From the NCBI RefSeq assembly GCF_932294415.1, contig NC_065535.1, forward strand, positions 11,812,282 through 11,876,281: a stretch of DNA of 64,000 nt, written 5' to 3'. A program made the translations under genes and the position numbers. This document shows positions 1 to 64,000 of this stretch, piece after piece; position 1 is the first letter of the stretch, and each line of letters opens with the position of its first letter. This DNA is from Quercus robur. Its lineage: Eukaryota; Streptophyta; Magnoliopsida; Fagales; Fagaceae. The notes below the pieces were generated by a model that made no database searches, was not told the origin of the DNA, and saw only the letters and a program-made list of their open reading frames with translations.

Positions 1-2601
1 CGCTTTTTCTCTCTCTCTCTTTTTTTTTTTCTTACTTACAATACCAACCACAATTTTATTCTATGATTTCTATCCAATACAAAGTGGTGGAGATGAATGA
101 TATCATGCATGATGCATGCAGATCGACTTATCAGAACTTGTGTAGCTTCCAAGCTCGGATTTTTTTTTTTTTTTTTGTAAAACTTATTTCATGTTTCCAG
201 GGTCGAAATGGACAATGAGACATATTCAGTGTGATTGCTAGAAAGTTTTCTAATAAATCAAATCTTCTGACTTTTGAGGGAGGAAAAAAACACATATATT
301 GGTTACGTTTGAAAAGGAAAGGGGAAGATTCTTATGAAATTGTAACTTGTTTTTTTTGGAACAGTAAAAGATTTTATCTTATAATCAGAAGAAGCCTTCA
401 ATAATCAATAGTTCAATTGACTTAATTAGAGAAGGAAGTTAGCTTAATCCTGCAATTTGTATCAATTAAAGCCACTAAGAGCTTTCGCTAATCAAAAAGA
501 GAGAAAACTAATTAAAACGAAATTCTTTCCAAGAGAGAAAAAAAAAAAGGAGGGGGCAGAGCTAATAATTGATTTTGTTTGATTTAAATTAGTCTCTTCC
601 TTTTCCAATGATACCATATTAGTCCAAATAAACATAATGTGACATGAGAGCAACCTGATTTGATGCAATCACATGAGTGTTGCTTGTTTATTGTCCAATA
701 TGTCTTTTATTATTGACTTATTATATATAAGGTTGTGTTTAGTTGACAACAATTTATAAATTTTTTTGAGATATCTCAATTCCCATCATTTACTCTATTC
801 TAAACTCTCATCTATATAAAATTTAGAAATTTTAATTTTATGTGTGTTGCATCTAATTGTAATTATGATAAATTAATCATGATCAAAATTAATTATTATT
901 TTTATCAGGTCTCACCCACCATAATGGTCATATATAGATACTCATTAAACTTACTAAATTTTCAGGATTTCAAAAATAATCTCCGGGGACTTAACGGCGC
1001 ATAGAAAAATATTTACTATTTTTGAAATATAATTACGCTGCTTTTTCCTTTCACGTGAATAGTGAGTCCACTATCCACATAGCAAGCCCTAATATAGAAT
1101 CACGTAATGATTAACGACATAGTTTATGACGTTTCATGTGTGGTTTATAATCATACCAAATCTCCCTCACTATTAACCTTTTTATAGACTGAATTGCTGT
1201 TGTTTGAACCACACTAACTTCTTTTTTTTTCCTTCTTCTTTTGTTGTTCACCAAACGACTCCTAGGCTCATTAATTACTAGTGAATTATAAATGTTCCTT
1301 TGAACCAGCTGACAACCATCTGTTCTTCTTTGTTATAGAGATATAATGTCTCTAACACTCTTCTTCTTGTTCATGAAATGTGATCTAGATTCTTTGAAGA
1401 CCTTGCGAAAGGAGTGCTATGCTATATTTGTGTTATAGTAATAATAATAAGGGTTTTGACAAACTTAATTAGACTAAGTATATCATATATTAATGGGAAT
1501 ATACATGAAATTCCCATATATGTGAGATGCAAAAATAGAAAAAAATATATGCTAAAGAAAAATAATAACATACAAGACAGTATTTACGTAGTTCGGTAAT
1601 TTGCTTACATCCACGGAGTTGTAGGGATTTCACTATTCTTAGGAAAAAAAATATAGAGTGCGGCAGTATATTTTTCTCTCTAAAAAACATCATAAAGCTC
1701 TAATCTCCAAAACAACAGTTTTTATATCCTACTCATAAGATTTACAATGACCACTATGACTTCGGCCTATCGGCCCAAGCATCTGCTCTATAGACTAAGT
1801 CTCAGAAAATCTCTTATTAAAAACTATAATAATATTATTTCGGGTTATGTTATAATTCGGATCAAACACAACTAGACTCCACAAAAGCCAACATATATAT
1901 ATAAAATCAAATTCTCCATGCCTGTTGCGCAAACGAAATGAGACTAGAAAAAGCATGATTTTCCAGAAAGTAACATTGAAAAGACATGAAAGAATAACGA
2001 GCCAAGAAAATGTAAAATCATAAGACTTTTAACTGTCTAGATTTGAATCTAATTAATAAGGATTGAAAAAGATGATCAAAAATTAAATAAAGATTGAATA
2101 AGTATTGACATCTTTCTTTGGTTATACTATTGCACATGTGATTGCGAACTTTTGTCTTCATTGTGACTGATACAGTGGTCCCCCGTTCAGGCGTTCTTCA
2201 AGAAAGGGCTTTTTAATTAAGCCAATTACTTGTGGCTATTGAAAGACAATTGAAATAGGATTTTGTTTACACGGATATAAATTTCTATATTAATAATAAT
2301 AAAGCATACGACCATATTCTAAAAATTGATTGTTTATATCTTATTTGGAAAATGCCCACAAAATAAATTTAGTGTAAAATATTTGTTTCTTATAAAATGA
2401 AATAAACAAGAATGAATAATTTGCATATTTTATGAAAAAATATTATTACAATACTTTTTTAAGAATTAAGAAAAATAATCATCAATAGTATTTAAGTTAT
2501 GTATGAATTATAATGTAGTATATATGTTTAGTTTTTAAATGTATTTATGCATATACACGGGATTATAAGTTAGTGATTTTGGGTTATCCCTTAATTTCTT
2601 G

Positions 2602-2643
<42 letters not shown>

Positions 2644-3104
2644 TTGTCACTTATTATTAAATAAAAAGTAGATGTATATTAACATTAACAATAAAATTAT
2701 GTAAGTCTTATAAAAGTTAGGCCATTTTGTAAGTGCTAGTGTTGTAAGTATTGTCTTCCTACTCCCTTCTTTCCCATTCCCTATGTCTTTTGTCTATATT
2801 ATCTAAAAATAAAAAATAAAATAAAATAATGTTAAAAAAGAAAAGAAAAGACGCTGCTGGAAAATATATATATACTTTTAAGTTACACTTGCGAGGCGCA
2901 TATATGGCTTGTAACTTGTAAACATGGTAAAATTTAATATTAAGTTTTTGTTTGTTTCCATGAATGGATATGGTTGGAAAATCAGGTCACTAGATTCAGT
3001 GAACTCTTCTTCTATACTTTAATCCTTTTCAAAAGACGATACTAGTCATGTTCTTCACTCATGTTTCCATCGAACCTTCTGCTAAACATTAATATTAATA
3101 TATA

Positions 3105-3151
<47 letters not shown>

Positions 3152-3169
3152 CATATATATTTAATGAAA
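1..3169. other. AT-rich intergenic DNA, no gene
   Basis: No open frame here resembles a known protein. The tract holds simple repeats: a run of 37 T at 2604-2640 and an (AT)n tract near 3113-3140. The stretch around 1580-1860 contains a phrase often seen in plant LTR sequences (a GTTCGG...CATCCACGGAGTT block), but I found no ends or target duplication, so I do not call an element. Confidence 0.6.
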
Positions 3170-3598
3170 AACTTGCAACTTTATTAAGAGGAAGACAAAT
3201 TCATTATTTTATAAGAAATAATGGACTTAATCAGCAATGAACTTTCCTCTATCCAAGTTACATAATTATCAAAGTTGTCTATTTCTTTAGCATGCTTAGT
3301 CAAAAAATGTGTAGGCCAGTTGTTTTGTCGCTTTACATGGGTGACTTCAACTGATCTAAAGTCCCGAAGTTGATGGACTACATTAATTAGTCAAACTATT
3401 GGACACAATTATAGGCGGGTTATATAAACCCAAAAGAGCATCAAATACAATCTTAGAATATTCTCAACATTAATATTAATATTAATTGATTTATGGGAAT
3501 AGAAATAGAATTTGATTGTCAAAGGTCGAAAGATATAAAATAAAATGATACCAAAAGATTTTCTTTTGGACTTTTTAAGTTTTCTACAGTAAAATATC
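3170..3598 (-). mobile_element. LINE 3' end remnant (RNase H tail), copy A
   Basis: Read on the minus strand, this tract resembles the last part of the RNase H domain and the 3' tail of a plant L1-type LINE. A frame gives the phrase HVKRQNNWP followed by a TKHAKE-like block, comparable with HVRRQCNRPAHLLAKHA in the better preserved LINE at 51.6-57.5 kb. It is heavily decayed, with no reverse transcriptase. It lies directly beside a second copy (3599-3961) in the same orientation, and the two are very similar around the block beginning CTAAAGTCCCGAAG. Confidence 0.6.
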
Positions 3599-3961
3599 AA
3601 TTCATTATTTCATAAGAAATAGCGAACTTAATTCTCAAAATTATTTGCTTATTTAGCATGCTTAGTAAAAAAATGCAAAGCCAGTTGTTTTGTTGCTTCA
3701 CATGAGAGACTTCAACTGATCTAAAGTCCCGAAGTTGATGGACTACATTAGTCAAACTATTGGACACAATTATAGACGGGTTATATAAACCCAAAAGAGC
3801 ATCAAACACAATCTTAGAATATTCTCAACATTAATATTAATATTAATTGATTTATGGGAATAGAAATAGAATTTGATTGTCAAAGGTCGAAAGATATAAA
3901 ATAAAATGTTACCAAAAGATTTTCTACTGGGCTTTTTAAGTTTTCTACGGTAAAATGTCAA
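3599..3961 (-). mobile_element. LINE 3' end remnant (RNase H tail), copy B
   Basis: This is a second copy of the same LINE tail, in direct tandem with copy A. The two agree almost base for base from about 3720 onward (copy A from about 3359), including the CAACATTAATATTAATATT stretch and the end near AAGTTTTCTAC. Local tandem duplication explains the pair more simply than two insertions sharing one breakpoint. A short frame across 3597-3809 keeps an HVKQQNNW phrase typical of LINE RNase H. Confidence 0.6.
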
Positions 3962-6900
3962 AAAAGTTTTGCTTTCACGTTTATCATTGAAGAAAATAAT
4001 GATACTTGTTAGAGGTATTAAGCTCCAAGGTCTGCGCTAGCTCGTCGTTACTAGTCTAGAAATATCATTATCGATTATTAAGGCCTTCTTGTACTGCAAT
4101 TAAATTTACTAGAAATATGATTAATATTATTAGTCTTCCATTATAAGTATGTTATAGTACATTGAGTTTAAACTAGGGGAAAGTGATACCATATATGGTT
4201 AAATTGAAACTAAGACACATCTCTAATATACCATGTTAGAATTTATGTTCGAACTTCAATTCTAACAAAACTGTTAAAGTATTTTGAATTGAAATGATTC
4301 CAGTTTAGGTCATAAGAATTTTATTTTATTTTTTTAACATCCTATATACAAAGAGATCAAAGTTTGAGTAAAAACCCAAGATAGTGTTTGGTAATGGGCT
4401 CATTGGTCTAGGGTGTAATGTAAACCTAAAGCACCTAGTTTAATCCGGGCACCACACTATTGGTTTATAAGATTTTTGAAATGTTTCATGATTGGGAAAT
4501 GAAATAGTCTATTTAAAAGTTGAGATGGTACTTCCGAATTACATAAAATAAAATAAAAAATTTATATTAAAAAAAAAAAACTTGAGTATAACTTTCTCCT
4601 TTATTTTCTTCGCTAATTGACTAATTGAAACAATAAATATATTTGATTTTTCCCCAACTCTTAAATTCACCTTTTTTTTAAGTCAAATCCAATTCATAGT
4701 CCATAATTTATATTTGATTATTTTGCCTTTGTTTTTATCATTTTAGTATAAATTGGTGAAAATGTGATTATTCAATACACAACTATTATTATTCGATGTG
4801 CATGCTGAATTATATCTTTCTCTCATGTACAAGTAAGTTCCAAATATAAGATTCAGGTTTTTTTTTTTTTTTTTTTTTTTTAATAATCATAAGATTCAGG
4901 TTTATATGAAAAGGAAATGTAGTCCCTTGAATGTACGGTATAATTTGTTCCTAATAAAGTGCTTAATGGCTTAATGTTTTATTTATTTGTTAAAAATATA
5001 TTTATATATATTATCGTTTAAAATAATAAAGTACTTTAATGGCTTTCACGGTTACTTTTGGAGTAATAGTTACACTATATCAATAGACCTTTGGCCACAC
5101 TTTATTAAGCTGTCATATGCATTTCTTTGTATAGGCCGATCCACATAATTAAATTAATTAGAGGACCACCTTACTAATCAAAGTGCCCCCATTGATGTTT
5201 ACTTTTCAAGCCTAGCTATATCCAATATGCTAATAATCTGCAGAGTCATTTAAAACTAAAAAGTCCAGGTCCAGGCATCAAACGATCAAGAACGTCCTGC
5301 TTGTACTTTTTTGGAGCTGCTTCACTTTGCTATCTATGAGTATGAGGATATGGACCACAGTCACTGATGACAGAGAATAGACAGAGCTATAGAACCTGAT
5401 CATGGTGAAGAAGATGGCAAAATAGTACAACTCCCAAGTCCCAAAAGTCACATGATCAAAATTTTAAATTTTGTTGCAGAGATAAAAGCATTGTCTGTAT
5501 GAATTCTCAACCATCTATTCAGTGAGCCCCTACTTAAAATTGGGCAATCTATCTGGCTTTAGTTACTCGTTTTGGGCTCTAAATTTCATAAATGGGTTCA
5601 GGTTCAGAGACTCACCTATGAATCACAAGTTGCCAAGGACCATTTATATATATATTTTTCTATTTTCATATTTTCATTCTTATCCCTTTATTTTCTCTTT
5701 TCCCTTGCTGCAAGGAAATTAATTTGTTATGTGAATCTGTCATCTAGTCAAGTAGCGATAAATTGTCATTATCATATGGACAATGCATAGGTGTGAAAAA
5801 TCTACACATCATAAAGTGAATTGCGTATAAAAAAAAGAGTCTTGTTAACGTGTGTCTTTTGCTTTCCTTAAAATAAAAGAATCTAGTCATCTTTCATAAA
5901 GAATCAAGTTAATTTCATTTAATAACTAAAAAAAAGAGAGTTACTTACAATTTAAAATTCATACTTTTTTTTAGTTTATTTATTTATTTTCCAATGCGTC
6001 TTTTTAATAAGTGCACAAAAGTACCCAATTAACAAAAGCCATAAAAGAATGTTAAACAAAGACCACAATTCCCAATCCCAAGAAGAAAGGGAAAAAAAAA
6101 AAAAACAGTTACATAATAGTTTTATAATAATTTTTATGATTATTTTAAATATGTATTTTTACAAAATTTTTTAAATCATAAATTTTACATTATTTTGAAT
6201 AATAATATTTAAACATTTTTACCAAACAAGCCAAGCCAGTATTTTCAAACATAATTTTATAGGTATGGAAAAAAAGTCGTGTATCTAGGTTTTTTATTTT
6301 TTTTTGGTGATAGGGTCATGTATCCAGTATTATTGAAAAAGAAAATACTTGACAAACCATTGTGAATTTGTGATCTTGTGTAGTTTTGGAGAATTTGAAC
6401 CATCTACCTGAATTGTGATCTTGTGCATAGCTTTGGAGAATTAATGAAAGGAATATAAAAGTCCGTGATAAAAATTAGAATTCTGATATATGTCAGTTTT
6501 TATCACTGTATCGTGACAAGACATTCTGTTTAGCTATCTTTTAGCAGAATTCACTTTTAACAGATTTAACGGCCAACTGTTGAGCTAACCAGAGACAGCC
6601 TTTGCATAGAAAATTGTTATCTGGACAAAGCCATGGAAACTAGTGCAAGTTGGAACACTATATGAGAGAGAAAGTGAAAGTGTAAGTAAGAAAAAAAAAA
6701 GGGTTAAAATATTAAAACCCCAAAGTATCATTAAATAATAAATATTAGCTCTCGCTCACAGGGTACATTGGTACAACTACAACCCCAACCCACTGTGAGA
6801 ACAATTTTCAAACTTTCAATATCTACAAATCTAAACCCAGATACACAATACTCATGGGTTTTTCACAATTTTGGGTTAATACTTAAAAACTTAGTTAAAA

Positions 6901-7000
6901 AAGAAGAAAAAATAGAAAATTAGAACAGAGAGAAGCAGTGAAAGCAGCTTCATCTTCAGCTAATTTTTCTTTTCTTTTCCTCCAAAAACCAAACTAGCTA
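3962..7000. other. Intergenic DNA, no gene
   Basis: I see no supportable gene. A tRNA-like box A phrase (GGGCTCATTGGTCTAGGG, about 4395-4412) could be an eroded SINE but has no box B. Small open frames at 5522-5790 match nothing I recognise. The last 300 bases are downstream of, or the 3' UTR of, the SAUR gene on the minus strand. Confidence 0.5.
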
Positions 7001-7027
7001 GGCCTAAGTTGGGTCCGTCTAAATCTT

Positions 7028-7345
7028 TCATCTGAGCATGGCTGTTAAAGATTGAAAGACAACTTCTTCACAAGGAATTGTGAGACCCATCTCGTGGTTG
7101 AAGCCAAATTCTTCTTCAGCATCTTTTAGTAGGCTTTGGAACTCAGGGTAGTTCAAGTAAGAGATTGGGACAACATATCTGCTTCTTTTTGCTCCAACAT
7201 AAACAACAAAATGGCCCTTTGGTACGTCCAAAGGGAGGCCTTGTTCATCATAGTCACGTTGCTTCTTTCCTAAGCTTGAACACCTCTTGAGGATTTGCTT
7301 GAGTACTGCAGTTTGAGGCAGTTTTTGTGATTTGTTGATGGCCAT
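7028..7345 (-). CDS. SAUR: SAUR (small auxin up RNA) protein, SAUR50-type
   Basis: This 105-residue protein starts at the ATG at 7345 and has no intron, both typical of SAUR genes. The N-terminus carries the [14 protein letters not shown] block, and the core (residues about 40-95) has [36 protein letters not shown] and GLTIPC, in SAUR order. The overall pattern is close to what I recall of Arabidopsis SAUR50 and relatives. Known family role: auxin-induced proteins at the plasma membrane that inhibit PP2C.D phosphatases, keep the H+-ATPase active and promote cell expansion. A TATA-like box lies about 125 bases upstream of the ATG, and the leader is rich in CT on the coding strand. This is the only complete host gene I see in the window. 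Confidence 0.95.
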
Positions 7346-7468
7346 TTTTGAGTGATGAGCTTAGTTTTGGTTGTTTAAGAGAGAGAGAGAGAGAGAGAGA
7401 TTGAGAGATTGGAGAGAGTGGGAGAGCTAAGGAAAGTTGTGTGAAATTGGGGTGGGGATGTGTGGGGG

Positions 7469-7475
7469 TATTTAA
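7469..7475 (-). promoter_or_regulatory. TATA-like box of the SAUR gene
   Basis: TTAAATA on the minus strand lies about 125 bases upstream of the SAUR ATG. It precedes a (CT)n-rich leader (the GA run at 7379-7400 on the plus strand). Position and leader composition fit a plant core promoter. No exact TGTCTC auxin element was found close by. Confidence 0.55.
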
Positions 7476-7642
7476 GGTGAGACTGAGAGGAAGAGAGAGA
7501 AACAAAGTCATGTGGGGGTGTAAGAGCAAAAGACAACACCTATAGGTGTTTTAGGGGTCTGTGTGAGCTTAAGGACATGTTTGGGGCCAATCCCACTGGG
7601 GATTACTCCCCATTGTTGCCCTTCCAAAGGACAACTTGGTCC

Positions 7643-7668
7643 CTCTCTCTCTCTCTCTCTCTCTCTCT
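7643..7668. repeat. (CT)n microsatellite
   Basis: About 13 CT dinucleotides in a row lie upstream of the SAUR promoter. A second, (GA)n, tract lies in the transcribed leader at 7379-7400. Confidence 0.9.
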
Positions 7669-7669
7669 T

Positions 7670-10600
7670 ATGAAACTTTGGTAATTCATGTTGTATCCTA
7701 GGTGAATAATTTTTAATATATATATATTTTTGATAAAAAGTTTTTAAAAATATTTTTTAAACAAATAATATTTTTTCATCAGCACATAAAAGTTTACGTG
7801 AAAAAATTGATGTTGGAATATAAAAGCCCCTAAAAAAATGGTTTAAATCATTACCTAAGTTTTACCCCCTCCAAAACTCTCATTTGACTCGTACTTGCAA
7901 GTAAGTTTATGTTTGACATTAATTTATTTAATATTTTCTTGAAAGTGTATTAAAGTATTTTTGTATTTTAGAAAAATGATATTTTAAAAAGTTCTATATA
8001 AAAAAATATTTTTTAAAAATTATGAAAATATTTTTTTTGCTATAGAAAGTTTTAAATCAATCATCCCCATGATAAACTAACACTAATAATGTAAATTTTT
8101 GTCTTTTACCGTACAAACAGTTTGAGCAGCATCCCATCCATTTCCTATGTTACTTTTTCATCATTTTGGGTAAAGAAATTATGGTAGGTTTCCTTTTACT
8201 TAAGTACTTTAAATTCTCTTTCCGAGGAGTACTTTTTTGCCTTGGGTAAAAAAAAAAATGCTGATCTTGGAAATATATATAGCTGTACCCCGATCTCTAT
8301 TCATGACTGATTTAAAGTACTTTTAAAGATTTTCATGTTTGCTGCTAAACTCAATTACCGTGTCCCTTTCTGTTTGGGTTATTTGGGGTTAGTTGACAAA
8401 ATCTTCCACCGTCTTGTTTCAGCTTTGATATTATCCCAAGCACTAGGAAAATATTTTCATCTTGTCTCCCATTCTTTTTACTTCTCTCTCAAATAATTAA
8501 CTTGCAAGTAGCATACCAATTAATATTCGGTCGGTTAATGTATGACCTTAGACACACATTAATCATTTATTTTGAAAAAGTTTTTGTGAAAAATTAAAAA
8601 AGTTGTCAAAGCAGGTAATCACTTTTTCATTTTTTTTATAAAAAAGTTACTTAAAATGGTTTTCTAATATATATTCTAAGGACACCCGTCAGTAAAAACC
8701 ATTAAAATTTTTTTGATTTCCTCCACAATTCTAAAAAAGAATATGATTATCCTAATTGTTGTTAGGGAAAAAGAGACTTTTGGAGAGTTCACCAAAAACT
8801 TGATGATATTCAATTATACATTTTCTATCCAAAATCTTAAGCTGACATAACTTAATTTCAATTTACCATCAAATTTTCCTTTCAAGTTTTTTTTTTTTTT
8901 CTTCTTTATGTTGCTTATTTATTTCTGTGTACAGTTTGTTTTTAAAACATTAGAATTTCTAAATACAACCATATCTTAACTGATTTTCAGTAAATAACAA
9001 TAAACAATCAAAAAAAAAAAAAACTAATCTAAACACATAAATTACCCACTAAGAGCATTATAACTCAACTGGTTAGTACTTTATGTGTTTTCAACGGCAA
9101 CATCTATAATTTAAAACCCTAGACTCCTAACAATTGATATATAAAAAATTGCATAAATTACCCTTCTTCTTCTTTTTTCTCAATGTGAATGTGATACTTT
9201 TTAAAAAAAATTTAAATAAAAAAATAAATCTTTGACTCAAGTGATGAAGGTGATACATATATAACACTCGCAATCGTCTTTAACACAAAATTTTCAGAGA
9301 ATTGAGTTTAGGTTTGCATCCGATTATATACCAATGATTCATTTTCTTTAATTTGTTTTAGTTATCCATATGAGAGAGACAATTCTCACACACACACACA
9401 CACATTGATATTATACACAAACTTCATGCATAGTTGATTGCAAATTGCTGATTTTCGGTTTTTTTTTAAAAAAAAAAAAAAATTCTCACCGTCAACTATT
9501 ACTACTATTTTTTAGTATGCTTTTCTGGCATTGAATAAATTTAGCTTTAAAGAAAATAATTCTCACCGTCAAATTTGGGGTAAGGCAGAAACTTCAGAGA
9601 AAATAATGCAATGTACTAAAAGTCTAAAACATAAATTTCAATGAAAAAAAATGTCTCACGGAAGCACCCATGCAGCTTCTCTCGATATGAGTTCCTAACT
9701 TAGGCCCCAATCTCTTCTACCCGTATTCAATGATCAATAATGGCTGTACTGAGATGTACGACCAATTGCTGTTGTTAGTTTCAGTCACCTTGATTGTTGG
9801 GCTCGTGATTCACAGAATTAGAATCACAGTGACACAGATATATAAAGTGCAGCATTTCACATGTACACACCCACCAGTCCTTTGCATGTTTCTTACTTCG
9901 ATTAGATATCATCCTATTAGAGTGTTAACTAAACTCATGACCATGTAAGTCTTGATTGAGTTGTAACTTTGTAATTCTATTTCAAGATCAAGTCCAAGAT
10001 TCAAACTCAATTGAAAGGTAATCTCGAATTTCTTGACAGTCTCTCTTAATCGACAATGGAAGAGTCCTTGTTGTCTGTTGATCGACTCTCGACCAATTGA
10101 GGACTAGAAATCTTAATTATTATCAGGCTCATTAAGTCGGCTGATTAAGTTGGGATTTTGTGCCCTAGATGTAAACTAAATGAAGGCACAAAAGAGTGAA
10201 ATTTTATTTCAATTTTGTATAAATTGTGATTCTAATAGTTAAATTTTCCATGGGGTTGGTAATAACTTTCATAGTGTATTTTTCATTTTTTCTATCATAT
10301 TCATCCATTGATTTTTCACTTTATAAACAAATTGCTTTTGTTATTTATTTTAGTTCCCTTTGCTTTATTGGTGATTTGTAATATGGCTAATTAATTGAAA
10401 ATCAATTGAACTTCATAATTGGTTTATTCAATAAATTTGTCTAATTTCAATAGAATCAACCAAACGGGGTCTAAATCACTCATTTTAGGATATATGAGTC
10501 ATTCTTTTAACAAAATGTAGATCACTCAATTGTAGAGACTATATAATGTAAGAAGGAAGATGCGTATATCCAATGCATAAGATGATTATTGTTTCACCAA
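7670..10600. other. Intergenic DNA, no gene
   Basis: AT-rich sequence with a (CA)n tract near 9388-9403. A tRNA-like phrase at about 9066-9084 (TAACTCAACTGGTTAGTAC) looks like box A of an eroded SINE. The 72-codon frame at 9730-9948 has no recognisable match. Confidence 0.5.
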
Positions 10601-10709
10601 AACCTTTGTAGCTCAATTGATACTTAATAGTATTTACAATCTAGAGGTCTAGTATTCAAATCCCTCCACCACTAACTACCAAATTATCAACCAAAAAAAA
10701 AAAAAAAAA
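10601..10709 (+). mobile_element. tRNA-derived SINE with poly(A) tail
   Basis: A box A-like TAGCTCAATTGATAC (about 10609-10623) is followed about 27 bases later by a box B-like block ending TATTCAAATCC (about 10652-10663), and then by a run of 17 A at 10693-10709. Order, spacing and tail match plant tRNA-derived SINEs transcribed by RNA polymerase III. I could not settle a target duplication; a T run follows at 10723-10754. Confidence 0.6.
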
Positions 10710-10720
10710 CTTAGTGCTTA

Positions 10721-10754
<34 letters not shown>

Positions 10755-10755
<1 letters not shown>

Positions 10756-11783
10756 TGACTATGAACCTTGATAATTTTTTATATTATAATTAAAGAAATT
10801 TTAAAGAAGCTTCATTTTTTGGTATGGGTGGGGTTTATTTTTAGTACATGAGGTGTTCAATGTAACAAAAAGGATGCTTTGCATTTTTGGAGTATAAGTC
10901 CAAATAATTTGAGAAAGCTCATTTCTTTAACCATTTTTGTATCTATATTCTACAGGGAGTTCCCCCTAAAGGCCTAATCAAAGATAGATATATAGAAAAT
11001 ATGAACATGAGAACTTAGGATTCAATGACCAATAACTCAATTAAATATATAATTACTAACCCCTATCCTACTAATGCTTGGCTCAAAAAAAAAATTTGGG
11101 GTACATGTGGGGTTAGTAAAAAATAATTTCTTGTGGCCATAAGCTATAAGAGTTCATATACTTTCCTTTTGGCTTTTAATGGTACTCACTATTGAGCATG
11201 CAGACCTCTTGAATGTAGTAGGTATTTTGGACCACAACACATTAGTGTTCAGAAGCCATTTGGAAGTAATAATATGTGACAATTCCTTGAAAAATAGCTA
11301 TATGAATTGTTGCCCCTTTGCTAATTTGGTTTGTGCAACTGGAGGTCCTTACCTCTTTCCTCTTTCATAATCTAACCAAATCTGAGTATATACGGCTCCT
11401 AGCACAGGCACGCAACTCAAGTCGCTCAAGGACAATGCAATCTTTTTCCTATATAGTTTTGGATATAAATGTGAAGGACCAAATACTTTTTAATTGTGCA
11501 AGAAACATAATTGGGAATCTCCACTGTAGTATATTTCAATTTCAAAATTCAGTGCCACATTTTAAGCCCAAGAAAGAATTATAGTGCATAAAGAATAAGG
11601 TGAACTTTTTGGTAGGAAACTTGGCAGTAGATCAGCTGGCTAGTCTAATGCTAGGTAGTAAACGTACCAGCTAATTGTCCCTTTAGGTCGATTGAGAGGA
11701 TGTTTGTCAAAGCAACAATCTCAAGATGCAGAAGGATGGGACAAGTTATTGAGATCAATACTTAAGATCACATATGAAGAATG
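10755..11783. other. No supportable gene
   Basis: Two overlapping small frames at 11179-11370 and 11318-11584 (+) show no domain I recognise. The region may hold decayed transposon sequence, but nothing diagnostic remains. Confidence 0.4.
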
Positions 11784-11788
11784 GTAGT

Positions 11789-12374
11789 TGATGACTCCAT
11801 AAATCGTCAGTAAGTTACACAGTTCTCACGTGCTCAAGATAATACTTGCACAACATAGAACGAGAAGACCTTAGGAGAGTACCGATGTGGTACCGGCCAA
11901 AAACCCTCCAAAAGTTAAGTTAGAAAACTTTTCACAATCCTAGAATAACAGAGTTGGGGTGAATTATGCATACCTTGGTTTGGGAGTGCTTTGGGATTTT
12001 TATAGTAGTGTAGAACCGATTTTTCCCTTTCTTGAGGAAGATGAATTTTTCCTTATAAAGAAGATCCTCATCAAAGTACATATTTTACGGGATCCTTTCC
12101 ATATAGCGATTTCATTGACTAGGCTTAATCGTGAGACGCAAGATATTTCCTTTTGGAGTTTCTTGAGGACTACTTAAACTATGGGGATGCCACGTGGCCT
12201 TATTACCGTCCACTCTGTTTCCGTTGGCTTTCTGATCTGTCCACCGTGTTGGGTCCGTCCTCTTGTGTACACGCCCCCCACCTTTTTCCCTCATCTTGAT
12301 CACAAGCCAAAAGCACCATCGTTTGTGGCTAATTCAGTAGAATGAGACCGTCTACATCCATTTTACCCTCTTCA
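11789..12374 (-). mobile_element. Old solo LTR of a Ty3/gypsy element related to the one at 12.7-22.8 kb
   Basis: This 586-bp tract starts TGATGA and ends TTCA and is flanked by the same 5 bases, GTAGT (11784-11788 and 12375-12379). It aligns along much of its length with the LTRs of the neighbouring complete element, sharing the GTACCG...GGTACCGGCC block, the TTTTTATAGTAG block and the TTTTACGGGAT.CTTTCCATATAG block, but is clearly diverged. It looks like a solo LTR left by recombination between two LTRs of an older insertion of the same or a sister family. Orientation is inferred from the alignment. Confidence 0.75.
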
Positions 12375-12684
12375 GTAGTCAAGACCGGTCCTTGAGATCA
12401 ATCATCAAGAACAGTAGTTAAGATTGGTACCATAAATTAACTATATTTTTGGACAATATTCTTTTGGATTTGTAAAGTTGCACACACACAATCTATATAT
12501 AAGTTTCAGAGTTAGTGTATGATAATTTTTATGGAATTCGAACAAAACTTATCTCATGGGAAGAGCTGGACGCACCACAAAGTAATTAATAACACCTTTA
12601 AATTTATGGACCACCTATATGTAAAATCACTGTGTAGGTGTTTACAAAAAGTTGTAGTAATTTGCACTGGAGATATATATATAT

Positions 12685-13321
12685 TGATGATACCGAAAAC
12701 AATACCACCAATGAGTCACACGTTCCTCGTACGATTACTAATGGCACCTGCACAATGAAAAAGAATAACCTAGCGGGGAGTACCGGTGTGGTACCGGCCA
12801 AGTACCCTCCGAAGGTCAAATTAGAATTATTCTCACTGCTCTAGAGTGCTAGAGAGGGTAAATTACGCGTACCTCGGTTTGTGAGGGTGCTTGGGTTTTT
12901 ATAGTAGAGAGGGCTGACCCTCTTTTCCTTGGAGTAGAAGTCTTTTCCTTGTAGGAGTCTCCTTGGGCGTATTTTACGGGATTCTTTCCATATAGGAGTC
13001 TTTAGGTTCCATGAAACGTGGGGAGCAAGTTATTTACTTATACGTGCGAGATGGAAACTTCATAGACTGACACCGTCAGTTTATGTTATCCCGTCAGTCT
13101 ATGCTCACTCCGTAAGCTTCAGGAAGTTCGGCCCTATGTGGAGTTCTTCTGCCTTACATCACCGTCAGCCTAGAAGGTATGCTGACGGCAAGACCATTTC
13201 GTCATCCTTGTTAAGTCGGCATCTTCACTTACCAGGTCTGCACCGTCGCCTTTGTCAGGTACGTGCCGTCACCCTTGGCAGGCACGTGCCGTCACCCTTG
13301 CCAGTGTTTTTATCCTCATAA
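12685..13321 (-). repeat. 3' LTR of the Tat element (left copy)
   Basis: This 637-bp LTR begins TGATGATACC on the plus strand and matches 22188-22824 throughout apart from at most one base at the inner end. It contains six CCGTCA/TGACGG hexamers. Confidence 0.92.
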
Positions 13322-13336
13322 TTTGCCCCCTACTCC
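13322..13336 (-). other. Polypurine tract
   Basis: The minus strand reads GGAGTAGGGGGCAAA directly upstream of the 3' LTR, the position of the polypurine tract that primes plus-strand DNA synthesis in LTR retrotransposons. Confidence 0.75.
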
Positions 13337-13500
13337 ATATCTCCGTCACCCTCTGCACTGACGGGTTATGGAGTTTGTTTTCAAAAGAGGCAGAAACATC
13401 GCGCAGATCTGAGCATTTAATGCCCTGGACAGGTGGCTCGTTCCCATTGGCCTCACTCCTGACGAGATGTCGCTTCGTCTTCCGCGCCATTTTTTCCATG

Positions 13501-13508
13501 TATATAAA
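13501..13508 (+). promoter_or_regulatory. TATA box for the antisense gene of the Tat element
   Basis: TATATAAA on the plus strand, with an ATTGG (reverse CCAAT) element about 60 bases upstream. It lies some 250 bases before the ATG of the antisense gene. A likely splice donor (GGTAAGT near 13640) and acceptor (TTGTAG near 13740) suggest an intron in the 5' leader. This would be a promoter separate from the LTR. Confidence 0.6.
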
Positions 13509-13749
13509 CAGCGTTTTCAGTCATTTTTCACCATTTCAACCCTGCTGAATTTGTGGAGAGACAGACCGTCGCTCACCTTCTGTCAACTTCACTTCCGTCA
13601 GTTTATCCGTCGCTGTAGCCGTCCTGAAGGCTTTCATACCGGTAAGTTTTCATCCTCTCTCCTTCCTTCTTTTTCTTTTTATTTTTGCCTTATTAGTGAG
13701 GCCGTCAGCCTAGGTACTTAGTTTGAACCCGTCACTTGTAGGTAGTCAG

Positions 13750-15972
13750 ATGTCGAGTGACGCGTCTTGTGATGAGTCGTCAGTCCGCGAGGGAGCGGGC
13801 TACGACGAGATCTTTGGTTCTGGAAATGAGTCAGAGTTCTCCCTCCCGTCGGAGAGAGAGTCGTCAGCCCAATCTCCCGACGGTGAAGAGAGTTTTGCTG
13901 AGGGAGATGGGGATGAGGGAAGAGGGGATGAAAATGACGGGGACGGAATAAGCGTTGACGGGGATGGAATAGATGTTGACGGGGAAGATAGTGACGGGGA
14001 TGAGAGATCCAGTGAAGGAACCTTGGAGGGTTCCGGAGATAACCGTCCCTTCATTCTTCCTGAGGATTGGGCCGTCAACAAATTTTTGCCTGGGATGAGT
14101 GGTAAGGTCTTTAGGGAGTTACGGGTTCGTTATCAGATCCCAGACCACATTCCCATCCGTCTCCCTAGAGAGGGTGAGAGGTGTTACTCCGGGCGGACAG
14201 CTGACGTCGGTATGTATGACGCCATGTTTGCTGCGGGCCTGAGGTTACCGTTGACGTCGTTGCACCGTCAACTAGCTGATTTCCTTGGAATATCCGTCAC
14301 CCAAGTTGCCCCAAATGCCTGGAGGACTTTTATAGGAGCCGAAATCCTATGGGGCAGTCTTAGCGGAGGACACCGTCAGCTTACACTAGGAGAGTTCTTT
14401 TATTGTTATAGACCTCACCATATTGCCTCGTCCAAGGGGACGTATCACTTTAACGCCCGAGAAAAAGGGCTACGGTTAGTGTCAGATATGCCTGACTCGA
14501 ATAGAAATTGGAAGAGTAGGTATTTCTTTGTTGAGGGGACGGACTGGGTCTGCCGTCAGGAGGAGTGGGTGACGATGCCCAGTGGTTATTTTGACAATAC
14601 ATGGGCCTTTGTCAAAGATTCAGGTCAATCCCGTCACTCATGAGGCTCGTGTGTGTTTTTTTAGGTGACGGTCGTAACACTTGTTATTTTTTCTTTTTCA
14701 GCTTATATCCGTCCGCAGATAACTGACGAGCAGGAGGGGTTCATCCAACGGATTCTAGAGATCCCTTTGGAAGACCGTAAGTGCCGGGATTTGATCACCC
14801 TTGACACCCTCCACTTATACTGTGGGGGCCCAGATCCGTCAGCGGAAGCTCGTAGGTTGGAGGAGTTTGCGCGCCGGCGTAAGTAGACTTCAACCCCCGT
14901 CAGTTTAATTATTTCCGTCACTTTCCCTTATTAGTCTTTCTTTGTTTTGTAGAGATGGAATCCGCGAAACAAAGGATACGGGCCGCTGCAGCTCGTCAGA
15001 AAGAAGAGAGGAGGGCCAAGGAAGCAGGGGGGGAAGCCTCGTCAACCCCCGTGGCCGTCGCCAAGGTGGCGAAGAGGAAACCTGACGGGAGTGATGGCCG
15101 TCCAGCCAAAAAGATTGCCGTCACTCCGTCAGTCGAGCCATTGAAGGAGAAGTCCCCTCCGACGTCTGGCCACGGCGCGGGAAAGGGGGTGATGACTTCC
15201 ACTGGTCCCGTCAACGAGGGCCCGTGCCGTCTCCTAACCCACAAGGAATACGCCGTCGGGGAGGTTGAATCTCTTATCAAACCGACGGACATGGAGCCCT
15301 GTGATCAAGTAGGGACGGAAGATTTAGGGGCGTCGGCCCTCTTTGATCTCTCCAGGGTAAGTTTCTCACGTTTTCGGTTTGAACATGCCATATCTTGTTT
15401 TGATGTATTTTTCATCTGACGGATACGCTTTTTTAGGCTTTGGTTCGTGTCAAAGCCCTTCGTGACCGTTGCGAGGCGAAGGAGGGGGTCGTCAGTCGAG
15501 TTCGCAGCCACAACAAGAACTTGTTGAATCAGCAGGCTCAGTACAAGGAAGCCGTCCGTGTCCTTAACCAGGAACTGAAAGATGTTAATACTAAGCTGAC
15601 GGAGGCCAGTGGTGAGAACGTCAAGCTCCAAGGAGAGGTGACGGTTCTGGAGGAGAAGCTACAGACGGCGGGGGCTAACGCGATCAGAGATTTCAAAACG
15701 TCGCAGTCTTTTATCGACTCATGTGGTCAGTATTACGGCACTGGGTTTGATGACTGCCTTCGACAGGTCGCGTCGGCCTTCCCGGATCTGGACTTGTCTG
15801 GGATTACAATGGACGATGGAGACGACGTCTCTCTTCAGCCCGAACCTACTCCGGAGCATGACAGCAGCGTCGTCCTGGCCCAGCCTGCCGTCAACCCTAC
15901 AGCTCCTGATTCTCCGGCGGTTATCGTGGACGTTGAGGACCGTCCTGCTGACGGCAACCCTCCTGCTGCTTA
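13750..15972 (+). CDS. Antisense accessory gene of the Tat element (putative gypsy-type transposon protein, PF04195-like)
   Basis: The gene runs opposite to gag-pol, between pol and the 3' LTR. Apparent exons are about 13742-14623, 14701-14878, 14953-15356 and 15437-15972, separated by short AT-richer introns. The first exon has an acidic, Ser/Glu/Asp/Gly-rich N-terminus and then a folded region (from about residue 105) with WAVNKFLPGM, YQIPDHIPIRLP, LHRQLADFLGI and YRPHHIASSKGTYHFNAR, the pattern of the plant domain catalogued as PF04195 (putative gypsy-type transposon). The middle is basic (Lys/Arg/Ala-rich) and the last exon predicts a coiled coil (residues rich in E, K, L, Q) with an acidic tail. 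Function is unknown. Antisense genes in this place are known from Tat elements. The CCGTCA hexamer recurs in exons and introns alike. Confidence 0.75.
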
Positions 15973-16223
15973 ATTATAGCTATGTACTTAGGCAGTTTGT
16001 TCTTTTTTTTCTTTTTTCAAATTTTCTGAAAAACAGTTGCTATTTTTAGTTTTAAACGGTTGTAATACAATTGTAGTTTTAAACAATTGTAATGTTCAAG
16101 TGCCCTTGTCGTTTGTATAATTGCACGTATTTCATTTCCGTTGCTTCTATCTATTTATTTTAGACGAAATTGTTGGAAATTCCCGTCAGCTTTACGACCG
16201 TCAGTTTGTATGTCAACTCTTTA

Positions 16224-16640
16224 TTGGTCCGTCATTTTCGAGGACCTTGTCTACGACGGTTATTCCATCTTGTTGGACCGTCAGCCCTTTGGCTGTTGGC
16301 CTTTTCGGGCCGTCAGTTTTTTGGCCTTGGCCTTGATGTCATTTGACATCTTTTTGGTCCGTCAGTTTTGAGGACTGTTTCTACGATGGTTATTCCATCT
16401 CATTAAACCGTCAGCCTTTTGGCTTTTAGCCTTTTTTGGGCCGTCAGTTTCTTGGCCTTGGCCTTGATGTCTTTTGACATCTCCGTTGGTCCGTCGGTTT
16501 TGAAGGCTCGATCCATATGATAACTCTATCTATTGGACCGTCAGCTTTTAGCTTTAGCCTTCTCGGACCATTGTTTTCTTTGGCTTTTTAGCCTCGATGC
16601 CTTAACATCTTTCATTAGTCCGTCAGGCTTTTCCTTAGCC
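16224..16640 (+). repeat. Tandem repeat block, unit about 130 bp, inside the Tat element
   Basis: Units begin TTGGTCCGTC at 16224, 16354 and 16486, and a decayed fourth starts near 16614. Each unit carries several CCGTCA hexamers and TTGGCCTTGGCCTTGATG-type text. The block sits downstream of both the gag-pol stop (16893, minus) and the antisense gene stop (15972, plus), where the two transcripts converge. Confidence 0.8.
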
Positions 16641-16892
16641 CGCGAGTTATGGACTTAGTCGTTCTTGGGTCGTAAACTTAGTGGACCGTCGGAGGAAAAA
16701 TATACTTCAATGATTTCTGAATAAAACTCCTCTTATTGCCATGCATTTAAATAAAAGTAATTAAAACCAAACCCTGACCCTTGGGCTAAAAAAAAGTATT
16801 GTCGAAAAAACTAAAGCAAACGATAAATCTGAGGAGTTAAACTATAATTTGCTGAAAAAATATAAAAGGGGTTGGTCTTCATGCTGCTGCTC

Positions 16893-19800
16893 CTATTGGT
16901 AGTACTTCCGTAGGTGCTCGGTGTTCCATGGATGTGGTAGCTTCTGTCCCTCCAATGTTTCAAGGTGGTAAGTACCTTTTCTCTGCCACGACGAGATTCG
17001 GTAAGGACCTTCCCAATTGGGGCCGAGTTTCCCTTGGGTAGGGTCTCTAGCGGCGCCCATGACCTTCCTAAGAACAAGGTCTCCGACTTGGAAGTCTCTG
17101 TGTCGGACCCGAGAGTTGTAGTATTTGGCCATGCGATCCTGGTACCTAGCGAGCCTTTGTTCTGCTGCTGCCCTGATCTCATCCACTAGGTCGAGCTGTA
17201 GTCGCATAGCTTCATCGTTTTTGTCCTCATCATGGTTGTGTACCCTATAGCTTGCGAGTCCGACTTCTGCCGGGATGACTGCTTCGCTTCCGTACGTCAG
17301 GCGGAACGGTGTCTCTCCTGTTGGTGTTCTTGCCGTCGTCCTGTATGCCCATAGTACACTTGGCAATTCTTCGGGCCATATACCCTTTGCCCCCTCGAGC
17401 CGAGTCTTGATGATCTTGAGCAAGGATCGGTTTGTGACTTCGACTTGGCCATTAGCTTGAGGGTGGGCGGGGGAGGAGTAATGGTTCCTTATTCCCAACT
17501 GTGAGCAAAAATCCCGGAACTGGTCGTTGTCGAACTGTCTCCCGTTATCCGAGACAAAAACTCTAGGAATGCCAAACCTGCATACGATGCATCTCCAGAC
17601 GAAGCTCCGAACGTTTTTCTCCGTAATCGTGGCTAATGCTTCAGCTTCCACCCATTTCGTGAAATAGTCGATGCCTACTACCAGGAATTTCAGCTGCCGC
17701 ATAGCTGTAGGGAATGGTCCCATAATGTCTAATCCCCATTGTGCGAACGGCCATGGGGCTGTCATTGGGGTCAGCTCTTCGGTTGGTTGTCTAATGATAT
17801 TGCTGAACCGTTGGCATTTGTCGCAGGCCCTGACATAGGCTTCGGCGTCCTTCTGCATGGTGGGCCAATAATACCCTGCTCGTACAAGCTTGTGTACCAA
17901 TGATCTGGACCCTGAGTGGTTTCCGCAGATTCCTTCATGTACTTCTCTCATGACGTAGTCCGCCTCTTCCGCACCCAAGCATCTCAGATACGGTCGGGAG
18001 AAACCTCTCTTGTATAGGATGTCTTTTATCAGGACGAACCTTGCCGCCCGGACTTTAAGTTTCCTTGCGGCTTCCTTCTCGTCCGGTAAGACCCCGTTTT
18101 TTAGGTACGAAACCAACGGCGCTGCCCAGCCGCTGTCGGAGCATATTTCCTGCATATTGCTGAGATCTATTAGCGGGGAAAGCTGTACAAAGGAGAGTAC
18201 ATTACCCGGGACGATCATTCGTTCTGCTGAGGCGGCCTTCGCGAGACGATCCGCTCGCTCGTTTTCCTCTCTGGGAATCTGGATGATTTTGGCTTCTAGG
18301 TCGCCCACTCTTGTCCTTACTTCGTCAAAGTACTTCTTCATCTTTTCGCTCTTGCACTCGTAGTCTCCATTTATCTGGTTGGTGATGACCTGTGAATCGC
18401 AGTAGACGACTACCCTTGCGGCTCCTGCTGCTTTGGCGAGGTCGAGTCCTGCTATTAGTGCCTCATATTCTGATTCATTATTGGTGGCGGGAAAGTTTAG
18501 ACAGACCATACATTCAATGGTGTCTCCTTCAGGTGATAGTAACACAATGCCGGCCCCTGCGGCTTGCCTGTTGGATGATCCGTCCGTATGTATGCTCCAT
18601 TGAGGGGACTCTGCTGCCCCCTGGTCCTCGTCATGGGTGAACTCAGCTATAAAGTCGGCGACGATCTGTCCCTTGATGGCGGTCCGCGGGCGATATTGAA
18701 TGTCAAATTCGCTTAGTTCTATGGCCCAGAGTGCTAATCGTCCCGCCGTCTCAGGGCTGCTCATCGCCCGTCGTAAGGGCTTGTCCGTTAGGACGTTTAT
18801 AGTATGAGCTTGGAAGTATGGCTTGAGCTTACGGGCCGCCGTAATCAATGCGAAGGCAAGTTTCTCCATGGGCGGGTATCTCTCTTCGGCACCGTGAAGC
18901 GCTCGGCTTGCGTAGTACACGGGTTTCTGCACCTTCTCTTCCTCTCTGACCAAGGCCGCGCTAACGGCTGCGGGGGAGACGGCTAGATAGAGGAAAAGTT
19001 CCTCTCCTGGCTGCGACGGGCTTAGCAGTGGTGGGGAGGAGAGGTAAGCCTTCAATCTTTCGAACGCTTGTTGGCACTCGTCAGTCCACTCGAAGGATTT
19101 CTTCAATGTTCGGAAGAAGGGCAAGCACTTGTCCGTCGCCCTTGACACGAACCTATTCAGTGCCGCTATCTTTCCATTGAGGCTTTGCACCTCCTTCACG
19201 TTTCTTGGTGGTGCCATATCCATAATGGCCCGGATCTTGTCCGGGTTTGCCTCGATCCCTCTTTGAGACACCATGAATCCCAAGAATTTCCCTGCCGTCA
19301 CTCCAAAGGCACATTTCCCCGGATTGAGTTTCATGTTGTAAGAGCGAAGGGTGTCGAATGTTTCTTTGAGATCTCCTAGATGATCTTCCTCCCTTCGGCT
19401 TTTGACTAGCATGTCGTCTACGTAGACCTGGACATTCCTCCCAATTTGTTGCGCGAACATTTTGTTCATGAGCCTTTGGTATGTTGCGCCCGCGTTCTTC
19501 AGGCCGAAGGGCATGACCTTGTAGCAGAATAGGCCTTGGCTGGTCACGAACGACGTTTTCTCCTGGTCGGCCTCGTGCATCCGGATTTGGTTGTATCCTG
19601 AGAAAGCGTCCATGAAGCTCAGCAACTGATGTCGGGCCGTAGAGTCTACTAGGACATCGACCCTGGGAAGGGGGTAGCTGTCCTTGGGGCAGGCCTTGTT
19701 AAGGTCGGTGAAGTCCACACACATTCGCCATTTTCCGCTCGCTTTCTTCACCATCACTACATTTGCTAACCAGTCGGGATAGTACACTTCCCTGATGAAG

Positions 19801-22127
19801 TTTGCATCCCGTAGCTTTCTGACTTCTTCTGCTATGGCTCGGTCCCGCTCCGGGGCAAACACCTTCTTTTTTTGTCTGACGGGTAAAAAGGCGGGCGACA
19901 CATTCAGCTTATGCACCATGATTGAAGGATCTATTCCTGGCATATCTTCATGACCCCATGCGAATACGTCTTGATTTTGCCTAAGGAATGTTATGAGCTC
20001 TTGACGGGTCGTGGTGTTAGCGAGTGTTCCAATTCTGGTCGTTCGGCCAGGATCGGAACTGTCAAGGGGTATTTCTTCCAGCTTCTCAACCGGCTCCGTT
20101 ACCGTCCGGTGCTCTTCTATACTTAAAGTCTGAACCTGATCCTCCATCTCCACCATGGCTATGTAACATTCGCGCGCGGCCATCTGATTCCCGCGCAACT
20201 CCCCTACTCCGTAGTCAGTTGGGAACTTAATCATCAGGTGGTAGGTGGAGGTTATCGCCTTCCATGAGTTGAGCGTGGGTCGCCCGAGGATAGCGTTGTA
20301 GGCTGAGGAGCAATCAACAACCAAGAATGTCACGTCCCTGGCTATCTGTTGGGGGTAATCACCCACAACTACGGATAAGGTGACTGCGCCCAGTGGGAAT
20401 ACTCGGCTCCCGCCGAAGCCGACAAGCGGGGCATTTGTTGGGATCAGCCGCCCCCTGTCGATCCTCATCTGCTGGAACGCGGTGTAGTATAAGATATCTG
20501 CTGAACTGCCGTTGTCGACGAGCACCCGGTGCATATTGTAATCTCCTACACGCAAGCTGACGACGAGTGCGTCGTCATGTGGATGGTGAAGGCGTCGTGC
20601 GTCTTCTTCTGAGAATCCGATCACGGGACCTTCTCTTCTTGCTATCTTCGGCACGGCTCCCGTCAGTTGAACATTCTGTATCAGCCGGAGATAGGTCTTA
20701 CGGGCCTTCTTGGATGACCCGGCAGCGGTTATCCCTCCTACGATCATCCTTATATCCCCAATTGGGGGTCTTGGTCGCTCATTGTCCCGTCGGGGGTGCT
20801 GGTCTTGTGCGGGGGGATCCGCCCTCTCCTTGCTAACGAATCTCTGCAGCTTTCCTTGTCTAATAAGGGCTTCAATCTGCTGCTTGAGGTCATAGCAATC
20901 TGCTGTGTCGTGGCCGTGGTCGCGGTGGAATCGGCAGTACTTATCTCGTGAACGTTTGTTGGGGTCACTCTTCAGCTTCCCTGGGAACGTCAGCGGTTCC
21001 TCGTCCTTGATCTGCATAAGGACTTGATCTATCGGGGCTGTTAGCGGAGTGAAGCTTGTGAACCTTCCCCCCGGGGGCTTAGGGCGTCTTTCGTCCCTTC
21101 GGTCCGCGGTTCTTGCCTTCTTTCGGCTTTGGTCCTGCCGACCGTCTTCCTGCCGTTCTCTTTTTCTAGGCCTCTCTTCTCGAGCTAAGAGTGCATCTTC
21201 AGCGTTCATATACTTTGTGGCACGATAAAGTACTTCTGACATGGTTTTTGGGTCGTTTTTGTATATGGAAAACAAAAACTTGCCCTTCTTTAAACCATTT
21301 GTAAATGCCGCGACAAGTATCTTGTCGTCCGCTTCGTCGATTGAGAGCGCCTCTTTATTGAAACGGGAGATGTAGGCTCTTAGAGTTTCGTCTTCTCGCT
21401 GCTTCATACTCATCAAGCAAGCCGTAGACTTCTTGTACCGATGGCCTCCAATAAAGTGTGCGGTAAACTGAGCGCTGAGTTCCTTGAAGGTGCTGATGGA
21501 GTTTGGGGTCAGTCGACTGAACCAAATTCTTGCCGCGCCCTTTAGCGTTGTAGGGAAGGCCCTACACATGATGGCGTCCGCTACTCCTTGAAGGTGCATT
21601 AGGGTTTTGAAGGTCTCCAGGTGGTCCAGTGGGTCCTTGACCCCGTCATAACTGTCTATCTGCGGCATGCGGAACTTACTTGGCAACGGGTAGGAGTTGA
21701 CGGTAGTGGTGAACGGCGAGTCCGTTCTGTTGACGAGGTCGTCAAGGTCGCTTGATACCCGTCCCTTGAGAGCATTCATCATAACCTCCATTTGTTCCTT
21801 CATGGCTTGCATCTCCGCGAGAACGAGGGGCGGAGTGGTTTCCGCGAGGGAGGGGATGCTCGTGTTCTGTCGTTCAGGTTTGCTCGGGGCGTTGCTGGCC
21901 TGGGGTCCTTCCTGGTTTCTCCTGTCAGCGCTGGTTCCTTCTTGCTCTGCTCCTTGGTTGTTGGGAGCTGCATTCTTTTGTCTCAGTTGCTCTTCTAGGT
22001 CGTGATTTTGCTTTGTGAGGCGCTCCACGGCGGCGGCGAGCGTCCTCACCTGTCTTTCAAGCGCGGTTGTAGGAGCTTCTTCTTCTTGAATGTCGTTGTT
22101 GGTCGCCATTGAGCGAGTGAGTACCAT
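16893..22127 (-). CDS. Gag-pol polyprotein of the Ty3/gypsy Tat element
   Basis: One uninterrupted frame. I take the start as the ATG at 22127 (MVLTRSMATNN), because the upstream part of the frame runs into the LTR; this gives about 1744 residues. Order by approximate residue: coiled-coil N-terminus; gag core near 200 (AARIWFSRL); zinc-knuckle-like CRFHRDHGHDTADC near 400; protease VDNGSSADIL near 540; reverse transcriptase with YVDD near 903; RNase H-like segment near 1050-1160; a second RNase H starting HTDGSS near 1177; integrase with HHCC zinc finger near 1400-1435 and catalytic segments GLDIMG, VSDNGRQFD and NGQVEVTN near 1466, 1524 and 1561. The paired RNase H segments mark the Tat lineage. 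The frame looks whole. Confidence 0.93.
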   Translation of the reverse strand: MVLTRSMATNNDIQEEEAPTTALERQVRTLAAAVERLTKQNHDLEEQLRQKNAAPNNQGAEQEGTSADRRNQEGPQASNAPSKPERQNTSIPSLAETTPPLVLAEMQAMKEQMEVMMNALKGRVSSDLDDLVNRTDSPFTTTVNSYPLPSKFRMPQIDSYDGVKDPLDHLETFKTLMHLQGVADAIMCRAFPTTLKGAARIWFSRLTPNSISTFKELSAQFTAHFIGGHRYKKSTACLMSMKQREDETLRAYISRFNKEALSIDEADDKILVAAFTNGLKKGKFLFSIYKNDPKTMSEVLYRATKYMNAEDALLAREERPRKRERQEDGRQDQSRKKARTADRRDERRPKPPGGRFTSFTPLTAPIDQVLMQIKDEEPLTFPGKLKSDPNKRSRDKYCRFHRDHGHDTADCYDLKQQIEALIRQGKLQRFVSKERADPPAQDQHPRRDNERPRPPIGDIRMIVGGITAAGSSKKARKTYLRLIQNVQLTGAVPKIARREGPVIGFSEEDARRLHHPHDDALVVSLRVGDYNMHRVLVDNGSSADILYYTAFQQMRIDRGRLIPTNAPLVGFGGSRVFPLGAVTLSVVVGDYPQQIARDVTFLVVDCSSAYNAILGRPTLNSWKAITSTYHLMIKFPTDYGVGELRGNQMAARECYIAMVEMEDQVQTLSIEEHRTVTEPVEKLEEIPLDSSDPGRTTRIGTLANTTTRQELITFLRQNQDVFAWGHEDMPGIDPSIMVHKLNVSPAFLPVRQKKKVFAPERDRAIAEEVRKLRDANFIREVYYPDWLANVVMVKKASGKWRMCVDFTDLNKACPKDSYPLPRVDVLVDSTARHQLLSFMDAFSGYNQIRMHEADQEKTSFVTSQGLFCYKVMPFGLKNAGATYQRLMNKMFAQQIGRNVQVYVDDMLVKSRREEDHLGDLKETFDTLRSYNMKLNPGKCAFGVTAGKFLGFMVSQRGIEANPDKIRAIMDMAPPRNVKEVQSLNGKIAALNRFVSRATDKCLPFFRTLKKSFEWTDECQQAFERLKAYLSSPPLLSPSQPGEELFLYLAVSPAAVSAALVREEEKVQKPVYYASRALHGAEERYPPMEKLAFALITAARKLKPYFQAHTINVLTDKPLRRAMSSPETAGRLALWAIELSEFDIQYRPRTAIKGQIVADFIAEFTHDEDQGAAESPQWSIHTDGSSNRQAAGAGIVLLSPEGDTIECMVCLNFPATNNESEYEALIAGLDLAKAAGAARVVVYCDSQVITNQINGDYECKSEKMKKYFDEVRTRVGDLEAKIIQIPREENERADRLAKAASAERMIVPGNVLSFVQLSPLIDLSNMQEICSDSGWAAPLVSYLKNGVLPDEKEAARKLKVRAARFVLIKDILYKRGFSRPYLRCLGAEEADYVMREVHEGICGNHSGSRSLVHKLVRAGYYWPTMQKDAEAYVRACDKCQRFSNIIRQPTEELTPMTAPWPFAQWGLDIMGPFPTAMRQLKFLVVGIDYFTKWVEAEALATITEKNVRSFVWRCIVCRFGIPRVFVSDNGRQFDNDQFRDFCSQLGIRNHYSSPAHPQANGQVEVTNRSLLKIIKTRLEGAKGIWPEELPSVLWAYRTTARTPTGETPFRLTYGSEAVIPAEVGLASYRVHNHDEDKNDEAMRLQLDLVDEIRAAAEQRLARYQDRMAKYYNSRVRHRDFQVGDLVLRKVMGAARDPTQGKLGPNWEGPYRISSWQRKGTYHLETLEGQKLPHPWNTEHLRKYYQ

Positions 22128-22169
22128 GTAACTCTCTTGTCTTGAAAGCGAGAACGTGCTAAAGCGTTT

Positions 22170-22187
22170 CCCACAGACGGCGCCAAC
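22170..22187 (-). other. Primer-binding-type site
   Basis: Immediately inside the 5' LTR (right end) the minus strand reads GTTGGCGCCGTCTGTGG. A TGGCGCC core next to the LTR is typical of tRNA primer sites in plant Ty3/gypsy elements. I do not assign the tRNA. Confidence 0.75.
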
Positions 22188-22819
22188 TGATGATACCGAA
22201 AACAATACCACCAATGAGTCACACGTTCCTCGTACGATTACTAATGGCACCTGCACAATGAAAAAGAATAACCTAGCGGGGAGTACCGGTGTGGTACCGG
22301 CCAAGTACCCTCCGAAGGTCAAATTAGAATTATTCTCACTGCTCTAGAGTGCTAGAGAGGGTAAATTACGCGTACCTCGGTTTGTGAGGGTGCTTGGGTT
22401 TTTATAGTAGAGAGGGCTGACCCTCTTTTCCTTGGAGTAGAAGTCTTTTCCTTGTAGGAGTCTCCTTGGGCGTATTTTACGGGATTCTTTCCATATAGGA
22501 GTCTTTAGGTTCCATGAAACGTGGGGAGCAAGTTATTTACTTATACGTGCGAGATGGAAACTTCATAGACTGACACCGTCAGTTTATGTTATCCCGTCAG
22601 TCTATGCTCACTCCGTAAGCTTCAGGAAGTTCGGCCCTATGTGGAGTTCTTCTGCCTTACATCACCGTCAGCCTAGAAGGTATGCTGACGGCAAGACCAT
22701 TTCGTCATCCTTGTTAAGTCGGCATCTTCACTTACCAGGTCTGCACCGTCGCCTTTGTCAGGTACGTGCCGTCACCCTTGGCAGGCACGTGCCGTCACCC
22801 TTGCCAGTGTTTTTATCCT

Positions 22820-22824
<5 letters not shown>
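22188..22824 (-). repeat. 5' LTR of the Tat element (right copy)
   Basis: This 637-bp LTR starts TGATGA and ends TCATCA on the plus strand, so its ends form a 6-base inverted repeat. It is essentially identical to 12685-13321. Confidence 0.92.
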
Positions 22825-22861
<37 letters not shown>

Positions 22862-22877
22862 TTATTTATTTATTTAT
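22825..22877. repeat. (AT)n plus (TTTA)n microsatellite at the insertion site
   Basis: About 30 bases of AT repeat run into TTTA repeats immediately right of the Tat element. The left flank (12671-12684) is also an AT repeat, so the element landed in a microsatellite. Confidence 0.85.
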
Positions 22878-23091
22878 ATCAAAATAACAAGATTAATAAG
22901 ATTATAAGAAAGACGAAAAAGATTTTGTGATGGAGATGTGTTCCCTATATAAATGAATACCTATCAAAATATTTGACTTTACATTAAAGTAGACCTGCAT
23001 GTGCATGTGCTCTTCTTGTTCGTAGCTAGCCGTGACACTTGAACCCCAAATATGAACACAGTTAATAATCTGAAACCAATTTCGAAATTAA

Positions 23092-23389
23092 GGGTGTGTT
23101 TGGATAGAACTTATTTTGCTGAAACTGAAAACTGAAAACTGAAAACACTGTAGCAAAATAATTTTTAAATGTGTGAATAGTGCTGTGGGACCCATTTTTA
23201 ATGAAAAAATTGATAAAAAATGAAATTTGTGGGTCCATAAATAGTACACAGGCCCACTGATTGACAGAAATGTAAAAAAAAAGGGCCAAACAGTACTGAA
23301 CAGTACTCCTGTCCCCTGAAACGCGTGTGAAAAAAAAAAAAAAAGCAAAACGCAAAACGCAAAAGCAAAACTCAAGAACAAACACACAC
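23092..23389. mobile_element. MITE, PIF/Harbinger (Tourist)-like
   Basis: About 298 bp flanked by TAA on both sides (23089-23091 and 23390-23392), with short inverted ends GGGTGTGTTTG and the complement of CAAACACACAC. No coding capacity. The sequence includes the CTGAAAACTG repeat and CACTGTAGC. The 3-bp TAA duplication and the GGG..GTTTGG end suggest PIF/Harbinger, but the ends are imperfect. Confidence 0.6.
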
Positions 23390-23392
23390 TAA

Positions 23393-23735
23393 GGTTGCGT
23401 TTGGATTGGGATGAAAAGTCTGCGTCTGCGTTTAACTTTTTTTTTTTTTTTTTTTTTTTTCTCACGCGTTTTTGAGCGTTTTGAGGGGTGCGGCTACTGT
23501 TCATGCACTGTTCAATGAACAGTAGCCGCAAACTTTGACTTTTCAAATATTTTTGGACCAATCACAACACATCGTGTACTGTTCACGGACCCACAAATTT
23601 CACTTTTCAACAACTTTTTCATTAAAAGTGGGTCCCACGATACTATTCACACATTTAAAAATTATTTCGCTACAGTGTTTTTCAGTTTTCAGTTTTCAGC
23701 TGTATCCAGTTTTCAGTTTTCAGTTTCACTGGTGT
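23393..23735. mobile_element. Second related MITE, inverted partner, one end unclear
   Basis: It starts GGTTGCGTTTGGATTGGG directly after the TAA shared with the first MITE. Its right half (about 23570-23705) is the reverse complement of the left half of the first MITE (about 23110-23255), including CTACAGTG and GGGTCCCAC. The outer right end does not show the expected inverted end, so it is probably truncated or rearranged. Confidence 0.5.
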
Positions 23736-23749
23736 CTTTAATAGACTGC

Positions 23750-26700
23750 AGTCTTCAGGAGCAGACTAAGACTCATTCAACATGTTTTTAATAATTTTAG
23801 TAACACATAAAATGCTATAATTTTTTGCATAACTATTCTACATATTATTAGACTGTGGCTAATTATTTATTACTTTCATATAAAATTATTATTTATTTTT
23901 TTTACCATTCACAATCTATTACATAAATATAAGATAACTATAGTACAAGTTGTAACATTTTATGTTGCCTTGTAATTATTGTGTCTTTAGACCAAGAGAA
24001 AGTCCTCTCTAACGTTTAATGCTTAACGTAAAATACGGCCTGTCCTGCTTGTACTGTTCGTTCGGCTTCTCTGTTTTTAATTATAAAACGGTCCGGTGGT
24101 AGTACGTGTATTTATATACATAGAATAGAGACCTACGGGTATTTATTACATGCACGTTCAAGAATGGTCCCACATTGCAGGGATGGAAATGGAATTGGGA
24201 TTAATTGAAAGCCGCGGTTAAGGGAATATTTTTTTTTTCTTTTAAATTATGAAAAAATAAAAAAAATAATTGACTTTTTTTATATAAATTTTTATAGTTT
24301 CTATTAAAATGATATTAATTTTTTAAAAATAATTCATTAAAAAGTACTCTAAAAACAACTGTTAACAAGACGTCAAAACCCTAACATGTAGAAAGAACCT
24401 AAACTATTTAAGCTATTTGTATTGTAATCAATTATCAATTAATTAAAATTTCATCACCGTTTCGCCTTGGAAGGAGTTTTGGTCTGACTTTAAACCTTAA
24501 AAAGCTAAAAACTCTTATTTTTTGAATTCTTTAAAGGGTTTAATTTTTTTTTTTAAATTCAAAAAAGAAGATTCTGTTTTTAAAACATTAATAACCAATA
24601 AATTAAGAAAAAGTGTCCCATTTAAAATTTATATTTCACACTCAGAACTTCACCATCTAACTGGACCATCACTTCTTGTAGTTTCTATTCTCTGGAAAAT
24701 TACTTTGACTCTGCTAATTAAGTTAGATTAATAGTTAAGATTACAAAATTCATAATTAAAGATTTGATTGTGAACTCAAAGTCAATAACTGAACCGGGTC
24801 AAGCTCTATAATTATAAGCATCATGTTCCATGAATGAGATTGGTTGGTTAATGAAGGATAAAATTATAGAACATAGAAATTTTACCCAATGGAAAAAAAA
24901 ATTAAAAAAAAAAGAACAGAGAAAAATATAAAAAATATGAAGGTTGGTCCACAACTACTGCTTGCACCGAAAGGCCATGACTTCCAAATACAAGAAGCTA
25001 AAAAACATAGGAAATTTATAGGGTAGGAAATGACCTTTCAAGACCCCAGAAAAGCACATGGAAAGCCATGTTACCTTTGCCCAAAACCTAATGTAAAGAC
25101 AGGTAAGGATTAAGGACTATAGAAATATTATTTAGCAAGAAAAAAGAATAAAGAAAAGGGACTTGAAAACTGAAAATGTTAGCTAGGCTAGCTGCTTACT
25201 ATTTCAACCAAAACCTAAATCTATTTCCCTTTCATTTTCTTTCCCCACTTCATAAAAGAGGACCATTTGGAAACTTTAATTGTTGCCTCACCGTTTACAT
25301 GTAAAAGGGGAGGCAACAATGAATATAATAATGGATGTTATAGCACATATTATATAAGGGTTTTATTAATGTATACCTTAAATATGGTGTATGTTTAAAG
25401 TATACATAGTAAATTATTTTATGAAACTTCTTATAAGAAAATGAAAAAATGAACAAATTTTTTTTACATTAACCAGATCCATTATATAATATAACTGACC
25501 TCATCACGTGGATATGATTCTTATAGAAAGAGATCTTACATAGAAAAATAAATTGAAAACCCAACACAAACATGTTTTGATCAGTTTCGATCTACACCAA
25601 GAAAAAATTGACACCGTCACTAAACCAAGTTCCAATTATTTCGTGGAACAAATGCTTCACTACCAATCAACTAAAAATTATGTAGTATTAGGTCGTGGAA
25701 TCAGAAACGGTGGGATAGTACTGTGGGCTGGACCAGGATTGGTGAACTTTAAATGTAACAATTTTGGGCCACACATCACACATGCATTAAGATTTTGAGA
25801 GCATCAACATTGTATATTATGTTCAAACTGTGTTGTATATCAGGAAGAAATAGGTACGTAATGGACCCATTTACAGCTCATATTAGAAGTCCAAAGCATC
25901 AAAGGACTTTACGGAAGTACTATGCACCATACGTAGTTGCACATGGAACTGTATAGCATAGAGGGAGTAACATTGGTGTCAAATCCAAATTAATCTAAAA
26001 CATAAGTGACCCACAATAGGGTATAGGGAACAACATTCTATTCAAAATGGTCCAAGCCAGGTTGGATGATTTGCTGCATGGACTTTCAAGTTTGAACTTT
26101 GGAGACGTAAATGAAGCCAAAACAAAATGATAAGTTGAAGTTCTGTACCTAAGCAACAAGTTTATGATTGTGTTAGTTTGACAAGCCCAACGCGTTATGA
26201 TTATAGCATGAAACGGGAAATTCAAACTCTAAATAATAGGATGTATTGACAAATTGAGTTACAGAATTTTTGACTGTAATAGTTTTTTTAGTAAATAAAC
26301 AACTAACAAAATACGTCCAAATGCATTCTTAAGTCATGTACTCTCAATTACTATTAAAAAAAAAAACAAAAACAAACAGGAAAGAATAAATGAAGGGATG
26401 TGATTCATGTAAATGATATTTCATATTTTGAACTATTCCTTAAATAGGATTGAATGCAAGGCTAGGGAAAAAAGAAACTAGAAGCCAGAACAAAACAAAA
26501 CCAAACCAAACAACAAAAGTAACGTGGGTGATGGAATGTGTTCTATGATTTTATATCAGTTTCTTTCTTTTTATTTTTTATTTTTTATTTTGGGAGAAAA
26601 AAGTTTTTTACTTATTTTGTTAGTAATGAGTTATGAATTATGACACAGACTGCTACTGTGGGGAACAGGTACCCAAAACGAAAAGACCGACCGTAAAGAA

Positions 26701-28166
26701 GGGCTAACTACCCTAATCTCGATAAAATGGAGCCTAGGTAGGCTCATAACTTGGCAAAATCATTGCTCACTAGGCCACTGATTAGATTAGACTTGGAAAG
26801 TTGGAAGTTGGAACAGAATAAGGAAAAAGTTCCACCAAAAAAAAGAAGAGACGGCAGGTCCAAACAAGTGAACAAGAACAATCTCAGCCCCATGTACGAG
26901 AGAGTTTTTAAAACTTAAAACCTGCAATCTCAGAACCAGGAAAAAAAAAAATATAAATATATATATATTAGTTTTTATAAAATCCCACTTATCCTATTAG
27001 AAATAGTTTATTTAGTTTTTTCTTGAATATTATTATTATTTTTTTTGTTAAAAGTGAGTTAAAGTATACTTATATTTTTAAAAAGTAAGAAAAAAAAAAG
27101 AAATTTTAAAAAATTATACATAAAAGTTAAAGGGTCCAGTTAATGAGTGCCCTTAAAATATTTGTTAATTGACTATTTTAATTTTTAGAAAAGTTTTGAT
27201 ATAATTTTCATGGAAAATATAAAAAGCTGCCAAAAAATCAGTTACTTTTTTTCCTTTCCCATCAAAGTTTCTAAAATTAGTTTCTAAAATTAATACTTAT
27301 AAGGCATATGTTAACTTTTTTCCAAAGTTAAAAAAAATAAAAATAAAAATAAAAAGCTAGATTATAATATGTGTCAAACATGCACCATATGTCTGGACTC
27401 TAAAGCTTATTATAATATGTGCCAAACGCGCACCATATGTCTCTACATTATAGTGTTCAATTGTTCGTGTACAAATTATACATGGGAAAATGAAAATTTA
27501 TTTTCTTAGTGCTAAAATGAGGTTAATATTTGGTTCAAATAAAATTCCATTTTTTCTAATGTAAAAAGGTTGGTGAATTTGCACGAAAGATTAGGTCTAG
27601 CTGAAGCCCATTTGAGACCGTGGGAGAGTTAATAGGCCAGGGCTGTAACAGTATTCTTAGGCCCATTTACTGTGTTATGCACCTTATGGTGAATGTCATG
27701 ACTCATAACCCAAAAGAAGAGAGAGAGAGAGAGAGGAGGTAGCTAATGTCCAATTGTCCATGTTTATCTTTCTTTTCACCCCTCTTCCAGTCAGTCATCT
27801 GTTTTACACAGTGTCTGTGACACTGTTTAGGTACTGTAGTTTCCATACCTTATTTGTATAGTATTTATTAAAAAATATATAGTTTTTAGTATCTTTTATA
27901 TTAAATATGTGACGAAAGAGTAAAAGCTAGCTCATTTGGGGGGAAATTTTTTTCCTTTACCCAAATGACATATCGCCATATTGTTATGGACTCACGGCCA
28001 TCTTTGACCCAAACTTTCAGTTGTTAGGTTGGAGACAGTCCATTGATCCAACTCAAACCAACTTCTCATCCTTTGTTTTTTTGGTGTAGAAGATCATGTT
28101 AACGAAGTGTTTATGAAGCAAAATAAACATTTCAAGAATGTTACGGGAGCCATAAAATATTGATAG
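23750..28166. other. Intergenic DNA, no gene
   Basis: AT-rich, no recognisable coding sequence. A small tandem duplication with a unit of about 48 bp lies at 27362-27445 (TTATAATATGTG...CACCATATGTCT twice). The small frame at 25553-25798 has no match. The right edge is the 10-bp target site of the giant MULE. Confidence 0.55.
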
Positions 28167-28176
28167 TCAGTTTCCA

Positions 28177-28319
28177 GGCGAAAATGGGTAATTACCCATA
28201 AACATCTAACTATTCAGTTAGTTGGCCCGGTTTGGAAAGATATTGGGATTCTAGCAACTCGAGCCTCAGAGGCTCGATTTTGGGCCTCTAAATCGAGCCT
28301 TTGAGGCTCGGTTTACGTA
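28177..28319 (+). repeat. Left terminal inverted repeat of the giant MULE
   Basis: 143 bp matching the reverse complement of 50188-50330 at about 95% by eye (seven mismatches, no gap). Bases 8-23 of the repeat form a perfect 16-bp palindrome, ATGGGTAATTACCCAT. Confidence 0.93.
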
Positions 28320-28426
28320 CTTTGACATGGCAAAAAAGACGTTGGAGTACACGTGAAAATCGAGTGTCTAAGACTCGATTTCGACGTGGACTAGACATGG
28401 AAATCGAGTCTCAGGCACTCGATTTC
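28256..28426. repeat. Left array of four CGAG/CTCG palindromes
   Basis: Four imperfect palindromes of about 22 bp with the form YCGAG, 8 variable bases, CTCGR. The first two lie inside the terminal repeat; the others follow it. The same motif recurs at the right end and in the centre of the element. Confidence 0.8.
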
Positions 28427-28439
28427 TAATAGGCATTTT

Positions 28440-28872
28440 TTGAATTTAACGCTCTCTCCAATCTCACTCTCCCTCATCAATCAAACCCCTCTCTCAGTCT
28501 CCGACCCACTCTCACTCACCCTCTCCTTCTCTCACTCTCTCAGCGTTACCGTCACCGTCGCCGACGCCGACCCACTCACCCACTGACCCTCTCAGCCTCA
28601 CCGGTCTGACCTCTCTCTCTCTCAAACCCCTCTCTCAGTCTCAGCCTCACCGACCCACTCTCACTCACCCTCTCCTTCTCTCACTCTCTCAGCGTCACCG
28701 TCGCCGACGCCGGCCCCAACCCACTCACCCTCTCAGCCTCACCGCTCAGTCACCCTCTCACTCTCTCGCTCACCGACCCACTGTCGCACGTCCCTGTCAC
28801 CCTCTCTACTCTCTCACTCGCCCTCTGCTGTAACTCAGTCTCCACTATCTGAAAGAAAAAGAAGAAAAAAAG
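28440..28872 (+). promoter_or_regulatory. CT-rich leader of the PMD gene, first transcribed exon
   Basis: A pyrimidine-rich, GC-richer tract contains a partly duplicated unit (CACTCTCACTCACCCTCTCC at about 28508 and 28655, each followed by CTCAGCGT.ACCGTC). It ends with a strong splice donor AG/GTGAGT at 28873. The matching acceptor TTCTTCAG ends at 29907, just before the PMD ATG, so the gene probably has a long leader intron. Transcription start is inferred, not seen. Confidence 0.5.
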
Positions 28873-28903
28873 GTGAGTCCCTTATGCATTTTGCAATGTA
28901 ATT

Positions 28904-28947
<44 letters not shown>

Positions 28948-29908
28948 CTGTACTGAATTTGTAATAGAGGTAAAATATTCTTGTTTTACCATTAGTTTTT
29001 AATGGTTGTTGTACTGATTACTTAATTAACTACATATCCAGCAAAATAAAAAAAAACTGTGTACTCCACTTGCTATAAATTGGTATTTTAAGTTGTTGTT
29101 GTTTGTGGTATGATATCTTCAGTATGTGAGTACTCCCTTGTGAATTCCTCCTGTTGGAGTAATCTACTTTGAAAACCCAATTGTAGTGGTTTTTATAAGT
29201 CATATTGAGTTATTACTTTTCATATTTTCCTCCACAATGTTCTGTATGGAAGAAGTGATTTGGAGAATTGTAGGAATTAATTCATGAAATTTGGTTGATA
29301 AAAGTCTAAATTTGTTATCATTTGGGAGTTCTAATCAATCTCCATGCTCTAGTTTCTATTTGATTATGAGCTGATGTTTCCCTTCAAGCCTTCAAGGAAA
29401 AAGAAAAAGAAAAAGAAAAAGAGAAAGTTATAAACAAAATGGGAAATTAAACTTAAGTGTAGAATGGTAGAAATGTCCTTGATGTTCCTCTTATTTCTCT
29501 TCAAGTCTTGGGTATTTAGAACTACTGGACAAGGTTAAGCTAACTGTGTTTCCAATCTAAAATTAGGCAGCAAAAATTGTATTACTTAAGTGAGAAGATA
29601 AATATCTTCCTTGGTGCTTTTTAATGTAAATTTTAAAGTTGATGTAGCCAAAATAGGGAATTAATTTGAATTGCCATTGTTTTACATTAGTGCAGTTGTA
29701 CAACACTGATTTGACATGTTATGTTTATTCGATTGTGGATGTTGTTTAGTTGATGCACTCAAAGAAATAACTAGTACGATGGTTCAGTCTTTCATCTTTT
29801 ACTCGTTTCATTGTACAAACTAGCTTTAGTTGCTCTAACTCATACCTATATATTTAAGCATATTGTGTGTTCAATTCTGAAACTAACTGCTTATCATTCT
29901 TCTTCAGT

Positions 29909-32900
29909 ATGGTTGTTGCAAATGCTGGACGAATTGATTATACACAGCCTGGACCCATTGACGACTCGGTGTTGTCACAGCAGGCGAAGCATCGGTCCGA
30001 AGCTATTTGGAATGGGCGGGTAAAACACTCAACTAAATATACCCTTGTGCACATGCATTTAATCCATACAATGTACACGTATTTGTTGTCATATATTAAT
30101 CCATGGTTTTGTTATGTGCAGGATCCAGGGTCCATTACCTGCCGTAGCCGTAGTTCAGAGTTCTCCAAGCAACCTCTAATGGTGGACGACCGAGTGAGGA
30201 ACATCATCAACACAGTTGGTTTGGAGGGACTCCTCTGGGTCCCGGGTAGAGAGATTGACAATGGCCTGATAACGGCCTTAGTGGAGCGATGGCGGCCCGA
30301 GACTCACACATTTCACATGCCACATGGTGAGGTCACCATCACATTGCAGGATGTGGAGGTTCTTCTCGGGCTTCCTGTTGATGGTGACGCTATAACAGGG
30401 AGCACACAAAAAACTTAGGTGGATGTGTGCTGGGACTTCCTTGGCTTTCGACCTGTAACTCAAAACAACCATAAGCAACTTGATGGGCAGAGGATTCTCA
30501 TCAACCGGCTTTTGGAGGAAGTTGCTAACCCATTGCTGCTTGATGCTGAAGAGGATCAGCTGCATAAGTACGCACGATGCTACATCTTAGCGCTATTGGG
30601 GGACACAATATTCATGGACAAATCCGGTGATAGAGTGCATCTAATGTGGGTGCAGCAGTTGGAAGACCTTTACAACCCACGGAGGTACAGTTGGGGAAGT
30701 GCTTGCCTTGCATGGTTGTATCGAGAGCTATGTAGGGCAAGCGAGGACACCAGTCAGATTGGTGGGTGCTTACTGTTGCTCCAGTACTGGGCATGGGCCA
30801 GATTCCCCTATTTGTGCCCGACAGTTGAGCGTGGCCTGCCAGTGGGTGCTTATGGTCCTCCAGTACGTGGTCCACTATCCCTGAAGTAAGTCTCTACCTC
30901 ATACTGCTATAACATACTATCCCAAGATCATTACCAACCCCACAATCATGTAACTTGATTTTATTTATTGATTTTAAAGGCTTCTAGCAATTTTTTATGT
31001 CAACGTAACAAAATTTTAAACCGAGGTTGAATGTATATGATTATGTTAATCTACTATAATTTTGTGACTCTCAATATAGCTGGTTTGTGCTTTGTCTTTT
31101 AAAAGGGCCGTTTCTTATTCTAGTGATATTATTAATTAGTTTAATATCTTTAAGATTATCTCAGTAGTTATATGTGATTACATTATCTTAGTTTTAACAT
31201 TATCTTAGTTTCATATTGATATTGATATTATTAATTAGTTTAATATCTTAATTTTAACATCCAAATAACATTAATTGATACGTTTCAGCTTTTAGTATTA
31301 TATTGATATTTAATATATGTGATTACATTATAGTTTTAAGATTATCTCAGTACTTATTGATCCCTTCTTCTTCATTGTAGGTGGTTGTGGGTCCCAAACA
31401 AGAAAAATAGGCCCGCCCACATCTTCAGGGACAGGTATCGCGAGCAACTAGCTTCCATGTTGCCAGACCAGGTATGAAAATGCCTTATTTTACGCTTTTA
31501 CGAACGTCCATATAGGTTTCATGAACTTTGAAATATAAACATTGTTCCCTACTGTGTTGTGTACTTCTTTTTTGGCTACTGTAGGTGGTGTGGTAGCCAT
31601 ATGAAGCTCATTTTGACGACCTCCCGCCGTGGTTTGTTGCAGGGAGGGCCGTATGGACAGCAACAGTGCCGCTTGTATGTTTCCACCTAGTAGAGAAACA
31701 TACACCGGATCGTGTTGTTCGTCAATTCGGGATGATCCAAGAAATTCCCCGCAATGTTAACACTGACATAGTGCTTCATGGCATTGATTTGAGGGGGAAG
31801 ATCGGTGTTAATTGGATGCAGAAACATGCTGTGCATATCCTTGAGTGGGGTAATCGCTTGTATCGGCATTGTGAAGCAGTGCTTGGTGATATGCCTCCAG
31901 AGCACGAGTACCACGACTGGTTCAAAAGGGTGACTCGGAGGTTCATTGATAGGCCTGGTGCTGTAGTGACTCTGCTGGTAACTTCTCAATGTCTTCTACA
32001 TGTTACCGTATTTCTTACCATGAAACCACTGTTTAGAGAGCATGCTGTTTGTTACTACATTTTTTGCTTAGCACTTCATCTCCCTTTAATTTGCAATTAT
32101 TAGTAGCAGAACCAACATTTATTTTTTTTATCAATTGGCATTGTTGATTTCGTATTGCATTACTAATATGTGGTTTTTCCATGTGCAAATTGAAGGATAC
32201 GTCCGTTTGTTGAGGCGTCACCTAGCAGGCACGGAGGACCACAACAACATTACTGAGGTGCTGACGGCAGTGCAGGCGATGACACGTGTCCAACCTCCTA
32301 TCCCTGAGGCCCCGATTGAGGAGGCAGCTATGCCTACCGGCCCAAGCACGAGCACAGCTCCGGCCGGATGTCAATCTCGTCCGCCTGTTGCTACCCCTCA
32401 GCTTGTCCCTACCCCCGATCCCTCTGCATCCACCCCACATGCATCCGCCAGCCCCACCATCCCTTCATCCACCCCACATTCATCCCCTACCGTCACCATC
32501 GCTTCACCCAACCCACATTCAGCTCCTACGCCCACCATCCCTTCACCTAGCCCACATCCAGCCCCTACGCCCACCATCCCTTCACCCACCCCCCATCCAT
32601 CTCCTTGCCCCACCATCCCTCCACCCACCCCACTTCCTTGTTCTGGGTCTGACGTCCGTCCACCCACCCCACAGTCATTTCTTCAGCTGTCACCCATTCC
32701 ATCCTTTGACCTGGGTATCCCACCTGACATGCAGTAGGAGCCACCCTCCCATAGTTCGTTTAGTACCCCTTCTTCAGCCATTGACCTACCCCATGTTCAG
32801 GTTGAGTAGGCTGTTGGGTTACCTACAGCGGCTGAAGGTCGGCCTAAACGCATATCAAAGGCACCTCCGTGTGGGATAGGGGGGCACAAACATGGACACA

Positions 32901-32990
32901 ATCTTGGGCCCGAGGCATCTGACGAAGGACATGCAAGACCTCCTCCTCATTATACGAGACGGCGTAAGATTCAAAAAAGGTATCTGAAAG
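29909..32990 (+). pseudogene. Plant mobile domain (PMD) protein, MAIN/MAIL-like, of the giant MULE
   Basis: Exons at about 29909-30019, 30122-30885, 31381-31471, 31585-31977 and 32196 onward have good GT/AG sites. The product opens IDYTQPGPIDDSVLSQQAKH and has the PMD core in exon 2: LITALVERWRPETHTFHMP, GEVTITLQDVEVLLGLPVDG, then YSWGSACLAWLYRELCRA and LLLLQYWAWARFP; exon 4 continues with VPLVCFHLVEKHTPDRVVRQFG. PMD occurs in host nuclear proteins (MAIN, MAIL1, active with the phosphatase PP7L in gene and transposon silencing) and in transposons. The C-terminus is a Pro/Ser/Thr-rich repeat (about 32370-32650), then a basic KRISKAP-type tail. In-frame stops (TAG at 30416-30418, another TAG near 31594, and more in the tail near 32736 and 32808) break it, so this copy is probably not translated in full. 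Confidence 0.85.
32440..32650 (+). repeat. Minisatellite coding the Pro/Ser/Thr-rich tail of the PMD protein
   Basis: About six imperfect 36-bp units built on CCCACCATCCCTTCACC give repeated TIPSP.PHPAPTP residues. Such a tail is probably disordered. Unit-number variation between copies is likely. Confidence 0.65.
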
Positions 32991-33302
32991 CTTAATGTGA
33001 AACAACACACTTTATTCCATTATTATTCCTCTTTTCACATTTCAATAAGATTATTTTTGTTTTCAATATGGTTTGAACGTACATTATTGGAACTAGGTGA
33101 ATGCGTCAAATAAGGACATTAGCTAGAGGTAGATATTCCAACAAGGATATGGTTCTTAAATGTGACAATGGAGGTAACCCAACATGTGTTGGTTGTTAAA
33201 TGCTTTTGTTGCAATTTTATTCCTTGCATCATTTGTTATTTTAATGTAGATATATTTTTATGATACCACAGTCTATTAATAGAACTTCTATTAATTTGAC
33301 AG

Positions 33303-33480
33303 GTGATTGGTGTACCTGTTACACTGAATGGAGATCTGAAGAACCAGTTCGTGGAGACCAATGTTGGTTTTGATACAATATGTAAGGTATTAGTCATACT
33401 GGCCGGAGAGCATGCTGTGGTGCACGGATCCACGGCGGTGGCTGCTTCCCTTGACCTCTACACCTATGTATGTTTCTCTT
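33303..33480 (+). pseudogene. MVK: Captured fragment of mevalonate kinase, first exon
   Basis: The frame contains [18 protein letters not shown] followed by LDLYTYV, the N-terminal GHMP-kinase segment of plant mevalonate kinase (the cytosolic isoprenoid enzyme that phosphorylates mevalonate). The usual start MEV..RAPGK is missing and is replaced by other sequence in the same open frame ([19 protein letters not shown]) of unknown origin. After TYV the sequence passes into what looks like the gene's own first intron (about 33468-33990). No later mevalonate kinase exon follows. It lies between the PMD gene and the MED8 fragment on the same strand. Confidence 0.8.
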
Positions 33481-34027
33481 CGATTTCCCACTCCCTCTGG
33501 TACACACACTCTCTCTGTGTCTCTCTTTTTGTTGCTATTTATTTGCTGTGGTTGTTTTGTTTTTAATGTTTGTGATGTGGGGTTGTGTTGAATTGGCACA
33601 AAGATGGGAGATTTGGGCCTGACTTGAATTCGATATTGGTTGAAATGGTGATTACAGCATACCCTTTTGAGCTTTTGTGGTTTTGTGATGTGTGCGCTGC
33701 ATTATGTTGCTGTGATTGTTTACTTTGGGTTTAATTTCTTGATTGGAATATACCCTTTTGAGCATTTGTGCTTTTTATGTGTGTGTGTTACTGTGCTTAG
33801 GATTTGTGGTTTTGGGGTTTGCGTTAAATTGGGTTTTGTTACCTTGAATTATGTTTCGCCTAATGTTTTATTTCTTTTCCAAACTATATGATAATGCTGT
33901 TTGCATGTTTTGTTAAATGCTTTTGGTCTAATTAGGTCTTTGAACACATTTTGTGAATATTTTCCAATGAAACACATAATATAGCTATCAAAGTTTTTAA
34001 TCAATTTGTGGGATTCTGTGATTACAG

Positions 34028-36465
34028 TACTACTAGTTATGCTGTCTTCAAAACTGTTGCCTGAGATGGAAGTGGAGGACAACTCCAAGAGGGAGCAGTT
34101 GCTTCTTGGGATGCAAAACTTGCCATTATCTTCACAAATTGAGAAGTTAAAGGTTTTTTAAAGTTCATTGAGCATCCAAATTTCAATATTTATTTATTTT
34201 CATGAATTCTATGCATTTAGAAATCTCCATTTTACAGGCTAGAATTGATATGATTGGAGCAGCTTGTGAAAGTGCAGAAAAAATGATAGCTGACATGCGT
34301 AAAGCCTATATGTTTGGAACCCGTCAAGGGCTGACAATTGCCCCAACTTTGGATAAGGGTCAGGCTGCAAAAATTCAAGAACAAGAGAATTTACTTCGAG
34401 CTGCTGTAAATTATGGCGAAGGCATTACTCTCAACTGTCTCTTTACATTCACTGCCCTTTAGATTATCTGCTTTTCATCTAGCTCTAAATTTATATTGGT
34501 TAATTGCTTTCTTGTATCTTGAGATGAAAGGCCTTTGCATGCAGTCTAGTCTTGTAAATTTGTTTCAGCAATTTGTCGTCAAATAGTACCACCTCTATGA
34601 CAAAGAAAAAGTTCGACAGAAATGATTTACTGTATGTTTCTTGTCACTAAGGACGGCTTTCACAGATGCTTTGTGCATATTAGAGTAGCTGCAGATGGAT
34701 TTTCTCTTATTGTGTTTTGTCTGAATTCTTCTTATTATTGTTAGCAGTTAGTAACATTCTTAAACATTGACACAAATTGCTGCTTCTAGTGCATATATAA
34801 ATAAGTTTAATTTCCTTAACCCCTCACCTCCCCCCAAATATAAGCTACTTTTGTGATGTATGCTATTGTAGCAATGACAAAAGGATTGAGAATTTTAAGG
34901 GCCTCATTTTGTGTTCTTAATTAAGCACATTCTTTTCTGGCACCAGCCCTTTGGCTTAGTTATCTGATTGATGATTAATGGGAGACACATTAAAGTGCCA
35001 TATAGAATTGATAGCTTAGGTTCCCGGAGTCTTTCTCCAAATTGTCCAGACACAAGTTGGTTGATGGATCAATTCCATCCCCTGTCAAAGAATTGTGTCC
35101 TCATTTTGAGGATTCGTTGGTCTAGACCCGCTTGAAATGATCTTAATTGTTGATCTAGAGTCCAAGTTGCAAATTATTCTTTCATCACGTTAAATATGGG
35201 CTTTACTTTCTAAGATAATCTTTACATTTGCATATAATTAAGGGTTCCTTGGTCTGCTTAAAATTTAGAGCTAGTACATAATTTAGTAATAATGTTTTGG
35301 TGAGTGTGGCTGCTTGTCAAAATGGACATTGAGGTGCAAGATCAGTTGCATATTAAGGACGGTGGGCCAAAGCATATTTTCAGAGGTTTTGACTAATAGC
35401 AATGTAGAGTATCTTGAAAATAATATAACCTCTAATAAAGCTTCAAGTTTTTGTGCCAGAAAGATGTATTTGGTCTAGGCATACTTGTAAGTTTACATTT
35501 AGAAATGATTGGTTTATGCATGTAGGATTACGAATACCAGGAGACCAAAGGCAGATCACACCTGCACTTCCATCGCATTTGGTGGATGTGATCACTGTAG
35601 GTGATGGAGTGCAAAGTTTTGCTGATGCATCTGGTAATAATCAGTCACTTGTTGAAGCATGATCTTTTTATTTTTGGAATATATACATTGGATTGAATAT
35701 CAATTCTATTTTGGTGGCTTTTGCAAAAATTTGTTCTAGGAATGTATTCAAAGAATACCCCTGTGTCATCAAATAACATCAGTGGACAGGGCACTTTGTT
35801 GCAGGTATGATCCTTGACTTTATTTTTAAGTTTCACATTGTGAAGTTTTACATGATTCATTAATTTTTTCCTGAAATTGTGAATTAAAGAGGCTGGCCTA
35901 CTAATGTTAAAGCCTAAACATCATTCGTGTGGTTGTCCTCTAATTTTGATTTACGATTACTGATATCCTACACACCCTAGTGTGCATAAGTGGGGCATGC
36001 TATGCTTTTATCCCTATCTTGCTATGTTTGTGTTAACAAGTTGTAGATAAAGGTTTGGGGTTTGTGTTAGCCTGTTGTGGCTTGATATTCTGCATCTGTA
36101 GGATGGGAATTAGGGTCTTCTTTTCTGAAGGTGTGTGTTTTGTCCAATTACCAAAAACTTTTAAGCAGGCTTCTGCACCACAACTTATTGAAAGATCAGC
36201 TGCATCTCCTAGTGCCACAACTGCTACTTCCTTTGATAACACAACAACATCTCCACTACAATATGCCAATTCTCCTAGGTCAGGTACAAACATGATGAAC
36301 ACACCATCTCCTCAGCAACATACCCCTCAGCAACTGCAGCAGCAACAACAACAGCAGCAGCAGCAGCAGCCAAGGCAGAAACTGATGCAACTACCTCAGC
36401 ATCAGCAGCAGCAAATCCTTGCACAGCAACAGTTCAGGCAATCTGCAATGCAAGGACTGGTACAG
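34028..36465 (+). pseudogene. MED8: Captured fragment of Mediator subunit 8, five exons with introns
   Basis: Exons at about 34028-34152, 34238-34421, 35526-35633, 35740-35803 and 36168-36465 join in frame. They encode MLSSKLLPEMEVEDNSKREQ, then ARIDMIGAACESAEKMIADM, GQAAKIQEQENLLRAAVNYG, LRIPGDQRQITPALPSHLVD, and a long Ser/Thr/Gln region with a Gln run (about 36325-36370). This is the order in plant MED8, a head-module subunit of Mediator. The conserved N-terminal helices and the true C-terminus are absent. One donor reads GC instead of GT (after 34421). Retained introns show that the copy was taken at the DNA level. Confidence 0.9.
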
Positions 36466-37069
36466 GTGAGGAATAATACTACAATATATGATTTTGAAGT
36501 GGTTGCATCTTTTAGTTGATTCAATAAACAATACTGAATTGCTAGTTATGTTTACGCTTCCAGTGTTCCATCCAAAGTTGAGGCTGTTTATGGAAGTTTG
36601 GACATATAATTTCTTGCACTAGAACATGCTTAATGATATGTATGTTTGTAAATGAACTTTCACACCAACTTTGGTTCTATTTAGGATAAAATTTAAATTT
36701 TGGAGATCTGATGGGTTTTCAGGACTTAGTGGAGGTAAGAAAATCCTTGTATTGAAAATGGGTGAAACAAATGATGTAAACTATTTTGAGAATGAAAAGG
36801 AAAAATCTTCTCCCTTGGTATTTGCCTCCGTCTTGTATCACACAATCTGTTCCAGAGCTATTGAACTGATTGAATTCGTTAAATGATAAGAAAATGTTGG
36901 AAAGTTAGTGAGAAGTAGTTGTTTAGGATTCTAGAATGCATTTTTGGAGTATCCTTATTGCTTTTGTGAGCAAATGTGAGCAATTTTTTGTTTTTTTTTT
37001 TGTTTTTTTTCCCCCAATATCCCATGCAAGGGAAGTGTTTTTTGGATTTTTCTTGGAAAGTTTGGTCAA

Positions 37070-37225
37070 TGAGCTAGAGCTCATTTGGCACCTTCTCCTC
37101 CTCTTATAAGTGCTAGATGGAGGGAGGCTGAAATTGTGGGTTCGAGACCCTTTGGGTATGTGCGTGTGTAACTTACCACATACAATAGCTTACTCTGTTG
37201 AGATGAATATGACTTATTTGCCTTT
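37070..37225 (+). mobile_element. SINE-like insertion in the giant MULE
   Basis: A box A-like phrase (AGCTCATTTGGCACC, about 37077) and a box B-like phrase (GTGGGTTCGAGACCC, about 37137-37151) lie with tRNA-like order and spacing between the MED8 and UBP fragments. The tail and target duplication are not clear. Confidence 0.5.
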
Positions 37226-37368
37226 TTTTTGGGGCAGCCAAATGGAGTTCTGGTTTTAGTTTACATTGTGGTCACAGTACATTATAGGTTTCGATTATTG
37301 CTGGTGTGCTAAGATATAAGCTATTTATCTATTTTATGTGTTTATGTTCTTTTTTTTCTAATCGCTAG

Positions 37369-40397
<3,029 letters not shown>

Positions 40398-40670
40398 GTT
40401 AGTTGCTACTTGCCAGTATGCATCTTTATACTGTAAATATCTTATTTAACCCTCAGTAGAATTCATGCCAAGATAGTAAATCTAATTAAAATTGTAGAGT
40501 TTAGTTGATGTGTTTTCTTATCTCCTAAGCTATAATGGCTTAGACTGGTTAACCGAGATTATTCCTGTTTTTACCTCATTTTTTTCCAAATCCTTATCTG
40601 CCTTTCTAGCTAAATTTGATAATAGTACTGCATTAGATTCTTTATGCATGATTTAACTACATATGAGCAG

Positions 40671-41578
40671 GTTACTCCTGTTCCAAAGCCTCAACATGTT
40701 GAGAAAATGGAGTCAGCATCGACAGTGGCCCAAGATGAAGCTACAAAGCAGGCTTTGGATGCTGCTTCTGTTGTCTCTCCACCAAAAGTTGACTTTGCTA
40801 CTGACCTATTCGACATGTTATCCATGGATGGTCCAAGTGAAAATGGTTTAGAGGCAGCTTCACCTGATGATAATGCTTGGGCTGGTTTTCAGTGTACGTC
40901 TCTGCTGAGTACATATTTTCACTTTCTGGATCATCAAAACAGTATTCCTAATTTTGTGCATCTTTTTGCTAACATGTATGTTGCATTTTGAGATTAAGGG
41001 TTATGGTTGTGCTTTTGTTTATGGTTGTTGCAGCTGCTGAAGAAGCATCAACAGCTGAGAAAACTGGTCCGACAAAGCCAGTTGAAAGTAGCCCCCAGTT
41101 AGCTTCTGCAATTCAGGATCTTTTTCTAGATTCACCCTCAGTAATGCCTCCTGTTTCAGAGAAACCCAAGAAAGATGTAAAAAATGATATTATGAGCCTT
41201 TTTGAGAAGGTAAATGCTTTGCATTATTTATAAGATTGTTATGAACTAATTTTTTACTAGGTTTCTACCATTTGTTTTTAGTTAGTTATATTAGATTTAT
41301 ATTCGGTATTTGGAGTACCAGTGTAAAAGTTCATTTTTATTCAATTTAACACAATTGAGCTTGTGGAACACCCCAACAGTTGTCTATGAGTTTGGTTGGA
41401 GTGTATAGTTTTCTGGTTATTGTTATGCGTTGCATGTAAAAATTAACAAACAATATAAGATTATGGTTTGAATTGCAGTCAAATATGGTGTCTCCATTTG
41501 CTCTGCATCAACAACAACTTATGATGCTGGCTCAGCAACAATCCCTTCTCATGCAGTCGTTTGGGAAAGATACTTGAT
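40671..41578 (+). pseudogene. AGD5: Captured fragment of ARF GTPase-activating protein AGD5, C-terminal half
   Basis: Exons at about 40671-40893, 41034-41209 and 41479-41578. They encode VTPVPKPQHVEKMES, FATDLFDMLSMDGPSENG, DDNAWAGFQ, then AEKTGPTKPVESSPQLASAI, FEKSNMVSPFALHQQQLMML and AQQQSLLMQ. This is the pattern of the C-terminal, Gln- and Ser-rich part of AGD5, a trans-Golgi ARF-GAP. The zinc-finger GAP domain is not included, so no GAP activity is possible. The real C-terminus is lost after QQSLLMQ. Confidence 0.88.
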
Positions 41579-41593
41579 AATTATCATGCAGTC

Positions 41594-41792
41594 CAAGGAA
41601 ACTAATGAACAGGCTGATGAGGTTCTAAAGTAGGATATTTTGGATTGTTGGACGCTAGAAAATCACTACGGATGGACTGAATCTGAGTGTTAAACATGTT
41701 GGGTTTAGACCATCGGTAATGATTTTCTGGAGTCCAACAATCCAGAATATCCAACTTTAGAACCTTATCAGCTTTTTCATCAGTTTCGTTGG
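41594..41792. repeat. Inverted repeat, arms about 83 bp, spacer about 32 bp
   Basis: Arms 41594-41676 and 41709-41792 are reverse complements at roughly 85% by eye, sharing GGTTCTAAAGT, GGATATT.TGGATTGTTGGA and AGAAAATCA. The repeat lies between the AGD5 and RPT6 fragments. It could be a small fold-back element or an inverted duplication made during capture. Confidence 0.7.
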
Positions 41793-42420
41793 AGCTAATC
41801 TGAATGAAGGTTTTGAAACCTTAATTGAATAAAAAGGTATGCTTGTTTCCCAAATATTGCAACCTTGAATTAGCATAACGAGATTTAGCATTAAAGTTAC
41901 CTCTATTGGGTTTCACTTTGTATGATTTTTGACTTTATTCATTGTATTACAGTTGTCATGAAGCGTCATACGCTGCTTGAGTCACTTTGATTTCCCAATG
42001 TAATTATATTACTTGTAAATTTATCACACCCTTTTTTTTACATAGAGTAAAAAAATTCCTATATCAGAAAGTTAAGTGCTTTATGGCGAGTCTGCAACTT
42101 CTATTTAGTTATCAGGATGTCATTTAATCAATGTCTTGGCTCAAATGTCATGGCATTGTAATGGGTGGATATGGTTGTCATGGGATGCTAAACTGGGTAC
42201 TTATTTTTCATTTCTTTTTTTATTATTCTCTTCATTTAGGAATTAGGATGGGTTGGCTAGTCATTAAGATTGATGGATTTATTTAAAGTTGATTGCATAA
42301 CACACAAATATTGCATCTAATCAATTGCAATAATTTTATTTTATGTTTCTAGATATATATTTTTTAGTTTCTTGAGTTTTGGTTAGGATTTGGTCAATGA
42401 CGTTATCTCAAAAATTGACA

Positions 42421-43265
42421 GTGAGAATGCTTAGGGAAGAATTACAGCTACTCCAGGAGCCTGGATCATATGTTGGTGAAGTTGTCAAAGTAATGGGGAA
42501 GAATAAGATTTTAGTTAAGGTAAGTAATATTCCTAATTGAATGCAGTCAATTGTAAATTTGCAGCTGTGCCTTAATGGTTTCTTTTTTTGAAAAGTAATG
42601 ATATTTTAGCAAGGGAATAGACTATTACATGCACAAGGAGTGCCTTAGGAGTGCCTTTTTGTTAATAAGAGATGGTTTGATAACAGTTTGAATACATTTT
42701 TATGTAATGTTTCATCTTGTTTCCCAGGTTCATCCTGAACGGAAATATGTTGTTGACATTGATAAAAATATCGATATCACCGAGATAACTCCATCAACAA
42801 GAGTTGCTCTCCGTAATGACAGTTATGTGCTTCATTTAATCTTGCCAAGCAAAGTTGATCCATTGGTCAACCTCATGAAAGTTGAAAAGGTTCTAGATTC
42901 CACATATGACATGATTGGCGGTCTTGACCAGCAAATTAAAGAGATAAAGGAGGTTTGCCTCGTGTACCCTTTTACTTTCTGCATTTAAACTCCAATGCTT
43001 ATTGTGTCTCCATATTACTTCCTTGATTAGGGAGGCATATTTGGTTGTAAATCATACACTCTTTTAAACTAAGCATTTTGGATATCAACTTCTCTTTTTC
43101 TTTGGCAGGGAACATGCTCCATCAATCATATTTATGGATGAAATAGACAGTATTGGATCTGCTCGAATGGAATCTGGTAGTGGCAATGGTGACAGTGAAG
43201 TGCAGCGGACTATGCTAGAGCTTCTCAACCAGCTGGATGGATTTGAAGCATCAAATAAAATAAAG
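42421..43265 (+). pseudogene. RPT6: Captured fragment of 26S proteasome ATPase RPT6, Walker A exon missing
   Basis: Exons at about 42421-42519, 42728-42952 and 43109-43265. They encode [33 protein letters not shown], then [53 protein letters not shown], and after a jump [20 protein letters not shown] and [19 protein letters not shown]. This is RPT6 (regulatory subunit 8), an AAA ATPase of the 19S base. The exon or exons with GPPGTGKT (Walker A) between IKEIKE and EHAPSII are absent, while Walker B (FMDEID) remains. The deletion falls between two splice sites, so exon skipping by DNA loss inside introns is likely. Confidence 0.92.
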
Positions 43266-43430
43266 GTATCGTGTGTGTTTTCATTATGCAGATTGGGTTG
43301 TTTAGTTTTTGGTACTTTTCTTTATTGTGACCTCAACTATTTAAACAGATTCATCTCTTATTGTAAGTATTTGGCAAGCATGTCAAAATGAGATGTTAAA
43401 TGCTTTTATTTTTCTTCATTCATCATGTAG

Positions 43431-44241
43431 CTAGATGGATACATGGCTAGGAAGATGAGAATTAATTCTGTACTGGGTTCCTACCTTGATCCCCTTGTTG
43501 ACAAGGTAAAAGTTCAAGCCCTTTCTTCCTTCTGAGCTCATTATAATTGGCCAGTTGCTCGTTGCTCCCTGATATTTGGGTCATTTAGTCTTCCCTGTAG
43601 CTGAATTATGCTTTTGTTCCCTCTTCTTGATACAGGTTCTTATTGGTGTATCTATGTTCAGCAATGTGGTCTGGGATTTGGGATTTTAATAGGTTATTTA
43701 GTAAACTAGTAAAGCTTTATAATGCTCTTCCTATTTTCCGATGAATTTTTTTATGAAATATTTAGTTAGTTAGTTAAGCACAAAATTTGTAAAAAGTATT
43801 TTGATCAGCAGTGCAACTGATATCATAGACTGTAGTAAAAGATAATTAGCACAGCAAGCCTGTTGCTGATATCAGACTGTACAAAAAGATAATTAGCACT
43901 TTCATTATGCAATTAGGTTGATTGATTTTAAACTCTGTCAGGTTGATTAACAAGGAGTACTATTCTTGACAGGTTAATACAGTTTTCCATTTGGTTTTAG
44001 TAGCTGCAGCTCTTCTTCAACCAGAATTTGGAATCCAGGAAACTCAGCCATACATCAATAATTTGAGGTAATGCAGCCACTACTCTGTTGGTTTGAATGT
44101 TGAATCTGATAATGTTGAATAACTCAAGTCCATTTAAGTCCGTGCAGTTGGTTAGTGGCATCAACAACAGTGGGTTCTAGTGCAGCATATGGAGCACGAT
44201 ACTTGAGGAAGAGATCTGCCTTGATTAGTGGAAAATCTTAG
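43431..44241 (+). pseudogene. CLS: Captured fragment of cardiolipin synthase, C-terminal exons with the stop codon
   Basis: Pieces at about 43431-43505 ([25 protein letters not shown]), 43636-43665 (VLIGVSMFS), 43973-44067 (VNTVFHLVLVAAALLQPEFG, IQETQPYINN) and 44149-44241 (WLVASTTVGSSAAYGARYLR ending in TAG). The order fits plant cardiolipin synthase, the mitochondrial inner-membrane CDP-alcohol phosphatidyltransferase. The N-terminus, including the first part of the CDP-alcohol motif, is missing, and the middle membrane segment is cut. The final exon seems to keep the normal stop, so the capture may include host 3' sequence. Confidence 0.82.
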
Positions 44242-44438
44242 TTTCAATCTTTACCTTGCAGACAACTGACATAACACCATCAGTTTTGAGATATGTACTG
44301 GGTCTCAGCATCAAAGGATTTGAAGAAGTAATGGTGGTGCCAAGGTTGTGTATCTGTATACCGATATTGTTGTAAATTACGGATAATGTTGTAAAATGGA
44401 TAATTGAGATATCTGTACTGGGTCTTAGTTTTGAGATA

Positions 44439-45580
44439 TTGTTGTAAATTACGGATAATTGAACTATTTGCTATCCATTTTACTCGTTACATTAGTTGCG
44501 TGATGCAGCTTTTTCCTATAATACAATGATATTACTTTGGCAACTATAATTTTATTGAATAGTTACTATTTTAATGTGGTTGTAGAACTTTTAATGTATG
44601 CTCCCTTCGCCTATGGAAAATTTGGTTTGTGGTTAAAATGTGTTATGGGCCCTGGAAAATTTGCTGCAGGGGAAAACTAATTCTGGTCCCATTATGCCTG
44701 CGGCAAAAAAAAAAAAAAAAATCACAGTAGAACTCGAGTATCTTATACTCAATTTCCATAAATGGGAATCGAGTCTCTAAGACTTGATTTCTATTTATGG
44801 AAACCGAGTATAAAATACTCGAGTTCTACTGGGAATTTTTTTTTTTTTACCCCAATTTGAGATGTAAAAAACATAATTCAAGGGGAAAACTAATTCTGGT
44901 CCCATTATGCCTACGGCAAAAAAAAAAAAAAAAAAAAAAAAAATCACAGTGGAACTCGAGTATGTTATACTCGATTTCCATAAATGGAAATCGAGTCTCT
45001 AAGATTCGATTTCTATTTATGGAAACCGAGTATAAGATACTCGAGTTGTACTGGGAAATTTTTTTTTTTTTTTTTTTGCCGCAGGTCATGGGAGAATTAT
45101 TCTGTACTTGAATTATGTTTTTTACATCTCAAATTGGGGTAAAAAAAAAATTCCCAGTAGAACTCGAGTATTTTATACTCGGTTTCCATAAATAGAAATC
45201 GAGTCTCTAAGACTCGAGTTCTACTGTGATTTTTTTTTTTTTTTTTTTTTGCCGCAGGCATAATGGGACCAGAATTAGTTTCCCCCTGCAGCAAATTTTC
45301 CAGGGCCTAGAACACATCAAACAACCACAAACCAAATTTTCCATAGGCGAAGGGAGCATACATTAAAGTTCTACAACCAGATTAAAACAGTAACTATTCA
45401 ATAAAATTATAGTTGGACAAAGTCTTAGCACACAATGGCAGTTCAATACTAGAAGGGCCTTGTGGTTGAACTTGCCAAAGTAATATCATTGTTCGTATTA
45501 TAGGAAAAAGCTGCATCACGCAACTAATGTAACGAGTAAAATGGATAGCAAATAGTTCAATTATCCGTAATTTACAACAA
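44439..45580. repeat. 1.14-kb internal long inverted repeat
   Basis: Outer arms (about 44439-44879 and 45105-45580) are reverse complements, nearly identical apart from an extra segment of about 60 bases (near 45418-45475) in the right arm. They share TTGTAAATTACGGATAATTG, GCGTGATGCAGCTTTTTCC and TATGCTCCCTTCGCC. The inner part is itself hairpin-rich and carries the CGAG/CTCG palindromes and A or T runs. It lies between the last captured gene (+) and the 3' end of the transposase gene (-). Open frames inside it (poly-Lys/Phe) are artefacts of the repeat. Confidence 0.88.
44731..45222. repeat. Central array of about eight CGAG/CTCG palindromes
   Basis: About eight imperfect palindromes of about 22 bp, such as TCGAGTCTCTAAGACTCGAG and CTCGAGTATGTTATACTCGA, spaced by CCATAAAT or TTTATGG. 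They match those at the element ends (28256-28426 and 49968-50250). Confidence 0.8.
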
Positions 45581-45886
45581 TAAACAAAATAACAACTAAG
45601 TTAATACAACATAGTCTACATATTCGCCTAGCGGAAGCTCCATACTGATATAACATATTATACATAGTCACCTAACACTTGTCCATACTGATACAACATA
45701 CTCTACATAATCACCTAGCTTGTCCATACAGAAGATAACGACAAGTCCCACGTACAATGTCACTTACGAAAATCAAGTCTCCGCTTGCCTGACAAACATT
45801 AAATACGGTTATTAGTTTCCAAATGCAAAGAACAAAAACCAAATGACATTCTGAGTATATTATATAAAAACAGTGACGACACTTGC

Positions 45887-48700
45887 CTAGTTCATAGCAC
45901 TACCACTTGTCGAAGCCCCATGGGAATTGGGACAGCATCTGCGGTTATGCCCCTCTTGATGACACACTCTACATCGTTGCCTCGGTTGAATCTCCCTCAA
46001 CTCCGGATCTTCCCTCCGGCTTCCCCGTTCTCGCCGTACCCCATCCATTTCATTCCTTATTCTTGACATCGTAGGACGACCTTTGGCCCGCAACAATTGT
46101 GGGTCAGGCACCCACCGTGGTCCGCGAACGTCTGTCCATAATGACTCTGACTTTGGCACCACAAAATTATGTGAATATGTTTGAATGGCGTTGTTCAGAC
46201 TGTAACATGGGTCAATATAGCTGGGTGCATCGAGATACAGACCTTTAAGAACTTTAATTGCATGTGAACAAGGGATCTTCAAGTTTTGCCACTTTCCACA
46301 ACCACAGGTTCTATCAAATATGCGCACATCATGACTGTGATTTCCCCCTCCAGCTCTATGGTTGTTATACGGGGTAACCACTTGATATATACCCTCTGCA
46401 TGATTATAATTCCTCAGAGTGTGTCCTGCAATTTTCTGCTCATTTTTGTTATAGATCTCCATTGCATAATCACTCCACACCTTACCTCGAGAGAGATCAG
46501 AAGTAATTTGTTTATGTCGATCGTGGAAATATGCAACAAGTTTAAAAAAAGTGAACTCAACCATTGCAGCAATGGGCAAACCGCGGGCACCTTTAAGAAC
46601 CCCATTAAAGCACTCAGAGATATTGGTTGTCATTGCCCCGTAACGTCTTCCACCATCATGTGACTGGGTCCATTTGTCTACATCCTCACTCATTAGATAT
46701 GTGTATGGCATATAACGTATAATCCGGCGATAAGTAGGGTTTACACCCCTCAGTAAATTAATCTCGGCCTTCTTAATGGTTTGCATTATGGACACAAATT
46801 TAGCATCATGAGTCGCATATCCAGCTTTCAAGGCCAATGCCTTTAAAGTCGGTTTATCAAAATGTGTGTTGAAGTTGCTAGCAACATGTCGAAGGCAATA
46901 TCGATGATATACCCGTTCTCTTCTGTCTTACCCTCTAGGCCACTCTCGAATGGCGCATTTGATACCTTTATGTCGGTCAGAAATAATGCAAATGTCCTTG
47001 TTTTCAATAACACGCTCTATCGAAGTCCTGAGACACTCTAAAAACCACCCCCAACTAGACCCTGACTCCTTGTCCACAACAGCAAAGGTGATAGGCAAAG
47101 CCTTTTGATTAGCATCGGTTGCCATTGCAATCATCAATACCCCTTTGTATTTACCATATAAATGAGTTCCATCAATACTGATCACTGGCCTGCAATACTG
47201 GAATGCAGCAATGCATGGAGCGAATGCCCAATATACATAGCGCAGTAACGTAGTACCTTCTAATGGCTTAGGTATGGTGTGATAGCTATACTGGGTACCC
47301 GAATCCTGATCCAAGTATGCCAACAACAACTTTCGCAACCTTTGGTAAGACTCCTCCCAATCCCCAAAAATCTTAGCAATTGCCTTTTGTTTTGCGTCCC
47401 ATACTTTATAGTAAGAAAGCTCATGATCATACTTAGTACGTATGATCTCCCAAAGCTCATCAACAGTAGCAGTGTGCTTTTTTCGCAATCTTCCCACAAT
47501 TTCTGATGCAACAAAATTAGAATCCATCATTCTACCATCTCTTCGCAGCCCAAAGGGTATACAACTGTGTGGACCCACATAAGACGTGACCATCCACAGA
47601 CCATTGAATTTAGGCTTCATGTATGCCCCAACGTACCACTTGCAGTTGTCGTCAACGCATGTGGTGCACAATTGAGTTGTGCTCGACCTTTGGATGGAGA
47701 AATTTCTATTATCCTTTGCTGCGTATATTATCAATGCACGCTTCACCGTAGCTTTATTTGCAAAAGTCAACCCTTTACAAAAATGCATCCCATCTTGCCA
47801 AGTACAAAGAAATGGTATCTGAAGACGTGAAGGATCAACCATATCTTCCCAAGTATTTGCGTAGAATGAGTCCGCAGGAGGTCTGTAGCCAGTGGTCGTA
47901 TCTGTATCATGCTGGACACCAATATCATCATCATCTGCATCACCTTCATCATGGTACTCCATATTTTCCTCTTCAAAATTAGGAACGACTTCATGCTCAT
48001 CCACATCGTTCTCAAAGTCACCTTGCTCAATCCTTTCTTCATACTGATCCATATCATCATTATTTTCACCATCATTCGCAACATGATCTTCGTCTTCGTC
48101 TTCATCTTCCTCCTCTAAATGTGTCTTTTGAGAGTAAAGGGTTTCACCAGTATTCGCAACATAATCTTGAGATGGGAGCGTATAACCTCCCATTGCATAC
48201 CCTCCCATTGTAGTGCATCCATCATCTAGGGCTGTAAATTGTAAAGCCGTAGATGTTTCTTGCACCACCTCAGTACTGTTGTCTACACTCGCCTTCAAAC
48301 TTACATACAACTCAGCAGCATTTACTTGGGGCATTTTCTGGATCCTATTAAACATCATCTTTACATGTTTATCTTCTTTAATCGCCATATACCCGTAATT
48401 TATTCGTTCATGAAGAACTTCTTGTGGGTAACGATAAATAATCTTGATGTCATACCAAGCAGGGTTCAATTTCAATTCGTCCATTATTTTCCTCTTCAAA
48501 TCAGTCAACATCTTCAACTTACGACGTAACATCATGTAGTAGCATTCGATACCCTCCCCTCTAAATGGGAATCCGTCAATCCCTTCAGGATTGTAAAGGG
48601 GTCCACCGAAGTATACATTTATGTCAATATTCTTCAAAGATTGTGAACCTATTAGAGAGCCAAGTAAATTTATGTTAGTGACATATTTGATCTCTTTCAT
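45887..48700 (-). pseudogene. mudrA-like: MuDR-type transposase of the giant MULE, one in-frame stop
   Basis: Starts at the ATG at 48700. Order by residue: N-terminal region 1-160 (INVYFGGPLYNPEG, PAWYDIKIIYRYPQE); acidic stretch about 195-265; MuDR DNA-binding-like domain about 300-376 (FCKGLTFANKATVKRAL, C..C-type core); MULE transposase domain with first catalytic Asp in SIDGTHLYGKYKG (about 506), second Asp in CIISDRHKGIKCAI (about 572) and likely Glu in TTNISECFNGVLKGA; SWIM zinc finger CGCGKWQNLKIPCSH; and a CCHC knuckle CRVCHQEGHNRRCC near the end. A single TAA after EWPRG (near 46926-46928) interrupts an otherwise continuous frame. It is transcribed from the right end toward the centre, convergent with the PMD gene. 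Confidence 0.93.
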
Positions 48701-48719
48701 TTAACATCAATTACAAAAC

Positions 48720-49960
48720 CTTTTCTATCTACTCAAAGTACAAGAATCACAACTTCTAAAAGTGTAACAATTGCATATACTCACCTCACATCACATACAA
48801 ACACACTCAATCATTATAATTTCATACTCAAACAAATAAAAAAGCTAAAGGCAAAACTCACCCCCATTACAAAATTGAAACTTAGCTCTAACAAAAATAT
48901 AATTAAAAATATCAAACCAAACAACAAAAGTCATCAGGATGTGCAAATGAATGAGTGCAATTATGTAACAACATCATTCAAGTAATTTTAGATTAATGCC
49001 ATACCCTATTACACTACTATTGATGAAATAACATAGAGCAGGGTTCATCAGACAAAAAAAAAAAAAAAAAACACTAATGTGAATATAATCATGATCAATC
49101 AAATTAGACATATCATCTAATTTAATATATATATATATATATTTATATAAATATATATATAAATATAAATGAATATTTATATATATAGTTTTATAAATAT
49201 ATAAATAAAAATATGTATATATAAATATTTAATTATATAGTTGTATAAATATAAATATAAATATATATACTTATTTTTTATAAGGAAAAAAATATACATA
49301 TTTTAATACAAACAAATATCTTATCAGGAAACAAATATCTTATCAGGAAACAAATATATTTGGCTAATACAAACAAATATTTTATTAGGAAATAGCATAT
49401 ACACTAAACAATGCAAGCAACACTTTTTAAAGCAGCTATATACACTAAACAACTAATTAGAGAGTGAGGAGACCCTTACTTGACATAATGATGTGCAAAT
49501 GTACTGCTGAGATTGTATGAGAGTGAGAGGAGCAATGTTTTGCTGCTAAATATGTATGAGAATTTGAGTTTCTGTGAGAGTTCTTAAGAGAGGTTCTGTG
49601 ATTGAAGTTGCTGAAGGTGTGAGAGTTGTTGAGGTTTTGTGATTCAAGTTGTTGAAGGTGTGAGAGTTTTTTACTGTTAGTCTAATATTCATTGATTCAA
49701 CATAGTCTGAGAGAAGTTTTGGTGCTTGTGCTCTAGTCTAATATATTTTTTGAATATGTCTCAAAACAGACAAAGCACTTCAGCAACGTACTCAAATTAA
49801 AGTGTACGAAGCAACAAAGACTGTTGACTAGCACAGAGCACAAGCAAATAACCAGACAAGCAACGTACTCAGCTAATATAGACTAGCACAGAGCACAAAG
49901 CAAAGACAGCTTGCTTGACATGACCAGACTTCCAGACGTGACCAGTGCAGGGGGAATAGT
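48720..49960 (-). promoter_or_regulatory. Non-coding AT-rich region upstream of the transposase
   Basis: No gene seen. It holds long AT-rich and ATATAT tracts (49125-49280) and a small GTGAGAG/GTTGAAGGTGTGAGAG repeat (49490-49680), probably the leader and promoter of the transposase gene on the minus strand. No single TATA box can be chosen. Confidence 0.4.
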
Positions 49961-49967
49961 GGTTTGA

Positions 49968-50250
49968 AACTCGAGTCTCTAAGACTCGGTTTACTAAAAT
50001 TGAAACCGAGTCTTAGAGACTCGAGTTTCAAACCACAAAATTTTATGTTGTTAAAACTCGAGTCTTTGACACTCGGTTTAACTTAAGTAAACCGAGTTTC
50101 AGAGACTCGAGTTTAGTCTACATGGAACTCGAGTCTTAGAAACTCGAGTTCCACGTAGACTCCTTGCCACGTCAAACTTTGTCAACATACGTAAACCGAG
50201 CCTAAAAGGCTCGATTTAGAGGGCCAAAATCGAGCCTCTGAGGCTCGAGT
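49968..50250. repeat. Right array of about seven CGAG/CTCG palindromes
   Basis: Seven imperfect palindromes of about 22 bp (for example CTCGAGTCTCTAAGACTCGG) run into the right terminal repeat. Motif and spacing are like the left and central arrays. Confidence 0.8.
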
Positions 50251-50330
50251 TGCTAGAATTCCAATATGTTTCAAAATCGGGCCAACTAACTGAATAGTTA
50301 GATTTTTATGGGTAATTACCCATTTTCGCC
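50188..50330 (-). repeat. Right terminal inverted repeat of the giant MULE
   Basis: Reverse complement of 28177-28319 at about 95%. It is followed by the 10-bp target duplication TCAGTTTCCA (50331-50340). Confidence 0.93.
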
Positions 50331-50393
50331 TCAGTTTCCATATTTAATGTCAATGCTTTTGAATTTTTTTAAAAATCTAATTTTAACTACTTT

Positions 50394-51466
50394 AGAGCAA
50401 CCGCATCAGTGGTTGCAAAAATTTGCAAAAATATAAAATCACAAAACCACACTTGCCCAGCCTCAACCACAGATCAAGGTGGTACCACCCAAATACAAAA
50501 CCCAAAAACTAAAATTAGTAATAACCCATCATAGAACCAGATGAAATCAAACTCCAAAATTAACCAAAACCAAGATGAAGTCAAGTGGGGACCATGCAGC
50601 ACTACATCAAGATTGGAGGTGGCAGTGGTGGGTTGCTGAAACTGGTGCTGACTTGGGTTGTTGGTGGCGATGTGAAGATGGCAGCAGTGTAATGGAGTGG
50701 ATATGGCTGTGGAGGAGAATATAGAGATAGACTAGGGTTTGGAAAGGAAGAAGAGAATGGTAATGGAAGAGGAAAGAAGTCCTGAGATTGCATCCGAATG
50801 GACCTATTTTTTGAGAAAAGAAGAGCCGTTGTTTATCAAACTCATTGTGGTATTCCAAGCCAAGTACAAATGAAATGAAAGAAAGAGTTTGAAAAGCTAG
50901 CCAATCATGTGGGGTAGGAAAATTCTAGGAAGCTTCCTCTTTTACAAATACACTAATGTCTATGTTTATTTACCAAAAAACCAAATTGTTTTAGTTTTTT
51001 GAATTTACCATTATATTTGAATTAACCGCCTTGCAATCCGGTCACTTGAACCGCCATTCCGGTTACCGGAGACACCGTTTTGGCGATCAATGGCAGTGGT
51101 CTGATAATCGAAACTATCAATTCAACCACTGCTGCTAGCAGTCCAATCACCGAAGACACCACTCTAGCGGTGGTCATCGGAGCAACTATTCCAGTGGTCC
51201 GATCATTGGACCTCCAACACCAATGGCTTCGCTACTTGAGCCATCGATTTTGGTGGTTGCTTGAAAAATAAGTTTAAATTCAAAAAGTATGATCATTAGA
51301 GAAAATAATAAAAAATGAATGAAGAATAAATATTTTATTGAAATCTCTTCTAAAATAGATAAACTGATGTGGGTGTTTTGGAAAAGTAGTTGTGTAAAAT
51401 AGAAAAAGTAAGTTTTTATGCTAATATAGATGGAATATTTTACACGAACTAGTGTGATTGCGCTTA
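50394..51466. mobile_element. Possible non-autonomous DNA element
   Basis: The left end, AGAGCAACCGCATCAGTGG, and the reverse complement of the right end, AAGCGCAATCACACTAGTT, look like diverged inverted ends, about two-thirds identical. No coding sequence inside is convincing. The target duplication is not clear. Confidence 0.35.
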
Positions 51467-51526
51467 GCTTCATGTGCCAGCAATGGAGTTTCATTGCAGA
51501 ATCAATGCCTGCTCAAAGTTCATCTT

Positions 51527-51593
51527 TATAGCCTAGTGGTAGTGTCACCCTCTGTGTTGCTTGGTTTATGGGGTTTGAACCTCATCTCTCCAC
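51527..51593 (+). mobile_element. SINE-like sequence split by a LINE
   Basis: Box A-like TAGCCTAGTGGTAGTG and box B-like GGGTTTGAACCTC lie about 35 bases apart. The 3' part is interrupted by the LINE at 51594, whose target duplication CCTCATCTCTCCAC lies directly after box B. SINE sequence may continue at 57475. Confidence 0.5.
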
Positions 51594-51639
51594 TTTTTTT
51601 TTTTTTTTTTGATAGGAAAATTGCACTTCCATTGAATAA

Positions 51640-54600
51640 TCAGTTCAAGTTCAAAACATCATGGTGAAGAGATTGCTCAATAAAGCAAGGGTTCTCTTCT
51701 AACCAAGCAGTAAAATCAATAATACCCGACGCATGCTTTGCTAACAAATGCGCTGGTCTATTACATTGTCTACGGACATGTGAATAATCCACCCGTCTTA
51801 CAAAACCACTCAAGACTTTGATACCTGCTATCACTGTTGCCACTGAAGAGGGAGGTGAGGTGTTACCACACAGTGCATTTACAACTGTTAGGGAATCCCC
51901 TTCAATGATAATGTCCTGCACACCGATATCCCTTGCGAACTGAACTCCTGCTTCAAGAGCCTTTGCCTCAGTTTCCAGCGGCCCCAATGGTGCATTAATC
52001 CGCTTGCTCAGTGCTGCAATTACCTGACCATGGCAGTCCCGAATTAATACCCCAACTCCAACTGCCTTCTGTGCTTTGAAGACCGCTCCATCCACGTTCA
52101 CTTTATATCTATCTGGCGGTGGAGGTGTCCATCTCTCTACCTGAACTTCTGGAACCGTGGCTGGTCGATCAAGGGCCATGTAATACTCCCTTAGATAACG
52201 GGAAGTCCACTGCACCAGTTCGCCACCCGATTTCTTTTTTCCTCCATTACGCACCTCGTTTCTATTACTCCAGATTGCCCATGCTATTGCTGCAACCAAC
52301 GCTACCTTGGACTCCTCATACTTTCCTTCCATAATCATGTGCCACATTAAATCAAAACATGAACGGATCTTATCTACAGCTATACTGAAATGGATCTTTG
52401 TACAACTCCATACTTCTCTGGCTCTCGGGCAGCTCCAAAATAAGTGTCCTGTTGTCTCAGGTTCTTCATGGCAGTCAATGCAGCAGTCTTCTTGCAGAAT
52501 CTTCCTTCATACCAGATTTGTCTTTGTAGGTAGGCTATCACGGCATGCCCTCCAAATAAAATGCCGAATCTTATGTGGTGCTTGTATCATCCATAGTAGC
52601 TTCCAAAATTTCTTAGTTTGGCTCTCATCTGAGCTTGAGCCGTAATTGGGAGGTCGGGAGAGGTTCATTGCTAGCTTGTATGCGCTCTGAACAGTGAATA
52701 AGCCATTTGCACTTTCTGCCCATATGATTCTATCATCCGGTGGCTGTATGCTCAACGGTATACTTTTGATACACTCTGCCTCATGTGGGAGAAACAGAGC
52801 ATCAATCACTTGTGCTTTCCACTGTGTAGACTCCTGGTCAATTAACTCACACACCTTAGTATCTGCACTCAAGAATAATCTGGGGGATACGACTTTGTAT
52901 GTTAAGGTAGATGGTAGCCACTTATCACTCCATACCCGAATGGATGTCCCCTTCCCTACACTCCATCGACTTCCTTCCTTCACCAAATACTAAGCCGCCA
53001 TAATACTCCTCCACACATACGATGGATTTGTACCAATTGAAGCATTTATAAAATCTGTACGAGGGAAATACCGTGCCTTAAACAGCCTATATAATAAGGA
53101 ATCCTGCATTGTTTGAAGTCTCCACCCTTGTTTAGCAAGTAGAGCAAGGTTGAATTGTTTTAGTTGTCGAAAACCCATTCCACCGGCTGCCTTGGGTTCA
53201 CATAATTTATCCCAACTAAGCCACGCCATTTTCCTCTCATTTTGTTTCTGACCCCACCAAAAATTGCGAATCAGGCTAGTCAATTCGTCACATAGAGAGT
53301 CGGGTATTTTAAAACAATTCATTGTGTAAGTAGGTATAGCTTGAGCTACAGCCTTAATCAACACTTCTTTTCCTGCTTTTGACAAGAGTTTCTCCTTCCA
53401 CCCTGCTAATTTCTTGCAAAGCCTTTCTTTGATTTCCTTAAACGAATTTCTTTTACTTCTTCCCACAAGAGACGGTAATCCCAAGTACTTCTCATGTTGC
53501 TTAATGACTTGTGCCCCAAATCTATTCTTGATTTCTTCCTTCACCTCATCCGTAGTGTTTCTACTAAAAAACAGTGATGTTTTTGCTCTATTCAGTTGTT
53601 GACCGGATGCCTTCTCATAGACTGCAAGGATTTTTTGTAAGGTGTTGCACTCTTCAATTGTGGCCTTACAAAAAATAATGCTGTCGTCTGCAAAGAAAAG
53701 GTGTGAGATTCTTGGTCCATTTCTGCAAATACTCAACCCCTCCATCTCTCCATTATCCACCGCTTTCTGAATTAGAGCTGATAGAGCTTCTGCACATAAA
53801 AGGAATAAATAAGGTGACAAGGGGTCTCCTTGTCGTAGACCCCTTGTAGGAATAATATGCCCTTTTGGATTACCATTTATTCTTACAGAGTATGACACTG
53901 ATGAAATACATCTTATTATCAGATTCCTCCATTTTTCCTCAAAACCCAATTTTGTCATAATCCTTTCAAGGCACACCCATTCTACTCTATCATACGCCTT
54001 ACTCATATCTAATTTAAGAGTCATCTCCCCTTTCTTGCCACCCATTTTATGATGAATGTGATGCATGGACTCAAAAGCTACTAAAACATTATCGGTGATC
54101 AACCGTCCATGCACAAATGCACTTTGGGTGTCACTAATAATGGATGGTAGTATCTTCTTCAACCTATTAGCTATTACTTTGGATGTAATTCTAAAAACCA
54201 CATTACAAAGACTAATAGGTCTATAATCAGTCACACATTTTGGCTCTTTAATTTTTGGAATAAGGACTATATGAGTTTCATTAAAATTAGGGGGTGCTAC
54301 ACCATTATTTAGAAAATCAAGAATGGTTTTTGTGACTACCTCACCAATATCCGACCAAAAATGCTGATAAAACAAAGGAGGCATACCATCCGGTCCAGGT
54401 GCTTTTAGAGGGTGCATTTGTTTCAGTGCTATCCTTACTTCATTCTCCATAAAATCCCTTGCAAGCCTCCGGTTCATGGCTGGTGTCACCTTTGGCTGAA
54501 TAGCATTCAACACCTCATTGAACTCATTCGGCTCACTTGTTGTGAAAAGCTCTTTATAGTAGTCCACCACCATCTCTCCCATTCGGTCTTCATCATCTTG

Positions 54601-55757
54601 CCAACATCCGTTTGAGTCTAGCAGCCCCTCCATCATATTTTTCTTATGTCTAGCTGATGCTTTTGCATGGAAAAACCGAGTATTTCTATCCCCATCTTGG
54701 TACCAACTAATCCTTGATCTTTGAAACCACATAGCATCCTCTTTCTCATGCCACCCATTCAGCTCCATCCTTGTATTCCTCATGTCTTGGATATTACTTG
54801 GAGATGCTGGCTGTAGTTCTAGCCATTCCAAATGTTTTTGTAGAGCAGCTATTTTTTGGCCAACATGCCCAAATTCGTTCTTATTCCATGCCTCAAGCTT
54901 CATCCGACATTGATCTAAGCATGATAGTAATGGATAATCTGAAATAGAAGTCAGCCCCTCTTTCCACGCCTCCAACACCACTGCCTTGCACCTCGGATCC
55001 TTTAGCCCATTTTTTCAAATCTAAACAACCGCCTTGGTCTTCTTCTCCTTCTTTTATTTGTGAATCTAAGCAATAATGGTGAATGGTCAGAAGCTGAGGA
55101 TGTAAGGTGATACAATCTAGCCATAGGAAACCGATTTATCCATTCATTTGTGGCCAATGCACGATCAAGCCTTTCACGTATCTGAGTCCCATCCTTTTTT
55201 TGATACAGCCAAGTAAAACATGGACCTATAAATCCCATATCCTTCAATCCGCAGTAGTCAATTGTCTCCACGAATCTCATCATTTGCTGCCTAGGCCGAG
55301 AACTACCACCTTCCTTCTCCGACATCCTAGTTAATTCATTGAAGTCTCCAATGACCAACCATGGTAGAGGGGACGTGTGGCTCAACTGCTTCATCCTTGT
55401 CTAAGATTCTGACCTCTTTGAAGTATCCGGATTGCCGTAAAATCCTGTTAAGTGCCACCAACCGGAATCTGTTTCGCCTTCCACAAGAGCATCAATGTGT
55501 GTTTGTGAGTAAGTTTGGACGTCTAAACGAACCTCCTCCTTCCATAGTAGTGCCAGCCCACCACTTGCACCATCGCTATCCACAAAGAAACCATTCTTGA
55601 ACTCACATTTGTCTCGAACCATAATCATCCAATCCTCGTTCGACTTAGTCTCCATGAGAAAGACTATTTTGGGAACTTCTTTTTTTATTACCTCTTTCAA
55701 GGCGTTAACTGTCCGGAGGTTCCCAAGCCCTCGGCAGTTCCAACTTAATAGATTCAT
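51640..55757 (-). pseudogene. LINE-A ORF2: endonuclease, reverse transcriptase, zinc finger, RNase H
   Basis: ATG at 55757 (MNLLSWNCRGLGN). Endonuclease motifs: SWNCRGLG, METKS, FYGNP, GDFNEL, ERLDRALA, SDHSPLLL. Reverse transcriptase: [45 protein letters not shown] and the catalytic [11 protein letters not shown]. Then the zf-RVT region, and RNase H with VNVDGAVF, LEAGVQFA, IIEGDSLTVVNAL and HVRRQCNRPAHLLAKHA. Interruptions: in-frame TAG at 55401-55403, a frameshift between about 55002 and 54981, TAG at 52990-52992 and TGA at 52507-52509. The catalytic motifs are otherwise intact. The enzyme nicks target DNA and copies its own RNA into it. Confidence 0.92.
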
Positions 55758-57283
55758 TGGACCCGGCGGGGCTGCCCAGCAACCTCCGCCGCTCTAAATT
55801 CTGAAGCCAATAGCAAGCTTAAGTCTTTTGTTTCTTGCTCAATTTTAGTACGTTTTTCTTTTTCCTGCATCAAGCCATCCTTTGTTTGCTGCATTTTCAA
55901 TTTCCGTTTGGGCCCCTCTTTTTGCTCTGTTATATCCTCTTTTTCAATAGCTGGTCTGCTAATTCTAACCCATGTTCCTTTGGGCCGAGCCCCTTCTTCC
56001 TGCATGGGCCTACTTAAGCCCTCCTCACTACTAGCCGTATTCCTCATGCCCTCCTTCTTTCTTCCTTTACTTGCTTTTTCCTTTTCCACCCACCCCATGC
56101 AAAATTATGGATTCATTAAATCTCCCTCTTCTATACGGTTCTGTAACCGTGGAATATTTTTTATTTCCACACCCAGCTGCTCCGTTCCACTTTCCTTGCA
56201 TTCCACAATTTCCATATTCATCATCTTTCCATGATTAGCCTCATTTACTCCCGTTTGACTTGCGTGTGGACGTTTGGTTCCGATATTTCCGTTTATTGCC
56301 TCATCTAGTGCCTTTAATTCCTCCGTAAAAACCGTTGCACATTGATTCCCTTTTACTGTCACTGCCTCACCTGTAACTGTCACTACCTCACCGGTAACTG
56401 CACTGCCTGAACCACCGCTAGCAGCGTTTTCCGTCCTCTTCAACCTCATTGGTATCCCCTGTTTCTTGTCCACCGCCTTGGTAAGCCCTCCCTCCTTATA
56501 CTTCGCCTCTGCATTCCCTTTTTCATACCCCTGGACTTCCACGACTGTCTTCTTCATTGGGTTGTATTGATTAGCATGCATCCATGGACCAAATTGTTGT
56601 TTGCTTGGTGATAGTGTTCCACGACTCCGCAGCTAGAGACTACACTCCTTGTCATCATGAGTGAGATGGCCACACCAGTAACATAGATTAGGTAACCTTT
56701 CATACATAAAGGAAACCCAACCTTCTTCATTCTCATCAAATTTAACCCTCCGACCTCTGCATAGTGGCTCCGATACATCAATGACCACCCTTACTCTCAG
56801 AAAATTACCACCCCTCATTTCAGTCTGATCTTTCGGCACCGTGACCTCTCCCAATGTCTCACCTAAACTGCTTGCCACCTCGCTTGACAGTAGGGAATAT
56901 GGTAGATTATGAATCTGAATCCAAAAAGCTACCTTGTTGAATTGGAGGTTCTCAATCGGAGAAGACATATCATACCTTTGGAAGACCACCAAATGTCTAT
57001 CAAACGCCCAAGGTTCGCCCATAAGGACCTTTTCAATATCCTCCTCAGATTCGAACGCAAAGAGTAATATATTATCCCCTGCATTGCTGACTTCAAATTT
57101 TCTTCTCGTGCGCCACAAAGGCCTAAAAGTTTTTGCTACCGCCTCAATGTTTATAGATCGCCGCGTAAAGAACTTTGCTGCTAAAGTATATGTCTGCCTT
57201 TTCTTATTTTTTGATAGATCAAACTTGTTATCCTCCTTACTAGACAACGATAGTTTCTTCCAATCCTTTGTTAGTTCCTCCAT
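55754..57283 (-). pseudogene. LINE-A ORF1: nucleic-acid-binding protein (DUF4283 and zinc knuckle)
   Basis: Starts at the ATG at 57283 (MEELTKDWKKLSLSSKE). The N-terminal domain is of the DUF4283 type common in plant LINE ORF1 (AKFFTRRSINIEAVAKTFRP, FAFESEEDIEKVLMGEPWAF, VAFWIQIHNLPYSL). A CCHC knuckle follows (CYWCGHLTHDDKEC). The rest is Lys/Glu-rich and charged. Two in-frame stops (near 56630 and 56102) interrupt it. Its own stop codon overlaps the ORF2 start as ATGA. Confidence 0.88.
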
Positions 57284-57474
57284 ACTCACCCACGCTCACT
57301 GTATCCCCACCCCCTGAAGAAAAAACCCCTAGCCCTACTAGCAACGTTGTCACTAGAGGGAACTCACCTTCCTCCTCAAACAAGGAGGGTAACCACTATG
57401 CTACGGTATGGAGAGGAGGAAACCCTGCTCTAAGCCCTACCGAGAACAGACTAAATTTTTCCTCATCTCTCCAC

Positions 57475-58980
57475 TATTTCATACTTAATACACAAAACTC
57501 TCACTTTTGTGAAGTCTAGGAGAATATCAGTAGGCAGTCAATTTGATTAGAGAATCTCACTTTTCTAGCAGCACTGCAGCGGGCAATAAAAGTTTCTTTT
57601 GGATACCATTGATTTGGATTTGGATTTGAGAGGGCCCAAATCCAAATTCTTTGTTTGGATAACTTAAAATCAGAGGAATTTGGATTTGGCCCAGATCCAT
57701 CATGGATTTCAGGGGTCCAAATTTGTTAATTTCAAATCCTCTCACGGACCATGGAATTTTAAATCCCTCACTACACACTCTTCACTATTCTCACATTTCT
57801 CCACCTCTCTCTTCCTCGGCGCCACAAGCTCTTCTTCTTTCTTTATTTCTCACAGCAACACAGGTTCATCACTCTAACTTTTCTCTTCTTCGTTGACCTC
57901 TCTATTTCTCTATTTCTACTAAATCTGAATCCATATAGGCTCTAGGATGTGGGTTTCATTTGATTTGATTTTTTTTTTTTTTTTGTGGGTTTGCTTGGGT
58001 TTCATTTAATTGTTTGTGGGTTTTGTTAGGGTTTTGTTCATTTGTTTGTGCGTTTTGTTTCATAGTATTTTCGATGACTTGTTTTGGGTTTGTCTTTATT
58101 TTCTATTTCTATTTTCTTTTTGTGGGTTTGTAATGCAAATTATTTGTTTGATGAAATGCTTCTATGAACTATCTGTGAGTTGTGAAGTAATAACTAATAA
58201 GTAATTGAAGAAGGTAAACAAAAATGAACGTACTTAAGCAGGGGAGCAATATCTAGTGACATTCTGTATAATAACTTCATCTTCTGCCTTGAAGAAGGTG
58301 AACAAAAATGAATTTGGTGAAGGTGTGTAGCACACTGCTTGGTACTTTGCCCTTCCAGTTTGCCAGGCTCTGAGAAGTGAAGTCATAACTATGCACATAG
58401 ATAACATATAGAATATAGATGGAGGGTTTTAAATCCCATAGGAAGTGAAGTCATTCCTTCTTATGTTCCACTGGAAGTTCCATGACAATCTGTCATATTC
58501 ATACATGAAATGAGATGACTTACTCTTTCATCACACATTTTAACAAAGATTTAGTTTGTTCTCTGTTGTATTCTAAAAAATTAGAAAGAAAAAAAGTTAA
58601 TGGAACATTACGTTATATGGTTGATCAATTACACAATTAGTGTACCATTTTGTAAATGGATAGTAAATGTATTGGTGGACAACAATTCTCTCAAGTGTGG
58701 TGCTCCAAAGGTTTTGCCAAACTGGCTTCTTTGCCTTATTTTTATTTTTATTTTTATTTTTTTAGGGTGGTATTTAATTACTATATAATTTTAGGCATTG
58801 TTTATTTGGTTTTGTAAAGGTGGGTCTTATAGCTTGTTTTACTTAAGGTAGTATTATGCAAAAACAGTTTCACAATTGTAAGAAAAGCATCCCATTATCC
58901 CAATAGATCTGAATGGTATGCGTTCTAATCGAAAATCAATGTAACAATAAAGTCTTGAAGATATAACTTTTTGGTGAGTT
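57475..58980. other. Non-coding DNA between two LINEs, with a small hairpin
   Basis: No gene recognised. At about 57610-57650 an inverted repeat (GATTTGGATTTG and CAAATCCAAATTC) forms a short stem, possibly a MITE. A pyrimidine-rich tract at about 57770-57910 resembles a plant 5' leader but no frame follows it. The rest is AT-rich. Confidence 0.45.
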
Positions 58981-59057
58981 CCCCTGAATATTTGAGAGGC
59001 CCGGCTACTTCAAATTAGCTAGAAAATTTGCAGCTTTCTTCTTTCGATCTTTCTATT

Positions 59058-61289
59058 ATGGGTGGTTCTCGCTGTTTTTGTATTGAATCCAAATTTTTTC
59101 AATTGGTGGTAGAGGAAGGGGGACGGTATTTTTCTTTAAGGATTTTTTAACGGAGTAGGTACTTCATGGGTAAGAATGCGGCACAATGGCTGATGAAGAG
59201 TACAGAACAAATTGCCGTTGGGATTAGTCCGAAGTATTTTTATACATTTAGGGAAGGTGATGTAGCCTACACCCTCCAACGGAGCTCTAACTCTTTTGGC
59301 TTGTTCCTACTTTTGTCTGAACTTAAAGTTGGTGGGTCTAGCAGGTCCATTATTATTCCAGAAGGCAGAGCAAAGAATGGGTGGAGGGTTTTTGGGTTAG
59401 AATTAAGGAAGATGTTGGAACCTGAAAACTATGTGAATGGTGGTTCTGGTCATTCGAAATTTGTAGCTCAGCTTCATCAGGATAAATCAAGGGTTCAACC
59501 ATTTAAAACTTTTGCTTATACGGTGCATGAGAATCAAATGTAGGTCAGGGGCAGAAATCAGCCAAATCTGTTAAGCGCCCATGATAAAGGGAAATTGCAA
59601 TTAGGGGATAATAAAGGGGAGAAGCAGAACCCAGTAATTGAACAGAGGAGGTTGAGTGAAACGTCGGTGTGCATACCAGGTCCGATGACTCTAGGAGGAA
59701 GAGATGTGGGTTCTTGGCACATTAATGTGGAATTTAATTTGGGAGAGACAAATCCGGTAGGAAATAGAAGGAGTTTTCCGTTGAAATTCAAATCAATTTT
59801 GAATGAATCTATTTATGGAAAAAACGTGAACAGAGGAATTCTTATTGGACAGGAGAAGGCTTGACCGTAGAGGTGAATGGGGAAGGAAAAAGGCGTGTTG
59901 CATGGAATTCTAATAAAGGTCGACTAAAGAGTTTTAAATGAGACACAAGGAGTCAGAGGGAGCACGTGGTAGGTCCTCCTAGTGGGTCACGAATTCTAAA
60001 AAATTCTGTGATGGGCTTAGAACAATTTAGGTGTGCTGTAGGGATTTCTAATAAAGGTGGATTGAGGAATTCTAAATGGGTCACAAGGAGTCAGAGGAAG
60101 CACGTGGTGGGTCCTTCTAGTGGGTCACGGGGTCAAAGATTGAGTCCCACATTGGCCTAAACTGTTTGGGCTCTAATCAGTCTAATGAAGTTTGCTTCTC
60201 GGGCCCAAGTATTTATGAAATGCACAAGCCCTCTTCTATGACTAGCCCAACATTCCTGGCCCACTCGGTGACACCATTGATATCTCCTTCAGACAAGCCC
60301 AAGTCATTGATGTCCACTATCAAGGTGTCTAGGTGACAGGTAGAGCCTCTGTTGCTTGTTAGTCGCAGTTGGTCTAATGGAATCAGCTTGGATAGTCTCA
60401 CGGTGGTTGCGATAGAGGCTGGGCTCAACTCCAATGGTTTCGTGGTGAAGCCAATGGAGGATATTAATAGCTATCTTGATAGGAAAAGCTCCGACAGCAC
60501 CATAGTGGATGGGTTGGAGGTTGGGACCAGCTCCGACGATCTTATGGTGGCTCCGATGGAGATTAATCGCATTTTCTCTACTGGGTTTAACTCTAATGGT
60601 CACGCAGTGGCTCAGATGGAATTAAATGTTAGCTCCCCTGATGGGTTCAACTCTGATGACTTCACAATGGTTCCGAGAAGGGTATTTTCTTGGCAGATAT
60701 CCTTTAGAGACTATCGGTTGCAAATTTTGTGGATTTTGGTGTCAATAGTGTGGATAAAGTTGGGAGTGAGTGTAGTGTGCTATTGATTCAAGGGGCAGAC
60801 AACAAGGGCACCAGGCCGTTAGATATGGGTAAGATTGGCCAGCCTAATTTAGCGTTGATGGAACCAAAGTAAGATTGTGGCCTATCTGTTTTGGGTGTCT
60901 CGACGGTGGAGGAAGTGGCTTTCCCAGAAGTGGTTTTGGGTGAGGAGGAGAGTTTGGCAGATTGTAATCCGTTGTTTACTATTATCCCTTTGGGGCTAGC
61001 CTTGTCAATAGAAGTGCACAATGATTATGAGGTGTTAGATATTGGTGGTACGCTGGATGTCTCTAAACGGGTGAAGAACAAAATCCCAGGTTTTAGTAAA
61101 GTGATTGGGCTTTCTGTGAATCGTCATGAAAATTTGTGTATTGCTTATCTTCAAATGCTAGAAAGGGAGATGGAGGTTATTAACCAGCAGCGGAAGAAAG
61201 CAGCTACTAACCACAAAGTAGCATCCTCCACGAGTAAAGGGAAAAGAGAGTTGGGGAATTTAATCTCAACGGTTAACTATGATGGGAGA
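59058..61289 (+). pseudogene. LINE-B ORF1 region
   Basis: ATG at 59058 (MGGSRCFCIESKFFQLVVEE), followed after an in-frame TAA by MGKNAAQWLMKSTEQIAVG, KYFYTFREGDVAYTLQRSSN and RAKNGWRVFGLELRKMLEPE. Sequences of this kind sit directly upstream of LINE ORF2 in plants. The middle (60.2-60.8 kb) is broken into short frames with repeated SSDDLMVAPME / SPDGFNSDDFTMVP-like phrases. The last part (60891-61289) ends just before ORF2. The function is presumed nucleic-acid binding, but no zinc knuckle is seen. Confidence 0.65.
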
Positions 61290-61339
61290 TAGTGTGTTGG
61301 AAGTACGGTAGAGACAGTTGTGGGGCCATAAAAGTCTTT

Positions 61340-64000
61340 ATGAAGTTGAAAATGGTTTCATGGAATGTTAGAGGTTTGAATGACTCCCAGAAACGTTTGG
61401 TAGTGAGAAACTTGTTACGTGAGTGGCAGTGTGATGTTGTATGCCTTCAAGAAACAAAGCTTGCCGGGATAGATAGACAGCTGGTTTGCAGCATATGGGG
61501 TTGTTTGTATGTGGATTGGGTGGCTCTAGATGCTGATCAAATGGCTGGTGGGGTCTTGATTATGTGGGATAAGAGGGTTTTAGAAAAGTTGGAGGTTTTG
61601 GTGGGCTCGCTTTCGGAGTCGGTTCAATGGAAAGGTGTGGAGGACGGTTTTATTTGGGCATGTTCAGGGGTGTATGGCCCGAACGATAACAATTTGAGGG
61701 GTGATTTATGGGATGAGTTGGTTGGTATTCAGCAGTATTGGAATGTTCCTTGGTGTTGTTTTGGGGATTTTAATATTGTTCGTTTTTCTAGTGAACGGAG
61801 GGGTGGGTCTAGGCTTACTCCAGCTATGGAAAAAATTTCTAAATTTATTGAAGATTTAAACTTGATAGATTTGCCGTTGGAGGGAGGGAGTTTTACATGG
61901 TCTAGTGGTACTGACCAGCCATCCATGTCTAGGATTGATAGGGCTCCGGTGTCACAGGACTGGGAGCAACACTTTTTGGATATGATCCAACAGATTCTAC
62001 CACGACCTGTTTCAGATCATTTCCCAATTCTTTTGGAGGCAGGGGGTGTGGCGAGGGGGAAAAGTCTCTTTCGGTTTGAGAATATGTGGTTGAAAACGAA
62101 CGGGTTTGTTGATAGAGTAGATTCATGGTGGAATCGCCATTCTTTTTCGGGTACTCCTAGTTATGTGTTTACTAAAAAATTGAAAGAAGACATTATTCAG
62201 TGGAATCGCCAAGAGTTTGGCAATGTTGGATGCAGGAAGAAAGAATTATTGGGGGCTCTAGAGTTACTAGATGCTAAGGAAGGGGTTCTTGGACTCACTA
62301 AGACGGAGAGAAATAAGAAGATTGAAGTGAGATCGCAAGTAGAGCATCTTCTTTTTGTAGAGGAGATTTCTTAGAGACAAAAATCAAGGATGCTATGCAT
62401 TAAGGAGGGAGATAATAATACTAAGTTCTTCCACAAGATGGTCAATTCTCATATAAGGTATAACCATTTGAGTTTCTTAGAAGTGGATGGGGTGATTTAT
62501 GAGGAAGAAGCAGAAGTGGCTGCTCAAGTAGTTCAATTTTATAAAACTCTATATCAGGAGTCTGAGAAGTGGAGACCTTTTGTGGAAGGACTGGAGTTTG
62601 ATCAAATAGGGGAGTTGGAGAGGGGCTGGTTGGAGAGGAGATTTGAGAAGGACGAGATTCTATCAGTGGTCAAAGATATGGAAGGGGATAAAGCTGCAGG
62701 TTTAGATGACTTTTCTATGGCATTTTTCCATCATTGCTGGAAAGTAGTAGAAAGAGATGTTTTAGCAGTCTTTGAAGAGTTCTATCAACACTGTAATTTT
62801 GAGAAATCTCTTAATGCTACCTTTATAGCTTTGATTCCTAAGAAGAATGATGCCTTCAACATTCGTGATTTCAGACCTATCAGTTTGGTGGGGAGTTTAT
62901 ATAAAATCTTGGCCAAGGTTTTGTCAAATAGATTGAAAGTGGTGTTAGATCAATTGATATCTGAATCTTAGAATGGTTTCGTGGGAGGTAGGCAAATCCT
63001 TGATTCAGTTCTCATTGCCAATGAGTGTCTTGATAGCAAAATGAAGAGTAAGATTCTGGGGGTGATTTGTAAGTTAGATATTGAGAAAGCTTATGACAAT
63101 GTGAATTGGGAGACACTTCTGAAGTTGTTGAAGAAAATGGGTTTTGGGGAGAAATGCGATAGCTGGATTCAAACCTGTATCTCTAAAGTGTAGTTTTCTG
63201 TGTTGGTCAATGGGTCCCCAGCTGACTTCTTCGGTAGCTTTAGAGGTTTGAGACAAGGGGATCCATTGTCTCTCTTATTATTTTTAGTTATGATGGAGGT
63301 GTTTAGTAGGATGGTGAAGAGAATGGAGGGGGCAGGTTTATTTAGTGGCTTTAGGGCGGATGGTAGGACGGGTAGAGGGGAATGTGTTTCACATCTACCA
63401 TTTGTGAATGATATTATCTTGTTTTGTGATGCAAAGGTGGAGCAAGTCCTACATGTTCGACTGCTGCTACTTTGTTTTCAGGTTGTGACTGGTCTGAAGG
63501 TTAACGTAGCTAAAAGTGAAATGGATCCTATAGGGGAGGTAAATAATGTGCATGCTTTCGTAGAGATATTGGGTTGTAGGGTTGGGGCCTTGCCAATGAC
63601 TTATCTTGGTATGCCGTTGGGGGTGTCCCATAAGTCCCCCTCTATTTGGAACCCTATTTTGGAAAAAATTAAATAGAAGCTAGTAGGGTGGAAGAAATTG
63701 TATTTATTGCAAGGTGGTAGGCAGACATTACTTTAAAGCACGCTATCTAGCCTCCCCACTTATTTTTAATCTCTATTCACCATTCCTACATATGTGGCAA
63801 ACAAAATTGAGAAGCTGCAAAGGGACTTCCTGTGAGGAGACCCTAAGACACATTTAGTGGGTTAGGACAAGGTGTGTATGCCTATTGCTAAAGGAGGTTT
63901 AGGTATTAGGAAATTGACGACTTTCAATAAAGCATTACTAGGAAAGTGGCTTTGGCGTTTTGGGATCGAGGAGAATAGGTTTTGGAGGAGGGTGGTAGTT
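61340..64000 (+). pseudogene. LINE-B ORF2: endonuclease and reverse transcriptase, incomplete in window
   Basis: I choose the ATG at 61340 (MKLKMVSWNVRGLN). Endonuclease motifs: SWNVRGLN, CLQETKL, GVYGPN, GDFNIVR, SRIDRAPV, SDHFPILLE. Reverse transcriptase: [62 protein letters not shown]. The catalytic box reads LPFVNDIILF where F/YADD is expected, so both key Asp positions are not kept. In-frame stops occur at about 62372-62374, 62969-62971, 63191-63193 and 63674-63676. It runs out of the window into the zf-RVT region. Confidence 0.9.

What the first reader, a model, noticed from the sequence alone, without database searches (positions are those of the whole stretch)
33303..44241. Six unrelated host genes captured side by side, all on the same strand, introns kept
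Fragments of MVK, MED8, UBP12/13, AGD5, RPT6 and CLS follow one another on the plus strand. Each is partial, and junctions fall in introns or next to exon edges. Retained introns show DNA-level capture, not retroposition. Six of six in one orientation has probability 1/32 if random, and all six match the direction of the PMD promoter. This suggests selection for, or a mechanism favouring, read-through sense orientation.
Basis: partly seen in the sequence, partly recalled or inferred. Interest (0 to 1): 0.93.

Follow-up and report, generated by a model that had tools for sequence, protein, structure and literature searches.

The report
Jumping gene hoarding host gene pieces
A plant DNA transposon about 22 kb long has picked up pieces of seven unrelated host genes from different places in the genome, step by step, and relatives of it that were examined have picked up others, nearly always in the same direction as the transposon's own accessory gene.

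Summary
The cargo lies inside one 22,154-bp Mutator-like element (28177-50330) with terminal inverted repeats, an exact 10-bp target-site duplication, a plus-strand plant-mobile-domain (PMD) gene and a minus-strand MULE transposase gene. All six named genes are there. A seventh, PFP, was missed (33193-33396) and is fused in an open frame to MVK. In the host's own genome the seven best donors lie at seven loci on five contigs, so this is not one segmental duplication. Introns are kept, so DNA was captured. Where both sides of a junction could be read there are 2-6 bp of microhomology or short filler. Of four relatives read in full, some share PFP, MVK or RPT6; none has MED8, UBP12, AGD5 or CLS, so capture was stepwise. 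By my tally over this copy and seven relatives (three read only as cargo stretches), 21 of 22 distinct captured genes are sense to PMD (two-sided p about 1e-5; 14 of 15 in the relatives). The exception is a MADS-box piece. Captured exons show no sign of protein-level selection (pN/pS 0.46, one stop). What causes the bias, read-through or selection included, is untested. New variant of multi-gene capture by MULEs.

The parts
28167..28176 (.). left copy of 10-bp target-site duplication TCAGTTTCCA
   Evidence: exact match to 50331-50340; a third chance copy lies at 51968
28177..28425 (+). left terminal inverted repeat
   Evidence: 83% over 253 columns to 50330-50089; 152 nt at 94%
29911..32998 (+). 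PMD (plant mobile domain) gene, several exons, with in-frame stop(s) in this copy; limits approximate
   Evidence: Pfam PMD 5.1e-17 on 31597-31977; PMD DNA at 28 other places, 50 rows, capped list; stop 30416-30418
33193..33396 (+). captured piece of PFP (intron end plus one exon)
   Evidence: 99% to donor C2:16.5666M; PDB 1kzh 4e-4; donor PFK 8e-5, below Pfam cut-off
33394..33841 (+). captured piece of mevalonate kinase (exon 1 from inside, part of intron 1); frame open from the PFP exon
   Evidence: 95.3% to donor C3:11.80M
33920..36858 (+). captured piece of MED8 (name recalled)
   Evidence: 98.4% to donor C5:86.05M
36861..40508 (+). captured piece of UBP12/13 (one premature stop at 39429)
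   Evidence: 96.7% to donor C1:19.81M
40495..41553 (+). captured piece of AGD5 ArfGAP, ends inside an exon
   Evidence: 93.9% to donor C37:18.96M; donor ArfGap 3e-43
41591..41793 (.). imperfect inverted repeat, also in the three RPT6-bearing relatives read in full
41884..43389 (+). captured RPT6 region; 41956-42005, 41990-43048, 43060-43337 and 43333-43389 match the donor, which has more between them
43384..44365 (+). captured piece of cardiolipin synthase, donor sequence missing inside
   Evidence: 95.4-96.6% to donor C5:75.85M
44437..45582 (.). large palindrome between cargo and transposase gene
45887..48700 (-). MULE transposase gene, one in-frame stop between 590- and 346-aa halves
   Evidence: Pfam MULE 1.6e-14, DBD_Tnp_Mut 6.7e-6, SWIM 1.8e-6; 39 other places, capped list
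50089..50330 (-). right terminal inverted repeat
50331..50340 (.). right copy of target-site duplication

Best explanation
This is one copy of a Mutator-like element family that carries a PMD gene and a transposase gene and repeatedly copies pieces of host genes, as DNA, into the stretch between those two convergent genes. Shown: a bounded element with TIRs and a target-site duplication; seven captured pieces whose best donors lie at seven loci; introns kept; short microhomologies at the junctions that could be read; pieces present in some relatives and absent from others; 21 of 22 captured genes in the sense of PMD by my tally. Inferred: each piece entered by template switching during repair or replication of the element, and some were later trimmed. 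Also inferred: the sense bias comes from loss of antisense captures (which would make RNA antisense to host genes) or from better survival of spliceable sense pieces in the PMD transcription unit, not from coding function of the pieces.
For: TIR and TSD. Transposase and PMD domains; 39 and 28 other places in capped lists. Donors mapped in the same genome. Of four relatives read in full, PFP is in three, RPT6 in three, the 5' MVK piece in one, and MED8, UBP12, AGD5 and CLS in none. Relatives carry other genes. Junction overlaps 3, 5, 6, 4 and 2 bp, one 2-nt filler. A GSK3-like piece matching its donor at 100% (rounded) over 1,471 bp points to recent capture. Intron divergence to donors runs from 0.016 (MED8) to 0.059 (AGD5) with separate intervals. 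Orientation 21 of 22 (odds). pN/pS 0.46, near the 0.5 expected of a free copy against a constrained donor.
Against: No RNA or small-RNA data. Strand was assigned by me from reading frames, with Pfam or PDB support for 20 of 22 genes; MED8 and a YLPM1-like gene are named from recall only, and the Pfam hits for PFP's donor (PFK), the alkenal reductase and the BSK-like kinase are just or well below cut-off. One captured gene (MADS) is antisense and is shared by at least a dozen members. Several cargo stretches are unassigned. Divergence is not a clean clock: AGD5, found only in this copy, is more diverged than RPT6, which many copies share, and PFP, found in three of four relatives, is 99% identical to its donor. 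A left TIR was not found in three relatives and C5_57M has no matching TSD.
Confidence: 0.82

Rival explanations
1. A single segmental duplication of neighbouring genes, or one capture of a region where the genes already lay together.
For: The pieces are adjacent and in one direction.
Against: Best donors lie at C1:19.8M, C2:16.6M, C2:81.7M, C3:11.8M, C5:75.8M, C5:86.1M and C37:19.0M. PFP joins MVK inside an exon. Relatives carry subsets.
Confidence: 0.02
2. A Helitron, a kind of element known to gather several gene pieces, assembled the cargo and then inserted into the MULE.
For: Helitrons gather gene pieces stepwise (PMC3288121, passages seen). One relative holds a segment that begins with a Helitron-like 3' end (motif recalled).
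Against: That segment lies apart from the genes counted here. In the window the pieces are shared piecemeal with relatives in the same place between PMD and transposase, which one insertion would not give. No scan for Helitron ends in the window cargo was run.
Confidence: 0.05
3. The sense bias is an accident of a small or biased sample, or of strand assignment by eye.
For: Seven relatives only, three of them by a cargo stretch alone. Strand was assigned by reading. The minus-strand control used ORFs of at least 62 aa and so would itself have missed the one known antisense piece (55 aa).
Against: 14 of 15 in relatives not used to form the idea, 4.9e-4 one-sided. A Pfam scan of 60 of 80 minus-strand ORFs found no family above its cut-off; one weak DUF7331 match, 0.0059, in the window.
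Confidence: 0.12
4. The bias is made at capture, not by later selection, for example because donors are transcribed genes used in one polarity relative to the element's own transcription.
For: The youngest-looking pieces are sense: GSK3-like at 100% and JmjC at 99%.
Against: Two pieces are too few, and I know of no mechanism that fixes polarity.
Confidence: 0.25

Closest known systems
Pack-MULEs (rice and other plants)
   Same: Mutator-like TIRs, long target-site duplication, capture of gene pieces, elements with pieces from several loci (PMC4858842 and PMC8903248, passages seen).
   Different: Pack-MULEs are described there as non-autonomous, without transposase. This element carries a transposase gene and a PMD gene, and seven genes in 22 kb.
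PMD-carrying MULEs
   Same: MULEs that encode a PMD; Ikeda et al. infer two independent captures of host PMD-C by MULEs (PMC5418596, passages seen).
   Different: There the PMD is fused to the transposase, in several grasses and Amborella. Here it is a separate gene that converges on the transposase gene.
Tgm-Express1 (soybean CACTA element)
   Same: Five unrelated host gene pieces in one DNA transposon, spliced into chimeric transcripts (PMC1947982, passages seen).
   Different: CACTA superfamily, 5.7 kb, one insertion inside a gene. Transcription was shown there, not here.
Maize Helitrons with several captured genes
   Same: Stepwise capture of pieces from several loci (PMC3288121, passages seen).
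   Different: A different class of element; TIR and TSD are present here.

Membership tests
Mutator-like element (MULE) | MULE-type transposase | tested here: met
   Pfam MULE, DBD_Tnp_Mut and SWIM above cut-off; one in-frame stop
Mutator-like element (MULE) | terminal inverted repeats and a 7-11 bp target-site duplication (criterion seen in PMC4858842) | tested here: met
   TIR alignment of 253-254 columns at 83% and exact 10-bp TSD
Mutator-like element (MULE) | copies at different sites | tested here: met
   39 other places with transposase DNA in a capped list
Pack-MULE | captured gene pieces between the TIRs | tested here: met
   seven pieces with mapped donors
Pack-MULE | no transposase (non-autonomous) | tested here: not met
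   transposase gene 45887-48700; definition as in PMC4858842 and PMC8903248
PMD-carrying MULE | PMD domain encoded inside a MULE | tested here: met
   Pfam PMD 5.1e-17
PMD-carrying MULE | PMD fused to the transposase, as in the published cases | tested here: not met
   separate genes on opposite strands
PMD-carrying MULE | PMD belongs to clade PMD-C | not tested
   no tree was built
Helitron | 5' TC and 3' hairpin plus CTRR, without TIR or TSD (recalled) | tested here: not met
   the element has TIR and TSD; Helitron ends inside the window cargo were not scanned for

The most novel reading that the evidence does not exclude
A MULE family that works as a directional exon accumulator: captures enter, or survive, almost only in the sense of the PMD transcription unit, so that successive captures build a growing tandem of spliceable host exons behind one promoter.
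Probability: 0.35. Interest if true: 0.82.

Novelty: new variant of a known kind. Interest (0 to 1): 0.66.

Why it matters
How DNA transposons capture genes, and why the pieces persist, is open. Here donors, shared captures, a very recent capture (100% identical) and older ones lie in one genome, so the order of capture and the cause of a strand bias can be tested directly. If the bias is general it would link capture to transcription, splicing or small-RNA silencing. My searches of the held library listed no paper whose title, abstract start or passages seen describe a sense-strand bias of gene pieces captured by MULEs. Jiang et al. [quoted passage not shown] it may bear on this.

Tried and rejected
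Pfam and PDB did not name MED8. A ClpB-like minus-strand reading in relative C5_57M was first put in a nested Helitron (my note). It is at p15407-15219, at the end of the C39:42.02M capture, and looks like the tail of a convergent neighbour gene (PDB Hsp104 only 0.05). It is not counted as a separate capture; counting it would give 21 of 23. Relative C37_64M was first taken as cargo-free (note), but it holds a 69-bp PFP remnant and an 818-bp JmjC piece. A splice-site comparison used exon limits off by a base or two and is not relied on; the exon/intron split uses nearly the same approximate limits. Left out of the orientation count because unassigned: C5_57M p23633-24405, C4_36M p10544-10862, parts of C4_54M p9100-10000, window 33842-33919 and 41554-41590; also the Helitron-like and many-copy segments of C5_57M. 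The minus-strand Pfam control used 60 of 80 ORFs; the 105 plus-strand ORFs were not scanned as a set. The host looks like Fagaceae (about 12 large contigs seen, 786 Mb), a guess from recall.
Full report
What is there. Inverted arms at 28177-28425 and 50330-50089 align at 83% over 253 columns, 152 nt of them at 94%. They are flanked by an exact 10-bp duplication TCAGTTTCCA at 28167-28176 and 50331-50340. Between them are a plus-strand PMD gene (Pfam PMD 5.1e-17; in-frame stop at 30416-30418) and a minus-strand transposase gene with MULE, MuDR-type DNA-binding and SWIM domains and one in-frame stop. Transposase DNA of this kind occurs at 39 other places (41 rows, one being the window and one place split in two; 21 of the 39 are full length at 97-98%). 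PMD DNA occurs at 28 other places (50 rows). Both lists score only the best 40 candidates, so they are lower bounds.

Captured genes. The six named genes are confirmed, the name MED8 from recall. A seventh, PFP, lies at 33193-33396. Its exon is joined to the inside of MVK exon 1 through a 3-bp overlap, and the frame runs on open. Best donors in the same genome: PFP C2:16.57M, MVK C3:11.80M, MED8 C5:86.05M, UBP12 C1:19.81M, AGD5 C37:18.96M, RPT6 C2:81.66M, CLS C5:75.85M. None of these is next to another.

Junctions (the UBP12/AGD5 one read by eye from its letters). Overlaps are 3 bp (PFP/MVK), 5 bp (UBP12/AGD5), 6 bp (RPT6/CLS), 4 bp inside CLS and 2 bp inside RPT6. MED8/UBP12 has a 2-nt filler, another break inside RPT6 has 11 unmatched bases, and 78 bases between MVK and MED8 and 37 after AGD5 are unassigned. 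This fits template switching or end joining with microhomology, as reported for animal Pack-TIRs (PMC8277862, passages seen).

Order. Four relatives were read in full (C37_64M, C4_36M, C4_54M, C5_57M). PFP intron DNA is in three and not in C4_36M. RPT6 is in three and not in C37_64M; the 5' MVK piece is in C5_57M alone; MED8, UBP12, AGD5 and CLS are in none, at matches of 120 bp or more. MVK 3' pieces were seen in C5_57M and, by reading, in C4_54M. In the genome search with the cargo, MED8, UBP12, AGD5 and CLS matched only their donors, a MED8 paralogue at 80-92% or so in pieces, and many copies of a LINE-like stretch in the UBP12 intron; 39 of 909 candidates were scored. Intron K2P to donors is MED8 0.016 [0.011-0.021], UBP12 0.021 [0.016-0.026], CLS 0.034, RPT6 0.038, MVK 0.039, AGD5 0.059 [0.041-0.080]; PFP 0.018 on 113 sites. 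So the captures differ in age, but divergence and sharing do not rank them alike (AGD5 and PFP against RPT6); donor paralogy, rate differences or gene conversion may explain this.

Relatives' cargo and orientation. Pieces with assigned strand: C4_36M has MTHFR, callose synthase and PDH-E2. C4_54M has alkenal reductase, limit dextrinase, SNF2-like, ABC-F (donor not found) and SHMT in sense, and a MADS K-box in antisense. C5_57M has a YLPM1-like gene (name recalled, no Pfam match) and a BSK-like kinase. C3:13.47M has an LRR gene. C1:14.91M has a kelch/ACBP-like gene and a GSK3-like kinase. C41:32.81M has a JmjC gene. Finer names such as GSK3, BSK and ACBP are recalled. Counting each gene once, and with the window's seven, 21 of 22 are sense with PMD: two-sided 1.1e-5; 14 of 15 in the relatives, 4.9e-4 one-sided (odds, tally mine). 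The MADS piece is shared by at least a dozen members, so an antisense piece can persist. The minus-strand Pfam control (60 of 80 ORFs of at least 62 aa) found nothing above cut-off, but its length limit would have missed the 55-aa MADS piece, so it is a weak control.

Function. Captured exons in the window differ from donors at 47 of 3,199 sites and introns or UTRs at 194 of 7,439, with approximate exon limits. pN/pS is 0.46 with one nonsense change. A free copy against a constrained donor predicts about 0.5. So the pieces do not look like protein-coding genes under selection, and 'selection for read-through' would have to act on orientation or RNA, which was not tested.

Judgement. Composite capture by MULEs is known (PMC4858842, PMC8903248) and PMD inside MULEs is known (PMC5418596). 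A transposase gene, a separate convergent PMD gene, a seven-gene cargo and a sense bias across the relatives read make a new variant. The bias is the part worth following.

Noticed in passing
44437-45582: Large palindrome between the CLS piece and the transposase gene; its outer 88-nt arms are identical, which suggests a recent inverted duplication.
   Followed up: partly
41591-41793: Imperfect inverted repeat also present in the three RPT6-bearing relatives read in full; it may be a small nested element or a snap-back copy.
   Followed up: partly
L042:3887-5357 (C1:14.91M): GSK3-like kinase piece matching its donor at 100% (rounded) over 1,471 bp, so capture in this family is recent.
   Followed up: partly
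L043:1-3993 (C41:32.81M): About 4 kb of a JmjC-domain gene, 99% to its donor, parts of it also in other members; possibly relevant to silencing of the element.
   Followed up: partly
C5_57M p15416-22308 (reverse complement of L020-L023 joined): Segment that starts with the reverse complement of a Helitron-like 3' end (hairpin, CTAG; motif recalled), with 97-99% copies at C4:64.69M and C5:87.02M.
   Followed up: partly
38036-38980: LINE-like stretch (by reading) in the UBP12 intron, with many genome matches; the UBP12 donor matches right across it, so it came with the capture.
   Followed up: partly
13243-13304 and 22746-22807: The same 23-bp tandem repeat at two places 9.5 kb apart with higher G+C between; perhaps the ends of an LTR retrotransposon.
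   Followed up: no
28256-28429, 44731-45224, 49968-50255: Short palindromic repeats of the type AACTCGAGTCT...AGACTCGAG near both ends and in the centre of the element (family D3); possibly transposase-binding repeats.
   Followed up: no
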